Below are positions 1-64,000 of a stretch of DNA of 64,000 bases, in pieces. The notes under the pieces were generated by a model. That model saw only the letters and a list, made by a program, of their open reading frames with translations. It made no database searches and was not told the origin of the DNA. The stretch is taken from NCBI RefSeq assembly GCF_003751805.1, contig NZ_RKHQ01000001.1:744001-808000 (forward strand). Direction: 5' to 3'. Source of the DNA: Salana multivorans. Its GTDB lineage: Bacteria > Actinomycetota > Actinomycetes > Actinomycetales > Beutenbergiaceae. Numbering within the stretch: the first letter of the stretch is position 1; each line of letters starts with the position of its first letter. A program made the position numbers and the translations under genes.

Positions 1-639
1 CGCGGAGCACTCGAGGTGCCAGCCGGGCCTGCCGCGACCGAACGGGGTGTCCCACGAGGCCGTCGCCGGCTCTCCGGGGCGTGCCGCCTTCCACAGGGCG
101 AAGTCCTGCGGGGAGCGCTTCTCGGGGGAGGCGTCGTCGTCCGGCTCGAGGTTCTCCAGCCGCTGGTGCGTGAGCGAGCCGTAGTCGGGCAGCGAGCGGA
201 CGTCGAACCAGACGTTGCCCTCCGCGCCCCGGTAGGCGTGCCCGCGCGCCACGAGGAGCTCCATGAGCGCGATCATCTCGGGCACGTGCCCCGTGGCCCG
301 CGGCTCGTAGCTGGGCGGCAGGACGCCGAGCGCGTCGTAGGCGGCGGAGAACTCGCGCTCGTAGCGGTAGGCCCACGCCCACCACGCGGCGTCGTTCGCC
401 GCGGCCTTCTGGAGGATCTTGTCGTCGATGTCCGTGACGTTGCGGACGAGCGTCACCTCGTAGCCGCTGCGCCGCAGCCAGCGCACGAGGACGTCGAAGG
501 CGATGGCCGAGCGCAGGTGCCCGACGTGGGGCTCCCCCTGCACCGTGGCGCCGCAGACGTACATGCCGACCCGACCGGGTGTCAGGGGCACGAAGTCTCG
601 CTGGCTCCGCGACGCGGAGTCGTACAGGCGCAGGCTCAC
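1..639 (-). CDS. cysS: Cysteinyl-tRNA synthetase, N-terminal part (runs off the window)
   Basis: Class I aminoacyl-tRNA synthetase that charges tRNA-Cys with cysteine in the cytoplasm. The 213 visible codons start [19 protein letters not shown] and contain the zinc/ATP-site CGATVQG, the HIGH-type motif HVGH, the [10 protein letters not shown] block and, at the cut edge, GWHLECSA; all are typical of CysS. The paralogue MshC is possible but the N-terminus fits CysS better. The GTG start at 639 lies exactly 6 nt downstream of a TAGGGT -10 box (646-651) with no Shine-Dalgarno sequence, so the mRNA is probably leaderless. It follows carD in the same direction. ispD and ispF, which often sit between carD and cysS in actinobacteria, are absent here. 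The C-terminal half, including KMSKS, lies outside the window. Confidence 0.93.
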
Positions 640-645
640 CGACAC

Positions 646-651
646 ACCCTA
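646..651 (-). promoter_or_regulatory. -10 box of a leaderless promoter for cysS
   Basis: TAGGGT read on the minus strand, followed by 6 nt and then the GTG start. This TANNNT-N6-NTG arrangement recurs before at least nine other genes in the window. Confidence 0.5.
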
Positions 652-741
652 CCGAGAACGGCGGCGAAGCCCTCGCCCGCCGCCGCCCGTCTCACGCGCT
701 GCGCGTCGGCACGGACACCCGCGACGGGCGCCGGGGCCGGA

Positions 742-1224
742 CTAGGACGCGAGGACCTCGTCGAGGATGGCCTCGGCCTGCTCCTCCTCGGTCTTCTTCG
801 CGAGCGCGAGCTCCGAGACGAGGATCTGACGGGCGCGGGCGAGCATGCGCTTCTCCCCGGCCGAGAGACCGCGGCCCTGATCGCGGCGGGACAGGTCCCG
901 CACGACCTCGGCGACCTTGATGACGTCACCGGAGGCGATCTTCTCGACATTGGCCTTGAACCGGCGGGACCAGTTCGTCGGCTCCTCGGTGTACTCGGCG
1001 CGCAGCACCTCGAAGACGCGCTCGAGCCCTTCCTGGCCCACCACGTCCCGAACACCGACGAGGTCGATGTTCTCGGCCGGAACCTCGATCACGAGGTCGC
1101 CCTGGGCGACGCGGAGCGTGAGGTAGATCTTCTCCTCACCGCGCAGCACCCGGGTGGAGATCTTCTCGATGAGCGCCGCACCGTGGTGCGGATAGACGAC
1201 AGTCTCGCCGACCTCAAAAGTCAT
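742..1224 (-). CDS. carD: CarD, RNA polymerase-binding transcription factor
   Basis: 160-residue CarD/CdnL/TRCF-family protein. It begins [20 protein letters not shown], the N-terminal RNAP-interaction (Tudor-like) domain that binds the RNAP beta subunit, followed by a helical DNA-binding C-terminal domain. In actinobacteria CarD stabilises RNAP open complexes, especially at rRNA promoters. The frame is open further upstream, but the ATG at 1224 is chosen because the family starts here and a strong AAAGGGGAG Shine-Dalgarno sequence precedes it. A TATCCT hexamer at 1250-1255 (minus strand) could be its -10 box. The length matches the roughly 160-residue family norm. Confidence 0.96.
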
Positions 1225-1249
1225 GTAGGGACTCCCCTTTCCGGAGTCA

Positions 1250-1255
1250 AGGATA
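1250..1255 (-). promoter_or_regulatory. carD: Candidate -10 box for carD
   Basis: TATCCT on the minus strand, about 25 nt before the carD ATG, leaving room for the Shine-Dalgarno sequence. No convincing -35 element is visible at the expected distance. Confidence 0.35.
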
Positions 1256-1419
1256 CCACGCGGTTTTTCCAGAGATTGCACACAAATACTCCACCGCCCG
1301 GGTGTTTGCGCAGGTCACGGGCGTGCGTGTGAGGTGCGTCCACGCGCGCGCGGTCGTCGGCCGCGCCCGCGTGCGGATATCGGTACGGTTGACCCATCAG
1401 CCAGTCCCACGGAGGAACC

Positions 1420-1890
1420 ATGTCCCTCGCGCCCGCCCGCCGCCTCGCCGTCGTCGCCGCCGGCGCGCTCGCCGCGATCTCGATCGCCGCCTGCTCGCCC
1501 GTGCTCACCCACAACCCGTACGGCGCGAGCGACGGCATCCGCGTCTCGTGGGAGGACGGCGCACCGATCCGCGGCGAGAACGTGCTCCTGCTCGCGGCCG
1601 AGGAGGGCGGCGACGCGCGCGTCGTCGGCGGCCTCACGAACGGCACCGGCGAGGACGTCGAGATCCAGGTCGGGTTCGCGGACGGCGACGCGTCGACGAT
1701 CACCGTCCCCGCGAGCTCCACCGTCCTGCTCGACGGCTCCCGGACCTCCGACCTGGTGCTCCCGAACGTCCCCGGCGCTCCGGGATCGACCGTCGCGATG
1801 ACGTTCTCCACGCCGTCCCAGGGCGTCGTCACGCTCCAGGTCCCCGTGCTGGACGGCACGCTCGACGAGTACCGCGACCTCGTCCCCTGA
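1420..1890 (+). CDS. Putative secreted lipoprotein of unknown function
   Basis: 156 residues. The N-terminus has a signal peptide with positive residues (SLAPARRLAVV), a hydrophobic stretch and a lipobox ending SIAAC, so it is probably lipidated and anchored outside the membrane. The mature part (about 125 residues) is rich in short beta-type segments (VSWEDG, EIQVGFADGD, VTLQVPVLDG), resembling small beta-sandwich lipoproteins, but I recognise no named family. The ATG at 1420 follows a GGAGGAACC Shine-Dalgarno sequence; a TACGGT hexamer near 1384 may be its -10 box. It is divergent from carD and convergent with regX3. A small lipoprotein in this position next to carD and regX3-senX3 suggests an envelope role, but that is only context. 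Confidence 0.8.
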   Translation: MSLAPARRLAVVAAGALAAISIAACSPVLTHNPYGASDGIRVSWEDGAPIRGENVLLLAAEEGGDARVVGGLTNGTGEDVEIQVGFADGDASTITVPASSTVLLDGSRTSDLVLPNVPGAPGSTVAMTFSTPSQGVVTLQVPVLDGTLDEYRDLVP

Positions 1891-1920
1891 GTCCCGCGCG
1901 CGGCCGGACGGTCGCGCCGC

Positions 1921-2634
1921 CTACCGCCCGACGAGCTTGTACCCGAGCCCCCGCACCGTCACGATCGTGCGCGGCTCCCCCGGGTCCTCCTCGACCTTGG
2001 CCCGCAGCCGCTTGATGTGGACGTCGAGCGTCTTGGTGTCGCCGACGTAGTCGGCGCCCCAGATCCGGTCGATGAGCTGGCCGCGGGTGAGCACCCGGTC
2101 AGGGTTGCGCAGCAGCAGCTCGAGCAGCTCGAACTCCCGCAGTGGCATCGGCACGACCGCGCCGTCGACCCGGACCTCGTGCCGCCCGACGTCGAGCTGG
2201 ATCCGCCCGACCACGAGGTTCTCGTCGTCGTCGAGGTCCAGCTCGGCGCCGGCCCCGCCGGAGCCCCCGGCCGGACCGCGCCGCCGGAGCACCGCGCGGA
2301 TCCGCGCCAGCAGCTCGCGGTAGGAGTAGGGCTTGGTGACGTAGTCGTCGGCGCCGACCTCGAGACCGACGACCTTGTCGATCTCCTCGTCCTTGGCGGT
2401 CACCATGATGACGGGGACGTCGCTGGTGCGGCGCAGCTCCTGGCAGACCTGGACGCCGTCGAGCCCGGGCAGCATGAGGTCGAGCAGCACGAGGTCGGCG
2501 CCGCGGTCGGCGAACAGCTCGACCGCCTCGGTCCCGGTGGCGGCCTCGATCACCTCGTAGCCGTCCTTCTCGAGCCGGTAGGCGAGCGGTGCGCGGTAGG
2601 ACTCCTCGTCCTCCACGAGCAGGATGCGCGTCAT
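1921..2634 (-). CDS. regX3: Phosphate-responsive OmpR-family response regulator RegX3
   Basis: 237 residues. The N-terminal receiver has acidic residues VEDEE, phospho-acceptor Asp52 in LLDLMLPG, the TAK switch near 79-81 and Lys101 in YVTKP. A Gly/Asp-rich linker leads to a C-terminal winged-helix DNA-binding domain ending TIVTVRGLGYKLVGR. With SenX3 it controls the phosphate-starvation response. The ATG at 2634 overlaps the senX3 stop by 4 nt (ATGA), so the two are translationally coupled. Divergent phoU and the PHO box upstream of senX3 support the phosphate assignment over other OmpR regulators. Confidence 0.93.
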   Translation of the reverse strand: MTRILLVEDEESYRAPLAYRLEKDGYEVIEAATGTEAVELFADRGADLVLLDLMLPGLDGVQVCQELRRTSDVPVIMVTAKDEEIDKVVGLEVGADDYVTKPYSYRELLARIRAVLRRRGPAGGSGGAGAELDLDDDENLVVGRIQLDVGRHEVRVDGAVVPMPLREFELLELLLRNPDRVLTRGQLIDRIWGADYVGDTKTLDVHIKRLRAKVEEDPGEPRTIVTVRGLGYKLVGR

Positions 2635-3896
2635 GGGGTCCCTCCTGGGTCCGGTGCGGTGCGGGGGTTCCTCCCCGCCGGTGGCGCCGTGGTGGTGTCG
2701 CTGGCCGCGGCGCGCGAGGCTCCCGCGGTGCCGGGGTCCGAGGACGCGGCCGGCCCCTCGGCCAGCGGCAGCCGCAGGGTGAAGGTCGAGCCGCGGCCGA
2801 GCTGGGACCACACGGTGACCTCGCCGCCGTGGTCGGCCGCGATGTGCTTGACGATGGACAGGCCGAGGCCCGTGCCCCCGGTCTCGCGCGAGCGCGCGGG
2901 GTCGACCCGGTAGAACCGCTCGAACACGCGGGGCAGCACGGCCGGGTCCATGCCGATGCCCTGGTCGATGACGCTGATCTCGGCCGTGCCCTCCCCCGGG
3001 GTCCCGGTGCCGCCGACCCGGGCGACGACCGAGACGCGGGTGCCTCCGTCGGAGTAGCGCAGCGCGTTGTCCACGAGGTTGCGCACCGCGGTGACGAGCA
3101 GCCCCCGGTCGCCGAACACCTCGGGCGAGCCCATGACCTGGGCGGCCACCACGATGTCCCGGGCGCCCGCCTCGACCTCGCACCGCGCGACGGCCTCGGC
3201 GACGACGTCGGCGATCGCCACGGGCTCGGGTTCGTGCGCCGCGGCGGAGTCCTGCAGGCGGGAGAGGTCGATGATGTCCTGGACGAGCCCGGCGAGCCGG
3301 CGCGCCTCGACACCGAGCCGCCCGGCGAAGTGCGTGACCGCCTCGGGGTCGTCGGCGGCCTCGGCCAGCGTCTCCGCGAGCAGCGCGATCGCGCCGACCG
3401 GCGTCTTGAGCTCGTGCGAGACGTTCGCGACGAAGTCGCGGCGCACCTGGTCCAGCCGCAGCGCGGCCGTCCGGTCCTCGGCGAGGACGAGCACCCGCTC
3501 CGCCGCGAGCGCGATGACCTGGATCCGCAGGACGAGCCGGATCATGCCCGGCGACGTGCCGCGGGAGACGTTGAGCTGGACCTCGCGCGAGCCGCCGTCG
3601 CGGCGCACCTCGGCGACGAGCGCCGTGACCTCCGGCAGCGCGATCGCCCCCGCGCGCGCCACCCCGAGCGCGTAGGCGGCCGGCGTCGCGCGCACGACCC
3701 GGTCGCCGGCGTCCAGCATGACGGAGGCCGACCGCACGGCGGCGAGCAGGCGGGCGAGGTCGTCGCCGTCCGCGTCGCCGTCGGAGCCGGCCGGCCGGGC
3801 CGGCTCGGGCGGGTTGCTCACGCGGAAGGCGAGGATCCCGACGACGACGACGAGCGCGGCCAGGCCGATCGCCGTCACGAGGTCGAGCACGTCCAC
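2631..3896 (-). CDS. senX3: Phosphate sensor histidine kinase SenX3
   Basis: 421 residues. One N-terminal membrane helix (about residues 3-22) is followed by a PAS-like segment, a HisKA box VSHELKTPVGAI with the phospho-accepting His near residue 160, and a HATPase_c domain with N, G1 (IDQGIGMD), F and G2 (GTGLGLSIVKHI) boxes. It autophosphorylates and passes phosphate to RegX3. The frame is open to 3989, but I chose the GTG at 3896 (VDVLDLVTAIG) because the membrane helix starts immediately after it, as in family members. The Shine-Dalgarno sequence there is weak, so the start is uncertain. It is first in the regX3 operon and divergent from phoU. Confidence 0.9.
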   Translation of the reverse strand: MDVLDLVTAIGLAALVVVVGILAFRVSNPPEPARPAGSDGDADGDDLARLLAAVRSASVMLDAGDRVVRATPAAYALGVARAGAIALPEVTALVAEVRRDGGSREVQLNVSRGTSPGMIRLVLRIQVIALAAERVLVLAEDRTAALRLDQVRRDFVANVSHELKTPVGAIALLAETLAEAADDPEAVTHFAGRLGVEARRLAGLVQDIIDLSRLQDSAAAHEPEPVAIADVVAEAVARCEVEAGARDIVVAAQVMGSPEVFGDRGLLVTAVRNLVDNALRYSDGGTRVSVVARVGGTGTPGEGTAEISVIDQGIGMDPAVLPRVFERFYRVDPARSRETGGTGLGLSIVKHIAADHGGEVTVWSQLGRGSTFTLRLPLAEGPAASSDPGTAGASRAAASDTTTAPPAGRNPRTAPDPGGTP

Positions 3897-3977
3897 CCCT
3901 CGAGGGTAGGGGCTCCCGCGAGGCGCGAAGGCCCCGCCGGCGGCCGACGACGGTCGGGAGCGCGCGGGGGCCAAGGA

Positions 3978-4010
3978 GTTCATCCTCACGTCATCGACCG
4001 TTCATCGAGC
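3978..4010. promoter_or_regulatory. PHO box: three direct repeat units, 11-bp period
   Basis: GTTCATC at 3978, CGTCATC at 3989 and GTTCATC at 4000 are spaced exactly 11 bp apart, each followed by a 4-bp tail. Known Streptomyces PhoP sites are 11-bp direct repeat units with a GTTCACC core, so these are very likely RegX3/PhoP-type operators. They lie between divergent senX3-regX3 and phoU, so both could be autoregulated. Confidence 0.7.
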
Positions 4011-4098
4011 GCGTGCCGGGCGACCACCCCCGGGTGTCAGGCTTGCCCGCGTATGCGCCGGGGAGACACCCCGGCCGCCGCGGACGAGGAGCATGTGG

Positions 4099-4770
4099 AT
4101 GCGGGAGATCTTCCAGCAGGACCTGGAGCAGGTCGGCGACGACCTGGTCGCGATGGCGCGTCTCGTGCGCGAGGCGCTCGAGGGGGCGACGAGCGCGCTG
4201 CTCTCCCCCGACCTCGAGCTCGCCGAGCGGGTGATCGACGGCGACCGCGCGATCGACCGGCTCCAGGAGGACCTCGAGCAGCAGTGCATCACGCTGCTCG
4301 CCCGCCAGCAGCCGGTCGCGACCGACCTGCGCGTCGTGGTCACGGGCCTGCGGCTGTCCGCAACGATCGAGCGGATGGGCGACCTCGCCCGGCACGTCGC
4401 CGAGGTGGCGCGCGGGCGGTTCCCCGAGCAGGCGATCCCGGAGGTGGCTCGGCCGACGTTCGAGGAGCTGACGTCGTCGGCGCGCGCCGTCGCCACCGAC
4501 GTCGTGGACCTGCTCGAGGGGCACGACGTGTCGCTCGCGGCGCGCGTCCTCGAGGACGACGACCGGCTCGACGCCCTCCACCGCGACACGTTCCGGCTCG
4601 TGCTCGCGCCCTCGGCCGCCGACCACAGCCTCACCCCCCAGGAGATCGTCGACATCACGCTGCTCGGTCGCTACCTGGAGCGGTTCGGCGACCACGGGGT
4701 CGCCGTCGCGCGGCGCATCCTCTTCCTCGTGACGGGCGACGCGGTCGCCCACACGGCTCCCGCGCGCTGA
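4099..4770 (+). CDS. phoU: Phosphate signalling protein PhoU
   Basis: 223 residues, all-helical, with the two PhoU repeats: metal-binding signatures D.AIDRLQEDLE and ATIERMGDLARHVAE in the first, DDRLDALHR and GRYLERFGDHGVAVARR in the second. PhoU links the Pst phosphate transporter to the SenX3-type kinase and represses the Pho response when phosphate is ample. The ATG at 4099 (MREIFQQDL) is preferred because GAGGAG lies 7 nt upstream and family members start this way; the in-frame ATG at 4093 is only 1 nt from that Shine-Dalgarno sequence. Divergent from senX3 across the PHO box. No pst genes are in view. Confidence 0.94.
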   Translation: MREIFQQDLEQVGDDLVAMARLVREALEGATSALLSPDLELAERVIDGDRAIDRLQEDLEQQCITLLARQQPVATDLRVVVTGLRLSATIERMGDLARHVAEVARGRFPEQAIPEVARPTFEELTSSARAVATDVVDLLEGHDVSLAARVLEDDDRLDALHRDTFRLVLAPSAADHSLTPQEIVDITLLGRYLERFGDHGVAVARRILFLVTGDAVAHTAPAR

Positions 4771-4893
4771 GCGTCCCCGCTCCCGCCACCCGGTCGCCGG
4801 TCGCGGCTCCGCTCGGAGCCTCGACCGGCCCCGGGCGCGGTGGGAGTGGTCGTGGTCGTGGTGCGCGCCACGGAGTCGGCGGGCTCGGTGGGC

Positions 4894-6363
4894 TCAGCGC
4901 CCGTCGCGTGCCGCCGCGGCCAGCATCTCCTCGACCCGCCCCCGGAATCGTGCCCGGGCCCCGCGGTACTCCCCGGCCTCCGGCCCCGGGTCCACCCACT
5001 CCCCGGGCACCAGCGCGAGCAGCTCCTCCGGCCCGGCCAGCAGGCCGCTGCCGGTCCCGGCCAGCATCGCGGCCGCGAGCGGCGACCCCGCGGCAGGCAC
5101 GTGCCGCACCCGGAGGCCGACCGTCGCGGCCAGCGCGGCCCGGAACCGGGGCGAGGAGGCGACGCCGCCGACGACGGTCAGCGTCCCCCGCGCGCCGGTC
5201 TGCTCGGCGACCGCCTCGACCACGTCGGCGCACGCGAACGCGACCCCTTCCAGCACCGCGCCCGCGCGCTCGGCCGGCGTGTGCTCCGGCGCGCTCCCGA
5301 CGAAGCCGCCTCGCACGGTGTCGTCCTTGCGCGGCACCACGATCCCGAACATGTACGGCAGGTAGGACAGGCCACGCGCCCCGGCCGGCGCGCCCGCCGC
5401 CGCCGGTCCGATCGCCCCGCCGTCGAGCTCGTCCCGCTCGAAGGCGCGGACGCTGGCGCCGGCGGCGTAGACGGAGGCCATCCGCACGAAGCCGGCGCCG
5501 TCGGCCGAGCCGAACACGAAGCCGAGACCCGGCCGCAGGTCCGGCGCCGCGCCCATCACCTGGGCCGCGGTCCCGACGTTGAGGCACAGGCCACCGCCGA
5601 GGCGGGCGCCGCCGCCCATCGCGGCGGCCGACACGTCGCCGGCCCCCGTGACGACGGGCGTTCCCTCGGGGATGCCCGTCTCAGCCGCGGCCGCCCGTGT
5701 CACCCGTCCCCGGACGGCCGCCGACGCCAGCACGGACACCCCGAGACGGGCGTCGGCCCCGCACAGCCCGAACAGCTCCTCGTCCCACCGGGCGCCCGCC
5801 GGGTCCCACAGGAGCGTGCCGAGCGCGTCGGTCGGGTCCGTCGCCAGCTCCCCGGTGAGGCGGAGCCCGAGCCAGTCCTTGGCGAGGACCAGGTGCCGGG
5901 CCCGGGCGAGCGCGTCCGGCTCGTGCTCGGCGAGCCACGCGAGCTTGGGCGCCGTGAAGGCGTCGACGGGGGCGTTGCCCGTCACGGCCTCGAACCGGGG
6001 TGAGCGGGCGAGGCGGGCCGTCGCGGCCCCGACGCGCCGGTCGGCCCACGTCATCGCCGGGCGCACGGGACGGGTGGAGCCGTCGAGCAGCAGCAGCGAG
6101 TGCATCTGACCCGCGAGGCCGACCGCCGCCGGAACGACCGGCCTCCCCTCGTCCGCCAGTCGTCGAAGCAGGCGTCGCGAGGCCGCGCACGTCGCCGACC
6201 ACCAGCGATCGGGGTCCTGCTCGTGCCCGTCCGCTCCGGGGTGCCGCGTCGGGTGCTCAGCCGACTCCGTGCCGACGACACCCCTCCCGACGTCGACGGC
6301 GACGACCTTCACCCCCGTCGTCCCGAGGTCGATCCCCAGGACGACGGGGGTGGTGTCACGCAC
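4894..6363 (-). CDS. FGGY-family carbohydrate kinase, xylulokinase-like
   Basis: 489 residues. Two actin-like ATPase domains: N-terminal phosphate-1 loop GIDLGTTGVK, the XylB-like GLAGQMHSLLLLD and PAMTWADRR, and C-terminal ADENOSINE/glycine motifs VVGGVASSPRFR. It should phosphorylate an imported or isomerised sugar or polyol. Resemblance is closest to D-xylulokinase, but FGGY specificity cannot be read from sequence alone. The GTG at 6363 overlaps the end of the upstream isomerase gene by 8 nt. It is the last gene of the ABC-transporter operon that starts at 11288, so it probably commits that operon's sugar to catabolism. Confidence 0.88.
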   Translation of the reverse strand: MRDTTPVVLGIDLGTTGVKVVAVDVGRGVVGTESAEHPTRHPGADGHEQDPDRWWSATCAASRRLLRRLADEGRPVVPAAVGLAGQMHSLLLLDGSTRPVRPAMTWADRRVGAATARLARSPRFEAVTGNAPVDAFTAPKLAWLAEHEPDALARARHLVLAKDWLGLRLTGELATDPTDALGTLLWDPAGARWDEELFGLCGADARLGVSVLASAAVRGRVTRAAAAETGIPEGTPVVTGAGDVSAAAMGGGARLGGGLCLNVGTAAQVMGAAPDLRPGLGFVFGSADGAGFVRMASVYAAGASVRAFERDELDGGAIGPAAAGAPAGARGLSYLPYMFGIVVPRKDDTVRGGFVGSAPEHTPAERAGAVLEGVAFACADVVEAVAEQTGARGTLTVVGGVASSPRFRAALAATVGLRVRHVPAAGSPLAAAMLAGTGSGLLAGPEELLALVPGEWVDPGPEAGEYRGARARFRGRVEEMLAAAARDGR

Positions 6364-7300
6364 GCTCGCGCGCGGTCGTGAACCCGTACTCGCGCAGGAA
6401 CTCGAGCGACTCCTCGGCGACCCGGTCGAAGTTGGCCAGGCCGATGCCGGCGGGCTCGCCGACGCCGATCTGCCCGCCGACCTGCCAGCCCTCCCACTCG
6501 ACGCTGACGCAGCCGTCGAAGCCGATCTCCGCGAGGGCGTCGAAGGTCTCCCGGAAGTCGACGAGACCGCCGCCGAACCAGATGTGGTTCGTGCCGACGA
6601 TGGTCGGGAGACCGACCTCGTCCTTGATCTGGACGATGTCGATGTACGGGGCCAGCCGCCGGAACGCGTCCCGGACCGACATGAACGGCTTGACGGCGAC
6701 GTACAGCGCGCCGGTGTCCATCGTGACGCGGAGGTTGTCCATCGCGATCTCGTCGAACATCCGCTCCACGAGCTCGACCTTGTTGAGGATCGTCCCCTGC
6801 AGCAGCTCGATGCTGACGTTGAGGCCGAGGTCCTTGGCGTACAGCGCCACCTCCGTGATGGCCTCCTTGGCCTGGCGCCACGCCTCCTTCCGGCTCATCA
6901 GGACGTTGAGCGGCGGGTCGTAGAAGCCGTCGCCGAGCAGCGTGCACGCGGACCGGGCACCGAGCACCTTGGCGGCGTCGAGCGCCTTCTTGAAGCTGGC
7001 GATCCCCCGCTCGCGGTCGTACTCGCGGGGGCTGACGAACGTCGTGTGGTTGGCGACGTAGAAGATCTCCAGGCCGGCCTCGTCCGCGGCGGCGCGGGTC
7101 GCGCGCAGGTTCTCGTCGAACTGCTCCGACGGGACGTTCATGAGGTGCCCGAGCAGGAAGTCGACCCCGTCGTAGCCGTACTCGGCGACCTTGCGCACCG
7201 TCTCCGGCGACGACAGGTCGCCCCAGGAGTTCCAGGCGGGCCCGGCGGCCTCCAGCCGACCCCAGGGCATGTTGGGCCAGACCTCGAAGCTGATCTTCAC
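6356..7300 (-). CDS. Sugar phosphate isomerase/epimerase (xylose-isomerase-like TIM barrel)
   Basis: 314 residues of the AP endonuclease family 2 / xylose isomerase-like superfamily. Metal and substrate residues expected for this fold are visible: E in VSIELLQGT, D and H in VDFLLGH and VTMDTGALYV, DEVG, and E in VSVEWEGWQ near the C-terminus. It probably isomerises or epimerises the sugar carried by the operon's transporter. The GTG start at 7300 has an AAGGAGTG Shine-Dalgarno sequence. A 97-nt gap separates it from the SIS gene upstream, the longest gap inside this operon, and the kinase downstream overlaps it. The exact substrate is unknown. Confidence 0.85.
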   Translation of the reverse strand: MKISFEVWPNMPWGRLEAAGPAWNSWGDLSSPETVRKVAEYGYDGVDFLLGHLMNVPSEQFDENLRATRAAADEAGLEIFYVANHTTFVSPREYDRERGIASFKKALDAAKVLGARSACTLLGDGFYDPPLNVLMSRKEAWRQAKEAITEVALYAKDLGLNVSIELLQGTILNKVELVERMFDEIAMDNLRVTMDTGALYVAVKPFMSVRDAFRRLAPYIDIVQIKDEVGLPTIVGTNHIWFGGGLVDFRETFDALAEIGFDGCVSVEWEGWQVGGQIGVGEPAGIGLANFDRVAEESLEFLREYGFTTARERA

Positions 7301-7397
7301 GGTGACACTCCTTCCGGCGCCCTGCGGCGCCTGTCGATGAACCGAACGATGGGACCGAGCCGCTGGCGGCCGGTCGGGACGTCCCGGTCGGGACGCC

Positions 7398-8147
7398 CTA
7401 GAGGTGGGGGTTGCGGGGGGCGAGCCGTTCGGCGAGCTCCGCGTTGTGCCGCAGGGCGTCCGGCATGCCGGCGCTGAGGTAGATCTCCGGCTCCACGCCG
7501 GCGGACACCTGCGAAGCGAGGGCGGCGACGACCACCGCGTTGAGCAGGGCGAGCCCGACGACGCTCGAGCCGGGGCCGACGCGGGGCAGGCCCGGCGCGA
7601 TCTCGATGAACGCGTCCCCCGGGGGGCACAGGTTGTCGAGGACGACGTCGGCGATCTCGTGCAGCCGGGGGCCCGGCTTGGACTCGGCGTACGCGATCGA
7701 GGTGATGGCGATCAGGTCGACGCCGCGCTCCCTCGCGATCGTCGCGACCTCCAGCGGGAGGGCGTTCGTGCCCGAGTTGGACACCACGAGCAGGACGTCC
7801 CGGCCGCCGACGAGGTCGTACCCCTCCAGGACGGCCGCGCCGTGCCCGCGCTCGCGCTCCAGCCGCGTGCTGAGCACCGCGCCCTCGTGGAGCATGTGCC
7901 GCGGCACGAGGACGGGACACACGCGCGCCGCTCCGCCCGCCCGGTAGAACGCCTCCTCGGCGAACACGTGGGAGTGTCCCGACCCGAAGACGAAGAGCTG
8001 ACCGTCGCGGGCGAAGGCCGCCGAGACGAGCGCGGCCGCATCCGCGACCGCCTCGAGGTTGAGCTCGACGGCGGCCCGGAGCGTCTCCTCGACCACCGTG
8101 AGGTACCTGACCTCGGCCGTCTCCACGGCGTCGACGGCGGCGCTCAC
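7398..8147 (-). CDS. SIS-domain sugar isomerase protein (UPF0309-like)
   Basis: 249 residues. SIS-fold motifs are clear: LFVFGSGHSHVFAEEAFYRAGG (phosphosugar-binding loop region) and VLLVVSNSGTNALPLEVATIARE, followed by an ALLNAV helix. Family members bind phosphorylated amino or keto sugars and isomerise or cleave them; no amidotransferase domain is present, so it is not GlmS. Length fits the UPF0309 group (about 240 residues). The GTG start at 8147 overlaps the upstream permease stop by 4 nt (GTGA). It belongs to the operon with the binding protein, permeases, isomerase and kinase, implying a phosphosugar step. Confidence 0.85.
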   Translation of the reverse strand: MSAAVDAVETAEVRYLTVVEETLRAAVELNLEAVADAAALVSAAFARDGQLFVFGSGHSHVFAEEAFYRAGGAARVCPVLVPRHMLHEGAVLSTRLERERGHGAAVLEGYDLVGGRDVLLVVSNSGTNALPLEVATIARERGVDLIAITSIAYAESKPGPRLHEIADVVLDNLCPPGDAFIEIAPGLPRVGPGSSVVGLALLNAVVVAALASQVSAGVEPEIYLSAGMPDALRHNAELAERLAPRNPHL

Positions 8148-8986
8148 TTGGTCGCCCCCGCGATCAGACCGCCGACGAAGAAGCGCCCGACGGCCAGGAA
8201 CAGCAGGACGGTCGGCAGGAGCGTGAACAGCGTCGCGGAGGTCACGAGCCCCCAGTCGACCGTGTACTGCCCGATGATCGCCTTGAGCCCCACGGGCAGC
8301 GTGTCGAGACCGTCCGACATGATGAACTGCGACGCGAACACGAACTCGGTCCAGGAGAAGACGAACGAGTAGACCGCGACCGTCGCGACACCCGGCAGCA
8401 GCAGCGGCAGGACGATCTGGAACATGGTCCGCAGGGGACCGGCTCCGTCGAGGGCGGCCGCCTCGTCGATCTCGATCGGGATGGCGAGGATGAACCCCCG
8501 CAGGAGCCACGTGCAGAAGGGCGCCGTGAACGCGACGTTGACGAGCACCAGGCCGGCGTGGCTGTCGATGAGCCCGAGCTGGGCGAGCGTGACGTACAGC
8601 GGGACGATGAGCAGCGTGCCGGGGATCATGTAGGACAGGAGCACGACGCCCGAGATCTTCCCGGCGCCGGGCACCCTGAGCCGGTCGAGGCCGTAGGCCG
8701 CGGCGATCGACACCACGAGCGTCACGACCGTCGTCCCGATCGCGACCACGAAGCTGTTGGAGAGGAACAGCGGGTACTTCGTCGTCGCGAAGAGCCGCTC
8801 GAAGTTCTCCAGCGTCCACTCGCGCGGCAGGAGCGTCGGGCTGGTGCTGATGAGCTCGCTGCGGGGCTTGAAGCTCGAGACCGTGATCCAGTAGATCGGC
8901 CCGAGCACGACGAGCGTGAGCAGCGCCATGACGACGACCCGCGGGATGGCGCGCACCGCGCGTCCCGGTGTGGTGAGTGCGGACAT
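8144..8986 (-). CDS. Carbohydrate ABC transporter permease, MalG type
   Basis: 280 residues, six predicted membrane helices. The cytoplasmic EAA loop reads EIDEAAALDGAGPLRTMFQIVLPLLLPG, the ATPase-contact motif of CUT1 sugar permeases. The N-terminus (MSALTTPGRAVRAIPRVV) is short and positive, then helix 1. It pairs with the MalF-type permease immediately upstream (TGATG, 1-nt overlap) to form the channel. No ATPase gene is in the operon, so a shared MsiK/UgpC-type ATPase encoded elsewhere is probably used, as is usual for CUT1 systems in actinobacteria. Confidence 0.92.
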   Translation of the reverse strand: MSALTTPGRAVRAIPRVVVMALLTLVVLGPIYWITVSSFKPRSELISTSPTLLPREWTLENFERLFATTKYPLFLSNSFVVAIGTTVVTLVVSIAAAYGLDRLRVPGAGKISGVVLLSYMIPGTLLIVPLYVTLAQLGLIDSHAGLVLVNVAFTAPFCTWLLRGFILAIPIEIDEAAALDGAGPLRTMFQIVLPLLLPGVATVAVYSFVFSWTEFVFASQFIMSDGLDTLPVGLKAIIGQYTVDWGLVTSATLFTLLPTVLLFLAVGRFFVGGLIAGATK

Positions 8987-9927
8987 CACAGCTCCTTCGG
9001 CCGCGCGAACCGGACGAACAGCAGCGCGGCGATGCCGAGCACGATCACCGTGAGCACGCTGGCGGCAGCCGCCTCGCTGGCCCGGAACGCGCTGAACGCG
9101 GTGTTGTAGACGTAGACCGGCAGCGTCGTCGTCGCGTCGGCCGGACCACCCTCGGTGATGAGGAAGATCGTGTCGAGGATGTTGAACGACCAGAGCGAGC
9201 CGACGAGGGCGACGGCGAACAGGACGGGTTGCAGCAGGGGGAACGTGACGGCCCAGAAGGTCTGCCACGCGTTGGCGCCGTCGATCGTCGCCGCCTCGAT
9301 CACCTCGCCGGGCACCGTCGCGAGGGCGCCGTAGACGACGACGGCCGTGAGCGGGAACCAGTGCCAGCTGTTGACGAGGATGATGACCGGCAGCGCCCAG
9401 ACCGGGTTGCCGAACGGGGAGCCGAGGTCGATCCCGACGGCCTCGAACGCCTTGTACACGACCCCGTAGCTGGAGTTGAGCATCCACTGCCAGATGATCG
9501 TGACCGCCACGGTGGGCACGACCCACGGCAGCATCACCCAGACGCGCGCCGAGCGAGCCCACCAGCCGCGCCGCTGCATGAGCAGCGCGGCGCCGAAGGC
9601 GAGGACGGTCTGCACCGCCATGTTGCCGATCAGCCAGAGCCCGGAGCGCCGCAGGGCGGCCCAGAAGGACGGATCGCCGACGACCTTGGCGTAGGTCTCG
9701 AACGCGACGAAGTCGGAGTCGCTCCCGATGAGCCGCTGGTCGCGCAGGCTCGTCCAGACCGCGTTGAGGAGCGGGTAGGCGATCACCACGAGCATGATGA
9801 CGACGATCGGCGCGACGAGCGCGTAGCCCAGCGCCATCTCCCTCGGTCCCAGCCGGCCCCGTGGCCGGGGGTGACGGGCCCCGCGCACCCGCGCGGAACC
9901 CGTCACCCGTGCTGCATCGCTGGCCAC
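8986..9927 (-). CDS. Carbohydrate ABC transporter permease, MalF type
   Basis: 313 residues with six membrane helices; EAA loop EVIEAATIDGANAWQTFWAVTFPLL. Partner of the MalG-type permease. I give the GTG at 9927, 2 nt after the binding-protein stop, which leaves a basic cytoplasmic tail (RPRGRLGPRE) before helix 1 (MALGYALVAPIVVIML). An alternative ATG at 9837 starts right at helix 1 and has GAGGGAG directly before it. A hairpin at 9871-9908 would then be intercistronic rather than coding, so the shorter start deserves consideration. Confidence 0.88.
   Translation of the reverse strand: MASDAARVTGSARVRGARHPRPRGRLGPREMALGYALVAPIVVIMLVVIAYPLLNAVWTSLRDQRLIGSDSDFVAFETYAKVVGDPSFWAALRRSGLWLIGNMAVQTVLAFGAALLMQRRGWWARSARVWVMLPWVVPTVAVTIIWQWMLNSSYGVVYKAFEAVGIDLGSPFGNPVWALPVIILVNSWHWFPLTAVVVYGALATVPGEVIEAATIDGANAWQTFWAVTFPLLQPVLFAVALVGSLWSFNILDTIFLITEGGPADATTTLPVYVYNTAFSAFRASEAAAASVLTVIVLGIAALLFVRFARPKEL
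9871..9908 (-). other. Hairpin between (or at the junction of) the binding-protein and permease genes
   Basis: An outer 8-bp stem GTGACGGG/CCCGTCAC and inner 6-bp CCGCGC/GCGCGG stem, separated by a 2-nt internal mismatch. Such structures after binding-protein genes often stabilise the upstream mRNA or attenuate downstream expression, giving excess binding protein. It overlaps the permease coding region only if the longer start is correct. Confidence 0.45.
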
Positions 9928-9929
9928 GG

Positions 9930-11288
9930 CTAGCTGAGGGCCTTGTCCATCTCGGCCTGCGCCCACGCTGCCGCATCCTCGGCTGACTCGCCGGAGACGT
10001 ACATCCGCTGGATGGCCTGGGCGAGGATGTTCTGGCCGGAGATGTCACCGATGCGCTCGATGTACTGGCCGTCGACGAACCCGAAGAGCGCGCCGGTCTT
10101 CGACTGGTCGAGCATCGCGTCGACGCACTCGGAGTAGGTGTCGATGATCTCGTTGGAGCGCCAGGCGGAGATCTGGGCCTCGTCCGTCGTGACGGGGAGG
10201 AACAGACCCGGCTCGGCCTCGAGGAACGGCCCGTAGTTCTCCGGCAGCATCAGCCAGCTCAGGAACGCTGCGGCGCCGTCCTGGCGAGCCTGGTCGTCGG
10301 CGAGGACCATGGCGCCGTTGGAGTAGTAGATGCTCCCGGGCTGGCCGCCCTCGTCCTTGACGGGGATCGGCGCGCAGCCGAGGCGGTCGGGCGCGAGGCC
10401 GGACTCGGCCTCCCACGGCGCGAGGTACTGGCCCTTCTCGACGGCCATCGCGGCCGCGCCGCTGTTGAACGCCGCCTGCGGCTCGCCCCAGGCGAAGCTG
10501 GCGGAGTCCTTGGGCGAGAACGCGAGCAGGTCCTTGTAGAGCTGGAGCGCCGCGACGGTCTCCGGGGTGTCGAAGTCCACCTCGCCGTCCTCGGTGAACC
10601 AGTTCCCCGCGCCGCCCGTGACCATGAAGCTGTACAGCACCTGGTCGGACGCGAGGTTCTTGCCGGCCGGCAGCGCGATGCCGCTCTGCCCGTCCTGCGT
10701 CAGCCTCTCGGCGGCCGCCCGCAGCTCGTCCCACGTCGTCGGCGCCTCGAGGCCGGCGGCCTCGAAGCTGTCGCGGTTGTACCAGAGCATCTGCACCATG
10801 CCGTAGAGCGGGACGGCCCACACCTCGCCACCGTCGGTGTAGGCGGCGGTCGCCGCGTCCAGGAAGTCGTACTCGCCGTCCAGCTCCTCGACCGTGCTCG
10901 TCACGGGCTGACCGAGACCGAGGTTGCGCACGTAGGTCGCGAAGTCGGGGATCGCGAAGAGGATGTCCGGCTGGTTGCCGGCCTGCGCGGCGGCCGCGAT
11001 CCCCTGGTACACCGAGTCCCACTCCTGCACCTGCGCCTGGACGGGGTACGCGGGGTCGGTGGCGTTGTACTGGTCGATCAGTGTGTTCCACGCCTCGACC
11101 CGCGTGGGGACGCTCTCCATGTGCCAGAGGATCAGCGGCTCCGTCGAGCCGGTGGCGCCGCCACCGGACTGTGCCCCGCCTCCCGGGTCCGTGCTCGCCG
11201 AGCCCGAGGGAGAACCCGAGCAGCCGGCGAGGATCAGCGATCCGGCGGCGACCGCCGCCGCGATCGGGATGATGAAGCGGTTACGCAT
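9930..11288 (-). CDS. Sugar ABC transporter substrate-binding lipoprotein
   Basis: 452 residues. Signal peptide MRNRFIIPIAAAVAAGSLILAGC with lipobox LAGC, then a Ser/Gly-rich spacer and a family 1 extracellular solute-binding fold (LILWHMESVPTRVEAW; WAVPLYGMVQMLWYNRDSFE; AAMAVEKGQY). It is anchored outside the membrane and captures the sugar for the two permeases. The ATG at 11288 is chosen because GAGGTGAAGG precedes it and the signal peptide starts here. First gene of the operon running to 4894, facing the GntR regulator across a 181-bp gap holding paired operators. Confidence 0.93.
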   Translation of the reverse strand: MRNRFIIPIAAAVAAGSLILAGCSGSPSGSASTDPGGGAQSGGGATGSTEPLILWHMESVPTRVEAWNTLIDQYNATDPAYPVQAQVQEWDSVYQGIAAAAQAGNQPDILFAIPDFATYVRNLGLGQPVTSTVEELDGEYDFLDAATAAYTDGGEVWAVPLYGMVQMLWYNRDSFEAAGLEAPTTWDELRAAAERLTQDGQSGIALPAGKNLASDQVLYSFMVTGGAGNWFTEDGEVDFDTPETVAALQLYKDLLAFSPKDSASFAWGEPQAAFNSGAAAMAVEKGQYLAPWEAESGLAPDRLGCAPIPVKDEGGQPGSIYYSNGAMVLADDQARQDGAAAFLSWLMLPENYGPFLEAEPGLFLPVTTDEAQISAWRSNEIIDTYSECVDAMLDQSKTGALFGFVDGQYIERIGDISGQNILAQAIQRMYVSGESAEDAAAWAQAEMDKALS

Positions 11289-11354
11289 ACCTTCACCTCT
11301 CTGTGAATAGTCGGGCGCCGGCGCCACCGTGCACCGGTCGCATGACCGCGTGCT

Positions 11355-11386
11355 GCTCTAGAGCGGCACGCGGATTACTCTAGAGC
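11355..11386. promoter_or_regulatory. Twin palindromic operators for the adjacent GntR regulator
   Basis: GCTCTAGAGC at 11355-11364 and ACTCTAGAGC at 11377-11386. Both contain the perfect palindrome CTCTAGAG and their cores are 22 bp apart, about two helical turns, so two dimers would bind the same face. The core resembles the TCTAGA centre of known HutC-subfamily (DasR/NagR-like) sites. They lie between the sugar operon and the divergent gntR gene, so one regulator could control both. Confidence 0.65.
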
Positions 11387-11469
11387 AAAGACGGAGGTCT
11401 GGGAAGACCGACGGCTCGCCCGCGGCTCCGCGCACGACGCGGCGTACGACGAGCCAGGGATGGACCACT

Positions 11470-12201
11470 ATGAGAGCCATGTCCACACCGAAGTACGTGA
11501 CGATCGCCCGCGAGCTGCGGCGCCGCTGCCAGCAGCTCGCCGCCGGCTCGCGCCTGCCGCCGGAGCGGACGCTCGCCCACGAGTTCGGCGTCAGCGTCAT
11601 GACCGTGCGCCAGGCGCTGGGTCAGCTCGTCGACGACGGCTGGGTGAACCGGACGGCCGGGCGCGGGACGTTCGTCACCCGCCCGACGGTGTCGATGGGA
11701 CCGACGCTCACGTCGTTCACCGTCGACATGCGCCGGCGCGGGCTCGAGCCGTCCTCGACCGTGCTGCGGGTCGAGCGCGTCGTGCCCGACCTCGAGACCG
11801 TCGCCGCGCTCGGCATCCGCCCCGGCGAGAGCACGCTGCTGGTCGAGCGCCTGCGCTGCGCCGACGGGGAGCCGATCTGCCACGAGGTCAGCCTGTTCCC
11901 GGAGCGGGTCGCGGAGCAGCTCCTCGCGGGGCGGCTCGACCAGTCGGTCCACGAGATCCTCGTGGCGTCGGGAGCCGAGCCCCGCAGCAGCGAGCGCTCG
12001 GTCCGGGCCGTCGTCGCGGGGGGGCGCGAGTGCGAGCTGCTCGAGCTGCCGCCGGGCTCGCCGGCGCTCGAGATCATCGACCTGTTCTCCGACGTCACGG
12101 GCCGCCCGGTCCAGCACGCGCGCACGCGCTACCGGTTCGACCGCTACGAGGTGCGCAGCCTCATCGAGACGAACCCCCGACCGGCCGGCGCGGCGATCTG
12201 A
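11470..12201 (+). CDS. GntR/HutC-family transcriptional regulator
   Basis: 243 residues. N-terminal winged helix-turn-helix (RLPPERTLAHEFGVSVMTVRQALGQLVDDGWVNRTAGRGTFV, residues about 27-68), then a UTRA ligand-binding domain ending RTRYRFDRYEVRS, the typical HutC-type C-terminus. Such proteins usually bind a phosphosugar or related metabolite and release DNA. Divergent from the sugar ABC operon over twin CTCTAGAG sites, so it probably represses that operon and itself. The ATG at 11470 is the first in frame; a second ATG at 11479 (MSTPKYVTIARE) is equally plausible. Confidence 0.9.
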   Translation: MRAMSTPKYVTIARELRRRCQQLAAGSRLPPERTLAHEFGVSVMTVRQALGQLVDDGWVNRTAGRGTFVTRPTVSMGPTLTSFTVDMRRRGLEPSSTVLRVERVVPDLETVAALGIRPGESTLLVERLRCADGEPICHEVSLFPERVAEQLLAGRLDQSVHEILVASGAEPRSSERSVRAVVAGGRECELLELPPGSPALEIIDLFSDVTGRPVQHARTRYRFDRYEVRSLIETNPRPAGAAI

Positions 12202-12218
12202 CGCCCGTCCGCCCCGGC

Positions 12219-13346
12219 TCACGCCGGGCCCTGCGCCTTCGCACCGTGTCCCGTCAGCATGAGGACCACCGGGCCACCGGGGTCGACGTGCCGCTCGGTC
12301 CCGCGCCGCTCGCCCGCGCCGCCCAGGCCGAGGGCGTCGCTCGCCGCGAGGGCCGTCGCGGCCCCGGGCTCGACCCACACGCCCGAGGCGGCGAGCTCGC
12401 CGACGGCCTCGCTGATCGCGCCCTCGCCGACGGCGACCACCTCCCCGCCCGTCCTGCCGACCGCGGCGGCCGTGATGGCCGCCGCCGACTCGTAGCCGCG
12501 CAGGGGGTCGGCGATCGCGGTCGCCGACGTGGCCGACCACGAGCTCCCGCGCAGGTCGGCGAGCGACGCGCCGGCCCAGAACCGCGCGATGGGCGCCATG
12601 GCCGCCGCCTGGACTCCGACCAGCCGCGGCACCCTGGCCACGAGGCCGAGGCAGACGGCGTCCGCGAACCCCCGCTCGATCCCGCGCAGCAGCGGCCCGG
12701 CGCCGATCGGCACGACGACGACGGCGGGCTCGACGCCGAGCTGGTCGAGGAGCTCGAACGCGATCAGCCGGTACGCCTCGGCCAGGATCGGGTTGCGGTA
12801 GGTGGTCGAGACGTTGACCCAGCCGTCGCCCTCCTCCGCCGCCGCTCGCGCGTAGGCGTCCGAGTAGTCCCCCTCGACCTCGGCCACCTCGGCACCGTAG
12901 GCGGCGCAGGCCGCCAGCTTGCGCCCGGCGTGCGAGGCGGAGCCGACGACCACCCGGCAGCGCAGCCCCGCCGCGGCGGCGTAGGCCGCGGCGGAGACGG
13001 CGGCGTTCCCCGTCGACGCGACGACGAGGCCGCGCGCCCCGAGCCGGACCGCGAGCGCCGCGCCGAGCGACATCGCCCGGTCCTTGAACGACAGCGTCGG
13101 GTTGAGCGACTCGAGCTTGGCCAGGACGCCGGGGCGCCCCGCGACCGGGACCAGCGGTGTGTCACCCTGCCCGAGGTCGACGCACTCGCCGACGTCGACC
13201 AGGAGGTCGGCCCGGCCGCGCGAGACGGGCGGCTCCGGGGCGGCGAGCAGCGTCCCGGCGCAGTCCGGGCACTCGTAGGCGACGTCGTCGGTCGCCCGGT
13301 CGCACTCGACGCAGACCAGACGCCACGGACGCGCCGTCCTCACCAT
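12219..13346 (-). CDS. Threonine-synthase-like PLP-dependent enzyme
   Basis: 375 residues of the fold-type II PLP family. An N-terminal zinc ribbon (CVEC near residue 13, CPDC near residue 27) is followed by LGQGDTPL, the PLP-lysine motif LSFKDRA, STGNAAVSAAAYAA (phosphate cradle) and VVPIGAGPLL. This architecture is that of threonine synthase, but paralogues act as ammonia-lyases or other beta-replacement enzymes. Because it sits opposite an M20 hydrolase operon with an IclR regulator, not with hom or thrB, I consider a catabolic role likelier than threonine synthesis. The ATG at 13346 has GAGGGAGAG upstream. Confidence 0.8.
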   Translation of the reverse strand: MVRTARPWRLVCVECDRATDDVAYECPDCAGTLLAAPEPPVSRGRADLLVDVGECVDLGQGDTPLVPVAGRPGVLAKLESLNPTLSFKDRAMSLGAALAVRLGARGLVVASTGNAAVSAAAYAAAAGLRCRVVVGSASHAGRKLAACAAYGAEVAEVEGDYSDAYARAAAEEGDGWVNVSTTYRNPILAEAYRLIAFELLDQLGVEPAVVVVPIGAGPLLRGIERGFADAVCLGLVARVPRLVGVQAAAMAPIARFWAGASLADLRGSSWSATSATAIADPLRGYESAAAITAAAVGRTGGEVVAVGEGAISEAVGELAASGVWVEPGAATALAASDALGLGGAGERRGTERHVDPGGPVVLMLTGHGAKAQGPA

Positions 13347-13376
13347 GCCGCTCTCCCTCGCCGTCGCGGGAGCTTC

Positions 13377-13399
13377 CTTGTGGAAGCGGATTCCAAAAG
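13377..13399. promoter_or_regulatory. IclR-type palindrome in the divergent gap
   Basis: Core TGGAAGCGGATTCCA at 13381-13395 is an exact inverted repeat (TGGAA/TTCCA, 5-bp spacer), extended outward by CTT/AAG with one mismatch pair. TGGAA-N-TTCCA is the usual form of IclR-family sites. It lies 31 bp before the PLP-enzyme start and 78 bp before the M20 start, so the IclR protein at 15532 could control both directions. Confidence 0.6.
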
Positions 13400-13476
13400 C
13401 TAGCATGACGCACGGTCGCCCGGTTGTCACCTGTCAGCCGAGGCCCTCTCATCCGACTCTCACCGTGGAGGTCGTC

Positions 13477-14664
13477 GTGGACGTGCTCGAGCTCACCCGA
13501 GCGCTGGTCGAGATCGACTCGCAGAATCCCGGGGCCCTCGAGCCCGAGATCGCGCGCTTCGTCCACGACTGGGCCACCCGGCGCGGCTACGCGACGACGG
13601 TGCTGGAGCCCGTGGCCGGACGCCCGAACGTCCTCGTCACGCTCGACCTCGGCGGCGAGCGCCACCTCGGTCTGTCCGGTCACCTCGACACCAAGCCGAT
13701 CGGCGACGCCCTCGCCCAGTGGCGCACGCCGCCGCTCGAGCTCACCGTCGACGGCGACGACGCCTACGGTCTCGGTGTCACGGACATGAAGGGCGGTGTC
13801 GCGGCCATGATGGTCGCGCTCGACCGCCTCGCGACCGGGCCGGCCACGGCCACCGGACGCGTCACGCTGCTCCTGAGCGCCGACGAGGAGCAGGGGTCCG
13901 ACGCCGGGGCCAAGGCGCTCGTGGAGGCGGGTCTGCTCCCGCCGCTCGACGCCGTCGTGATCGGCGAGCCCAGCGGGATCACCCGGGCGTGGGAGGGCAT
14001 CCACCTGGTCTCCCGCGGGCTGTGCTGCTTCGACGTCGAGATCACGACGACGCAGGGCCACTCCGGCCTCTCCCCCATCCTCGGCCGCAACGCGACCCTC
14101 GTCGCCGCCGACCTGCTCCACGCGTTCGAGGAGTTCCGCCCCACCGTCACCACGCCCGGCGAGGTGGCCTGCGCGCCGACCGTGAACCCGGGCATCTTCG
14201 CGCGCTCGGGGGTGAGCTGGGGCGTCTGGCCCGGGTGGTGCAGCATCGGGATCGAGATCCGCCTCGTGCCGGGGATGGACCAGCGCGTCCTGCACGCCGA
14301 GGTGGCCGCCCTGGTCGAGGAGGTCGTCGGCGACCGCGCCCACGCGGACATCCGCTACAAGGACTCGGCCCAGGGGTGGATCGACGCGGTCGAGCTGTCC
14401 CCGGGCGCGGCGGTCGCCCGGGCCGCGCGCGTCGCGACCGCCGAGGTGCTCGGCGCCCCCGCGCCGTTCACGGCGTTCCCCGGGGCGACCGACGCGACGT
14501 CGTTCCTCGGCACCGGCGGCATCCCGACCATCGCGAGCCTCGGCCCGGGCTGGATCAGCTCCGCGCACGGGGCGAACGAGCGCGTCGGGGTCGGCCAGCT
14601 CGACGAGGCGGTGGCGATCTACGACGCCCTCGCCCGGCACTACCTGGCGGGGGCCGAGGCGTGA
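13477..14664 (+). CDS. M20-family metallohydrolase (ArgE/DapE-like)
   Basis: 395 residues. Catalytic-domain motifs: LSGHLDTKPIG (metal His and Asp), GVTDMKGG (bridging Asp), LSADEEQGSDAG (Glu-Glu pair), GEPSG (metal), and a C-terminal SAHGANER with the last metal His. A lid/dimerisation domain with TTQGHSGLSP lies between. It should hydrolyse an N-acyl or peptide amide bond. The GTG at 13477 is chosen because GGAGG lies 5 nt upstream and the fold begins right there (VDVLELTRALVEIDSQ); the open frame before it has no family similarity. It overlaps the MBL gene by 4 nt. Confidence 0.88.
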   Translation: MDVLELTRALVEIDSQNPGALEPEIARFVHDWATRRGYATTVLEPVAGRPNVLVTLDLGGERHLGLSGHLDTKPIGDALAQWRTPPLELTVDGDDAYGLGVTDMKGGVAAMMVALDRLATGPATATGRVTLLLSADEEQGSDAGAKALVEAGLLPPLDAVVIGEPSGITRAWEGIHLVSRGLCCFDVEITTTQGHSGLSPILGRNATLVAADLLHAFEEFRPTVTTPGEVACAPTVNPGIFARSGVSWGVWPGWCSIGIEIRLVPGMDQRVLHAEVAALVEEVVGDRAHADIRYKDSAQGWIDAVELSPGAAVARAARVATAEVLGAPAPFTAFPGATDATSFLGTGGIPTIASLGPGWISSAHGANERVGVGQLDEAVAIYDALARHYLAGAEA

Positions 14665-15422
14665 GCGCCGTCGAGGTCGCGCCCGACATCTGGCTGGTCG
14701 GGAGCTGCGACCCCGGGTCGCCGGCGTTCACCGACCGCCACGACTGCGCCCAGTACCTGCTGTGGCGGGACGGGGAGGGCTGGCTGGTCGACGCGGGCAC
14801 GGGACTCGGCTCCGACCGGTGGCTCGGCAACGTCGCCGAGGTGGCGGACCCCGCGGGGCTCTCGGGACTGGTGGTGACGCACTACCACGCCGACCACGCC
14901 GGGGGCGCGGCCGCGGCGCTGGACCGGGGTCTGCGCGTGCTCGCCAGCCCCGTCACCGGCGCGGCGCTCCGCGTGGGTGACGACGAGGCGACCAGCCTCG
15001 CCCGGGCTCGCACCGCCGGGGTCTACCCCCCGGATCTCGCGCTCGCCCCGGCCCCGACGGTCGAGCCGGCGCCCGCGACCCTCCCGCTCGCGTGGGGGAC
15101 GCTCGAGGTGCTCGACACCCCCGGTCACTGCGACGGCCACGTCGCCGTGCTGCTCACGCGGGAGGGTCGCTCGTCGCTGCTGGCCGGCGACGTCGTCTTC
15201 GCCGGCGGGCGCATCGCGATCCAGGCGATCGCCGACTGCCGGCCGCTCGCCTACGCGGAGACGGTCGCCCACCTCGCCAGCCGGGACGTCGACGACCTGC
15301 TCCCCGGCCACGGGGCGGTCGTGCTCGGCGGGGCCGGCGCCGACCTCCGGCGCGCGGCCGCGTCGTTCGCCGCGCTCCTGCCGCCGCCCAACCACCTGCC
15401 GGCACCCGGGTACGGCCTGTGA
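14661..15422 (+). CDS. Metallo-beta-lactamase-fold hydrolase
   Basis: 253 residues. The zinc motif THYHADHAGG (HxHxDH), a later TPGHCDGHVAVLL, LLAGDVVFAGG (metal-bridging Asp) and LPGHG identify a glyoxalase II/MBL-fold protein. The N-terminus (VEVAPDIWLVGS) gives the first strand. Substrate cannot be inferred from sequence. The GTG at 14661 overlaps the M20 stop (GTGA), so the two are coupled and probably act on the same pathway, followed 110 nt later by the IclR gene. No signal peptide, hence cytoplasmic and not an antibiotic lactamase. Confidence 0.87.
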   Translation: MSAVEVAPDIWLVGSCDPGSPAFTDRHDCAQYLLWRDGEGWLVDAGTGLGSDRWLGNVAEVADPAGLSGLVVTHYHADHAGGAAAALDRGLRVLASPVTGAALRVGDDEATSLARARTAGVYPPDLALAPAPTVEPAPATLPLAWGTLEVLDTPGHCDGHVAVLLTREGRSSLLAGDVVFAGGRIAIQAIADCRPLAYAETVAHLASRDVDDLLPGHGAVVLGGAGADLRRAAASFAALLPPPNHLPAPGYGL

Positions 15423-15531
15423 CGGCCGCGCCTCGACCCCGTCCCGCCGGCGCCGCGCGCGGCGCCGGAGCAGCCCGCCACCGTGCCACCATGTCGTCGA
15501 CGACGGCCAACCAGACCAGAGGAGTCGATGC

Positions 15532-16350
15532 GTGAACCAGCCGACCGACGGCCCCGGACGACGGAGCGGACCCGACGGCCTGCGCGCCGTCGACCGGACG
15601 ATCCGCATCCTGCTCGCGCTCGCCGCCTCGCCGACGGGGACGAGTCTCACCGACCTCGCGCGAGGGACGGACATCTCCGCCCCGACGGCGCACCGGCTGC
15701 TCGGCGCGCTGCGGCGTCACCGCCTCACGCGCGAGACCGTCGACGGCAGGCACGCGCTCGGTCCCGCCACCCTGGTGCTCGCGCGGGGGTTCCTCGGCGG
15801 CCTCGACTTCCGCGTCGAGGCCCTCCCGGTCCTCTCGGAGCTGCGCGACGCGACCGGCGAGGCGTGCCACCTCGGGACGCTCGCCGCGCCGCACATCGTG
15901 TACGTCGACAAGCTGGGCTCGACGCACCCCGTCCAGGTCATGACGCGGATCGGCGGGACGGCTCCGGCGCTGACGACGGCGCTGGGCCGGGCGCTCCTCG
16001 CCAACTCCCCCGCCGAGGTCGTCCGCCAGGTCGTCACGGCGAGCGAGGCGCAGCTCGGGCCGCTCCCCGCGTGGGACCCCGAGGAGCTCGACCGGACGCG
16101 CGAGCGCGGCTACTCCATCGACGACGGGGAGTCGGCACCGGGCATCGTCGCGCTCGGTGCGCCGATCTTCGACAGCGAGGGCGCCGCCATCGCGGCGATC
16201 GACGTCGCCGTCCCCGCCGTGCGGTTCGACCGGGAGCGCCGCGAGGAGCTGGGGGGACTGGTCAGGGCCTCGGCCGACCGGGTCTCCTCGGCGCTCGGCC
16301 ACCCGGCCAACGGCCCGGACCTGCCGACCGACGACCGCTCCGATGGCTGA
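15532..16350 (+). CDS. IclR-family transcriptional regulator
   Basis: 272 residues. N-terminal helix-turn-helix (AVDRTIRILLALAASPTG, then LARGTDISAPTAHRLLGALRRHRL) and C-terminal effector-binding GAF-like domain with GEACHLGTL, GRALLAN, RERGYSIDDGE and VALGAPIFD, all usual IclR landmarks. The GTG at 15532 has GAGGAG 7 nt upstream. The tail past residue 255 is short and unstructured. It overlaps the next gene by 8 nt. Probable binding site: the TGGAA/TTCCA palindrome at 13381. Confidence 0.9.
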   Translation: MNQPTDGPGRRSGPDGLRAVDRTIRILLALAASPTGTSLTDLARGTDISAPTAHRLLGALRRHRLTRETVDGRHALGPATLVLARGFLGGLDFRVEALPVLSELRDATGEACHLGTLAAPHIVYVDKLGSTHPVQVMTRIGGTAPALTTALGRALLANSPAEVVRQVVTASEAQLGPLPAWDPEELDRTRERGYSIDDGESAPGIVALGAPIFDSEGAAIAAIDVAVPAVRFDRERREELGGLVRASADRVSSALGHPANGPDLPTDDRSDG

Positions 16351-17383
16351 CGTCGCCGGTCCCACGCGCGTCGTCCTGGCCGGCGCCGGTCGCTTCGGCG
16401 CGCTCCACGCCCGCACCTGGAGCGAGGCCGGCGCGCGGATCGTCGGCGTCGTCGACCCGGACGCGAGGCGTGCCGAGGCGCTGGCCGCGCGCCACGGCGC
16501 CTCCTTCGGCTCGGACCTGTCCGAGGTCCTCCGGCCCGGGTCGGCCGACGCCGTGGTCGTCGCCTCGACCGAGGACACCCACGTTCCCCTGGCCCTCGAG
16601 GCGCTCCGGGCCGGGTGCCACGTGTTCGTCGAGAAGCCGTTCGCGATGCGGCCGGCCGACGCGGCCGCCGTCGTCGCGACCGCGGAGGCCCGCGGCCTGA
16701 CGGCGTTCGCTGGCCACGTCTCCCGGTTCGCCCAGCCCTACGTCCGCCTGCGCGACGCCGTCGACGCGGGCCGGCTTGGCACGCTGTGGACCCTGCGCCT
16801 GCGGCGCGACTTCTCCCGCGCCTGGTTCGAGTCGTTCGGCGACCGGGTCGACCCGGTCTGGGAGTCGTGCATCCACGACGTCGACCTCGCGATCTACCTG
16901 GCCTCGGCGCGGCCGGTGCGCGTCGTCGCCCAGCGCAGCGCAGCCGCCGGCCGGGCGGCCGCGAGCGTCGTCTCGGCGCTGGTCGCCTTCGACTCGGGGG
17001 TCACCGCGACGATCGAGTCGGCCTGGGCGGTCCCCGACGGCGCGCCGGGGACGCTCGCCGGGGTCCTCGAGCTGGACGGGACCATCGCGGCCGAGTGCGA
17101 GGTGATCGGCTCCCGGGGCGTGGCGAAGCAGCGCCTGGTCAACGACTCGCTCACGGAGTGGACCGACACCGGCGCGACGACCCCCGACCTCACCCTGTGG
17201 CCGGAGGTGGCGGGGCGCGTCGGCGGAGCGCTGGCCGCCGAGGTCGCCGAGGCGCTCGCGGTGTTCCGCGGCGAGCGCCCGCCCGCGCGGATGCCGCACC
17301 GCGAGGCGCTGTGGAGCGTCGAGCTCGCCGCGGCCATCGTCGAGTCGGCCGAGTCGGGCGCGGTCGTGACGATCCCGGGGTAG
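16343..17383 (+). CDS. Gfo/Idh/MocA-family NAD(P)-dependent oxidoreductase
   Basis: 346 residues. N-terminal Rossmann fold (VVLAGAGRFGALHARTW), VVASTEDTHVPLALEAL, and the conserved EKPFAMRPADA lysine motif, followed by a C-terminal alpha/beta domain with CIHDVDLAIYL (catalytic Asp/His region). Relatives include inositol 2-dehydrogenase and glucose-fructose oxidoreductase. Translationally coupled to iclR by an 8-nt overlap. It is the last gene before the strong hairpin at 17439 and converges on gpmA. Substrate unknown; it may oxidise a polyol or sugar acid. Confidence 0.87.
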   Translation: MADVAGPTRVVLAGAGRFGALHARTWSEAGARIVGVVDPDARRAEALAARHGASFGSDLSEVLRPGSADAVVVASTEDTHVPLALEALRAGCHVFVEKPFAMRPADAAAVVATAEARGLTAFAGHVSRFAQPYVRLRDAVDAGRLGTLWTLRLRRDFSRAWFESFGDRVDPVWESCIHDVDLAIYLASARPVRVVAQRSAAAGRAAASVVSALVAFDSGVTATIESAWAVPDGAPGTLAGVLELDGTIAAECEVIGSRGVAKQRLVNDSLTEWTDTGATTPDLTLWPEVAGRVGGALAAEVAEALAVFRGERPPARMPHREALWSVELAAAIVESAESGAVVTIPG

Positions 17384-17438
17384 CGCGGCATCCCCTGACG
17401 CGGCGGACACGGCCCGCGCGCCGGACGCGCCGGACGGC

Positions 17439-17475
17439 CGAGGGGCCGGACGCCGGTGCGGCGTCCGGCCCCTCG
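17439..17475. terminator. Strong bidirectional hairpin terminator
   Basis: Perfect 16-bp inverted repeat (arms 17439-17454 and 17460-17475) with a 5-nt loop, between convergent genes. No U tract, as is normal in high-GC actinobacteria. Just beyond it, the 15-mer GATCGCCCCGGGGTC occurs twice (17490 and 17514). Confidence 0.75.
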
Positions 17476-17526
17476 GGTCCGGCGGGCGAGATCGCCCCGG
17501 GGTCGACCCGGGCGATCGCCCCGGGG

Positions 17527-18264
17527 TCAGCGTCCCTGGTTGGCGACGGCCTTGATGGCGTCGGCGGCGGCCTCGGGGTCGAGGTACGTCCCGCCCTTCG
17601 TCACGGGCACCAGGTTCTCGTCGAGCTCGTAGACCAGCGGGATGCCCGTGGGGATGTTGAGCCCGGCGATCGTGGCGTCGTCGATCCCGTCGAGGTGCTT
17701 GACCAGCGCGCGCAGCGAGTTGCCGTGCGCCGCGACGAGGACGGTCTTGCCGGCCTTGAGGTCGGGGACGATCTCGGCCTCCCAGTACGGGAGCGCGCGG
17801 TCGAGGACCTGCTTGAGCGCCTCGGCGCGCGGGATGGCCTCACCGGCGTAGCGCGGGTCGCCGTCCTGGGAGAACTCGGAGCCGAGCTCGATGTCCGGCG
17901 GCGGCACGTCGTAGGAGCGGCGCCAGAGCATGAACTGCTCCTCGCCGTACTCCTCGAGCGTCTGCTTCTTGTCCTTGCCCTGGAGCGCACCGTAGTGACG
18001 CTCGTTGAGCCGCCAGGAGCGCTTGACGGGGATCCAGTGGCGGTCGGCCTCGTTGAGGGCCAGGTTCGCCGTCGTGATCGCGCGGCGCAGGAGGGAGGTG
18101 TGGACGACGTCGGGCAGGACGCCGTTCTCGGCGAGGAGCCGGCCGCCGCGCGCGGCCTCCTCGACGCCCTTCTCCGACAGGGGCACGTCGACCCAGCCGG
18201 TGAAGAGGTTCTTCGCGTTCCAGTCGCTCTCGCCGTGGCGGAGCAGGACAAGGGTGTACGTCAT
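17527..18264 (-). CDS. gpmA: 2,3-bisphosphoglycerate-dependent phosphoglycerate mutase
   Basis: 245 residues, histidine phosphatase superfamily. Catalytic [18 protein letters not shown] with the phospho-His, [11 protein letters not shown] (acid Glu), RRSYDVPPP and [10 protein letters not shown] with the second His. The length and the RRSYDVPPP insert are those of dPGM rather than broad phosphatases. Glycolysis/gluconeogenesis step 3PG to 2PG. The ATG at 18264 is preferred over two in-frame upstream ATGs because the family starts [11 protein letters not shown]. Convergent with the oxidoreductase across the 17439 terminator. Confidence 0.96.
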
Positions 18265-18357
18265 GGTCACCATCATGGCGCACTCCCCGAGCGGCGGACG
18301 GGCCGTTCTACCCAGTGGTCACCCGCGGTCGCGCCCCGGGAACGACGACGGAACGAC

Positions 18358-18390
18358 GATGGCCCGGCCGGGTGAGCCGGCCGGGCCATC
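18358..18390. terminator. Terminator downstream of lsr2
   Basis: Perfect 14-bp stem (18358-18371 with 18377-18390), 5-nt loop GTGAG, 28 bp past the lsr2 stop on the minus strand and upstream of gpmA, so the two are probably separate transcripts. Confidence 0.75.
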
Positions 18391-18418
18391 GAGCGCGTGT
18401 CGAACGCCTGACGAGACG

Positions 18419-18748
18419 TCAGTTGGCCGCCTCGTACGCGGCGCGGATCTCCGCGGGGATGCGCCCGCGCGGGCTGACCGTGTGGCCGTTGGCCTGCGCC
18501 CAGGCGCGGATCGCCGCCGCATCACCGCTGGACGAGCGTGCCTTGCCCCGCGCGGGCGTCGCACCGCGACGACCACCGCTGCGGCGGGCCGCGCCGATCC
18601 AGCCCGCGAGGTCCTCGCGCAGCTTGGCCGCATTCTCGACGGACAGATCGATCTCGTACGTCACACCGTCGAGGCCGAACGTGACGGACTCCGCCGCCTC
18701 GCCGCCGTCAATGTCGTCGATGAGGACGTAGCTGATCTTCTGCACCAT
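18419..18748 (-). CDS. lsr2: Nucleoid-associated protein Lsr2
   Basis: 109 residues. N-terminal dimerisation domain MVQKISYVLIDDIDGGEAAESVTFGLDG.TYEIDLS, a basic linker (RRSGGRRGATPARGK), and the C-terminal AT-hook-like DNA-binding domain AIRAWAQANGHTVSPRGRIPAEIRAAYEAAN with the key RGR loop. Lsr2 is the actinobacterial H-NS analogue that bridges DNA and silences AT-rich genes. The ATG at 18748 has GGAGGCGACAC upstream. It follows lysS and a small membrane gene in the same direction, the order known in mycobacteria, but has its own promoter region (18761-18796). Confidence 0.96.
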   Translation of the reverse strand: MVQKISYVLIDDIDGGEAAESVTFGLDGVTYEIDLSVENAAKLREDLAGWIGAARRSGGRRGATPARGKARSSSGDAAAIRAWAQANGHTVSPRGRIPAEIRAAYEAAN

Positions 18749-18760
18749 GTGTCGCCTCCA

Positions 18761-18796
18761 GTAATAGGGATTGTGCACGAACGGGTCAACAATCCC
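18761..18796 (-). promoter_or_regulatory. lsr2: lsr2 promoter overlapped by an inverted repeat
   Basis: Minus-strand TTGACC (18784-18789), 17-bp spacer, TATTAC (18761-18766). An inverted repeat GGGATTGT (18767-18774) / ACAATCCC (18789-18796) covers the spacer and the -35 box, placed where a repressor, perhaps Lsr2 itself, would block RNA polymerase. A further TTGACA lies upstream. Confidence 0.45.
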
Positions 18797-18874
18797 CCTG
18801 TGCAAGCAGAATGTCAAACACCCGGGGCAATCTCTCGAGAAGGTGTCGCGCGACGGGGGCCGTAATTCTCGCGG

Positions 18875-19249
18875 CTAACGATTGTCGCCGGCGACCGGCT
18901 CGCGATTCTGGGAGTCGGCTGGGAATGCCGCCGCGACCGGAACGCCGGGCTCCACGGGCGCGACCCCGCTCGCGCCGGGCTCCGCCGCCCCGCCGGCCGG
19001 GTCGACGCCCACCCGGCCGTCAGCGACGGCTTCGGCGTCGGCGACGCCACTCGCGCCGGGCCCGCCCGGCGCGGCCTCGCCTGCGGCTCGCTCACGCAGC
19101 TCGCGGTCGAGCAGGGCCTCCTCGCGCAGCCGCTGGCTGCGTTCCCGCCGATCCGCCAGCACCATGGCCCGCACGACGAGGAGGAAGACGGCGAGCACCC
19201 CGATCGACGGGATGAGTGCGCCGAGCGAGGTCCCGAGGTCGTCCCACAT
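18875..19249 (-). CDS. Small membrane protein of unknown function
   Basis: 124 residues: a short periplasmic or N-terminal segment, one hydrophobic helix (LIPSIGVLAVFLLVVRAMVLA, split here by no charged residue until the end), a highly charged helical stretch (DRRERSQRLREEALLDRELRERAA), then a Gly/Ala/Pro-rich disordered tail. I recognise no named domain. The ATG at 19249 sits 6 nt after a TAGGCT -10 box (19256-19261), the leaderless pattern; GGGGG in the gap could also act as a weak Shine-Dalgarno sequence. It lies between lysS and lsr2, all on the minus strand. Confidence 0.72.
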   Translation of the reverse strand: MWDDLGTSLGALIPSIGVLAVFLLVVRAMVLADRRERSQRLREEALLDRELRERAAGEAAPGGPGASGVADAEAVADGRVGVDPAGGAAEPGASGVAPVEPGVPVAAAFPADSQNREPVAGDNR

Positions 19250-19255
19250 GCCCCC

Positions 19256-19261
19256 AGCCTA
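19256..19261 (-). promoter_or_regulatory. -10 box of a leaderless promoter
   Basis: TAGGCT on the minus strand, 6 nt before the ATG of the small membrane protein gene. Confidence 0.5.
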
Positions 19262-19415
19262 ACCGCGCGCCGCGACGCCGGGCGGGCCGCGGCCTCGCCC
19301 CGCCGTCGTCCGCACCCAGCGGGTGATGCGCATCAGTGCGCCACCTCGGGGTAGCGGAAAGATGGAATCAGGATGCAGCGGGAACCGGCCGACAATTCGG
19401 TCGGCTACTCGGTTT

Positions 19416-20969
19416 CTATGCCGTCGGCTTCACCAGCGGGAACAGGATGGTCTCTCGGATACCGCGACCGGTGAGCGCCATGAGCAGCCGGTCGATTCCC
19501 ATGCCCATCCCGCCGAGCGGCGGGAGCGCGTGCTCGACGGCGCGCAGGAAGTCCTCGTCGACGTGCATCGCCTCGGGGTCGCCCGCGGCGGCCAGGAGGG
19601 CCTGCGCCTCGAACCGCTCGCGCTGCACGACCGGGTCGATGAGCTCGGAGTAGGCGGTCGCGAGCTCGAACCCGCGCACGTACAGGTCCCACTTCTCGGT
19701 CATCCCCGGCCGCGAGCGGTGCGCCCGGGTCAGCGGCGAGGTGTCGACCGGGAAGTCCCGCACGAACGTCGGCGCCACCAGGTGGTCGCCCACGAGGTGC
19801 TCGAACAGCAGCTCGACGAGCTTGCCGGGGGTCGGCGCCTTCGTCGTCGCGACCTCGAGCCCGACCCGCTCGGCGTACTCGACGAGCGTGTCCAGCTGCG
19901 TCTCGGGCGTCACGGCCTCACCGAGCGCGGAGCTGACGGCGTCGTAGAGCGAGAGCGTCGTCCACTCCCCGCCGAGGTCGTACTCGGTGCCGTCGGCGAG
20001 CGTCACGGTCGTCGAGCCGAACACCTCCTGCGCCGCCTCCTGGACGAGCTCGCGCGTGAGGACGGCCATCCCGTCGTAGTCCGACCAGGCCTCGTACGCC
20101 TCGAGCGAGGAGAACTCGGGGCTGTGCGAGGAGTCGACGCCCTCGTTGCGGAACTGCCGCCCGATCTCGAAGACGCGCTCGACCCCGCCGACCACCGCCT
20201 GCTTGAGGAACAGCTCGGTCGCGATCCGCATGACGAGGTCGACGTCGAACGCGTTCATGTGCGTGACGAACGGCCGCGCCGCCGCGCCGCCGGCCTGCGT
20301 CTGCAGGATCGGCGTCTCCACCTCGAGGTAGCCCCGACGGTGGAAGGAGTCGCGCAGCGAGCGCACGACGCCGGCCCGGACCCGCACCATGTCCCGCGCC
20401 TCGGGGCGCGCGATGAGGTCGAGGTACCGCCGCCGGACGCGGGTCTCCTCGCTCGTCTCCTTGTGCAGCGTCGGGAGCGGGCGCAGCGACTTGGCGGCGA
20501 GCTGCCACCCGTCCGCCATGATCGACAGCTCGCCTCGGCGCGAGGAGATGACGCGCCCCCGGGCGAACAAGAAGTCGCCGAGGTCGACGTCGGCCTTGAA
20601 GTCCGCCAGCGAGTCCTCGCCGACCTCGGCGAGGGAGAGCATCACCTGGAGCGTGCGGCCCTCGCCGTCGGCGATCGCGGCGAAGCACAGCCTGCCCGTG
20701 TTGCGCAGGTGCATGACCCGGCCCGCGACGCCGACGACGACGTCCGTCTCCTCGCCCGGCTCGAGGCCCGCGTGCTCCTCGCGGACCGCCGCGATCGTCG
20801 TGGTGACCGGGACGGACACCGGGTAGGGCTCGCGGCCGGAGGCCAGCAGGCGCTCGCGCTTCTCCTTGCGCACCCGGACCTGCTCGGGGTCGGCGTCGAG
20901 GTGCTCCGTCTCGATCGTCTCGACGTCCTCGGCGGCGGGTGCGGGCGTGGTGGAGGGCTGCTCAGTCAC
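19416..20969 (-). CDS. lysS: Lysyl-tRNA synthetase, class II
   Basis: 517 residues. N-terminal anticodon-binding OB fold ([25 protein letters not shown]) and class II catalytic core: motif 2 [28 protein letters not shown], and motif 3 [15 protein letters not shown] near the end. Charges tRNA-Lys. The GTG at 20969 overlaps the panC stop by 8 nt, implying translational coupling; no Shine-Dalgarno sequence is evident. A second possible start is not obvious before the OB domain. The order panC-lysS-lsr2 matches mycobacteria except that panD and coaX are missing between panC and lysS. Confidence 0.95.
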
Positions 20970-22860
20970 CCGGAGAGGATACCGAGCCGGACCCGAGAGC
21001 GACGGGTCCGTTGTCGATGAGCCGGACGCCGTCGACCAGCGCGGCGACGACGTAGCGCGGCTCGGCCGCGCGACCGCCGGGCCCGACGGCATCCGTCCCG
21101 GCGCGCCGATCACCGGTCACGTCGGGACGCAGCTCCAGGTACGTCTCCGGATCGACGACGGTCGCGTAGTCGACCTCGACGTCGTCCAGCTCGGCCCGCG
21201 CCGCCGCGAGCACCTGGGCCAGGTCCGCCCCGGCCGCCGCGAGCCGCTGCGCGACGGCGACGGACCTGGACAGCGCGAGGGCGCGTCGCCGGCCGTCCGG
21301 GGTGAGGCGGACGTTCCGGCTGGAGAGCGCCAGCCCGTCCGGCTCGCGAACGATCGGCACCTCGAGCACCCACAGGTCGAGATCGAGGTCGCGCACCATC
21401 CGCTGGACGAGCGCGAGCTGCTGCGCGTCCTTCTGCCCGAACACGGCGACGTCCGGCCGAACGAGGTGGAACAGCTTCGACACGACCGTGAGCACGCCGG
21501 CGAAGTGCCCCGGGCGGGAGGCCCCCTCGAGCGCGTTCGCGACCGGCCCGGGGTCGATCGTCACCCGGGTCGCACCCTCGGGGTACATCTCGTGCGCACT
21601 CGGCGCGAAGACGAGGTCCGGCGCGTCCGCGCCGAGGGCGGCGAGCGACGCGACGTCAGCGTCGAGCGTGCGCGGGTAGGCGGCGAGGTCGCCGGGGTCG
21701 CCGAACTGTGTCGGGTTGACGAACACGGTGACGACGACGTGGTCGGCCACGCCGCGCGCCGCCCGGACGAGGGCGAGGTGCCCCTCGTGGAGCGCCCCCA
21801 TCGTCGGGACGACGGCGACCGTTCCGGCCAGGCGCCGGCGTGCCGCCCGCAGGTCGGTGATCGTGTGGAGGACGGCGACGCTCGCCGGCTGGACGCCGGT
21901 GCCGACGCCGGCCGCGTCACCGGCGTCCTCGCTCTCCCGGAGCAGGCGGCGGATCGCAGCGGCCCGGTCGGGGTCGATCCGCCGCTCGTGCTCCGCGAGC
22001 ACGGCGGTCGCGTCCGCGAGGGCGCGGTAGGTGAGCAGCGCGCGCTCCGCGCCGTCGGGTCCGACGAGGGCCTCGATCGCCGCGAGGTGCTCGGCGACGG
22101 TGCCCGCGTCGCCGCGGCTGACCGGGCCCGTGAGCGCGGCGGCGCCCGAGCCGAGCGCGCCGTCGAGCGCGGCCCGCGCGAGCGGCCCGAGCAGCCCGCC
22201 GGCCGCGTCCTGCTCCTCCCCGCTCGGCGCCGTGCCGGTGACGCCGGCGGCGCGCAGGATCTCCTGGGCCTGGACCAGCAGCGTCACGAGGTGGTTGCTC
22301 GCGTGCGCGAGGGCCGCGTGGTAGCCGGCGCGGCTGTCCTCCGGCAGGAGCACGGGCTCGCCGCCGAGCTCGACGACGAGGGCCTGGCCGATCGGCTGGA
22401 CCGGCGCGGCGGCGGTGACGGCGAACGGGGTGCCGACGAGGCGGGCGAGGTCGAGCGACGTGCCCGTGAACGTCATCGCCGGGTGGATCGCGAGCGGGAT
22501 CGCACCGGCCGCGAGCGCCGGACGCAGGACGCCGGTACCGTGCCGGCCGCTGGTGTGGACGACGAGCTGACCCGGACGGAAGCCGCCCTGCTGGGCGACC
22601 CAGGCGACGACGTCGGCGATCGCGTCGTCCGGGACGCACACGAGGACGAGGTCGGCGCGGCGGGCGACCTCGACGAGGTCGAGCAGGGGCACGCCGGGCA
22701 GGAGTGCCTCGACGCGCTCGCGGGTCTCGGGCGAGGCGCCCGAGACCGCGACGACCTCGTGTCCCTCCGCCCGCAGCGCGTTGCCGAGGACGGCGCCGAC
22801 GCGGCCGGCCCCGAGGATGCCGACGGCGAGCCGGCCGGGCTTGGTGCTGCTCGAGTTCAC
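20962..22860 (-). CDS. panC: Fused DUF2520 Rossmann protein and pantothenate synthetase
   Basis: 632 residues in one uninterrupted frame. Residues about 1-310 are a Rossmann-like domain ([19 protein letters not shown]) plus an all-helical DUF2520 domain ([26 protein letters not shown]). Residues about 320-632 are PanC, which joins pantoate and beta-alanine with [19 protein letters not shown] (HIGH-like), [17 protein letters not shown] and SSRNVRLTP. In mycobacteria the two are separate neighbouring genes. The GTG at 22860 starts the Rossmann domain. No stop, Shine-Dalgarno sequence or frame change separates the halves, so a real fusion is likely; the Rossmann half may bind pantoate or reduce ketopantoate, which is inference. 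Confidence 0.9.
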
Positions 22861-22891
22861 CGGACCATCCTGCCCCGTTCCGGGGCGCGGG

Positions 22892-24600
22892 TCAGGCGGC
22901 CGGCAGCCGGACCTCGACGCAGGTGTCGCCCGGGACCGAGCGCACCGTGATGCTGCCGCCGTGCGCCTCGACGATGGCCTCGGCGATCGCGAGCCCCAGG
23001 CCGGTCGACGACGGCGAGTCGGCGTCGCGGGTGCGGGAAGTCTCGCCGCGGGTGAACCGGTCGAACAGCGTGTCGGCGAGCTCGGGCGGGATGCCGGGGC
23101 CGTCGTCGCGGACGGAGACGAGGACCTCGCGGGCCGCCGGGTCCGCCGCGACGCCGACGCGGACCCGGGTCCCCGGCGGCGTGTGCACGCGCGCGTTCGC
23201 GGTGAGGTTGACGAGCACCTGGCGCAGCCGCGCCTCGTCGGCGAGGACCAGGGGCAGGTCGCCGATGTCGGGGTCGGTGTCGCGGTCGACGTCGGCGTCG
23301 TCACCGGCGTCGGTGTCGCCGTCGCCGGGCAGGTCGAGCTGCCAGAGGTGGCGCGGCCCGGCGGCGTGCGCGTCGCTCACCACCTCGGCAACGACGGCGA
23401 CCAGGTCGACGGGCGCGAGCTCGAGCTCGCGCCCCGCGTCGAGGCGCGCGAGGAGGAGCAGGTCCTCGACGAGTCCCTGCATCCGCCCGCCCTCGGACGC
23501 GATCCGCTCGACGGCGTGCCGCGTGGCGTCGTCCAGGTGGACGGCTCCGGCGTCGGTCCCCCGGCCCGAGCGGTCGCGGCGCAGCACGAGCTCGGAGTAG
23601 CCGCGGATCGAGGCGAGCGGGGTGCGCAGCTCGTGGCTCGCGTCGGCGACGAACGCGCGCACCTTGAGCTCGGAGGCGTGCCGCGCGGCGAGCGAGCTCT
23701 CGACGTGCCCGAGCATCCGGTTGACCGCGGCGCCGACCATGCCGATCTCGGTGCGCTCGTCGGTGTCGCGGGCGGGGACGCGCTCGGCGATCTCGGCCGC
23801 ACCGCGGTCCAGCGGCAGCTCGGAGACGCGCTGGGCGGTGGCGGCGACGCGGTCGAGCGGACGAAGCGAGCGCCGCACGACGGCGGTCGCGGCGAGCGCG
23901 GCGAGCACGACGGCGAGCGAGCCGACGATCACCTCGACGACGACGTAGCGCTCGAGCGTCGCGGCCGCGTCCGACCAGGGCAGCGCGGTCACGGCGACGT
24001 CGCCCGTCGAGCCCGCGTCGTCAGCGCCGCCGGCCGGACGGGTCGGCCGCTCGGCGGCGACGGCGCGGTAGCGCCCGAGACCCGGCACGTCGACCCACCC
24101 CGGCTGGGCGGTGGCCGCGAGCAGCGCGTCGGCCTGCTCGGCCGTCAGCTCGACGACGGCGCCGGTCTCGTCGAGGTAGCCGGCGTCGACCACCTCACCG
24201 CCGCGGACCTCGACGACGACGGTCCCGGCCGCCTGCCCCCGCACCGCGAGGCCCGGCGGGATGCCGGTGCCCGGGAAGCCGTTCGGCGTCGGGCCGTCGC
24301 CCTGGTCGCCGGCGGCCGGGTCGTCACCGACCGGGCCGTCGCCCGTCGGGTCGTCGCCGGCCGGGCCGGCCGCGTCGGGCGTGGGGAGCGGGACGGGCGT
24401 GCCGCCGGACGGCAGCACGTCGCGTCCGCGGTCGCTCGCGGCGACGAGCTGGGCGTCGATCCGTTCCAGCAGCGACGAGCGCAGCGCGAGCGTCGAGACG
24501 AGCCCGAGCGCGAGCGCCAGCGCGAGCGCCGTCAGCACGACGACGGCCGTGAGCTGGGTGCGCAGGCGCCGCGGTGGCCGACGACCGGGCAGGGCCGCGG

Positions 24601-24604
<4 letters not shown>
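22892..24604 (-). CDS. Sensor histidine kinase of a TrcS/MprB-like two-component system
   Basis: 570 residues. Two membrane helices (about residues 15-38 and 225-250) flank an extracytoplasmic domain with a Gly/Asp/Pro-rich low-complexity stretch (GDDPTGDGPVGDDPAAGD). Then HAMP (RRSLRPLDRVAATAQRVS), HisKA with ADASHELRTPLASIRGYSEL (His near residue 324), and HATPase_c with NARVHTPPG, VRDDGPGIPPE and STGLGLAIAEAIVEAHGG. The GTG at 24604 overlaps the regulator stop by 4 nt. The sensed signal is unknown. Confidence 0.9.
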
Positions 24605-25341
<737 letters not shown>

Positions 25342-25434
25342 GCGTCCATCATGCAGGCCGAGCCCCTGGGCCGGCTGAGCCGTTCCTGTGACCTTGCTGT
25401 GCGATGGGCGGACCGATCCTGGAGCGCGGTCGGG

Positions 25435-25484
25435 GCTCGATCCTGGCGGCACCGTCGGTGCTCGATCCTGGCGGCACCGTCGGT
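25435..25484. repeat. Tandem 25-bp repeat, two exact copies
   Basis: Unit starts GCTCGATCCTGG and ends CACCGTCGGT; copies at 25435-25459 and 25460-25484, with a decayed third start (GTTCGA) afterwards. About 95 bp upstream of the response-regulator start. Confidence 0.85.
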
Positions 25485-25702
25485 GTTCGAGAAGCGTCGT
25501 GGGCGTCGGATCGCGAGGGGGCGGCCCTCAGCATCGTGCCTGGTCAGGGCACCGGGCCGGCGACGGGAGAAGCGACGTGTGCGAACTCGGCCGGTCGCGG
25601 GACCGAGGGCACTCCGAACCGCTGGCGCGGAGCTCGCGCGACACAGTGCCGCCGGGTCGCCGAGGCGTTGGGTCGCCGGGTCTCCGGATCGCCGAGGCGC
25701 CG

Positions 25703-25726
25703 GGCCGTCAGGCCGTCAGGCCGTCA
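25703..25726. repeat. Tandem 8-bp repeat, three copies
   Basis: GGCCGTCA repeated exactly three times at 25703, 25711 and 25719. Confidence 0.85.
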
Positions 25727-25905
25727 GGGGCGATGGGGTGCCCGACCGGGGGCGCCGGGGCGGATGGAGTCGCAGTGGATTCGTGCACGTCGCATCGCGA
25801 TCACCCGACCTCGAGCGTCGCGCCTGGTCAGAGCTCCGTCGACCCCCGACGAGTCCGACGCACACGACGCATCTCGGACGCGAGGCACACATCGCCGCCG
25901 TCGGC

Positions 25906-28900
25906 TCAGCCGAGGAGCTGGAGCTGCGCGACCTCGCCCGGTGTGAGCGCCACGAGGCGGAACCAGCGCGCGCCGGGAGGCACGGGACGGCCGAACGCGA
26001 ACGGGCGCAGCTGCCACGGCCAGTCGAACGCCTCGTCGAGCCGTTCGTCGAGGACCGTCCACGCCGCACCGTCGACCGACGCCTCGCACCGCCACGAGCG
26101 CGGAGCCGCGGTCGGGTCCGGCCCGCACGTCAGCGTGTACAGCGCCGGGACCATCGCCCCGTCCGCCCCGTCGATCTCGCAGACGCCTCCGGCTCCGTCC
26201 GGTCCGAGCGCGACCACGCTCCGGCCGACCTCGTCGTCCGTGAGCGTTCCGCCACCGCGGGCGAGGTCGCGCCACGGTCCCTCCCGCCAGCCCTCGACGG
26301 ACGGCGGGACGGCGTCGGCACCGGTCGCCCAGGCCGACGGCCCCGCCGTCACCTCGACGTCGAGGTGGGCGCCGCTGGCCACCGCCTCGTGCGCGAGCCA
26401 CGACGCGTCGTGCGCGCGACCGTCCACCCGCAGCCCGGCGATCCGCGTCGCCGCGTCGAACGCGACCCGGCCCTCGGCGCCGACCGCGCCGCCGGCATCA
26501 CCCGCGTCACCGGCATCGCACGCGTCGCCGGCCTCACCCGGCTCAGCGGAGACGACGAGGTCACCGCCCGGCAGGTGCCACGTCACGCGCGGCACGCCGG
26601 GCGCCGTGAGCACGTACCGCGGCGCCCCGACCTGCAGCGGGTACAGCCCCGTCAGCGCCCACAGGTACCAGGCGGACATCTCGCCGTCGTCCTCGTCGCC
26701 GGGGTACCCCTGGCCGAGCTCGGACCCGCCGAACAGCCGGCGCAGCGCGTCGCGGACGAGCGCCGACGCGTCTCCCGGCCGGCGGGCGAACGCATACATG
26801 AACGGGATGTGGTGCGCCGGCTGGTTGCTGAGGCCGAGCTGACCGCGGCGGACGTCGCGGGCCTCGGTCATCTCGTGGATGACGTCGTCGTAGCTGCCCG
26901 GCCGGTCCGCGAGCTCCGGGGTCGCGAGGTACTCGTCGAGCCGGGCGCCGAGCCCGTCCGGCCCGCCGTGCAGGGCGGCGAGGCCGGCACCGTCGTGCGG
27001 CGCCGGGAAGGCGTAGCTCCAGGCGTTCGTCTCGGTGTAGTCGCCGCCCCAGGAGAGCGGGTCGAACCCGTCGGCGAGGGCGCCACCGGCGTCGCGGGAC
27101 CGGAAGAAGCCCGTGGCCGCGTCGAACCCGGCGCGATAGGCGAGCGAGCGTCGCCGCAGGTAGCGGGCCTCGGTGCGCAGGCGCTCGACGTCGCGCGCCG
27201 GCACGTCGGCGTCCGCCGCGAGCAGCTCGGCCTGCGCCGCGAGCGCCGCGTCGTTCAGCGCCGCCTCGACCGCCCAGGACACCGCCTCGTGCAGCGCCGA
27301 GGAGGGGAAGCCGCGGTAGGCACCCTCGCGCAGGTCCTTGCGCCCGACCGCCGGCGACGGCGGCAGCGCCGTCGCGTTGCGCAGCCCCGCGCGGTACGTC
27401 GCGACGGGGTCGAGCAGCGGCACGCCCTTGACGGCGAGGTCGGCGAAGGCGACGTCCGAGCTCGTCCCCGTCATGAGGTCCGCGTAGCCGGGCGACGGCC
27501 AGCGCGAGGTCCACCCGGCCGAGCGGAACATCTCGACGAACCCGTCGGCCAGCTCGGCCGCCAGGTCGGGGTACACGAGCGCGTAGAGCGGCCACACGGT
27601 CCGGTAGGTGTCCCAGAAGCCGTGGTTGACGTAGGCGCGCCCCGGGCGGATCGTTGCGCCGGTCTCGGTATCGGTCGAGGCCGACGCCGCGGGCAGCACG
27701 GGGCTGGCGTGGACGTGCTCCGGGGCCTCGGCGGTCCCGACGTTCTCGTGGTGGGCGGTCGGGTAGAGGTTGACCCGGTAGAGCCCGCCGTAGGCGCTCA
27801 CCAGCTCCTCCCGGCGCGCGCCGGCGAGCTCCAGCACCCCGAGCCGCTCGGTCCAGGCCGCCCGCACGCGGGCGGCCTGCTCCTGGGGCGTGGCATCGCC
27901 CAGCTCGAGGTCGAGGGCGTGCTCGGCCTGCGCGATGCTCAGGAAGGAGGTGCCGACACGGACCGTCGCACCGCCGCCCGGCACGACGACGACGCGGTGG
28001 CCCGGCGCCCGGCCGGGCCCGCCGTCGCGGGCGCCGCCGCGAACGGGCTCGCCGTCGGGGATCTCGACGCGAGCGACGACGAACATCCGGCTCACGCCGA
28101 CGCTGAGCCGGCTCCCGCCGTCGACCCAGCCGCGCACGGTCGAGGTCGCGGTGTCGAGCTGGAACGAGCAGTCCTGGTCGACGGTGCCGAGCTCGAGGCG
28201 CAGCTCCGTCTCACCGGCCCCAGCAGCGGCCGGCGGGGCGAGGCGGAGCAGCGCGCCGTGGTCGGACGGCACGGCCGTGACCCGCGCGCCGGAGTCGAGG
28301 ACGACCTCGTAGCTGTGGGGGCGGGCGACCTCGGCGTCGTGGGAGAACGTGCCGGCGGCCGGCCCGTCGTCGGCCAGCCCGTCGTCGGCCAGCCCGTCGT
28401 CGGCGGCTCCCCAGGACGGTGCGAGCACGAGCTGGTCGCGGTCGCCCATCCACGGGCTCGGCTGGTGCGCGAGCGCGATCCCGCGCAGCACGGGGCGCGT
28501 GGACGGGTCGTCGTGCCACGCGTACGGCCAGTCGCACGACCACGTGGTCATCGGCGTGACGAGCGTGAAGCCGTTCGGCACCGCGGCCGCCGGGATCGTG
28601 TTGCCGCGCGAGAACACCGGGCCGGCGTTCGTCCCGCGACGCGTGTCGACGAGGTCGACGACGTCCTCGACGGCCACCCGGCCGTCGTCCCCGACCCGCG
28701 CCGGCGGCTCCGGGTCGAGACGGACGTCGGCGAGCAGCGCCGCCACCCGCGACCCGGCGGCCGAGCCGAGGGTGGACCCGGCCGCCGGGTCGGGCGGGTC
28801 GAGCACGCCGAGCAGCCGGACGACGGTGCGCCCGGCGGCCACGGCCCCCACCGCGCACTCGACGTGGTTCCACTGCCGCGGGTAGAGCACCTCGGCCTCG

Positions 28901-29187
28901 CCCTGACCGGCCGGGGTCAGGGCGAAGCCCCGGTGGTCGCGGGCGCCGAGGGAGCTGAGCAGCGTCCCGTCGTCGAGCTCGGCGTCCACGGCGACGAACG
29001 TCGACGGGCGGACGGCGAGGTCGTCGTCCAGCTCGGGCCGCACCCGGTAGCTCAGCCGGGTCGACGGCGTGACGGGCCAGGCGCCCTCGGCGATGGTGAC
29101 GGTGCGCCGCCCGGCGTCCAGCAGGGTCGGCGTCGACGCCCGGAACGGCTGGACCGGGTGCGCGGACGGGTCGAGATCGGTGCTCAT
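25906..29187 (-). CDS. GH92 exo-alpha-mannosidase
   Basis: 1093 residues. An N-terminal beta-sandwich (to about residue 180) is followed by the GH92 core: DTRRGTNAGPVFSRGNTIPAAAVPNGFTLVTPMT, NHGFWDTYRTVWPLYALV, GYADLMTGTSSDVAFADL, and GDEDDGEMSAWYLWALTGLYPL with the catalytic-acid Glu near residue 832. Family members are calcium-dependent inverting alpha-mannosidases acting mostly on N-glycans. No signal peptide is visible, so it should be cytoplasmic, unusual for a family often exported. It follows the GH38 gene by 13 nt and is the last gene of the mannoside operon. The C-terminal 200 residues look like a further discoidin/CBM-type domain. Confidence 0.87.
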   Translation of the reverse strand: MSTDLDPSAHPVQPFRASTPTLLDAGRRTVTIAEGAWPVTPSTRLSYRVRPELDDDLAVRPSTFVAVDAELDDGTLLSSLGARDHRGFALTPAGQGEAEVLYPRQWNHVECAVGAVAAGRTVVRLLGVLDPPDPAAGSTLGSAAGSRVAALLADVRLDPEPPARVGDDGRVAVEDVVDLVDTRRGTNAGPVFSRGNTIPAAAVPNGFTLVTPMTTWSCDWPYAWHDDPSTRPVLRGIALAHQPSPWMGDRDQLVLAPSWGAADDGLADDGLADDGPAAGTFSHDAEVARPHSYEVVLDSGARVTAVPSDHGALLRLAPPAAAGAGETELRLELGTVDQDCSFQLDTATSTVRGWVDGGSRLSVGVSRMFVVARVEIPDGEPVRGGARDGGPGRAPGHRVVVVPGGGATVRVGTSFLSIAQAEHALDLELGDATPQEQAARVRAAWTERLGVLELAGARREELVSAYGGLYRVNLYPTAHHENVGTAEAPEHVHASPVLPAASASTDTETGATIRPGRAYVNHGFWDTYRTVWPLYALVYPDLAAELADGFVEMFRSAGWTSRWPSPGYADLMTGTSSDVAFADLAVKGVPLLDPVATYRAGLRNATALPPSPAVGRKDLREGAYRGFPSSALHEAVSWAVEAALNDAALAAQAELLAADADVPARDVERLRTEARYLRRRSLAYRAGFDAATGFFRSRDAGGALADGFDPLSWGGDYTETNAWSYAFPAPHDGAGLAALHGGPDGLGARLDEYLATPELADRPGSYDDVIHEMTEARDVRRGQLGLSNQPAHHIPFMYAFARRPGDASALVRDALRRLFGGSELGQGYPGDEDDGEMSAWYLWALTGLYPLQVGAPRYVLTAPGVPRVTWHLPGGDLVVSAEPGEAGDACDAGDAGDAGGAVGAEGRVAFDAATRIAGLRVDGRAHDASWLAHEAVASGAHLDVEVTAGPSAWATGADAVPPSVEGWREGPWRDLARGGGTLTDDEVGRSVVALGPDGAGGVCEIDGADGAMVPALYTLTCGPDPTAAPRSWRCEASVDGAAWTVLDERLDEAFDWPWQLRPFAFGRPVPPGARWFRLVALTPGEVAQLQLLG

Positions 29188-29200
29188 CGGACCGCGGGGC

Positions 29201-32200
29201 TCAGGCGCGAGCGAGTCGGAGCGTGCGGACCTCGAACGGCCGCAGCGTCAGGTCGATCGACGCGTGGCCGCCGCTGAGGTCGGCCCCGTCGACCCCGCCG
29301 ATCGAGTCCTCCAGCAACGAGACCTCGTCGACCGAGGCGAACTCGCCGCGGACCGTCAGCGTGCCGCGGGCACGACGCCCGTACGCCTCGTACACCCGGA
29401 CCACGACGTCGCCGGAGCGGTCGTGGGCCAGCGTGACGTTCGACAGGACGACGCCGTCACCGGTCGTGACGACCAGCGGGCGGATGCCGTGCTCGCCGCG
29501 CACCACCCGCTCCGGAGAGCTCAGCAGCGCCCCGGCGGACGTCGCCGCCGCGACGTCCGCCCCGACGACGAGCCCGTAGGTCATCGTCTGGACGCCCTGG
29601 TCCGTCTCCGGGTCGGGGAAGCGCGGCGCGCGCAGGAGCGAGAGCCGCATCGTCGTCGTCACGTCGGCGCCGGACGCGTCGCGCGTGACGTCGTGGCCGT
29701 AGAGCGAGTCGTTGACCAGGGCAGCGCCGATGGCCTCGCCCGGTGCCGACTCCTCGGCCGCCAGCACGTACCGGTGCATCGAGGCCTCGAACTTCGCGGC
29801 CTCCCAGCTCGTGTTCGTGTGCGTGACGCGCCGCTGGTAGCCGTACTGGGTCTCGGCGAGCGTCTCCGCGGCGCGGACGTCGAGCGGGAACGCGACCTTG
29901 AGGAACTTCTCGGTCTCGTGCCAGTCGACCTCGGTCTCGAACAGCACGGTCCGCGAGCCCGGCTCGAGGACGATGGCCTGCGTGAGCGAGGAGGCCGAGA
30001 ACGGGCGCGTCAGCGTGAGGACGGCGCGTCCGTCCACCAGCTCGCCCGTGAGCGTCGCGTCCTTGCGCAGCACCGTCATCATGTTGCGGTAGTGCCGGTC
30101 GACGTCCCAGGCGTCCCACATGTTGGGGAAGTCCTGGTGGAGCTGGAACAGGTTGCCCTCGGCGCCCGGCGCGATGACGTCGTGGCCGGTCGCGAGGTCA
30201 CGGGCGGACGTGACCGTCCCCTGGGCGCTGACGCGCACCTCGACGAGGCCGTTGGCCAGGACGAACCCGCCGTCCCCGTCATCGACCAGGGTGACGGGCG
30301 CGACGTCGCCCGAGGCGGCGGCGACCTCCTCCCGGGGCAGCGCACCGCCCGCCGGGACCGCGCCGCGGTCGAACGCGGCCGGGTTGACGGCGATCTCGCG
30401 GTCGCCGGCACCGACCAGCGCGGCCAGCGCCCGCTCGATCAGCTCGGTCGCCGCGGCCTCGATCCGCTCGTACTCGGCGACGGCCTCGCGGTGCACCCAC
30501 GCGATCGAGGTGCCCGGGAGGATGTCGTGGAACTGCTGGAGCAGCACCTGGCGCCACAGCGCCTCGAGCTCGTCGTGCGGGAAGGCGTGGTCCGCCTCGA
30601 GCGCCGCCTGGGTCGACCACAGCTCGGCCTCAGCGAGCAGCCACTCGCACCGGCGGTTGCCCTGCTTCGTGCGGTGCTGGGAGGTGAGCGTCGCGCGGTG
30701 CAGCTCGAGGTAGAGCTCCCCGACCCACACCGGCGGCTCGGACAGCTCGGCCATCGCCCGCTCGTAGAACGCGTCGGGGTGCTCCCACGCGACGCGGGCG
30801 CTGCCCTCGAGGTCGCGCAGGCGCGCGGCCCGGCCGACCATCTCACGCGTCGTGCCACCGCCGCCGTCGCCCCAGCCGACCGGGGCGATCGAGCCGGTCG
30901 CGACGCGGGACTCCCGGAACTGGCGCGAGGCCTTCGCGACCTCCATCCCCGAGAGCTGGGAGTTGTAGGTGTCCATCGGCGGGAAGTGCGTGAACACGCG
31001 GCTGCCGTCGATCCCCTCCCACAGGAAGGTGTGGTGCGGGAAGACGTTGACCTGGTTCCACGAGATCTTCTGCGTGAAGAACCAGTCGAAGCCGGCGCGG
31101 ACGATGAGCTGCGGCAGGGCCGGGGAGTAGCCGAAGCTGTCCGGCAGCCACACGCCCTTGCAGCGCATGCCGAACTCGGTCTCGAAGAACTGCTGGCCGT
31201 AGACGAGCTGGCGCACGAGCGCCTCACCGCTCGGCATGACGGTGTCGCTCTCGACCCACATGCCGCCCAGCGGGAGGAACCGACCGGCGGCCACGGCGTC
31301 CTTGACCCGCGCGTAGACCTCGGGCCGGTGCTCCTTGAGCCACGCGTACTGCTGCGCGCTCGACATGCCGAAGACGAAGTCGTCCGTCTCGTCGATCAGC
31401 TCGGCCATCGACGACGACGTCCTGGCCACCTTGCGGATCGTCTCCCGGACGGGCCACAGCCACGCCGAGTCGATGTGGGCGTGCCCGACCGCCGAGATGC
31501 GGTGCTCCGACTCGCCGGCGCTCGCGGCCAGGACCGGCGCGAGGACCGCGCGGGAGCGCGCGGCCGTCCCGGCGACGTCCTGGAGGTCGAGGACGTCGAG
31601 CGCGTCGTCGAGACCCTGCTGGATCCTGGCGCGGCGCGGTCCCTGGGGCAGCTCCGCCTGGAGCTCGAGCAGCACGTCGAGGTCCATCGCCAGCTCGAAC
31701 ACCTCGGGCTCGAACACGCCGAGCTCGATGGTCCGGGTCCGGTAGAGCTGGCGGGGCGACGACGTGCGGACATCACCCTCCCGCGTGGGCAGGAAGGGGT
31801 GGTAGTCGAGCAGGACGGGGTTGGACGCCGCCTCGAGGTAGAGCTCGACGCGCTCGCCGCCCTCGGCCTCCCGGGCCACCGTGACGTATTGGTTGCGGGG
31901 GTTGAGCGACTTCACCGGGGTGCCGTCCGGACGGTAGACGAGCGCCTCGGCCTGGAACCCCGTCATGTTGACGTCGAACCCGAGGTCGGCGAGCAGCTCG
32001 ACCCGCCGCCCGGCCCACTCCCGCGGGACGGTCCCCGTGACGCGGAACCACGTCGTGCCCCACGCCGGTCCCCACGGAGTGCCGACCTCGGTTGGCGTGT
32101 AGTCGAGGGCGAGGCCGTCGGCCGGCGGGACGGGTTCGCCGTCCAGCTCGTGCCAGGCGAGCTCGACCTCGGCGCGAGCCCCATGGATGGCGGGGACGAT

Positions 32201-32257
32201 GCGCTCGGTGAGCACACGGCGGACGCGGCCGCGCGTGAGCTCGATGTCGTCGTGCAC
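29201..32257 (-). CDS. GH38 alpha-mannosidase
   Basis: 1018 residues. An N-terminal domain (to about residue 250) precedes the GH38 barrel: VGHAHIDSAWLWPVRET (zinc His and Asp near residue 262), GGMWVESDTVMPSGE, CKGVWLPDSFGYSPALPQ (nucleophile Asp near residue 370) and LPGTSIAWVHREAV. A large C-terminal beta domain follows. Retaining zinc enzyme that removes terminal alpha-mannose; this architecture matches the bacterial/yeast Ams1-like group, which is intracellular, and no signal peptide is seen. The GTG at 32257 has GGAGGAATCC upstream. A 162-bp gap with GGTGCT-type repeats separates it from the GH5 gene. Confidence 0.92.
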   Translation of the reverse strand: MHDDIELTRGRVRRVLTERIVPAIHGARAEVELAWHELDGEPVPPADGLALDYTPTEVGTPWGPAWGTTWFRVTGTVPREWAGRRVELLADLGFDVNMTGFQAEALVYRPDGTPVKSLNPRNQYVTVAREAEGGERVELYLEAASNPVLLDYHPFLPTREGDVRTSSPRQLYRTRTIELGVFEPEVFELAMDLDVLLELQAELPQGPRRARIQQGLDDALDVLDLQDVAGTAARSRAVLAPVLAASAGESEHRISAVGHAHIDSAWLWPVRETIRKVARTSSSMAELIDETDDFVFGMSSAQQYAWLKEHRPEVYARVKDAVAAGRFLPLGGMWVESDTVMPSGEALVRQLVYGQQFFETEFGMRCKGVWLPDSFGYSPALPQLIVRAGFDWFFTQKISWNQVNVFPHHTFLWEGIDGSRVFTHFPPMDTYNSQLSGMEVAKASRQFRESRVATGSIAPVGWGDGGGGTTREMVGRAARLRDLEGSARVAWEHPDAFYERAMAELSEPPVWVGELYLELHRATLTSQHRTKQGNRRCEWLLAEAELWSTQAALEADHAFPHDELEALWRQVLLQQFHDILPGTSIAWVHREAVAEYERIEAAATELIERALAALVGAGDREIAVNPAAFDRGAVPAGGALPREEVAAASGDVAPVTLVDDGDGGFVLANGLVEVRVSAQGTVTSARDLATGHDVIAPGAEGNLFQLHQDFPNMWDAWDVDRHYRNMMTVLRKDATLTGELVDGRAVLTLTRPFSASSLTQAIVLEPGSRTVLFETEVDWHETEKFLKVAFPLDVRAAETLAETQYGYQRRVTHTNTSWEAAKFEASMHRYVLAAEESAPGEAIGAALVNDSLYGHDVTRDASGADVTTTMRLSLLRAPRFPDPETDQGVQTMTYGLVVGADVAAATSAGALLSSPERVVRGEHGIRPLVVTTGDGVVLSNVTLAHDRSGDVVVRVYEAYGRRARGTLTVRGEFASVDEVSLLEDSIGGVDGADLSGGHASIDLTLRPFEVRTLRLARA

Positions 32258-32269
32258 GGATTCCTCCGG

Positions 32270-32375
32270 AGAAAGTGGTGCTGGCGGTGCGGGAACGGGG
32301 TGGTGCGCAGTGGTGCTGGATGGTGCTGGGACGGGTGGTGCTGGGGTGCTGCGGCGGGGTGGTGCCGGCCGGTGC
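32270..32375. repeat. Low-complexity GGTGCTGG/GGTGGTGC repeats between GH5 and GH38 genes
   Basis: Within the 162-bp intergenic gap, irregular copies of GTGGTGCTGG, GGTGGTGCGC and GGATGGTGCTGG recur (CAGCACCA on the operon strand). They are too irregular for a coding repeat. The rest of the gap holds the GH38 Shine-Dalgarno sequence and no gene. Confidence 0.6.
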
Positions 32376-32419
32376 CGCCGGGACGGGTCGGACGGACCGC
32401 TCGTGCCGCCGGTGGGCCG

Positions 32420-33715
32420 CTAGAGAGCCGGCGTCGGGGTCACCGCGGGGTGGAGCACGTCGATCGGCTCGGGTGCGGCCACGGCCACCGGCCGCAACTC
32501 TACGATCCCCCGGGCGTCCAGATCGAGCCCCTCGGCGAGTCTGCTGCGCAGGACGACGCGGGGCCCGGCGCCCGTCTCGCTCGCCGCGGCGTTCCACGCC
32601 TCGAAGAAGCTCCCGCCCGGGCCGAGCTGGGCCCGATAGGTTGCCGGGTCGGAGTCGTCGAGCACGAGCGCCGGGCCAGGACCGGTCGTCGGGACGAGCT
32701 CGTCGCGACGCTCGGCCAGCTCGGCGAAGCGGCGTCCCGTCGGCTTGACCTCGCCGTCGCTGGTGAGCAGGCCGAGGTCGTACTCGAGCGGCGGGAAGTC
32801 GGCCAGCGAGCCGGCGACGTCGTGGGAGCACCACCAGGTGATGCCCCACAGCCCGGGGACGGTCGCCGCGTTCCGCACGGTGCGCTCGACGAACTCGGGC
32901 GCGTCGTCGACCGGGACGACGTTGGTCGGCGCCCCGACCTCCTGCAGCCACAGCCGACGGTCCGGGTCGCGGTGCCAGGCCGCCGAGAGCCGCAGGAGGT
33001 ACTCGGCGTGCCGGACCGAGCCGGAGCCGAGCGGGCCGTGGCGCTGGGCCGCCCCGTTGAACACCCACGAGTGGGTGACGGTGAGGTCGCCCAGCTCGGC
33101 GGCGTGGTCGGGCAGGAACGGCTGGCGGTCGTCGTACCAGGACGCGTCGTACATCGAGTGCGTGACGCCGGCCGCCGGAGCGGCCCCGCCCAGCCCCTCC
33201 CGCGCGGCCCCGATCATGGCGTCGAGCCAGTGCGTGACCTGCGCGGGAGCGGCCTCGTGCGGGTGCGGGTGAGGTCGCGCGGCGAACTGGTTGACCTCGT
33301 TGCCCACCGAGACCCCGAGCAGGTTGGGCGCGTCCGCGACGCTGGAGCTCACGGCCCGGACGTAGTCGGCGAGGGAGCCGACCACGTCCGGGGACGTGAA
33401 CATGTTCCGGTCGTGCCAGGTCGCGAGCCAGCTCGGCAGGAAGTCGAAGCTGGACAGGTGCCCCTGGATCGCGTCAACCTCCACGTCGAGGCCCGCCTCG
33501 CCCGCGAGGTCGACCACCTCGCGGATCTCCCGCAGGGCCGCCGACCGCACGAGCGTGCGGTTGGGCTGGACGATCGGCCACAGCGGGAAGATCCGCACGT
33601 GATCGAGGCCGAGTCCGGCGATCTGGGCGAAGTCGCGCGCGATCGCCGCGTGGTCGAGATCGAGCCACGAGTGGAACCACCCCTGGGACGGGGTGTAGTT
33701 GACGCCGAACCTCAT
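32420..33715 (-). CDS. GH5-family beta-mannosidase, probably subfamily 18
   Basis: 431 residues. A (beta/alpha)8 barrel beginning MRFGVNYTPSQGWFHSWLD, with FPLWPIVQPNR, DAIQGHLSSFDFLPSW, the acid/base in SVGNEVNQF (Glu near residue 138) and the nucleophile in RLWLQEVGAP (Glu near residue 258), then ITWWCSHD. From memory this pattern fits GH5_18, whose Bifidobacterium longum member cleaves Man-beta-1,4-GlcNAc from the N-glycan core. No signal peptide. The ATG at 33715 overlaps the permease stop by 4 nt, so it belongs to the transport operon. Confidence 0.8.
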   Translation of the reverse strand: MRFGVNYTPSQGWFHSWLDLDHAAIARDFAQIAGLGLDHVRIFPLWPIVQPNRTLVRSAALREIREVVDLAGEAGLDVEVDAIQGHLSSFDFLPSWLATWHDRNMFTSPDVVGSLADYVRAVSSSVADAPNLLGVSVGNEVNQFAARPHPHPHEAAPAQVTHWLDAMIGAAREGLGGAAPAAGVTHSMYDASWYDDRQPFLPDHAAELGDLTVTHSWVFNGAAQRHGPLGSGSVRHAEYLLRLSAAWHRDPDRRLWLQEVGAPTNVVPVDDAPEFVERTVRNAATVPGLWGITWWCSHDVAGSLADFPPLEYDLGLLTSDGEVKPTGRRFAELAERRDELVPTTGPGPALVLDDSDPATYRAQLGPGGSFFEAWNAAASETGAGPRVVLRSRLAEGLDLDARGIVELRPVAVAAPEPIDVLHPAVTPTPAL

Positions 33716-34635
33716 CCCTTGACGCCGCCTTCCTCGACGCCCATGAAGAAGTAGCGCTGGAGGGAGGCGAACAGGATGGCGATCGGGATGAACGCGACCA
33801 TCGTGCCGGCGGCGATGATCCGCTGGTTGGTGGAGAACGTCCCGGCGAGGTACTGCAGCCCGATGGTGAGGGTGAACCGGTCCGGCGTCGTCAGCACGAT
33901 GAGGGGCCACAGGAAGTCGTCCCACGCGCCGATGAACGCGAAGATCGCGATGACGGCCATCGTGCCGCGCACGGCGGGCAGGTGGATGTCCTTGAGCCGG
34001 CTCCACACCGTCGCGCCGTCGACGACGGCCGCCTCGTCGATCTCCTTGGGGATGATCCGGAAGGCGTTCCACATGAGGAGCACGTTGAGCGCCCCGACCA
34101 TGCCCGGCAGGGCGACGCCGAGGAGCTGGTCGGCGAGACCGAGGTTCTTGATCGTCACGAACTGGGCGATGATCGTCGCCTCGCCCGGGAGGATGAGGAC
34201 GCCCATGAAGCAGGCGATCACGAAGCCCTTCCCGGCGAACTTCATCCGCGCGACCGCGAAGCCAGCCATCGTGGTGAAGACCACGTTGCCGCCCACCGCG
34301 AGCGCGGCCACCAGGAGCGAGTTCCCGATGTACTTCCAGACCGGGATCGCGTCCCACACCGCGATGTAGTTGTCGATGGTCGGCTGGGAGGGGATGAGCG
34401 AGAGGCTCGCGGAGTAGATGTCCTCCAGCGGTCCCTTGAGCGAGGTCGAGAACTGCCAGAGGAACGGTCCCACCGCCACGACGAGCATGACGACGAGGAA
34501 GACGTACCGGAGGACCTTCTCCCCCGTGGAGACCGAGTCGAAGCTCAGGCTCTTCCGCTTGCGCTTGGGGTCGCCGACCGCCCTGGTCTCCAGGAGGTCG
34601 ACCTCGAGGGCCTTGTCTGCCGTCGGGACGCTCAT
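33712..34635 (-). CDS. Oligosaccharide ABC transporter permease, MalG type
   Basis: 307 residues with an extended basic cytoplasmic N-terminus (GDPKRKRKSLSFD) and six membrane helices; EAA loop EIDEAAVVDGATVWSRLKDIHLPAVRG. Forms a channel with the permease upstream, which overlaps it by 4 nt. No ATPase gene nearby, so a shared MsiK-like ATPase is probably used. Downstream coupling to three cytoplasmic glycosidases implies it imports intact mannose-containing oligosaccharides. Confidence 0.92.
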   Translation of the reverse strand: MSVPTADKALEVDLLETRAVGDPKRKRKSLSFDSVSTGEKVLRYVFLVVMLVVAVGPFLWQFSTSLKGPLEDIYSASLSLIPSQPTIDNYIAVWDAIPVWKYIGNSLLVAALAVGGNVVFTTMAGFAVARMKFAGKGFVIACFMGVLILPGEATIIAQFVTIKNLGLADQLLGVALPGMVGALNVLLMWNAFRIIPKEIDEAAVVDGATVWSRLKDIHLPAVRGTMAVIAIFAFIGAWDDFLWPLIVLTTPDRFTLTIGLQYLAGTFSTNQRIIAAGTMVAFIPIAILFASLQRYFFMGVEEGGVKG

Positions 34636-35510
34636 GAGTCCTGCCTCCTGTTGTAGATGGCGATGGCCCCCATCGGGACGAGGGTGACGAGGAAGAGGAC
34701 GATCGACAGTGCCGCGGCGTAGCCGAGGTTGCCCTCGAACCCGCCGGAGTACCGCTGGATCAGCATGACGAGCGTCATCGCCTCGCCGCCGGCCCCACCG
34801 GTCCCGCCGGTGAGGACGTAGATCTCGGAGAACACCCGCAGCGCCGCGACGCAGATGAGCATCGCGATGAGCGTCATCGTGCTGCGCACGCCGGGGACGG
34901 TCACGGCGAAGAACCGGCGGACCGCGTTGGCGCCGTCCATCGAGGCCGCCTCGTGCAGGTCCTTGCCGATGTTCCCGAGCGCGGCCAGGTAGATGATCAT
35001 GTAGTAGCCCAGCCCCTTCCACACGGTCACCGCGACCGCGCTCAGGATGATGAGCCAGCGCTCGGTCAGGAACGGCAGCGGCTCGGAGATGACCCTCATC
35101 GACTGCAGGATCGTGTTGAAGATCCCTCGGTCGTTGAGCAGCCAGGTCCAGATGAGGCCGACGACGACGGCCGATGCGATGACGGGCGTGTAGTAGGCCA
35201 CGCGGAAGAACGCGATCCCTCGCAGCGGCTTCTCGACGAGGACCGCGAGCAGCAGCGGGAGCAGCGTCAGCAGCGGCAGGCAGACCACCATGAAGAAGAG
35301 GCTGTTGAACAGCGCCCGGCCGAGCTGGGGGTCGTCGAGCAGACGGGTGAAGTTGGCCCCGCCGACCCAGCTGAAGCTCCCGCCGAGCGGCTTCGCGTTG
35401 GTGAAGGAGAGGCGGATCGTGTTGAGCGAGGGCCAGATCGTGAAGACGAACAGCCACAGGAGCGCGGGCGCCACGAGCACCCACGGCGCATACCAGCGAT
35501 GTGCTTTCAT
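34632..35510 (-). CDS. Oligosaccharide ABC transporter permease, MalF type
   Basis: 292 residues: MKAHRWYAPWVLVAPALLWLFVF starts helix 1; EAA loop DLHEAASMDGANAVRRFFAVTVPGVR. Six membrane helices. The ATG at 35510 is the family start; rc upstream carries GGAGAAACCG as Shine-Dalgarno sequence. A 15-bp hairpin separates it from the binding-protein gene. Confidence 0.92.
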   Translation of the reverse strand: MKAHRWYAPWVLVAPALLWLFVFTIWPSLNTIRLSFTNAKPLGGSFSWVGGANFTRLLDDPQLGRALFNSLFFMVVCLPLLTLLPLLLAVLVEKPLRGIAFFRVAYYTPVIASAVVVGLIWTWLLNDRGIFNTILQSMRVISEPLPFLTERWLIILSAVAVTVWKGLGYYMIIYLAALGNIGKDLHEAASMDGANAVRRFFAVTVPGVRSTMTLIAMLICVAALRVFSEIYVLTGGTGGAGGEAMTLVMLIQRYSGGFEGNLGYAAALSIVLFLVTLVPMGAIAIYNRRQDS

Positions 35511-35533
35511 CGGTTTCTCCGTCGAGTGGTGGC

Positions 35534-35566
35534 CCTGCGGTGACCGCGCGACGCGGTCACCGCAGG
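35534..35566 (-). terminator. Intercistronic hairpin after the binding-protein gene
   Basis: Perfect 15-bp stem (35534-35548 with 35552-35566) with a 3-nt loop, 15 bp past the binding-protein stop. Probably a partial terminator or mRNA stabiliser that keeps binding-protein levels above permease levels. Confidence 0.65.
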
Positions 35567-35581
35567 ACGGTCACGACGTGC

Positions 35582-36898
35582 TCAGGCCTGGTCCGCGAGC
35601 ATCTGGTTGATCTCCTTCTGCGCCGCATCGAGCGCGTCGGCGGCCGGGATGTCGCCGCGCATCGCGAGCGAGATCTGCTGGCGAAGGATCGTGCCCATCG
35701 ACGAGTTGAACTGCACCGGGATGAGCGCCTTCGCGCGGCTCAGCGACTCGAACGCGAGAACCTTGGCGTCACCGTTCACCGTGCCGTCCGACTCCGAGAA
35801 GTACGGGTCGTCCGCCGAGGCGATCGTGGACGGGAAGACGCTCACGATCTTGCCGAAGGCGTTCTGGTTGTCGGCGTTGGTGACGAACTGCGCGAAGGCG
35901 CGGGCCGTCGCGATGTTCTTGCTCTGGGCCGAGACGCCGACGCCCTGGACGTAGAGCGAGGGGACGTCGAGCGCCGCGTTGATGGCGATCTTGCCCTCCA
36001 GGCTGGGGTTGTCCTTGGTGAAGTTCGCGTACGCCGGGGCACCACCCGTCGACCACGCGACCTGGCCCTGGGTGAACATCGTCGAGTTGCCCAGGTAGTC
36101 GTCGTTCAGGACCGAGTTCGGCAGCAGGCCCTCCTGGTACGCCGTGACGTAGCGCTCGACGATCTCAGCGGCCTCCGGCGTGGCGAACGTGAACTCGGTG
36201 CCCTCGGCGTTGATGACCTCGATGCCGGCGCGGGCGAAGTCCTCGACCCCCGGCGCGCGGCTCATGAGGTAGCTGTCCGTGCAGTTCTCGCTGTAGGTCT
36301 TCGCCTGGTCGAAGAGCTCGGCGTCGGTCGTCGGCAGCTTTGCCGGGTCGAGGCCGCACGCGGTCATGAGCTCGGTGTTCCAGTAGTTGATGTCCGTGTT
36401 GAGGTACCACGGGTAGGCCCACGTGCCGTCGAGGCCCGGGAACTGGTAGGCCTCGATACCGCCGGCCACGTAGACGTCGCCCATGCCGGGGTCCGACTCG
36501 GCCAGGTTGTCGAGCATGTCGACCTTCGCGAGCGGCAGGGCGAAGTCGGGGGGCAGGTTGATGACGTCGGGCAGCGAGTTCGACGCGGCCTGGGTGAGGA
36601 CCTTCTGGTCGTACCCGTCACCCGGCTGGTCCTGGAGCGTCACCTTCGCCCCCGGGTGGGCCTCCTCGAACGCCGCGATGACGCCGTCGAGGTAGTCCTG
36701 GAAGGTCGGGGTGAGCGACCAGGTCTGGAACGTGATCGACCCGGTGATCTCGCCGTCACCGCCGCCGTCGCCGCCGGACGTGGAGCCGCCACCGCCGCCG
36801 CCGTCGCCGCACGCGGCCATTCCGAGCGCGAGGCCCGCGGCAGCGAGCACGGCGACGCCGCGTCCGATCCGCGTGCGAGCAGCCTGCGTCTGCACCAT
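35582..36898 (-). CDS. Oligosaccharide ABC transporter substrate-binding lipoprotein
   Basis: 438 residues. Signal peptide MVQTQAARTRIGRGVAVLAAAGLALGMAAC with lipobox MAAC, a Gly/Ser/Asp spacer, then a family 1 solute-binding protein (ITFQTWSLTPTFQDYLDGVIAAFEEAHPG; WAYPWYLNTDINYWN; GQVAWSTGGAPAYANF). Extracellular, membrane-anchored receptor of the mannoside importer. The ATG at 36898 is chosen because AAGGAG precedes it and the signal peptide starts here. First gene of the operon that ends at 25906; divergent from the LacI regulator. Confidence 0.93.
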   Translation of the reverse strand: MVQTQAARTRIGRGVAVLAAAGLALGMAACGDGGGGGGSTSGGDGGGDGEITGSITFQTWSLTPTFQDYLDGVIAAFEEAHPGAKVTLQDQPGDGYDQKVLTQAASNSLPDVINLPPDFALPLAKVDMLDNLAESDPGMGDVYVAGGIEAYQFPGLDGTWAYPWYLNTDINYWNTELMTACGLDPAKLPTTDAELFDQAKTYSENCTDSYLMSRAPGVEDFARAGIEVINAEGTEFTFATPEAAEIVERYVTAYQEGLLPNSVLNDDYLGNSTMFTQGQVAWSTGGAPAYANFTKDNPSLEGKIAINAALDVPSLYVQGVGVSAQSKNIATARAFAQFVTNADNQNAFGKIVSVFPSTIASADDPYFSESDGTVNGDAKVLAFESLSRAKALIPVQFNSSMGTILRQQISLAMRGDIPAADALDAAQKEINQMLADQA

Positions 36899-37022
36899 CT
36901 CAAACTCCTTCGTTTGTGGCGCCGGACCCGCGGATCTACCCGTAGGACTGACGCGCTTCAGTTGAGGTGACGCCCGACCCACCAACGGTAGTGAGTCGGC
37001 CGCTGCGTCGGGACGTTAGCGA

Positions 37023-37038
37023 ACTTAACCGCGTAAGT
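37023..37038. promoter_or_regulatory. Candidate LacI operator 1
   Basis: ACTTAACCGCGTAAGT: 5-bp arms ACTTA/TAAGT around a CG-centred core, the form of LacI-family sites, in the gap between the transporter operon and lacI. Confidence 0.5.
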
Positions 37039-37048
37039 CGAGACCCCG

Positions 37049-37078
37049 GTTGACCGAAACCGCCCGTTCGGTGGAACC
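37049..37078. promoter_or_regulatory. Candidate operator 2 (ACCGAA-N8-TTCGGT)
   Basis: ACCGAA (37053-37058) and TTCGGT (37067-37072), extended by GGTT and AACC outside, make a 30-bp imperfect palindrome 14-26 bp before the lacI -10 box. It could be the regulator's own site. Confidence 0.45.
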
Positions 37079-37091
37079 GTGACCGAAGCGT

Positions 37092-37097
37092 TATCGT
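37092..37097 (+). promoter_or_regulatory. -10 box of a leaderless promoter for the lacI-type gene
   Basis: TATCGT, then 6 nt, then the GTG start at 37104; no Shine-Dalgarno sequence. Confidence 0.5.
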
Positions 37098-37103
37098 CGG
37101 GAC

Positions 37104-38138
37104 GTGGGGAAGGCCGCGCGAGTGACCAGTGCCGACGTCGCGCATCGCGCCGGCGTCTCGACCAGCGCCGTCTCCTACGCCTTCAACGGACGACCCGGGA
37201 TCTCGGACGAGACGCGGGCCCGCATCCACGCCGCGGCCAAGGAGCTGGGCTGGCGCCCGAACTCCGCGGCGCGCGCGCTGACCGGGGCGCGGGCCGGGCT
37301 CGTCGGGCTCGTCATCAAGCGACCGGCGCGCTCGCTCGGCACCGAGGCGTTCTACGCGGACCTGATCGCCGGGCTCCAGGCCGGGCTGCAGGAGCAGCAC
37401 GTCGCGCTCTCGCTGCTCGTGGCCTCCGACCTGGAGGACGAGCTCGCGATCTACCGCGAGTGGACCCGCGACCGGCGCGTCGACGGCGTCGTGCTCACCG
37501 ACCCCCGCCAGGGCGATGCGCGCCTCGACCTGCTCGCCGCCCTCGGGCTGCCGGCCGTCGTGCTCGGCAACCACCCCTCGCCGCCCGGCCAGGCGCCGAC
37601 GGTCTGGATCGACGACGGCGCCGTCACCACGTCGCTGCTGGAGTACCTGTGGGCGCTCGGTCACCGGCGCATCGCGCGGGTCTCGGGGCCTGAGAAGTAC
37701 GAGCACACGCTGCGCCGGACCAACGCGATGGCCGCGTTCCTCGCCGAGCGCGACGCTGCGCCCGCCGAGGTGATCGCGACCGACTACTCCGAGTCGGAGG
37801 GCGCCCACGCGGCGCGCTACCTGCTCTCGCGCCCGGCGCCGCCGACCGCCGTGGTGTTCGACTCCGACGTGCTCGCCGTCGCCGGGCTCGGGGTGGCGCA
37901 GGAGATGGGGGTCCGCGTGCCGCGGGACCTGTCGATCGCGTCGTTCGACGACTCGGCCATGGCGCGGCTGGTCCGCCCGCGGCTCACGACGATGAGCCGC
38001 GACACCGTCGAGTTCGGCGAGCGGGCGGCCCGGCTGCTGCTGCGCCAGCTCGACGCCGACGGGCCGGTGGCGTCGGAGCCCGGGCCGGTCGTGACGCTCT
38101 CGGTCCGCGACTCGACGGCCCCGCCGGCGGCGCGCTGA
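37104..38138 (+). CDS. LacI-family transcriptional regulator
   Basis: 344 residues. N-terminal LacI helix-turn-helix and hinge (VTSADVAHRAGVSTSAVSYAFNGRPGISDETRARIHAAAKELGWRPN compressed: residues 6-52), with the hinge helix NSAARALTG, then a periplasmic-binding-protein-like sensor domain (VGLVIKRP; VDGVVLTDPR; VVFDSDVLAVAGLGVAQEMG; ASFDDSAMARLVRPRLTTM). It should repress the divergent mannoside operon until a mannose-derived ligand binds. Leaderless-type GTG start. Convergent with the PH-domain gene across the repeat array. Confidence 0.92.
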   Translation: MGKAARVTSADVAHRAGVSTSAVSYAFNGRPGISDETRARIHAAAKELGWRPNSAARALTGARAGLVGLVIKRPARSLGTEAFYADLIAGLQAGLQEQHVALSLLVASDLEDELAIYREWTRDRRVDGVVLTDPRQGDARLDLLAALGLPAVVLGNHPSPPGQAPTVWIDDGAVTTSLLEYLWALGHRRIARVSGPEKYEHTLRRTNAMAAFLAERDAAPAEVIATDYSESEGAHAARYLLSRPAPPTAVVFDSDVLAVAGLGVAQEMGVRVPRDLSIASFDDSAMARLVRPRLTTMSRDTVEFGERAARLLLRQLDADGPVASEPGPVVTLSVRDSTAPPAAR

Positions 38139-38895
38139 GGTCGGACGGTTCGGGTGCGGGTCCGGTGTGCTGTGCGGCCGACGCGGCGCGGCCGTGGCCA
38201 CCGCCACCGCCGTGACCACGTCCGGACCGGATCGAACCCGGGACCCGGCCCCACCGTGGCCACCGCCTCCCCGGTGACCACGCCACAACCGGCTCGCACC
38301 CGGGACCCGGCCCCACGGTGACCACCGCCACCCCGGTGCCCGCGCCACAACCGGATCACACCCGACACCCGGCCCCACGGTGGCCACCGCGGCAGGGTCG
38401 ATAGCGCCACAGCGACCGATCCAGGGTCACGACGCCCATGTCCACACCCAGACCGGGTCACACCCGGGACCCGGCCCCACCGGGGCCACCGCCACCCCGG
38501 TGACCACACCAGAACCGGATCACACCAGGGACCCGGCCCCACGGTGGCCACCGCGGCAGGGTCGATAGCGCCACAGCAACCACTCCGAGGCCACGGCGCC
38601 CATGTCCACACCCAGACCGGGTCACACCCGGGACCCGGCCCCACCGTGGCCACCGCCACCCCGGTGACCACACCAGAACCGGGTCACACCAGGGACCCGG
38701 CCCCACGGTGGCCACCGCGGGCGCAGGGTCGACAGCGCCACAGCAACCAGTCCAGGGTCACGGCGCCCGTGTCCACACCCAGACCGGGTCGCACCCGGGA
38801 CCCGGCCCCACCGGGGCCATCGCGGGCGCGGGGGCCACGCCCGGACGGGGTCGGAGGCCAACTGCGGGCCCCAGCGGGCCGCGGTCTGGGCCGCC
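38139..38895. repeat. Higher-order GC-rich repeat array, non-coding, 757-bp gap
   Basis: The motif GACCCGGCCCCAC recurs eight times. Its GG positions (38247, 38309, 38371, 38473, 38535, 38637, 38699, 38804) give intervals of 62, 62, 102, 62, 102, 62 and 105 bp. So a 62-bp unit and a 102-bp unit alternate as a composite repeat of about 164 bp, copied roughly three times with few differences. Most motif copies are followed by the palindrome GGTGGCCACC or a close variant. Because 62 and 164 are not multiples of 3, open frames through it do not keep phase, so it is not a coding repeat. It lies between two convergent genes and contains no gene. Confidence 0.9.
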
Positions 38896-40560
38896 TCAGG
38901 GGGTCGGGAGCATCCAGCGCTCGGGGCCGGCGCTGCGACGCGCGGCGCGGGCGCGCTCCGACTGCTCCGCCAGCAGGTCGGCGGCCACGGCCGGGTCGAC
39001 GTGCGGCAGCGTCGGCTCCAGGTCGCCCGAGCTGTGGGCGTGGAACGACACGAGCCGCAGCCGACGCTCGAGCGGCCCCTGGGAGATGCCGAGCGACTGC
39101 GTCCGCTCGTGCGGGACCAGATCGAGCTGACGGTAGATCCGACCCCGCCGGATCGCCAGCAGCGACGGCACGACCCGGAAGCCGTTGCGACGCCAGGCCA
39201 GCGGGTCGACCCACCGGGCGCGACGCGGCGAGATGGTCCAGCCGTCGTCGGAGCCGCTGCCCACCATGCCCGTGACGAGGGTCTGCGCATCGTCGTCGGT
39301 GATCCCCGGCAGCGCGAGGCGCACGACCCGCAGCACCTCCTCCCGGCCGCCGACGGGCAGCAGCACGTCGGGGAGCACCGCCGACGCGTCGCCGGACTCG
39401 CTCCCCGTCCCGCCGGTCGCCAGCGACAGCGAGACGCGCCACCAGCCGCGCGTGCGCCACAGCGGCCCCTGGGAGATGCCGATGCCCTGGATCCGGCCCG
39501 GCGGAATGGTCTGCGCCCGCGTCTCGAGCAGCCCGGACCTGACCCGCAGCCCGTCCGGCGAGACCGCGAGCCGGAAGCCGAACTCGCGCGAGAACCGGGA
39601 CCACAGGTAGGACAGGACGCCGAGCAGACCGAACAGCCAGCCGAACAGGAACTCCGTGCTCCGCAGCGAGATCGCGAAGCCCGTCAGGACGCCGGCGAAC
39701 ACGACGAACGCGAGCGTCAGTCCGTTGAGGGCGAGCGAGCCGACGAGCCGGCCCGGCGGAACCGACAGCACCTCGCGCTCCGGGGCCTCCGGCGCCAGCG
39801 CGACGCGGACGGGCGCCTCGCGCCCGCCGGCAGCGAGCCTCCTCGCTCCCGCGCCGCCCGACGCCCCCGCGGCGACCAGGTCGTCATCGCCGAGGCCGCC
39901 AGCGCTGCCGTCGCCACCGTCCTCGGGACCGCCGCCGTCACCACCGTCGCCGAGGTCGTCCGCCACGGGGACCGAGACGTCGAGCCCCGCGGCGCGCGCG
40001 AGGATCTCGTTCCGCACGGCCCGGGCCTCGTCGTGGGTCAGGTAGGCGAGCCGCAGGTTGGCCTCCGCCCCGCCCGCCGACTCGATCGTGATCGCGGCGA
40101 AGCCGAACAGCCGACCGAGGATCGGCTGCGTCACCTCGACGGCCTGGATCCGCGTGAGCCGCGAGGCGCGCTCCCGCCGGAACAGGACACCGCTGCGCAT
40201 GAGGACCGCGTCGTCGGTGATCGCGTAGGACAGCCGCCGCCACGCGACGTAGGAGTAGGCGAGCGAGATCAGGATGCCGACCGCGATCCCGGCCGCGACC
40301 AGGCCCACCAGCGTGAGGCCGGGCAGCGGCGCGCGGGCGAGGTCGTCGGCCACCTGGAACAGCACGATCGCGAAGAGCGCGGCCGCGAACTTCCACGCCG
40401 TGAGCAGCGGCGTGATCCGGTGGACGCGCCGCCACTGCGGCTCGCCCGCCCCGGTCGGCATCGCTGGGTCGGTCGAGTCGACCGACTCGCCCGCGCCGTT
40501 CGGTCCGGCCGCTCCGGGTGCCGTCGCCGGTTTGCCGGGCTCGGGCTCCCGCCGGCTCAC
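38896..40560 (-). CDS. PH-domain membrane protein, YdbT-like
   Basis: 554 residues. A Pro/Gly-rich N-terminal tail is followed by pairs of membrane helices and three bacterial PH (bPH2/DUF304) segments: AITDDAVLMRSGVLFRRER.SRLTRIQAVEVTQPILGRLFG; LAVSPDGLRVRSGLLETRAQTIPPGRIQGIGISQGPLWR; and IYRQLDLVPHERTQSLGISQGPLERRL. An acidic/Gly-rich loop (GDGGDGGGPEDGGDGSAGG) lies between the first two. Family function is unknown; YdbS-YdbT pairs are reported to influence resistance to envelope-active compounds in Bacillus. The GTG at 40560 overlaps the preceding PH gene by 4 nt. Confidence 0.88.
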   Translation of the reverse strand: MSRREPEPGKPATAPGAAGPNGAGESVDSTDPAMPTGAGEPQWRRVHRITPLLTAWKFAAALFAIVLFQVADDLARAPLPGLTLVGLVAAGIAVGILISLAYSYVAWRRLSYAITDDAVLMRSGVLFRRERASRLTRIQAVEVTQPILGRLFGFAAITIESAGGAEANLRLAYLTHDEARAVRNEILARAAGLDVSVPVADDLGDGGDGGGPEDGGDGSAGGLGDDDLVAAGASGGAGARRLAAGGREAPVRVALAPEAPEREVLSVPPGRLVGSLALNGLTLAFVVFAGVLTGFAISLRSTEFLFGWLFGLLGVLSYLWSRFSREFGFRLAVSPDGLRVRSGLLETRAQTIPPGRIQGIGISQGPLWRTRGWWRVSLSLATGGTGSESGDASAVLPDVLLPVGGREEVLRVVRLALPGITDDDAQTLVTGMVGSGSDDGWTISPRRARWVDPLAWRRNGFRVVPSLLAIRRGRIYRQLDLVPHERTQSLGISQGPLERRLRLVSFHAHSSGDLEPTLPHVDPAVAADLLAEQSERARAARRSAGPERWMLPTP

Positions 40561-41069
40561 AGCCCCGCCAGTCGTGCCTCGCCGAGCTGCGTCAGCCGGT
40601 CCTTCACGCGCGCGGCCTCGGCCTCCGGCAGCCCGGGGATGGTCGCGTCCGTGCTCGCCGACGCCGTGTGGAGCTTGACCTCGGCGATCCCGAGCTTGCG
40701 CGTGAGCGGACCCGAGGACACGTCCGTGAACTGCATCCGGCCGTACGGCACGGCGACCAGCGAGCGGAACATGACGCCCCGGCGGACCAGCAGGTCGTCC
40801 TCCCGCTCGGCGTACCCGTACGCGCGCACCTGTCGCGGCACGAGCCAGGCGATCCAGGCGCCAAGGAGGGCGAGGACGGCGGCGGCGCTCCACACCCACC
40901 CACCGAAGATCACGCCGAGCACGACCGCGCCGACGAACGGGATGCCGAGCCAGATCGCACCCGTGACGTAGCGGGCGGTGGTCAGCTTCGGGGACACCCG
41001 GTTCCACGTGACGCCGCTGGGCGCGAACGGGTCCTCCGAGCCGCCCGGCGGGGCTGGTTCGTTGCTCAT
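40557..41069 (-). CDS. PH-domain membrane protein, YdbS-like
   Basis: 170 residues: an acidic/Pro N-terminal tail, two membrane helices (IWLGIPFVGAVVLGVIFGG and WSAAAVLALLGAWIAWLV), then one bPH2 domain (YAEREDDLLVRRGVMFRSLVAVPYGRMQFTDVSSGPLTRKLGIAEVKLHTAS). Forms a translationally coupled pair with the larger YdbT-like gene. CACGAT lies 6 nt before the ATG, a weak match to the leaderless -10 pattern; GGAG in the gap is an alternative Shine-Dalgarno sequence. Confidence 0.9.
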   Translation of the reverse strand: MSNEPAPPGGSEDPFAPSGVTWNRVSPKLTTARYVTGAIWLGIPFVGAVVLGVIFGGWVWSAAAVLALLGAWIAWLVPRQVRAYGYAEREDDLLVRRGVMFRSLVAVPYGRMQFTDVSSGPLTRKLGIAEVKLHTASASTDATIPGLPEAEAARVKDRLTQLGEARLAGL

Positions 41070-41099
41070 CGCTCCATCGTGCCAGGCGCGGCCGACATC

Positions 41100-41564
41100 T
41101 CAGGCGGCGGTGCCGGGCGGAGCCGTCGGGTCGTCGTCGTCCGTCACCTCGCACCAGTGCTGGACCAGGAGGGCGACGACGACGAGGCCGACGGCGAGCG
41201 CCGCCGTGACGGCCCCGACGACGACGTCCGACCGCGCCGCGGCGGCGCCGAGCTGGTCGAGCAGCGCCACGACCTGGGCGAGGCCGGCGCCGACCATCGC
41301 GGCGCCGACGAACGCGCCCGACACCGCGAGCGCGGCCACCCGGGACGCGGCGATCGCATCCATCGACGACTTCCCCGCGACGAACGAGCGCACGCGCCAG
41401 CCGAGCACGAGCAGGACGAGGGCGAACGCCCCGACCAGCACGGGGATGATCGCCGGCGGCGGCAGCACGATGCCGCTGGACTGCAGCCAGCGCAGCGCGA
41501 GGAGGACGACGACGAACGCGCTCACCGCCGTCCCGGCGAGGGGAAGCGCTCGCGCCTTGATCAT
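41100..41564 (-). CDS. DUF3180 membrane protein
   Basis: 154 residues with four predicted membrane helices (AVSAFVVVLLALRWL; AIIPVLVGAFALVLLVLGW; VAALAVSGAFVGAAMVGAGL; VVVGAVTAALAVGLVVVALL). DUF3180 genes commonly follow folK in actinobacteria, which is how this position helps identify the gene before it. The SRVAALAVSGAFVGA helix is the most recognisable part. Start ATG at 41564, 28 nt after the upstream stop. Function unknown. Confidence 0.86.
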   Translation of the reverse strand: MIKARALPLAGTAVSAFVVVLLALRWLQSSGIVLPPPAIIPVLVGAFALVLLVLGWRVRSFVAGKSSMDAIAASRVAALAVSGAFVGAAMVGAGLAQVVALLDQLGAAAARSDVVVGAVTAALAVGLVVVALLVQHWCEVTDDDDPTAPPGTAA

Positions 41565-41592
41565 CGCCGGTTCACCCCGGTGACCGCGCGGC

Positions 41593-43407
41593 TCACTCGA
41601 GCCAGTCGAGGGCGAGCCACTTGACGTCGCCGGCATCGGGGGCCGTCTGGGCGAGGACCGACACCGGCCCGCCCCCGAGCCCGGGGAGGACCGCGGCTGG
41701 CTGGAGCTGTGCCCACGGGGCGAGGACGGCCGCGCTCTGGTGCGCGCCGGGGAGCGGGAGGGTGACGCCGTTGAACTCGCCGACCATCCCCTCGATGCTC
41801 AGCACCTCGACCTCCGCCTGTCGGCCGACGACGGCGTCCTGGCACATCGCCTCGAGCTCCAGCGGCGGCTGGGTCGTGCTGATCGCGACGATGGCCGTGT
41901 AGAGCTCGCCGCCGCCGCGCACGGTCCGCGCGAGGGGCGAGACGTCGGTGACCGTGATCGCCGAGGCCGCCCGGAGCGCCCCGACGACACCGGCGAGCTG
42001 CTGCTTGCCGTCCGAGACGGTCGAGGACAGGACGAGCAGCCCCGGCAGCGGCGCGCTGCGCGAGGGTCGCCGCACGGGAGCGGCGACGGTCTGGACGGGC
42101 ACCTCGCCGAGGTGCGCCTGGTTGACGGCGTCCACCTCGAGATCGGCGTCGATCGCGTCGAGATCGTCCTGCGCCGCCTCGGCCTCGTCGTCGGTGGCCT
42201 CGTCGTCGGCCGCGAGCGCCTGGTCGGGGGTCGGCTCGGCGGCCTCGTCCGCCTCGGGCGGGATGTCCTGCGACGCCTCCGTGACCCGCGCCCACGCCGG
42301 CGGGGCGGCCTGCGCCCCGAGGCCGGCGTCCGCGGGAACGCCGAGCGCCGGCGGGACGAGCGGTGGGACGACGAGCTCGGCGTCGGGCTCGACGGCGAGC
42401 GCCGCGTGCTGCGCCGACGCGCTCACGGCGGGCTCGGCGGCGATCTCCTCGTCGGCCTCGGTCGCCAGGCGATCCGCCTCGTCGTGCTCGTCGAGCCGCT
42501 CCGCGTCCTGGATGCCCTCGACGTCGGAGGCGCTCGCCTCGTCGGCCTGCGCGACCTCCGCGAGGTGACCGACGGCGACGTCGTCACCCTCCGCGTCGTC
42601 CGCCTCGGCCGCCTCGCCGACGGCGCGCCCGGTCGCCGCGCCGACGGCGTGATCGATCTCGGCGAAGTCGTCCTGCGCCGCCTCGGCGTCGTCGTCGAAC
42701 GCCTCGTCGTCGGCCTCGACCGTCCGGTCCGGCGTCGGGACGCCCGCGGCGGCCGCCTCGTGGTGCGCCGCCTCGCTCACCCGCGGCCACGCCGGGACGG
42801 GGACGGGGGGCGCCGTCGGCTCGGGGATCCAGTCGGCGGCCGGCGACGCGGCGACGGGGGCGGCGGCAGCGACGACGGGGGCAACGGCCGGCGCGATGGC
42901 CGGCAGGGCGGCGGCGACGGCCGGCGGCTCGGCGACCGGCTCCGGCGCGTCAGCCGGCCGCGGCTCGGGCGCGAGGACCGGCTCCGGCGCCTCGCGCTCG
43001 GGAGCCGCCGCGGTGACCGCGCCCACCCCGACCGCACCAGCACCAGCACCAGCACCCTCGGACACCGGCACGACGACCGCCGACGGCGCCGTGGCCCCCG
43101 CGCGCTCGATCGACACCTCGACGGCCTGGACGGGCACGCCGAGCGAGGCCTCCGGCCGGTTGAGCAGCACGACGACCCGGGCGAGAGCGCCGTCCGTCGC
43201 GTGCACCGCCGCGGCGATCCGGTCGGCGCGCTCGGCGAGCGAGGACGTCGGCGCGGCGAGCGCCTCGGCCGCGGCCGAGGCGACGGCGGCCAGGTCCGGC
43301 TCGTGGGCCGAGTCGATGACGATGTCGGCGAGGAAGGGCTCGTGGTCGCCCGGCTCACCCAGTGCGCCGCGCCCCGCGAGGCCGAGGATTCGGTAGGTGT
43401 CGGTCAC
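41593..43407 (-). CDS. FolB-like/FolK-like fused protein with long acidic linker, probably a pseudoenzyme
   Basis: 604 residues in three parts. Residues 1-105 align with dihydroneopterin aldolase FolB (YRILGLAGRGALGEPGDHEP; SLAERADRIAAAV; VQAVEVSIER), but the catalytic Lys of HKP is replaced (LLNRPEA) and the Tyr region is deleted. Residues 446-604 align with HPPK/FolK (GLLVLSSTVSDG; TDVSPLARTVRGGGELYTAIVAI; GVTLPLPGAHQSAAVLAPWAQL): the Mg-binding DxD is ExE (AEVEVL), LPHP is LPLP, the following Arg is Ala, and the RWGPR loop is lost. Between them lies an Ala/Pro/Asp/Glu-rich linker with a duplicated module. Start GTG at 43407, 6 nt after TAGGCT. Homology is clear; enzymatic activity seems unlikely. 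Confidence 0.75.
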   Translation of the reverse strand: MTDTYRILGLAGRGALGEPGDHEPFLADIVIDSAHEPDLAAVASAAAEALAAPTSSLAERADRIAAAVHATDGALARVVVLLNRPEASLGVPVQAVEVSIERAGATAPSAVVVPVSEGAGAGAGAVGVGAVTAAAPEREAPEPVLAPEPRPADAPEPVAEPPAVAAALPAIAPAVAPVVAAAAPVAASPAADWIPEPTAPPVPVPAWPRVSEAAHHEAAAAGVPTPDRTVEADDEAFDDDAEAAQDDFAEIDHAVGAATGRAVGEAAEADDAEGDDVAVGHLAEVAQADEASASDVEGIQDAERLDEHDEADRLATEADEEIAAEPAVSASAQHAALAVEPDAELVVPPLVPPALGVPADAGLGAQAAPPAWARVTEASQDIPPEADEAAEPTPDQALAADDEATDDEAEAAQDDLDAIDADLEVDAVNQAHLGEVPVQTVAAPVRRPSRSAPLPGLLVLSSTVSDGKQQLAGVVGALRAASAITVTDVSPLARTVRGGGELYTAIVAISTTQPPLELEAMCQDAVVGRQAEVEVLSIEGMVGEFNGVTLPLPGAHQSAAVLAPWAQLQPAAVLPGLGGGPVSVLAQTAPDAGDVKWLALDWLE

Positions 43408-43413
43408 AGCGCC

Positions 43414-43419
43414 AGCCTA
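43414..43419 (-). promoter_or_regulatory. -10 box of a leaderless promoter for the FolB/FolK-like gene
   Basis: TAGGCT on the minus strand, 6 nt before the GTG start at 43407. It lies downstream of the ftsH terminator, implying independent expression. Confidence 0.55.
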
Positions 43420-43435
43420 GATCGTGGGAGCGGAT

Positions 43436-43457
43436 CCGTGTGGCGGACGCCACACGG
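43436..43457 (-). terminator. Terminator downstream of ftsH
   Basis: CCGTGTGGCG/CGCCACACGG stem (9-10 bp) in the 113-bp gap after ftsH, flanked by GGATC repeats that could extend it. A second GC-rich dyad (CGCCGGATC region) lies at about 43461-43495. Confidence 0.55.
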
Positions 43458-43520
43458 GGATCGCCGGATCCCGCCGCCCGTCCGGCGGATCGCCGGGCGG
43501 GTGCGGCGGGTGGACCGGCG

Positions 43521-45575
<2,055 letters not shown>

Positions 45576-45623
45576 GTGCGGGGTCTCTCCCCCACCCTTC
45601 TCGTAGGACACACCAGGGGCGAC

Positions 45624-45629
45624 GCTATA
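45624..45629 (-). promoter_or_regulatory. ftsH: Candidate ftsH -10 box
   Basis: TATAGC on the minus strand, about 48 nt before the ftsH ATG, leaving a leader with GGGGGAGAG. No clear -35. Confidence 0.4.
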
Positions 45630-45796
45630 CGACCCAGCCGCACGCACCCCGTCCGATGCGCCGTTGTTCGCCACGGGCAGGACGAGCGTCCGGGCGAGCA
45701 CCCGGACGAGGGCCCACGTGAGTCAACGTCGGGGTCCGGCCACCGGTTCCCGCCACCGAGCGCGACCTCGTGACGCTCCCCCTAGGGTTGACCCCC

Positions 45797-47503
45797 ATGA
45801 GCGAGCGACCGACGGTCCACCCGGCGCCCGCCTGGGGGTTCAAGGCCGACGCCGAGTACCTCGCGGGCAACGAGCTGCTGCCCGTCCGCACGCTGCCCGA
45901 CGGGCTGGTCGAGGTGTGCGCCGTGCCGCTGCGCCGACCGCGGCTCGCGCTCGGGGACGTCCTGCGCCCGGTCGAGAACGGCTACGAGGTGTGGTCGCGC
46001 TCCGGGCACGGGACGGTCCTGGTCTGGCTCGGCAGCTCCTACCTCCCGCGCACCGAGCTCGTCGAGGAGCTCGTCGGGCTCGGGGCGGTCGTCGAGCGCG
46101 AGGGGGAGAACCTGCTCGCGCTCGACGTCGCGCCGTCCGTCGCCGCCGGTGTCATGGGCCGCCTGGCCGAGCTGGCGGAGGACGGGCTGCTCGAGCTGGA
46201 CACCCGGCAGCCGCCCGTCGTCGCCCCGGACCCCGCCGACGCGGCCGCGCTCGGCGCCGGCATCCGCGCGCTGGCCGATGCCCACGCCGAGGAGCTGGGC
46301 GAGGGGCACGAGCGCGTCGTCGTCCAGGTGGGGCGCGGCGAGCTCGCCCTCGCGCTGGAGAACCTGCTGCCGACCCTGGTCGAGCGCAGCATCCCCCTCA
46401 GCACCGACGAGCACGCCCGCACGATGGACCTGTGGGGCCGGGCGGGGCTGCCGACCGACCTCATGGCGTCCTACGGCATCCGCGTCGACACGGCCCCGCC
46501 GGGCTGGCCGGCGAGCGTGCTCGCCTACCTCACGACGACGCTCGCCGACGCGACCGACCCGGTCGTCCAGTGGCCGGGCCTCGGGCGGCTCCCGCTCGAC
46601 GTCGCCCGAACGGTGTCGGACTCGCAGAGCTTCACGATCGGCGCGCCGCGCGGCACCCGCCTGCTCGTCGTCGGGCCGGCCCGCGTCGAGAGCGTCGGCC
46701 CGTACCTCGTGCTCACCGGCTTCAGCTACGCCGAGGCCACCTATGAGGAGCTGCCGCTGCACCGTCGCGGTCGGGTCGTGACGACCGGGCCGCTCGTGCT
46801 CGCGCCGGCGGCCGAGCCCGACTACCGCGAGGGCGGGTCCGCGAGCGCGACGGCCAAGCTGTCCGAGCGCACCCAGCGGCTGCACGACCTCCTCGCGGCG
46901 CCCGGGGGCGTGCGCCGCCTCACGGTCCGCCGCCGGTGGCACGAGCTGTTCCTCGGCGTGCTGCTCGGCATCGCGATGCTGGCGATCGGCCTCGGGACCA
47001 TCGAGGAGTACCCGCCGTTCGCCACCACCGTCCTGCTCGTCGGCGGGCTCGCGGCGATGATCGTCCCCGGCGCCGTCAACCGGTTCCGCCGCGCCAGCGC
47101 CGGTCGCCGGTTCGCGAGCGACGGCTGGCTCGCCTCGCCGACCGGGCTCGACGTCGCCGACCAGCAGCAGCCGTCGTCGGGGGCGATCGCCATCCTGCTG
47201 CCCGAGGACATGCCGCGCGACCAGCGGCAGACGGTCGCGGACGCGATCAACGCCGTCGCCGCCCGTCCCGACACGGTCGCCGCGACGGTCCGGACGGTGC
47301 AGTGGTACGTGACGCGGGGCATCTCGGCCCGCACGTTCGACGCGTCGCTGCCGTCCCGCGTCGTGCTCACGTGCCTGCGCAAGCACCACCTCGGCGTCCG
47401 CGCGTACGCGATCGTGCCGCGGCGCCGCGGCAGCGTCGTCGACGTCCTCGCGGTCCGCGAGGGCGCCCTGCGCGCAGTCGGGTTCTCGGCACCCGAGTCC
47501 TAG
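45797..47503 (+). CDS. DUF4265-like protein with a central membrane anchor
   Basis: 568 residues. Residues 1-120 resemble DUF4265 (AWGFKADAEYLAGNELLPVRTLPDGLVEVCAVPL; GDVLRPVENGYEVWSRSGHGTVLVWL). A middle domain (about 150-350) contains LDVARTVSDSQSFTIGAPRGTRLLVVGP. Two membrane helices follow (LFLGVLLGIAMLAIGLG and FATTVLLVGGLAAMIVPGAV), then a soluble C-terminal domain with a VRTVQWYVTRG segment. I do not know its function. The ATG at 45797 is 8 nt after TAGGGT (45783-45788), near the leaderless pattern; a GTG at 45770 is an alternative. Divergent from ftsH, convergent with hpt. Confidence 0.75.
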   Translation: MSERPTVHPAPAWGFKADAEYLAGNELLPVRTLPDGLVEVCAVPLRRPRLALGDVLRPVENGYEVWSRSGHGTVLVWLGSSYLPRTELVEELVGLGAVVEREGENLLALDVAPSVAAGVMGRLAELAEDGLLELDTRQPPVVAPDPADAAALGAGIRALADAHAEELGEGHERVVVQVGRGELALALENLLPTLVERSIPLSTDEHARTMDLWGRAGLPTDLMASYGIRVDTAPPGWPASVLAYLTTTLADATDPVVQWPGLGRLPLDVARTVSDSQSFTIGAPRGTRLLVVGPARVESVGPYLVLTGFSYAEATYEELPLHRRGRVVTTGPLVLAPAAEPDYREGGSASATAKLSERTQRLHDLLAAPGGVRRLTVRRRWHELFLGVLLGIAMLAIGLGTIEEYPPFATTVLLVGGLAAMIVPGAVNRFRRASAGRRFASDGWLASPTGLDVADQQQPSSGAIAILLPEDMPRDQRQTVADAINAVAARPDTVAATVRTVQWYVTRGISARTFDASLPSRVVLTCLRKHHLGVRAYAIVPRRRGSVVDVLAVREGALRAVGFSAPES

Positions 47504-47548
47504 GGCGGGCCGCCCCGGGAGAGCCGGACGCCGCGGGGGCGACCGGCG

Positions 47549-48154
47549 TCAGCCGCCGTAGACGTGCGGCGCGAGGACGGCGACGTACGGGAGCTGCCGG
47601 TACCGCTCGGCGTAGTCGAGGCCGTAGCCGACGACGAACTCGTTCGGGATGTCGAAGCCGAGGTACTTCACGTCGACCTCGACCTTGACGGCCTCCGGCT
47701 TGCGCAGGAGCGTGGCGATCTCGATGCTCGCCGGACCGCGCGAGTAGAGGTTGTCGACCAGCCAGGACAGCGTGAGGCCGCTGTCGATGATGTCCTCGAC
47801 GATGAGGACGTGCCGGTCCGTGATGTCGGCGTCGAGGTCCTTGAGGATCCGCACGACGCCGGAGGACTGCGTGCTCGCACCGTAGGAGGACACGGCCATC
47901 CAGTCCATCGACACGTCGAGCGTCAGCCGGCGCATGAGGTCGGACATGACGAACGCCGCGCCCTTGAGCACGCCGACGAGCAGCAGCTCCTTCCCGGCGT
48001 AGTCCTCGTCGATCCGCGCGGCCAGCTCACCGAGGCGGCTGCGGATCTCCTCCTCGCTCACCACGACGCGGACGAGGTCGCCGCCCACCTCGGGGTGACG
48101 CCAGGCGGCGGGGGACGTGGCTGACATGTCACTGGCCTGCGGCTCGTTGGTCAC
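47549..48154 (-). CDS. hpt: Hypoxanthine phosphoribosyltransferase
   Basis: 201 residues. Type I PRTase motifs: [21 protein letters not shown] (PP loop), [16 protein letters not shown] (flexible loop), and the PRPP-binding [18 protein letters not shown]-terminal [21 protein letters not shown]. Salvages hypoxanthine and guanine to IMP and GMP. The GTG at 48154 overlaps the tilS end by 26 nt and lies 6 nt after CACGCT; the ATG at 48127, 1 nt after the tilS stop, is an equally possible start. The tilS-hpt order is the usual actinobacterial one. Confidence 0.95.
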
Positions 48155-49283
48155 GCCCCAAGCGTGTCACAGGAGCCTGGCGCGGCACGACCCGCAGACG
48201 CGCGCCCTCGCCGGCGCCCGTGACCCGCTGGACGCGCAGGTCGCCCGGGACGTCGACGCCGCGCTGGCCGCGCCAGGCGGTCACGAGCCCGTCGACGCCG
48301 CCGACGTGCGCGAGCCCGAGGGCGCCGGCCGGCGCGCCCGCCGCCACGAGCCACGAGCGCAGCGCCCGCAGGCGCAGCGGGGCGGGGGCCGCCGCGAGGG
48401 CGGCGACGTCGAGGTCGTCGGCATCGAGGCCGCCGGGGCCACCCGACCCGGCGGGTGCTCCGGTTGGTGCTCGCCGGTGAGCGCCGGCGCGGGCGCTCGC
48501 GCGCGCACCGGCGAGGACGTCGGCGGCGAGCGCGTCCAGCAGGTCGGCGTCCCGCGCGAGCAGGTCGGCGGTGCGGGCCAGCGCCGGCACCGGGTCGGCG
48601 CCGAGGGCGTCGGCGAGCGCGGGCAGCACGCGGTGGCGGACGGCGGCCCGCGGCGGGTCCCCGCCGTCGGCGCGGCGCAGCGGACCGTCGGCGGCGTTGG
48701 TCGGGTCGTCCCACCACGCGATCCCCTGGGCGACGCAGGCCCGCCGCAGCTCGGCGCGCCGCAGCCCGAGCAGCGGACGGACGAGGACGCCGCGGGCGGC
48801 GGGCATGCCGGCCAGCGAGCGCGCACCGCTGCCCCGCGCGAGGCGCAGCAGCACGGTCTCGGCCTGGTCGTCGGCGGTGTGGGCGAGCAGCACGTGGACC
48901 GGCCGGCCCGGCGTCGCCAGCTCCGCCGCGACCGCCTCGATGGCCGCGTACCGGGCGGAGCGGGCCGCGCCCTCGGGTCCGCCGGCGACCTCGACGGCCA
49001 CGCGCCGCACGACCACCGGGTCGAGGCCGAGGGCCCGGCAGCGCGCCGCCGCCTCCTGCGCGACGCCGGCCGAGCCGTCCTGGAGGCCGTGGTCGACGAC
49101 GACCGCGCCGGCCGGGGTCCCGCCGTCCCGCGTCTCGAAGGCGAGCGCGGCGGCCAGCGCGAGCGAGTCCGGGCCGCCCGAGCAGGCGACGAGCGCGAGA
49201 CCGTCGCGGTGGGCGGGGGCGGCGTCGAGCCAGGCGCGGACGGCCGAGCGCGTGCGGGCGACGTCGGGGTCGAGGCGGGGCAT
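48129..49283 (-). CDS. tilS: tRNA(Ile)-lysidine synthetase
   Basis: 384 residues. N-type PP-loop ATP pyrophosphatase motif ACSGGPDS (residues 33-40), followed by [33 protein letters not shown] and [16 protein letters not shown]. Makes lysidine at C34 of tRNA-Ile(CAU). The C-terminal region (from about residue 230) is Ala-rich with a Gly-rich segment ([18 protein letters not shown]) and lacks a clear second TilS domain, which is common in actinobacteria. The ATG at 49283 follows the protease stop by 8 nt. Confidence 0.93.
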
Positions 49284-49291
49284 CGCTCGGG

Positions 49292-50392
49292 TCAGTCGGC
49301 CCCGACGACGCGGGCGACCCACGCGGCCGGGTCCGCGATCTCCTCGGGGCGCGGCAGGTGCTCCGGCCGCTCCCAGACGTGGTTGAGCCCCGGGTGGCCC
49401 ACGGCGTCGACCACCCCGCGGACGAACGCGGCGCCGTCGCGGTACTGCGCGAGCTTCGCGTCCATGCCGAGGACGCGGCGCAGGAGCACGGTGGACAGGG
49501 TGCGGTCGTCGCGGCGCTTCTCGAAGCTTGCGCGGATCTGCCGGACGGACGGGATCGCCCGCGGGCCGACGGCGTCCATGACGACGTCCGCGTGCCCCTC
49601 GAGCAGCGACATGATGGCGACGGCGCGCTCCAGCTCGGCCCGCTGCTCCGGCGGCAGGACGGCCTCGAGGAGACCCGGGAGCGAGCCCGGGCGGGTGAGC
49701 GAGCCGAGCACGCGCTGGAGCACGCTCTCCGGCTCGGTCGCGGGCTCGTCGACGCCCGCGGTCCCGGCGTCGACGACGGTCGCCTCGTCCGCGTCCTCGC
49801 CCGGCCGGCCGATCTGCGAGCGCAGCACCGAGGTGAGCGTGCCGCGCAGGTGGTCGGCGAGCCAGGGGGCGGCCGCGAACTGGACCGCGTGGGTCTGCTC
49901 GTGCAGGCAGACCCAGAGGTGGAAGTCCTCGGCGTCGGCGTCCATCTGGCGCTGGATCCCGAGGACGTTCGGGGCCACGAGCAGGAGGCGGCCCGGCGGC
50001 GTGCCGGGTCCGGACGCCGGCGCGTACGGGTCGAACTGGCCGAGGATGCGCGTGCTCAGCAGGGCGAGCGCCCAGCCGAGCTGCTCGCCGGCCACCCGGG
50101 CTGCGCCGGGGATCCGCGGCTCGGGCAGGTCGTCACCGGCCATCGCGCGGAACGTGCCGGTCGCGGCCTCGGCCCAGCGGGGGCGGTCGACGACGAGGAC
50201 GGTGCCGTCGGCGGCCGTCGCGGCGGCGTCGTCCAGACCGGTCACCTCGGCGACGTAGGAGGGGGCGTCGACGGCGGCGGACCGCAGCGACGCGACGAGC
50301 GCGCGCAGCCCCGTCGCATCCACCGGTGGGCCGGCCTTGGCCAGGCCGCCGGCGCGACGAACGGCGAGGTCCCAGTCGACGGCGTCCTTCAT
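49292..50392 (-). CDS. Zinc-dependent metalloprotease (DUF2342 family)
   Basis: 366 residues. The motif [10 protein letters not shown] is a HExxH zinc-binding helix, with [14 protein letters not shown] supplying the downstream Glu/His typical of this family, which in actinobacteria sits between dacB and tilS. The middle carries an acidic, variable insert ([25 protein letters not shown] split at its Ala/Asp repeats). No signal peptide, so probably cytoplasmic. The ATG at 50392 is 6 nt after a TAGGCT -10 box. Substrate unknown. Confidence 0.87.
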
Positions 50393-50398
50393 CGGCCC

Positions 50399-50404
50399 AG
50401 CCTA
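50399..50404 (-). promoter_or_regulatory. -10 box of a leaderless promoter
   Basis: TAGGCT on the minus strand, 6 nt before the ATG of the zinc protease gene, which heads the protease-tilS-hpt unit. Confidence 0.5.
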
Positions 50405-50454
50405 CGACCGACCACCGACACGACCGACCGGCACCCGGCCCCTGCGCCCGGCAG

Positions 50455-51846
50455 CTACCGACAGCCGCAGGCGAGCAGCGAGTTCACCCACTCGTCGATG
50501 CGCAGGCGCGCGCCGTAGGACCCCGCGTATGGGATCCCGTCGGCCATCGCGGCGAACGCGAGCAGCCGGCCGTCGGCGGTCGGGGCGTAGCCGGCGAGCG
50601 AGACGACGCTGACGAGCGTCCCCGTCTTCGCCCGGACGACCCCCGGCTCGAGCCAGCGGTCGGCGAGCGTGCCGTCGAGGCCCGAGACGGGCAGCGCGAC
50701 GGAGAGCCGGCTCAGCGCCGGGTCGGTCGCGGCCCTGCGCAGCACGTCGACGAGGAGCCGCGGCGAGATGCGGTTCTCCGTCGAGAGGCCGGAGGTGTCG
50801 CCGAGCGAGGTGCCGGAGACGTCGATGCCGAGGTTGGCGATCGTGTCGAGGACGGCGGCCGTGGCCCCGGCGAACGATGCCGGCTCGCCCCGCTCGATCG
50901 CGACGAGGCGTCCGAACACCTCGGTGAGCGTGTTGGAGGAGTCGGCGAGCGTGAGGTCGAGCAGCTCCCCGAGCGGAGCCGACTGCACGCTGGCGAGCGT
51001 CGCGGCGTCGTCGGGTGTCGTCCCCTTGACGACGTCGCGGACCTCGATGCCTCGCTCGCGCAGCGCGGCGGCGAACGTGCCGGCCGCGGTGCGCGCTGGG
51101 TTGAGGTCGCGTTGCACCTGCCCCTCGACGCGGCCGATCTCGATGCCGAGCGGCTGGATCGTCGTGACGTGCCCGCCGGAGAAGTCGATCGGCCCCCAGC
51201 CGGGCGCCTGCGCCTCCTCGGCGAACAGCGAGACGTCGTAGGCGAGCGTCACCGACGCGATGCCGCGCGTGGTCAGGGCGGCCGCGGTCCGCTCGGCGAG
51301 GTCGCCGAGGCCGGCCCGACCGACGACGGCGTCCGGGTCGCCGGTGCCGGCCGCGAGTGTCATGTCGCCGCCGCCGACCAGGTAGAGCTCGTCGGCTCCG
51401 GCGAGCGCGGCGGACGTCGCCAGCGTGTCGTCGAGGTCGAGCGTCGCGACGGCTGCTGCCCCGGTCAGCACCTTGGTCGTCGAGGCGGGCAGCCGCGGGA
51501 CGCTGCCCTCGGCGTCCGCGAGCACCTCGCCCGTGAGGACGTCGACGACGAGGACGCCCGGCGGCGTCCCGATCTCCGTCGAGGTCAGCAGCGTCTGGAG
51601 CGCCGGGGTGAGGCCGTCGGCGGTCGGGACGGGGGCCGCCGGTTCCCACGCGGGGATGACGGAGGACGTCACGGCCGGCGGCGGGAGGCTCGGCGTCGGG
51701 AACGGGGTGGCCTCCTCCCACGGCGCGGCCGTGGTGAAGGGGCCGGGCACCAGCTCGTGCGCGTTGGCCGCGACGTACCCCGCCCCGAGGGCGCCGACGA
51801 GGACGACGCAGGAGGCGGTCACGACCGCCGTGCGCGCTGCGCCCAT
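50455..51846 (-). CDS. dacB: D-alanyl-D-alanine carboxypeptidase/endopeptidase, PBP4 type
   Basis: 463 residues. An N-terminal signal anchor (TAVVTASCVVLVGALGAGYVAA) leads to a Pro-rich segment and a class C low-molecular-mass PBP: SxxK in LPASTTKVLTG, SxN in LADSSNTLTEVFGR, and KTG in VRAKTGTLVSVVSLAGY. Trims or cleaves peptidoglycan cross-links outside the membrane. The ATG at 51846 is supported by CGAGGAGGACCC. It is divergent from ppa across a 140-bp gap that holds a small dyad ACTGT/ACAGT at 51907-51921. Confidence 0.94.
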   Translation of the reverse strand: MGAARTAVVTASCVVLVGALGAGYVAANAHELVPGPFTTAAPWEEATPFPTPSLPPPAVTSSVIPAWEPAAPVPTADGLTPALQTLLTSTEIGTPPGVLVVDVLTGEVLADAEGSVPRLPASTTKVLTGAAAVATLDLDDTLATSAALAGADELYLVGGGDMTLAAGTGDPDAVVGRAGLGDLAERTAAALTTRGIASVTLAYDVSLFAEEAQAPGWGPIDFSGGHVTTIQPLGIEIGRVEGQVQRDLNPARTAAGTFAAALRERGIEVRDVVKGTTPDDAATLASVQSAPLGELLDLTLADSSNTLTEVFGRLVAIERGEPASFAGATAAVLDTIANLGIDVSGTSLGDTSGLSTENRISPRLLVDVLRRAATDPALSRLSVALPVSGLDGTLADRWLEPGVVRAKTGTLVSVVSLAGYAPTADGRLLAFAAMADGIPYAGSYGARLRIDEWVNSLLACGCR

Positions 51847-51986
51847 GGGTCCTCCTCGGTGTGGTCGCGGTGCCGCCGTTGTGTACCCGGGGGCCGGGTG
51901 CGTCAGACTGTCATCAACAGTAGTCACGCCAGCCTCGGCGCTGCGGCTCCCGGCCGCGGCGGGGCGCGAGCAGATGGGACGCACCG

Positions 51987-52508
51987 GTGAAGTTCGACGT
52001 CACGATCGAGATCCCCAAGGGACAGCGCAACAAGTACGAGGTGGACCACGAGTCCGGTCGCATCCGGCTGGACCGGATGCTCTTCACCGCGACGCGCTAC
52101 CCCGACGACTACGGCTTCATCGAGGGCACGCTCGGCGAGGACGGCGACCCGCTCGACGCCCTCGTGCTGCTGGAGGAGCCGACGTTCCCCGGCTGCCTCA
52201 TCGAGTGCCGCGCGCTCGGCATGTTCCGCATGCGCGACGAGATGGGCGGCGACGACAAGGTGGTCTGCGTGCCGGTCGGCGACCAGCGCGCGTCCTGGCG
52301 CGACGACATCGACGACGTCTCGGAGTTCCACCGCCTCGAGATCCAGCACTTCTTCGAGGTCTACAAGGACCTGGAGCCGGGCAAGTCGGTCGAGGGCGCC
52401 CACTGGGTCGGTCGCGAGGAGGCCGAGGCCGAGATCGTGCGCTCGTTCGAGCGGGCCAAGGCCGCCGGGCTCGAGGGGCACCACGGCTCGAAGGCCCCCG
52501 GCCACTGA
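51987..52508 (+). CDS. ppa: Inorganic pyrophosphatase, family I
   Basis: 173 residues. Family I motifs are complete: [48 protein letters not shown] (metal Asp triad DGDPLD), and [26 protein letters not shown]. Hydrolyses pyrophosphate, driving biosynthesis. The GTG at 51987 is the family start. Highly expressed in most bacteria. It ends 20 bp before a near-perfect 19-bp hairpin terminator. Confidence 0.97.
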
Positions 52509-52528
52509 GCAACCCTCCCGGACGAGGA

Positions 52529-52571
52529 ACGGCCCCGGACGCGACGATCGAGTCGTCGCGTCCGGGGCCGT
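52529..52571. terminator. Strong bidirectional terminator after ppa
   Basis: Perfect 19-bp stem (52529-52547 with 52553-52571), 5-nt loop TCGAG, between convergent ppa and the next gene. Confidence 0.8.
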
Positions 52572-52594
52572 CTCGCTGTCGGCCGGCCGGCCGG

Positions 52595-53032
52595 TCAGCC
52601 GGCGTGCTTCTGCAGCAGCGCCCCGAGCCGCGGCAGCGCGCCCACCATGATCTTGGCGGCCTGCGGCTTGAACTTGTCGTACATCGCCCGGGCCTGGCCA
52701 CCGGACGGGGCCGCCGCGTCGACGGCCGTCATGATCGCCTTCTCGGCCTCGGCCTGGTTCGCGACGAGGAACGCCCCGAAGTCGCCACCGCCGCCGGCCT
52801 GGAACCGCTCCCACAGGGGCTGGAGCGCGTCGCCGAGCGTGCCGACGTAGCCGCTCGCCACCCGGGAGACGATGTCGGGGTTCTTCTTCTTCGCGGCGGC
52901 GAAGGCCGTCTTGATGGCGATCCCGGTGAGGCCACCGAGCCCGGAGATCTCGGAGTCGATGAGCGTCGCGAGGTCGGCGACGACGGCGGGCTTGGTCTCG
53001 GGCGCGGTCAGCGCCTCACGCAGCGTGGTCAT
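52595..53032 (-). CDS. Conserved small protein, DUF6918-like
   Basis: 145 residues, mostly helical (MTTLREALTAPETKPAVVADLATLIDSEI; GIAIKTAFAAAKKKNPDIVSRVASGYVGTLGDALQPLWERF). No signal peptide, no membrane helix. It resembles the DUF6918 family as I recall it from Micrococcales; function unknown. The ATG at 53032 lies 6 nt after TAGCCT (53039-53044), the leaderless pattern, with GGGGG in the gap. Convergent with ppa across the 52529 terminator. Confidence 0.75.
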   Translation of the reverse strand: MTTLREALTAPETKPAVVADLATLIDSEISGLGGLTGIAIKTAFAAAKKKNPDIVSRVASGYVGTLGDALQPLWERFQAGGGGDFGAFLVANQAEAEKAIMTAVDAAAPSGGQARAMYDKFKPQAAKIMVGALPRLGALLQKHAG

Positions 53033-53038
53033 TCCCCC

Positions 53039-53044
53039 AGGCTA
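53039..53044 (-). promoter_or_regulatory. -10 box of a leaderless promoter
   Basis: TAGCCT on the minus strand, 6 nt before the ATG at 53032. Confidence 0.45.
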
Positions 53045-53119
53045 AGCGAGCGCGACCCGGAGCGACGTGCGCTCCTCCGGCGCCCCACCGCCCGCCCCCG
53101 AGGGCGCCGCCGGTGAGGG

Positions 53120-54544
53120 CTAGAGGACGCGGCCGTAGCCGATGATGTTGGTGTTCCAGATCTTCACGTGCTCGACGGTCTTGCCGGGGCTCGGCGCGTG
53201 CACGCGCATCCCGCTGCCCGTGTAGATCGCGACGTGGTAGATCCCGCTCGCCGAGCCGTTGCTCGAGTAGAAGATGAGGTCGCCCGGCTGCAGGTCGGCC
53301 TCGCTCACGCGCGTGGTCGCCCACCACTGGTCGCGCGAGGTGCGCGGGATCGAGACGCCGAGCTGCTTGAGCGACCACTGGACGAGCCCGGAGCAGTCGT
53401 AGCTGTTCGGACCGGCCGCACCGAGCACGTACGGCTTGCCGACCTGCGACAGCGCCATGTCGACGAACGCCTGGCCGGTCCGGCTGGGCGCGGGGGGCGC
53501 GGGCGGCGGCGTCGGCTTGGGGGCCGGCGGCTGGGTCTGCGTCGGCGTGGGGGTCGGCTGGGGCGCCGCGGTCTTCGTCGGCTGCGGCGCGGGCGCCGGG
53601 TCCGAGGTGGGGGCCGGGGCCGGGTTCGAGCCACCCGAGCTGCTGCCGCCGCCCTCCGACGTCGTTCCACCGTCGTTGCCGGAGCCGGAGCCGTTCGAGC
53701 TCCCGCCGGTCGAGCCCTGGGCGCTGCCGGCGCGCGACGCCTCGTCCTGGCGCGCCTGCTCCTGCGCTGCGGCCTCGGCCTGGCGGCGCTGCTCGAGCAG
53801 GCCCTCCTGGTAGCGACGCTCGACGTCGACGCTGTGCTGGCGCAGCGCCGCGAGCTCGACCACGGCGCTCGACATGAGCGAGTCCAGCGCGGACTGGGCG
53901 TCGAGCGCCTCGGCGACCGCCGCGTCGGCGGCCGTCGCCGCCTCGTCGGCCCGGGCGAGGCGCTGGTCGAGCACGGTCTTCGTGCGGTCGGCCTCGGCCG
54001 ACGCGCGGTCCGCGCGCCGCTGGGCGGCGTCGGAGTCGGCGACCACGTCGTCGACCTGGACGGAGGCGATCTCATAGGCGGCGGTGCGCCGCAGCACGTC
54101 CTCGAAGCCGTCCGCGCCGACCCACACCTGGGTCGCGGCGAGCGAGCCGCCGGAGTGGTACATGTCCAGCGCCATCGCGGCGAAGTCGTCCAGCGCCGCC
54201 TCGAGCTCGGCGTCGGCCTCGGCCTTCTCCGACGCGGCCGCGTCGTAGTCCGCCTGCGCGGCGTCCGCCTCGACCTGGGCCGTGTTGTAGGCCTCGGCCG
54301 CGATCGACGCCTCCATCTCGGCCGCCGCGACGCGGGCGTCCGCGTCCGCGAGCTGACCCTCGATCGCCGCGACGCGACCCTCCTGGGAGGAGACCGCGGC
54401 GCTCGCCGCGTCACGCTCCGACTGCGACGGCATCCCCGGGACGGCCACCGCGCTCATGGCGAGGGGGGCGACGAGCGCCCCCGTCGCGATGACGACTCCG
54501 GTGAGCCGGAGCGCGCGGCGGCGCGGGCTGGCTGGCTGTGCCAT
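53120..54544 (-). CDS. NlpC/P60 peptidoglycan hydrolase with coiled coil
   Basis: 474 residues, secreted. Signal peptide (RRRALRLTGVVIATGALVAPLAMSAVAVPG compressed: residues 8-37), a long coiled coil (about 40-250, RVAAIEGQLADADARVAAAEME onward), a low-complexity Gly/Ser then Pro/Thr linker (about 265-350), and a C-terminal NlpC/P60 domain with YDCSGLVQWSLKQLG (catalytic Cys), GIYHVAIYTG (His) and a further polar residue near PSPGKTVEHV. Resembles RipA/P60-type endopeptidases that split cross-bridges during division, where the coiled coil regulates activity. The ATG at 54544 begins MAQPASPRRR; the Shine-Dalgarno sequence is weak. Confidence 0.91.
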   Translation of the reverse strand: MAQPASPRRRALRLTGVVIATGALVAPLAMSAVAVPGMPSQSERDAASAAVSSQEGRVAAIEGQLADADARVAAAEMEASIAAEAYNTAQVEADAAQADYDAAASEKAEADAELEAALDDFAAMALDMYHSGGSLAATQVWVGADGFEDVLRRTAAYEIASVQVDDVVADSDAAQRRADRASAEADRTKTVLDQRLARADEAATAADAAVAEALDAQSALDSLMSSAVVELAALRQHSVDVERRYQEGLLEQRRQAEAAAQEQARQDEASRAGSAQGSTGGSSNGSGSGNDGGTTSEGGGSSSGGSNPAPAPTSDPAPAPQPTKTAAPQPTPTPTQTQPPAPKPTPPPAPPAPSRTGQAFVDMALSQVGKPYVLGAAGPNSYDCSGLVQWSLKQLGVSIPRTSRDQWWATTRVSEADLQPGDLIFYSSNGSASGIYHVAIYTGSGMRVHAPSPGKTVEHVKIWNTNIIGYGRVL

Positions 54545-54879
54545 GGATGCTCCCGTCGAGGCTGGTCGCCGCCTCCGGCGGCCGGTCAGGACCGCCGCGA
54601 GCGGCCCATCTGCCTTCGACTCTAGCGTGAAGGTTGAGAGTCGGAAAGCCCGTCTTGTCAACGCGACACGCCCAGTATCACCCGAGGAAAAATTACACGC
54701 GTGTAGTTTTCGGCCTCTCGGAGGCCCTCATCTCAGCCCGCGAGACACCGTCGTCCCACGCGGCCCCCCGACCCCGCCGTCGTCTACCGTCCCGATGAGT
54801 CCCGACGGACGGACGTCCACGGAATCCCCGGCGACACGGTCGACGGGCCCAGGCAACGAGGCAACAGAAGGAACGATCG
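54545..54879. other. 335-bp divergent gap with an AT-rich near-palindrome
   Basis: No gene. At 54689-54710 a 22-bp near-perfect palindrome (core ACACGCGTGT, AT-rich wings AAAA/TTTT, one mismatched pair) stands out in otherwise GC-rich DNA, and a GGCCTC-TCG-GAGGCC hairpin follows at 54712-54726. The palindrome is a likely regulator site for nlpC, metY or both. A TTGACA at about 54655-54660 (minus strand) may be a -35 element for the hydrolase gene; no well-spaced -10 was found. Confidence 0.5.
54689..54710. promoter_or_regulatory. Candidate operator palindrome
   Basis: Perfect 12-bp core TACACGCGTGTA with AAAA/TTTT wings; one mismatched pair next to the core (T at 54693, G at 54706). Centre lies about 180 bp before metY and 155 bp before the hydrolase gene. 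Confidence 0.5.
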
Positions 54880-56241
54880 ATGAGCGCGGACTGGAAGTTC
54901 GAGACCCAGCAGATCCACGCCGGCCAGGTGCCGGACCCGACCACCGGCGCACGCGCGCTGCCGATCTACCAGACCACCTCGTTCGTGTTCGAGTCGGCGG
55001 AGCAGGCGGCCAACCGGTTCGCGCTCGCCGAGCTCGGCCCGATCTACACGCGCATCACGAACCCGACGCAGGAGGCCGTCGAGAACCGCATCGCGGCGCT
55101 GGAGGGCGGCGTCGGCGCGCTCCTGCTCTCCTCGGGCCAGTCCGCCGAGCTGCTCGCGATCCTCAACATCGCCGAGGCCGGTGACCACGTCGTCGCGAGC
55201 CCGTCGCTCTACGGCGGCACCTACAACCTGCTGCGCTACTCGCTGCCGAAGTTCGGCATCGAGACCACGTTCGTCGACGACCCGCACGACCTCGAGCAGT
55301 GGCGCGCCGCCGCCCGCGAGAACACCAAGCTGTTCTTCGGCGAGACCATCCCCAACCCGAAGAACGACGTGCTCGACATCGAGGGCGTCGCCCGCGTCGC
55401 GCACGAGGTCGGCGTCCCGCTCGTCGTCGACAACACCATCGGCACGCCGTACCTCGTGAACCCGCTCGCGTGGGGCGCCGACGTCGTCGTCCACTCCGCG
55501 ACGAAGTACCTCGGCGGGCACGGCACCTCGATCGCCGGCGTCATCGTCGACGGCGGCTCGTTCGACTACGCGCAGCACCCCGACCGGTTCCCCGGCTTCA
55601 ACACGCCCGACGCGTCCTACAACGGCCTCGTCTACGCCCGCGACCTCGGCGTCGGCGGCGCGTTCGGCGTCAACCTCTCCTACATCCTCAAGGCGCGCGT
55701 CCAGCTCCTGCGCGACCTCGGCACGGCCGTGAGCCCGTTCAACGCGTTCCTCATCGCGCAGGGGATCGAGACGCTCTCGCTGCGCGTGGAGCGGCACGTC
55801 GAGAACGCGACCCGGGTCGCGACGTGGCTCGAGGGCCGGGACGACGTCCTGTCCGTCAGCTACTCCGGGCTCGAGTCCTCGCCGTGGCACGCCAACCAGC
55901 TCAAGTACGCCCCCAAGGGCGGCGGCGCGGTCCTCGCGTTCGAGATCGACGGCGGGGCCGAGGCCGGCAAGGCGTTCGTCTCCGCGCTCGAGCTGCACTC
56001 GAACGTCGCGAACATCGGCGACGTCCGCTCGCTCGTCATCCACCCGGCCTCGACGACGCACAGCCAGCTCTCGCCCGAGGCGCAGGTCGCCGCCGGCGTC
56101 GCGCCCGGTCTCGTGCGCCTGGCCGTCGGCCTCGAGCACATCGACGACATCCTCGCCGACCTCGAGAAGGGCTTCGCGGCCGTCGCGGCGCTGCCCACCG
56201 GCACCGACGTCTCCCAGGCCGCGGCCGCCGCCGGGGCCTGA
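54880..56241 (+). CDS. metY: O-acetylhomoserine sulfhydrylase
   Basis: 453 residues, fold-type I PLP enzyme of the Cys/Met metabolism family. PLP-site features: YTRITNPTQEAVENRIAALEGG, the phosphate-binding SSGQSAELLAIL, VVDNTIGTPYL, and the Schiff-base Lys in VHSATKYLGGHGTS (near residue 209), then SLVIHPASTTHSQL. Length and the long insert favour O-acetylhomoserine aminocarboxypropyltransferase (direct sulfhydrylation) over cystathionine gamma-synthase. The ATG at 54880 has GAAGGAACG upstream. metX follows in the same direction after a terminator-like hairpin. Confidence 0.94.
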   Translation: MSADWKFETQQIHAGQVPDPTTGARALPIYQTTSFVFESAEQAANRFALAELGPIYTRITNPTQEAVENRIAALEGGVGALLLSSGQSAELLAILNIAEAGDHVVASPSLYGGTYNLLRYSLPKFGIETTFVDDPHDLEQWRAAARENTKLFFGETIPNPKNDVLDIEGVARVAHEVGVPLVVDNTIGTPYLVNPLAWGADVVVHSATKYLGGHGTSIAGVIVDGGSFDYAQHPDRFPGFNTPDASYNGLVYARDLGVGGAFGVNLSYILKARVQLLRDLGTAVSPFNAFLIAQGIETLSLRVERHVENATRVATWLEGRDDVLSVSYSGLESSPWHANQLKYAPKGGGAVLAFEIDGGAEAGKAFVSALELHSNVANIGDVRSLVIHPASTTHSQLSPEAQVAAGVAPGLVRLAVGLEHIDDILADLEKGFAAVAALPTGTDVSQAAAAAGA

Positions 56242-56258
56242 GGACCGATCGCGACGCG

Positions 56259-56295
56259 GTCGTGCCGGGCCCGCTCGACGCGGGCCCGGCACGAC
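56259..56295. terminator. Terminator downstream of metY
   Basis: Perfect 16-bp stem (56259-56274 with 56280-56295), 5-nt loop TCGAC, between metY and metX. It implies the two need separate promoters, and metX has one (56426-56431). Confidence 0.75.
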
Positions 56296-56425
56296 CCGAC
56301 GCACGACCCACACGCGCCGGGCCGGCGTCCGACGGCCCGGCGCGACGACGACCGAGGACCGCGGGCGGAGGTGCGCGATGGAGGCGATGGACGGGCCGGG
56401 CTATCGTGCCGACCGCGCGAACCCG

Positions 56426-56431
56426 TACGAT
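56426..56431 (+). promoter_or_regulatory. metX: -10 box of a leaderless promoter for metX
   Basis: TACGAT, then 6 nt, then GTG at 56438. Decides the metX start. Confidence 0.55.
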
Positions 56432-56437
56432 TCCGGG

Positions 56438-57676
56438 GTGAGTGAGCCCCCCGCGCGCCGCCGGCGCCCCGATGCGCGAGCCCTCGCGCCCTCGGCGCGG
56501 GGCCAGGTGCGCACGCCCGACGACTCACCGCTGCCCGCCTCCGCCGCCTGGCGCCCGGGCGACCCGGTGGGGTCGCGGAGGTTCGTCGAGGTCGGGACGC
56601 TCGACCTCGAGGCCGGCGGTGAGCTGACCGGCGCGACGCTCGCCTACGAGACGTGGGGCACGCTCAACGCCGAGCGGGACAACGCGGTGCTCGTGCTGCA
56701 CGCCCTCACCGGCGACTCGCACGTCATCGGTCCCGTCGGCGACGGCCACCCGACCCCGGGCTGGTGGGAGGCCATGGTCGGCCCCGGCCGGCCGATCGAC
56801 ACCAACCGGTACTTCGTCGTGGCGCCCAACGTCCTCGGCGGGTGCCAGGGGTCGACCGGGCCGGCGTCACCCGCGTCCGACGGCGAGGCCTGGGGCTCGC
56901 GCTTCCCCGCGCTCACCGTGCGTGACATGGTCGCGGCCGAGCTGCGGCTGGCCGACGCGCTCGGCGTCCAGGAGTGGGCGCTCGTCATCGGCGCGTCGAT
57001 GGGCGGGCACCGCGTGCTCGAGTGGGCCGCGTCCTACCCCGAGCGCGTCCGCGCGATCGCGGCGATCGCGACCGCGGCGCAGACCACCGGCGACCAGATC
57101 GCCTGGGCGCACGCCCAGCTCGGCGCGATCCGGTCCGACCCGCTCTACAACGGCGGCGACTACTACGACGCGGCTGACGGCTGCGGTCCGACCGCCGGCC
57201 TCGCGCTGGCCCGGCAGATCGCGCACACCACCTACCGCAGCGCGCGCGAGCTCGACACCCGGTTCGGCCGCATCCCGCAGCGCGCGGAGAACCCGCTCGA
57301 CGGGTCCGGGCGGTTCGCCGTCCAGTCCTACCTCGACCACCACGGCGCGAAGCTGGCCCGGCGGTTCGACGCGGGCTCCTACGTCGTGCTGACGCAGTCG
57401 ATGATCACGCACGACCTCGGCCGCGACCGCGGCGGCGTCGAGGCGGCACTCGCGGGCGTGACGGCGCGAGCGCTCGTCGTCGCCGTCGACTCCGACCGGC
57501 TGTTCCTGCCCGCGCACTCGGCCCGGATCGCCCGCGGCATCCCGAACGCCGACCTGCACGTCATGCACTCCGACCACGGGCACGACGGCTTCCTCATCGA
57601 GTTCGACACGCTCGGGCCGATCGTCGCGGCGTTCCTCGGCGAGGTCGCGCCCGTCGTGCGGCAGCCCGGCTCCTGA
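56438..57676 (+). CDS. metX: Homoserine O-acetyltransferase
   Basis: 412 residues, alpha/beta hydrolase fold. LAYETWGTLN, LHALTGDSHV, NVLGGCQGSTGPAS (oxyanion and substrate loop), nucleophile Ser in VIGASMGGHRVLEWA (near residue 187), Asp in VAVDSDRLFLP and His in SDHGHDGFLIE. Acetylates homoserine to feed MetY, so the metY-metX pair makes homocysteine. The frame is open from an ATG at 56378, but the GTG at 56438 is preferred: TACGAT lies exactly 6 nt before it, the leaderless arrangement common in this window. The first 30 residues are Arg/Pro-rich and disordered. Confidence 0.93.
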   Translation: MSEPPARRRRPDARALAPSARGQVRTPDDSPLPASAAWRPGDPVGSRRFVEVGTLDLEAGGELTGATLAYETWGTLNAERDNAVLVLHALTGDSHVIGPVGDGHPTPGWWEAMVGPGRPIDTNRYFVVAPNVLGGCQGSTGPASPASDGEAWGSRFPALTVRDMVAAELRLADALGVQEWALVIGASMGGHRVLEWAASYPERVRAIAAIATAAQTTGDQIAWAHAQLGAIRSDPLYNGGDYYDAADGCGPTAGLALARQIAHTTYRSARELDTRFGRIPQRAENPLDGSGRFAVQSYLDHHGAKLARRFDAGSYVVLTQSMITHDLGRDRGGVEAALAGVTARALVVAVDSDRLFLPAHSARIARGIPNADLHVMHSDHGHDGFLIEFDTLGPIVAAFLGEVAPVVRQPGS

Positions 57677-57745
57677 CGTCCGGCCGCCCCCGGCCAGCCC
57701 CGGCCAGCGGACGCCTCGGCGACACGTCCCGGCGTCCGGTGCACC

Positions 57746-57751
57746 TAGGCT
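57746..57751 (+). promoter_or_regulatory. -10 box of a leaderless promoter
   Basis: TAGGCT, 6 nt before the ATG at 57758. Confidence 0.5.
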
Positions 57752-57757
57752 CGGCAC

Positions 57758-58540
57758 ATGGTTGACGCCGACGTGACCTCCACCGTGACCGCAGCACGCC
57801 TCGACCTGGACCTGCACGAGCAGTGGGACGCGCTCATCGACTGGCTCCGCTCCCTCGACGACGACGCCCTGGCCGCGCCGACGCCGCTGCCCCGCTGGTC
57901 GGTCCGCGACCTCGTGGCCCACCTGGCGCTCGTCATGCGCGTGCTCGCCCGGGCCGAGGCCGCCGATCCCGATGTCTCTGGCGAGTCGGGTGAGCACGGC
58001 GAGTCGGGCGAGTCGGGCGCACCGAGCGCGGCCGGCGACGTCCCCCGCACTCTCACCTTCGCCGACTACCTCGCGAGCTACGCCGGCACGTCGTCCGACA
58101 TCCGCGAGCGCGCCATCGAGCTCGCCGAGCACCGCGACCCGATCGGCTCGGCCGAGAGCTCCGGCCAGGCCGCGCTGCTCACGCTGCGCGAGCTGCGCGA
58201 CGAGGGCGTCCGACTCGTCCGGGTCCACCGCGGCGTCGTGGCGCTCGACACGCTCGTGCTCACCCGGCTGGTCGAGCTGGTCGTGCACGCCGACGACCTG
58301 GCCCGGTCGGCGGCCATCCCCTCGCCCGTCGACCCGACGGCCCGGACGATCGTCGCCACGGCGCTGCTGTCGGTGCTGCGGTCCCGGACCGGCTACGACC
58401 TCCAGGTCGGCGACGAGGTCACCTGGCTCCGGCTCGCCACCGGACGCCTGCCGTGGAGCGGGCGGGGTCGCGCCCTGCGGCCGGGCACCCTCGCCGAGGG
58501 TCTGCCGGACCTCAGCCAGGCGCTCCCCCTCGTCCGGTAG
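57758..58540 (+). CDS. Maleylpyruvate isomerase-type DinB-fold protein (mycothiol-dependent family)
   Basis: 260 residues. N-terminal MDMPI_N/DinB four-helix domain: LDLDLHEQWDALIDWLRSL, LPRWSVRDLVAHLALVMRVLARAEA (metal His in VAHL), TRLVELVVHADDLARS (further metal His). A C-terminal beta-rich segment (GRLPWSGRGRALRPG) follows. Members are thiol-dependent isomerases or transferases, typically mycothiol-linked in actinobacteria. A short repeat (SGESGEHGESGESG, near residue 74) interrupts the helical domain. Leaderless-type start. Substrate unknown; converges on the amylosucrase gene. Confidence 0.82.
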   Translation: MVDADVTSTVTAARLDLDLHEQWDALIDWLRSLDDDALAAPTPLPRWSVRDLVAHLALVMRVLARAEAADPDVSGESGEHGESGESGAPSAAGDVPRTLTFADYLASYAGTSSDIRERAIELAEHRDPIGSAESSGQAALLTLRELRDEGVRLVRVHRGVVALDTLVLTRLVELVVHADDLARSAAIPSPVDPTARTIVATALLSVLRSRTGYDLQVGDEVTWLRLATGRLPWSGRGRALRPGTLAEGLPDLSQALPLVR

Positions 58541-58588
58541 TCGCCACCCGCCCGCGACGCACGCCGGTTCCCGCGTCGCGCACGCGGG

Positions 58589-60550
58589 TCAGCGTGGCGT
58601 CGCGTGGAGCCAGACGATGCCGTGCGCCGGGAGGCTCACGCCACCGCGCAGATCGAGGTCGACGCCGCCGACGAGCTCGTGCGCCACGCGGTCGAACCCG
58701 GCGAACCGCTCGGCCGGGACGTGCACGGCGTCGTCGCCGACGTTCGCGAGCACGACGACCCGGGGCAGGTCGTCCGTCCACCCCGGCCGCTGGAACGCGA
58801 CGACGCTGCGCAGCCCCGTGTGGAACGGCCACAGCCGGCCGCCGCCGAGCTCGGGCGTCCGCCGCCGCACGGTGAGGAGCCGGGTCAGCGCGGCGAACAC
58901 CGCGCCCGACGGCGTCGCCGTGTCCTCGCGCGCCGCGTAGGACTGCTCCGGGTAGAACGGCCGGTGCACCCAGCGGGAGTCGTCCGCCTCCTCGGGCCGG
59001 GACACGTAGGTCGGGTCGTTGGGCTGCGCCACCTCGTCCCCGAGGTAGAGCAGCGGGACGCCACCCGTGGAGAGCGCGAGGGAGTACGCGAGCACGGCCC
59101 GGTCGACGCCGCCGGGATCGCCGGCCTCGATCCCGGTCAGCGCCGCCGTCGTGCCGGTGATCCGGCAGTCGCCGGTGCGCGGGTTGTCCTGGAACGGGAC
59201 ACCGCGCGCGAACGAGCCGGGCTCGCGGCCCACGAAGAACCGGTTGAGGAAGCGACGGTGCTCGAACCCGTCGATGCCGAGCTCCGCCGCGTCCTCGTCG
59301 GCGAACGTCCAGCCGATGTCGTCGTGCGAGCGGACGTAGTTGACCCACGCCGTCCCCTCCGGCAGCCCGTGCCGCCGCTCGAGGGCCTGGTTGAGCAGCG
59401 ACGCGTCCCGGGTCGCGAGGGCCTCCCAGGTGAGCGCCATCTGGAGCGGGTTGTAGGAGAGCTGGCACTCGTCGACCGAGACGTAGCTGACCACCTCGTC
59501 GGGGTGGACGATCGCCTCGGACTTGAGCACGACGCCGGGCGTCGCGATGGCCAGCAGCGCGTTGAACGCCTGGAGCAGGAGGTGGACCTGCGGCAGGGAC
59601 TCGCACGGCGTGCCGAGCTGCTTCCAGATGAACGCGACCGCGTCCATCCGGAGGATCTCGACGCCCTGGTTCGCGAGGAACGTCATCTCCCCCGCCATGG
59701 CGCGGAAGACCTCGGGGTTGGCGTAGTTGAGGTCCCACTGGAAGTGGTAGAACGTCGCCCAGATCCACCGGCCGTCCGGGAGCTGGACGAACGAGCCCGG
59801 GTGGTCGTCGGGGAAGATCTCGCGCGTCGTGCGCTCGTACGCGTCCGGCATCGTGCGGTCGGGGAAGATGAGGTAGAAGTCCTCGTAGGCGACGCCGTCG
59901 ACCACCTCGCCCGCGACCGCGCGCCGGGCCCACTCGTGCTCGTTGCTCGTGTGGTTGAAGATGAAGTCCAGCTCGAGCGAGATGCCGGCGTCGCGCAGCT
60001 CGCGGGCCAGCGACGCCAGCTCCGGCATGGTCCCGAGCGCCGGGTCGACGTCCCGGTAGGACGACACGGCGTAGCCGCCGTCGTCGTTCCCCTCGGGCGA
60101 GGCGAACAGCGGCATGAGGTGCAGGACGGTGAGGCCGAGCTCGCGGAAGTACGGGATCCGGCGCCGGATGCCGTCGAGCGAGCCGGCGTACCGGTCGACG
60201 TAGCAGACCCCCGCGAGCATCCGGTTGCTCTGGAACCAGGCGGGCTGGGCGGTCCGCGCGCGGTCCAGGGCCTTGAGCGCCTCGGGACGCTCGCGCCACG
60301 TCGTCACCGCGAGGTCGACGACGGCGGCCAGCGACGCCAGCGAGTCGGCCCGCTCGCCGTACAGCTCGCGGAACAGGCCGTGCAGGCGCGGGAAGTGCTC
60401 GGCGAACCGGGCGCCCAGCTCGGCGTCGTACCGCTCGTCCCCCGGCCGGAGCTCGGGCACGGCGGCCCGGATGACGTCGGCGTCCACGAGGACGGAGCGC
60501 GAGAGCTGCCGGCGCGGGACGGCGACGCCGCGCGATGAGGGCTCGGGCAT
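58589..60550 (-). CDS. GH13 subfamily 4 glucosyltransferase, amylosucrase-like
   Basis: 653 residues. A helical N-terminal domain leads to the barrel: YAGSLDGIRRRIPYFRELGLTVLHLMPLF, GGYAVSSYRDVDPALGTM, DFIFNHTSNEHEWA, nucleophile in VEILRMDAVAFIWKQLGT (Asp near residue 302), acid in VVLKSEAIVHPDE (Glu near 344) and WVNYVRSHDDIGWTF. These match Neisseria amylosucrase closely, including SEAIVHPD and ECQLSYNPLQMALTW. It should transfer glucose from sucrose to an alpha-glucan or hydrolyse sucrose. Cytoplasmic (no signal peptide). The ATG at 60550 follows a GGAAGG site weakly. No sucrose transporter or regulator is adjacent. Confidence 0.88.
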   Translation of the reverse strand: MPEPSSRGVAVPRRQLSRSVLVDADVIRAAVPELRPGDERYDAELGARFAEHFPRLHGLFRELYGERADSLASLAAVVDLAVTTWRERPEALKALDRARTAQPAWFQSNRMLAGVCYVDRYAGSLDGIRRRIPYFRELGLTVLHLMPLFASPEGNDDGGYAVSSYRDVDPALGTMPELASLARELRDAGISLELDFIFNHTSNEHEWARRAVAGEVVDGVAYEDFYLIFPDRTMPDAYERTTREIFPDDHPGSFVQLPDGRWIWATFYHFQWDLNYANPEVFRAMAGEMTFLANQGVEILRMDAVAFIWKQLGTPCESLPQVHLLLQAFNALLAIATPGVVLKSEAIVHPDEVVSYVSVDECQLSYNPLQMALTWEALATRDASLLNQALERRHGLPEGTAWVNYVRSHDDIGWTFADEDAAELGIDGFEHRRFLNRFFVGREPGSFARGVPFQDNPRTGDCRITGTTAALTGIEAGDPGGVDRAVLAYSLALSTGGVPLLYLGDEVAQPNDPTYVSRPEEADDSRWVHRPFYPEQSYAAREDTATPSGAVFAALTRLLTVRRRTPELGGGRLWPFHTGLRSVVAFQRPGWTDDLPRVVVLANVGDDAVHVPAERFAGFDRVAHELVGGVDLDLRGGVSLPAHGIVWLHATPR

Positions 60551-60615
60551 GGGCGGCCTTCCGGTGGGGGCTCCGGGCGGAGGAGTCGCGCCGATCGTAT
60601 CCGCCGCGCCCTGCA

Positions 60616-60674
60616 CTCCGACATCGGGGTGGACCCGGTCGCGATTCACGACGCGGTCCACCCCGGTGTCGGAG
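60616..60674. terminator. Large imperfect hairpin after the DUF3995 gene
   Basis: 20-bp arms (60616-60635 with 60655-60674, one mismatch, a possible G-U pair) around a 19-nt loop that itself can form GTCG/CGAC. It starts 16 bp past the DUF3995 stop and 66 bp before the amylosucrase start. Confidence 0.6.
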
Positions 60675-60689
60675 CCGATCGGGGGCGGG

Positions 60690-61121
60690 TCAGCCGCCGA
60701 GCAGGAGGGACAGCCCGAGGACGGCGCACACCGGCCGGTACCAGCGCCGGTCGAGCTCGCGGAACCGCTCGGCCGGCTCCGGGAGGCGCAGCAGCCGGCA
60801 CGCCACCACCCCGCCGGCGGCGGCGCGGCCCAGCAGGCCGGCAGCCGCCGCGACCCGGACGACCCGGATCGCGCGTCCCGCGCGACCGCCGTCGAACGGA
60901 CCGGAGGACGCGAGGGCCGCACCACCGAGCAGGACCGCGACGGCTAGCGACGCGGTCCGCGGCGGCATCCCGATGTCGCCGGACCCGGTGACGAGCTCGG
61001 CGAGCTCGCGGTCGTCCGCCGCCGGCCAGCTCGACCCCGCGGCCCACGCGGCGTGGAGCGCCGCCGCCCCGCTCAGCCCCGCCGTGGCAAGGACCCGAGC
61101 CAGCGCCTTCGTCGTCGTCAT
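60690..61121 (-). CDS. DUF3995 membrane protein
   Basis: 143 residues, four hydrophobic helices (ATAGLSGAAALHAAWAAG; TASLAVAVLLGGAALAS; AAAAGLLGRAAAGGVVACRLL; VCAVLGLSLLLGG). The HAAWA motif in helix 1 and RWYRPVCAVLG near the end are the DUF3995 marks as I recall them. The ATG at 61121 is 6 nt after TAGAGT (61128-61133), the leaderless pattern. Function unknown. Confidence 0.8.
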   Translation of the reverse strand: MTTTKALARVLATAGLSGAAALHAAWAAGSSWPAADDRELAELVTGSGDIGMPPRTASLAVAVLLGGAALASSGPFDGGRAGRAIRVVRVAAAAGLLGRAAAGGVVACRLLRLPEPAERFRELDRRWYRPVCAVLGLSLLLGG

Positions 61122-61127
61122 TCGCCC

Positions 61128-61133
61128 ACTCTA
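61128..61133 (-). promoter_or_regulatory. -10 box of a leaderless promoter
   Basis: TAGAGT on the minus strand, 6 nt before the ATG at 61121. Confidence 0.5.
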
Positions 61134-61214
61134 ACGATGCCGGACGTGGCGAAGACGCCTCACGCGCCCGGCCCCCGCGCGCCGGACCCCTAGGCTCGGG
61201 CGCGGGAGGTCTCC

Positions 61215-62156
61215 GTGTCACGTCAGCAGTCCGAGCCCGAGGTGGTCGTCGTCGGGTCGATCAACGTCGACCTCGTCCTCACGGTCGCGCGCCACCCCGC
61301 CCCCGGCGAGACGCTGCTCGGCGGCGGCGGGCACTCCACGCCCGGCGGCAAGGGCGCGAACCAGGCCGTCGCGGCGGCGCTGCGCGGGGCCAGGACCGCG
61401 ATGGTCGGCGCGGTCGGCGACGACGCCGCAGCCGCCGTCGGGCTCTCGCTCCTCGACGCGGCCGGCGTCGACCTGACCCGGGTCGCCCGAGTCCCCGGGC
61501 CGACGGGGCTCGCGGTCGTGACGCTGAGCGAGACCGGAGAGAACACGATCGTCGTCGTCCCGGGGGCGAACGACGCGGTCGACGCGGCGCTGGTCGAGTC
61601 CGCGGCCGACCCGGTCGCCGCGGCCGCCGTGCTCGTGCTCCAGGGCGAGGTCCCGCTCGGGGCGAGCCTCGCGGCGGCCCGGATCGCCGACGCGGCCGGA
61701 CGCCGCATCGTGCTCAACGCGGCACCCGCCGCGGCCGTGCCGGAGGAGCTGCTCCGCCTCGCCGACCCGCTGGTCGTGAACGAGCACGAGGCGGCCATCG
61801 TCCTCGCCGGTGCGCTGGGGGACGACGCCGTCGACCCCCCGGCGACGCCCGAGGAGGCGACCGTCCTCGCGCGCCGGCTGCGCGACGCGGGCGCGCGGTC
61901 CGTCGTCGTCACGCTGGGCGGAGCCGGCGTCGTCGTCGCGGGTCCCGACGGCGCCTGGCACCTCGCGGCGCGACCGGTGGTGGCGGTCGACACCGTCGGC
62001 GCCGGCGACGCGTTCGTCGGGGCGCTCGCCGCGGGGCTGGCCCGCGGGGCCGGGATGGCCGAGGCGGCGCGGGAGGCCGTCGCGGTCGCGGCGTACGCGG
62101 TGGCGCACGAGGGAGCTCAGGCGTCCTACCCGGGGCTCGACGACCAGCTGCCCTGA
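61215..62156 (+). CDS. rbsK: Ribokinase-family sugar kinase
   Basis: 313 residues, PfkB fold. Signature 1: GGHSTPGGKGANQAVAAALRGA with the substrate-binding GGKGANQA. Signature 2: VDTVGAGDAFVGALAAGLA with the catalytic Asp in GAGD. Also VNEHEAAIV and VVVTLGGAGVVV. The N-terminus VVVVGSINVDLVLTV and the AAYAVAHEGAQASYP C-terminus (potassium-site region) fit ribokinase over fructokinase. Phosphorylates ribose to ribose-5-phosphate. The GTG at 61215 has GGGAGG upstream. No ribose transporter or regulator is adjacent. Confidence 0.88.
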   Translation: MSRQQSEPEVVVVGSINVDLVLTVARHPAPGETLLGGGGHSTPGGKGANQAVAAALRGARTAMVGAVGDDAAAAVGLSLLDAAGVDLTRVARVPGPTGLAVVTLSETGENTIVVVPGANDAVDAALVESAADPVAAAAVLVLQGEVPLGASLAAARIADAAGRRIVLNAAPAAAVPEELLRLADPLVVNEHEAAIVLAGALGDDAVDPPATPEEATVLARRLRDAGARSVVVTLGGAGVVVAGPDGAWHLAARPVVAVDTVGAGDAFVGALAAGLARGAGMAEAAREAVAVAAYAVAHEGAQASYPGLDDQLP

Positions 62157-62193
62157 CCGGCCGGGGGTCGCCGCCCCGGCGTCGGGCGCCCCG

Positions 62194-63327
62194 TCACGGC
62201 AGGTACGCCGCGGCCCAGCGCTCGATCCGGCGGTAGGCGTCCTCGCGGACGGGGCGCCGGGACAGCAGCACGTCGTGCAGCGCGCCCTCGACCGTCGAGA
62301 CGGTGACGTCCCTGCCGATCCGCAGCGCGCGCTGCGCGATGACGTCCACGTCCAGGACGGTGTCGCACTCGGCCATCGCGTCGTCCCACACCGGCGAGAT
62401 GAGCGTGCGCGCGGACCGGACGACGAGGACGGGGCACGCGACGTCGAGGCCGGCCGCGACCTGCGTGTGACCGGCGAGGACGGCGGCGGCCCAGCCGTAG
62501 GTCGCGGGGAACCCGTGCTCGGGTCGCCAGGCCGGCACGAGGTTCCACTCCCCGCCGAGCGCGGCCGAGGTGGTCCGGGCATAGAAGCCGAGGTCGGGGT
62601 TGGGCGTCCGGCGCTTCGGGAACGCCTTCGCGATCTCCACGATGATCGGCATCGACAGGCTGCGCGCGATCGTCGAGCCCTGCATCTCCAGCCACGGCGC
62701 GACGAGCACGAGCCCGCTCGCCCGGCCGGGGTGGCGGTTCGCCCAGAGCGACGCCGTGAGGCCGCCCGTCGAGTGCGCCATGATGACGAGCGGCAGGCCG
62801 GGATGCTCCTCCTCGATCACGGCGAGCGCGGCCGCGAGGTCCTCGTCGTAGGTGGCGAGGTCCGCGATGTAGCCGGGGGTCTGGTGCACGCGCAGGCTGC
62901 GCCCGTACTTGCGCAGGTCGAGCCCGTAGAAGGCACCACCGACGCGCGCCCAGAACGGCCCGATCTCGGGGTTGAGGAAGTAGTCGCTCCAGCCGTGGAG
63001 GTACAGGACGGCGAACCGCGGCGCCGTCGGCGGCGCGATCCGCGGCGGCGAGGTCACGTCGAGCTCGGGCCGGTAGCGGACGATCGTCGTGACGACGGGC
63101 CCCTCGTCGTCGTCGGCCAGCGGCAGGGTGCGCGCCTGGTGCCCGCGGCCGAGGACGTCGCCGGCCCACCGCCCGACCGGCGGCGGGACGGGGAGGTCCG
63201 CCTCGGTGATCGTGAGGTCAGCCGACGCGGCCTGCGCCTCGACGATCGCGCGCGAGATCGGGAACCGTCCGCGGTTCGGGGGCGCGGTCGGCGCCGGGGT
63301 CCGGTGCGGGTCGCGGGACGGGCTCAC
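62194..63327 (-). CDS. Alpha/beta hydrolase, probable lysophospholipase-like serine hydrolase
   Basis: 377 residues. VLYLHGWSDYFLN (oxyanion strand), YGLDLRKYGRSL, the nucleophile elbow MAHSTGGLTASLWAN, and VVRSARTLISPVWDD before the His region in TVEGALHDVLLSR. The layout suits the monoglyceride lipase/lysophospholipase group (Hydrolase_4). No signal peptide; the first 50 residues are disordered. The GTG at 63327 is preceded by GGGGG, with CACGAT further out, a weak -10 match. Convergent with ribokinase. Confidence 0.85.
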   Translation of the reverse strand: MSPSRDPHRTPAPTAPPNRGRFPISRAIVEAQAASADLTITEADLPVPPPVGRWAGDVLGRGHQARTLPLADDDEGPVVTTIVRYRPELDVTSPPRIAPPTAPRFAVLYLHGWSDYFLNPEIGPFWARVGGAFYGLDLRKYGRSLRVHQTPGYIADLATYDEDLAAALAVIEEEHPGLPLVIMAHSTGGLTASLWANRHPGRASGLVLVAPWLEMQGSTIARSLSMPIIVEIAKAFPKRRTPNPDLGFYARTTSAALGGEWNLVPAWRPEHGFPATYGWAAAVLAGHTQVAAGLDVACPVLVVRSARTLISPVWDDAMAECDTVLDVDVIAQRALRIGRDVTVSTVEGALHDVLLSRRPVREDAYRRIERWAAAYLP

Positions 63328-63397
63328 ACCCCCATCGTGGGCCGAGAGCGACGACGACGCCAGCCGTCGGACCGGGCGCGTCGCCACCCTCGACCCG

Positions 63398-63808
63398 TCA
63401 GAGCGTGCGCCCGTCGGGGTCGCCGGGGCGGACCGGGCGCAGCCGACCCGGGATCGGCCAGGCCAGCACGTGCCGGTCGGTCGGCGGGCGCCGCATGTCG
63501 CCGAAGTCGTCGACCTTGACCACGATCCGTCCCTGCCCGGGCTCGTGGGACGGCGTCACCTCGACGATCTGGACGCGCAGCACGGGGGCGCTCGCGTCGT
63601 CGTCGAGGTCGGGCTCGAGCATCCACGGGTCCGCGAGGAAGCGCAGCCCGACCTCCTCGAGCGCCGTCTCCGCGGCGATCCAGTCGACGGGACCGGCGAC
63701 CCGGCGGCCGAGCACGTCGATCGCGGCCCAGTCCTCGCCGTCGGCGGTGATCCAGCCGATCACCTCGCCGTCGTCGCGGGCGTGCGGGTACCAGTCGGCG
63801 GAGAGCAT
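63398..63808 (-). CDS. Conserved small protein of unknown function
   Basis: 136 residues with no signal peptide or membrane helix: MLSADWYPHARDDGEVIGWI, FLADPWMLEPDLDDD, VKVDDFGDMRRPP. Trp- and Asp-rich, probably a small beta-barrel fold, but I recognise no family with confidence. The ATG at 63808 is 6 nt after TAGGCT (63815-63820), the leaderless pattern. Upstream of the hydrolase gene in the same direction. Confidence 0.7.
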   Translation of the reverse strand: MLSADWYPHARDDGEVIGWITADGEDWAAIDVLGRRVAGPVDWIAAETALEEVGLRFLADPWMLEPDLDDDASAPVLRVQIVEVTPSHEPGQGRIVVKVDDFGDMRRPPTDRHVLAWPIPGRLRPVRPGDPDGRTL

Positions 63809-63814
63809 CCGGCC

Positions 63815-63820
63815 AGCCTA
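63815..63820 (-). promoter_or_regulatory. -10 box of a leaderless promoter
   Basis: TAGGCT on the minus strand, 6 nt before the ATG at 63808. Confidence 0.5.
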
Positions 63821-63870
63821 GGCGCCCGCGGTGCGCGCGGCCGGGGACGCGGGAGACGCGGGGTGGCGGG

Positions 63871-64000
63871 TCAGCGCCGCACGGCGCGTCGGCGCTGGGG
63901 GCGCTTGGTCCGCGACTGCGGGTTGAGGGCCTCCTCGAGCGCCTCGCCCAGGTAGGGGCCCTCGATGCCGAAGCGCCACGCGGCCCAGCCGTCGGAGACC
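63871..64000 (-). CDS. C-terminal end of an unidentified gene (runs off the window)
   Basis: Minus-strand frame ending in TGA at 63871-63873. The 42 visible residues include GWAAWRFGIEGPYLGEALEE and finish with a basic tail (SRTKRPQRRRAVRR). Codon use is as in neighbouring genes, so this is probably real coding sequence. Too little is present to name the product. Confidence 0.55.
   Translation of the reverse strand, partial: VSDGWAAWRFGIEGPYLGEALEEALNPQSRTKRPQRRRAVRR

Follow-up and report, generated by a model that had tools for sequence, protein, structure and literature searches.

The FolB-FolK fusion gene lying between ftsH and a DUF3180 gene in Salana multivorans is very probably catalytically dead and kept by selection for something other than making folate. 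The gene occurs in a 64,000-nucleotide stretch of the chromosome (contig NZ_RKHQ01000001.1, positions 744,001 to 808,000 of the forward strand), hereafter called the window, and its features are listed in Table 1. Comparison of its residues with those of working relatives identifies its product as a probable double pseudoenzyme, in which the catalytic residues of both enzymes have been lost and loss of both activities is predicted. The initial annotation had already seen in it a pseudoenzyme retained for some new task. This proposal is supported by the lack of an intact catalytic set, the rejection of omega = 1, the absence of FolE, FolP, and FolK from the rest of the genome, and the occurrence in another family, again at this locus, of degenerate FolK domains that form a lineage of their own.

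Table 1 Features of the fusion locus, in window positions.
Feature	Position	Strand	Remarks
Degenerate FolB-FolK fusion, 604 aa	41593..43407	minus	GTG start; stop 41593-41595
FolB-like domain, residues 1-105	43093..43407	minus	Alignment, AlphaFold, 1sql match
Linker, long, acidic, Ala/Pro-rich, predicted disordered	42052..43092	minus	354 aa by motif borders, net charge -64
FolK (HPPK)-like domain, residues 453-604	41596..42051	minus	Alignment, 4crj match, column counts
TAGGCT, -10-like element	43414..43419	minus	Putative leaderless-type promoter, from sequence comparison; starts -12 before GTG (-12 to -7)
ftsH	43521..45701	minus	113 nt between ftsH stop and fusion
DUF3180 protein	41100..41636	minus	PF11377, 67.4 bits; first start overlaps fusion

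Residues and predicted folds of the fusion

We compared the five degenerate proteins whose frames are open with seven working relatives, drawn from the 17 genomes of the family that have an HPPK match. In the FolK-like domain, the DxD motif has become ExE in the window, as first annotated; across the five open members the first Asp is replaced by E, T, E, E, and R, and the second by E in every case. LPHP likewise reads LPLP in the window, and the His is retained by only one of the five (G004). The next Arg had been read as Ala, a small error, since the Arg directly after LPHP, present in six of the seven working relatives, is Gly in the window (LPLPG) and Gly or Asp among the five, while the following Arg is Ser in the window. 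The RWGPR loop is indeed missing: where the relatives have their Arg/Trp loop, 12 columns of the alignment are empty in the window, and 12-14 across the five open members. These also show SAA or SAT in place of RAF, and TAI, TAV, or SAV in place of N(A/T)V.

The FolB-like domain is degraded in a similar way. The alignment agrees with the annotated change of HKP to NRP, the catalytic Lys being replaced by R, Q, R, R, and R in the five open members, and with the loss of the Tyr segment, of which 11 residues are deleted. TVxY has Leu instead of its Tyr in all five open members, the window included; the HGV/ER segment is lost in the window, and HGV in all five. The roles assigned to these residues are those established for HPPK and DHNA. 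Neither end is given an intact catalytic set by the alignments; such a set would have spoken against the original proposal. Other positions are kept: 14 columns on the FolB side and 28 on the FolK side show a single residue throughout the 12 sequences, including most of the C-terminal motif GG.V..LA..A.D...V.WLALDW, which is retained in the FolK-like domain of the window.

The single frame of 604 codons reported at first is confirmed, and we add its orientation, which had not been given. Its start appears to be shared, as the other four open members all begin with GTG at the same motif; three of these four end where the window fusion ends, and G004 is 13 residues longer. The presence of FolB-like and FolK-like ends in one frame is supported by two predicted folds and by Pfam matches at both ends that stay below cut-off, namely FolB (PF02152, 15.6 bits, E 0.023, residues 37-101, cut-off 31.8 bits) and HPPK (PF01288, 15.3 bits, E 0.026, residues 459-570, cut-off 25.7 bits). 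Among NCBIfam models folB alone matches the fusion, with 12.8 bits, and an HPPK profile search of the whole window genome gave no match. The lack of a significant FolB or FolK profile match had been named as an argument against the proposal; the profile scores do remain under their cut-offs, but the predicted folds match strongly. An AlphaFold model of the fusion, built from 12 aligned sequences, has high confidence at both ends and not in the middle. Residues 452-599 of this model adopt the HPPK fold, matching HPPK of S. aureus (4crj) with Z 21.5 and rmsd 1.9 over 144 aligned residues. The N-terminal domain modelled alone reaches a pLDDT of 82.5; its residues 2-104 adopt the T-fold of the dihydroneopterin aldolases in this model, with a match to 1sql (Z 14.8, rmsd 2.0, 103 aligned). 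The kinship of the two ends to FolB and FolK is thus secured by predicted structure.

The fusion shares its domain order and the two predicted folds with known bifunctional FolB-FolK enzymes, such as SulD of Streptococcus pneumoniae (PDB 2cg8, itself among the structure matches) and, within the window's own family, the motif-intact fusions of Ruania and Occultella. Compared to working FolB-FolK enzymes, the window's clade lacks the catalytic residues and the substrate loop, as well as folE and folP, and has a much longer linker (219-354 aa in the five open members, 57-92 aa in the seven working relatives), with a net charge of -32 to -64 as opposed to -3 to -13. Tandem repeats in the window linker are short. 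Six of seven working FolB-FolK fusions (L067-L072) have long low-complexity C-terminal tails of 87-417 aa; the tails of these motif-intact fusions close with P[RK]W..[LVI]R, and the window linker has a similar W.P...P.W..V stretch.

Loss of the folate pathway around the gene

The window genome (G000, 3.89 Mb, 100% complete) was placed among 24 genomes of its family, of which 17 have an HPPK match and seven do not. In profile searches, FolE and FolP are both absent from exactly six of the 24 (G000, G004, G005, G009, G013, and G017), and these six also lack HPPK. The seventh genome without HPPK is G001, a fragmented assembly (580 contigs, 89% complete) in which FolE and a FolP are still present. 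DHFR and FolC were found in all 24 genomes. Since DHFR and FolC are kept where FolE, FolP, and FolK are absent, the six hosts look, from their gene content, like folate salvagers. A search for the ECF importer FolT, which was insensitive, its control being detected in 4 of 14 and above the cut-off in none, gave no family genome over the cut-off among the 24 and no match in the six. We also observe that DHFR (contig C1 of the window genome, 2469707-2470177) scores 87-131 bits in the six pathway-less genomes, compared to 139-167 bits in the 18 others of the family; it seems to be relaxed or altered after the loss of de novo synthesis.

The degenerate fusion is matched in all six of these pathway-less genomes, with open frames in five and a broken one in G017; FolC and DUF3180 are also broken in the G017 assembly, and an assembly error is the likely cause. 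The FtsH tree (19 rows) groups the six genomes in one clade (100/99), beside G007, whose genes are motif-intact. Given the common absence of folE and folP and the same deletions in the five open members, we take the catalytic loss to be ancestral, and it looks ancestral to a clade of four genera. Serinibacter arcticus (G013, L073) and Miniimonas arenae (G005, L074) are among its members. In a scan of 65 named loci, a biased sample selected for conserved motifs, DxD is kept in 63 (53 by pattern and 10 by eye), and the only two without it are L073 and L074. Scanning genome contigs for close relatives with the single protein retrieved none; the scan based on the alignment did find relatives. In the whole order, 368 of 396 genomes have an HPPK match, some of them weak, and the weak match of G026 reads as degenerate; working enzymes are thus present in 368 genomes at most.

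Gene order is conserved around the fusion. In the working relatives it is ftsH, folE and folP, folB-folK, and DUF3180, so that their FolB-FolK gene occupies the same place, 3' of ftsH and 5' of DUF3180, as the window fusion, whose locus has lost folE and folP. The degenerate fusion lies between ftsH and DUF3180 in the window and in the five other loci of the clade, with one inserted gene in G017. This insertion (L065:3279-6314), between ftsH and the fusion and on the opposite strand, is a gene of 1011 aa with glycosyl hydrolase family 20 domains. DUF3180 members were found in 24 of 25 genomes tested, and in the window an ATG at 41564 may be the real start of the DUF3180 gene. The initial annotation had also given the fusion its own leaderless-type promoter, which we consider supported by conserved position: a TANNNT element (TAGGCT, TAGGGT, or TACGCT) starts 12 or 13 nt before the GTG in all six clade genomes, for a background of 0.00034 per base and strand in the window. 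In the seven working relatives, the 25 nt ahead of the candidate FolB starts contain no TANNNT. A sigma-70 scan found no promoter, and the -10 element came from the comparison instead.

The two folds being predicted as kept, and the hosts looking like folate salvagers, the fusion might still bind a pterin or a nucleotide and, for example, sense salvaged folate. We consider this unlikely, because the FolK residues that align with the pocket are changed at N(A/T)V and RAF, the W/R loop is deleted, and FolB has Leu for its Tyr and Arg or Gln for its Lys.

Degenerate FolK domains in a second family

A similar situation is found in a second family (f4), probably Bifidobacteriaceae. A FolK-domain model was applied to 14 of the 22 HPPK-less genomes outside the window's family, and 11 of these 14, all from f4, have a match at E <= 0.01. 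Three of the 11 matches are weak (G260, G242, and G057, E 6e-7 to 7e-5). All 11 match a model of the second family better than the first FolK-domain model, five of them being among the sequences from which it was built. In each of the eleven loci the order is ftsH, degenerate gene, and DUF3180, with DUF3180 adjoining the FolK match. The first two genes form one ORF in G242, a genome of 1.5 Mb, where FtsH (AAA and M41 in Pfam) is in frame with the degenerate FolK in 953 residues (L158:745-3606, minus strand). The three of the 14 with no FolK-like match are G071, G187, and G081. In G071 and G187 (0.8-0.9 Mb), DUF3180 directly follows ftsH, which indicates that neither partner strictly needs the fusion; G081 has no DUF3180 match either.

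In the 30 best-scoring f4 loci, the matched domain keeps neither DxD (0/30) nor PHP (0/30). The FolB half is less uniformly degraded, TVxY being kept in 6 of 13 degenerate proteins; this motif reading used the TVxY, DxD, and PHP columns, as the HKP and HGV patterns, on inspection by eye, matched unrelated places in a few proteins. Two of three f4 degenerate proteins that were scanned pass the Pfam cut-off for FolB. Several arrangements occur. G162 and G215 have a second FolK domain behind FolB-FolK, and G224 has an intact FolB-FolK and a separate degenerate FolB-FolK, the latter following ftsH and set apart from DUF3180 by folE, folP, and the intact gene. The FolK' model matches 158 of 164 f4 genomes, the six misses all belonging to one genus with genomes of 0.6-0.9 Mb. 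As this model also matches intact FolK, and as its individual matches are listed in part, we rejected them as a family-wide count of degenerate FolK.

A motif-intact FolK precedes the degenerate domain within one ORF in 20 of the 30 best-scoring f4 loci. Such FolB-FolK-FolK' fusions would fit a domain that serves folate enzymes as a subunit, either regulatory or structural, but the degenerate gene persists in HPPK-less genomes, and we regard this role as quite improbable.

A FolK tree of 39 domains places the window's clade (100/100) inside the intact FolK of its own and neighboring families (100/99), and the degenerate f4 domains apart from it (88/93). One common origin of both degenerate groups is not favoured. 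The tree has long branches and its finer placement is unsure, including whether the f4 domains arose from f4's own FolK; the position of the window's clade on the side of Jonesia has a support of 81/47, at a point where long branches meet.

Selection on the fusion and its possible role

A dN/dS near 1, which would have argued against retention, does not describe the five open members: omega = 1 is rejected for both domains (2dlnL 155, FolB-like; 303, FolK-like) in a codon model whose branch lengths are saturated (dS) and whose omega values, themselves unreliable, were set aside. Between G009 and G013, two genomes of the same genus, identity is 77% and 81% in the domains and 42% in the linker. 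For this pair dN is 0.12-0.13 in the domains, about three times the 0.04 of ftsH and hpt, suggesting a constraint that is real but weaker than on the neighbors. In f4, nine non-independent close pairs from seven genes have unsaturated dS (0.14-0.59) and omega of 0.105-0.203, and omega = 1 is rejected in all nine (2dlnL 32-129); the neighboring genes have omega of 0.003-0.018 (ftsH) and 0.030-0.154 (DUF3180). The fusion has the appearance of a pseudoenzyme that purifying selection, less strict than for ftsH, retains for a task outside folate synthesis.

Some of these observations would also suit a relic, that is, a frame decaying neutrally since the pathway was lost and not yet broken: all six genomes are without FolE, FolP, and FolK, the frame is broken in G017, the linker diverges fast, and the domains outpace ftsH. 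We find this very hard to reconcile with a frame that is open in five genomes of four genera, with the rejection of omega = 1 in both families, with the invariance across the five open members of 39 columns in the FolB-like domain and 42 in the FolK-like one, and with a promoter element of its own in six of six genomes. Equally improbable is that translation alone matters, with the open frame letting ribosomes reach DUF3180, which lies closely 3' of the gene in the window and five other clade genomes and follows the degenerate domain in 29 of the 30 best-scoring f4 loci, because this accounts neither for the conservation of N-terminal residues nor for the contrast between domains and linker, and the separate G224 copy does not adjoin DUF3180.

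Retention for a new job thus remains our preferred reading, and from selection together with recurrence we infer that this job is a second, non-catalytic one. Comparison shows that the catalytic residues of either enzyme have gone from this FolB-FolK fusion, in a lineage from which folE and folP have disappeared too; that its two domains, whose folds are predicted to persist and between which the acidic linker has expanded and is probably disordered, are kept by purifying selection; that the fusion has a conserved leaderless-type promoter element to itself; and that a second family has a similar case, in part beside an intact FolK. More tentatively, and as the likeliest form of the new job, the protein might serve, as an oligomer, as scaffold or adaptor to the membrane module encoded around it, consisting of the FtsH protease and the DUF3180 protein, with the HPPK and FolB cores serving as interaction surfaces and the acidic linker giving reach. 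This guess comes from the conserved position and the in-frame fusion with FtsH in G242. We hold it to be possible but on balance doubtful, as ftsH and DUF3180 persist in the smallest genomes where no such protein is matched, and as a gene is inserted between ftsH and the fusion in G017.

Pseudoenzymes keep a fold and a constrained sequence after catalysis is lost, PDX1.2 being an example from a vitamin pathway. The window fusion differs from pseudoenzymes in general in that a single chain combines two enzymes of the same pathway and has outlasted that pathway, and in that a second family has a comparable case at this locus. In the open PMC literature, our search found no account of a FolB or FolK pseudoenzyme, and no paper on DUF3180. 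The closest description is that of Bifidobacterium longum in 2007, a FolB with "internal duplication of FolK" (PMC1971073), in which a second FolK lies behind FolB-FolK as in G162 and G215; the available text of that paper notes the internal duplication alone and mentions neither the loss of catalytic residues nor survival beyond the pathway. In the accessible part of PMC5897740, "pseudoenzyme" occurs only in references on PDX1.2, and one title in the reference list concerns a role of plant HPPK/DHPS that is independent of folate. In B. adolescentis, folB/K is treated as present or missing by a 2025 study (PMC12646000), in the portion available.

A broader reading, in which we have nearly as much belief as doubt, is that FolB-FolK has an old, folate-independent second function at the actinobacterial ftsH-DUF3180 locus. 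The enzyme would have been stripped down to this function upon folate loss, at least twice, and in bifidobacteria the function would have been handed to a dedicated duplicate domain beside the working enzyme. As the two degenerate f4 proteins that pass the FolB cut-off illustrate, FolB annotation can overstate folate synthesis. The DUF3180 family gains a candidate partner. If our reading is true, a classic protein of the antifolate pathway carries a second job that keeps its fold after both catalysis and pathway are gone, and this would have happened more than once.
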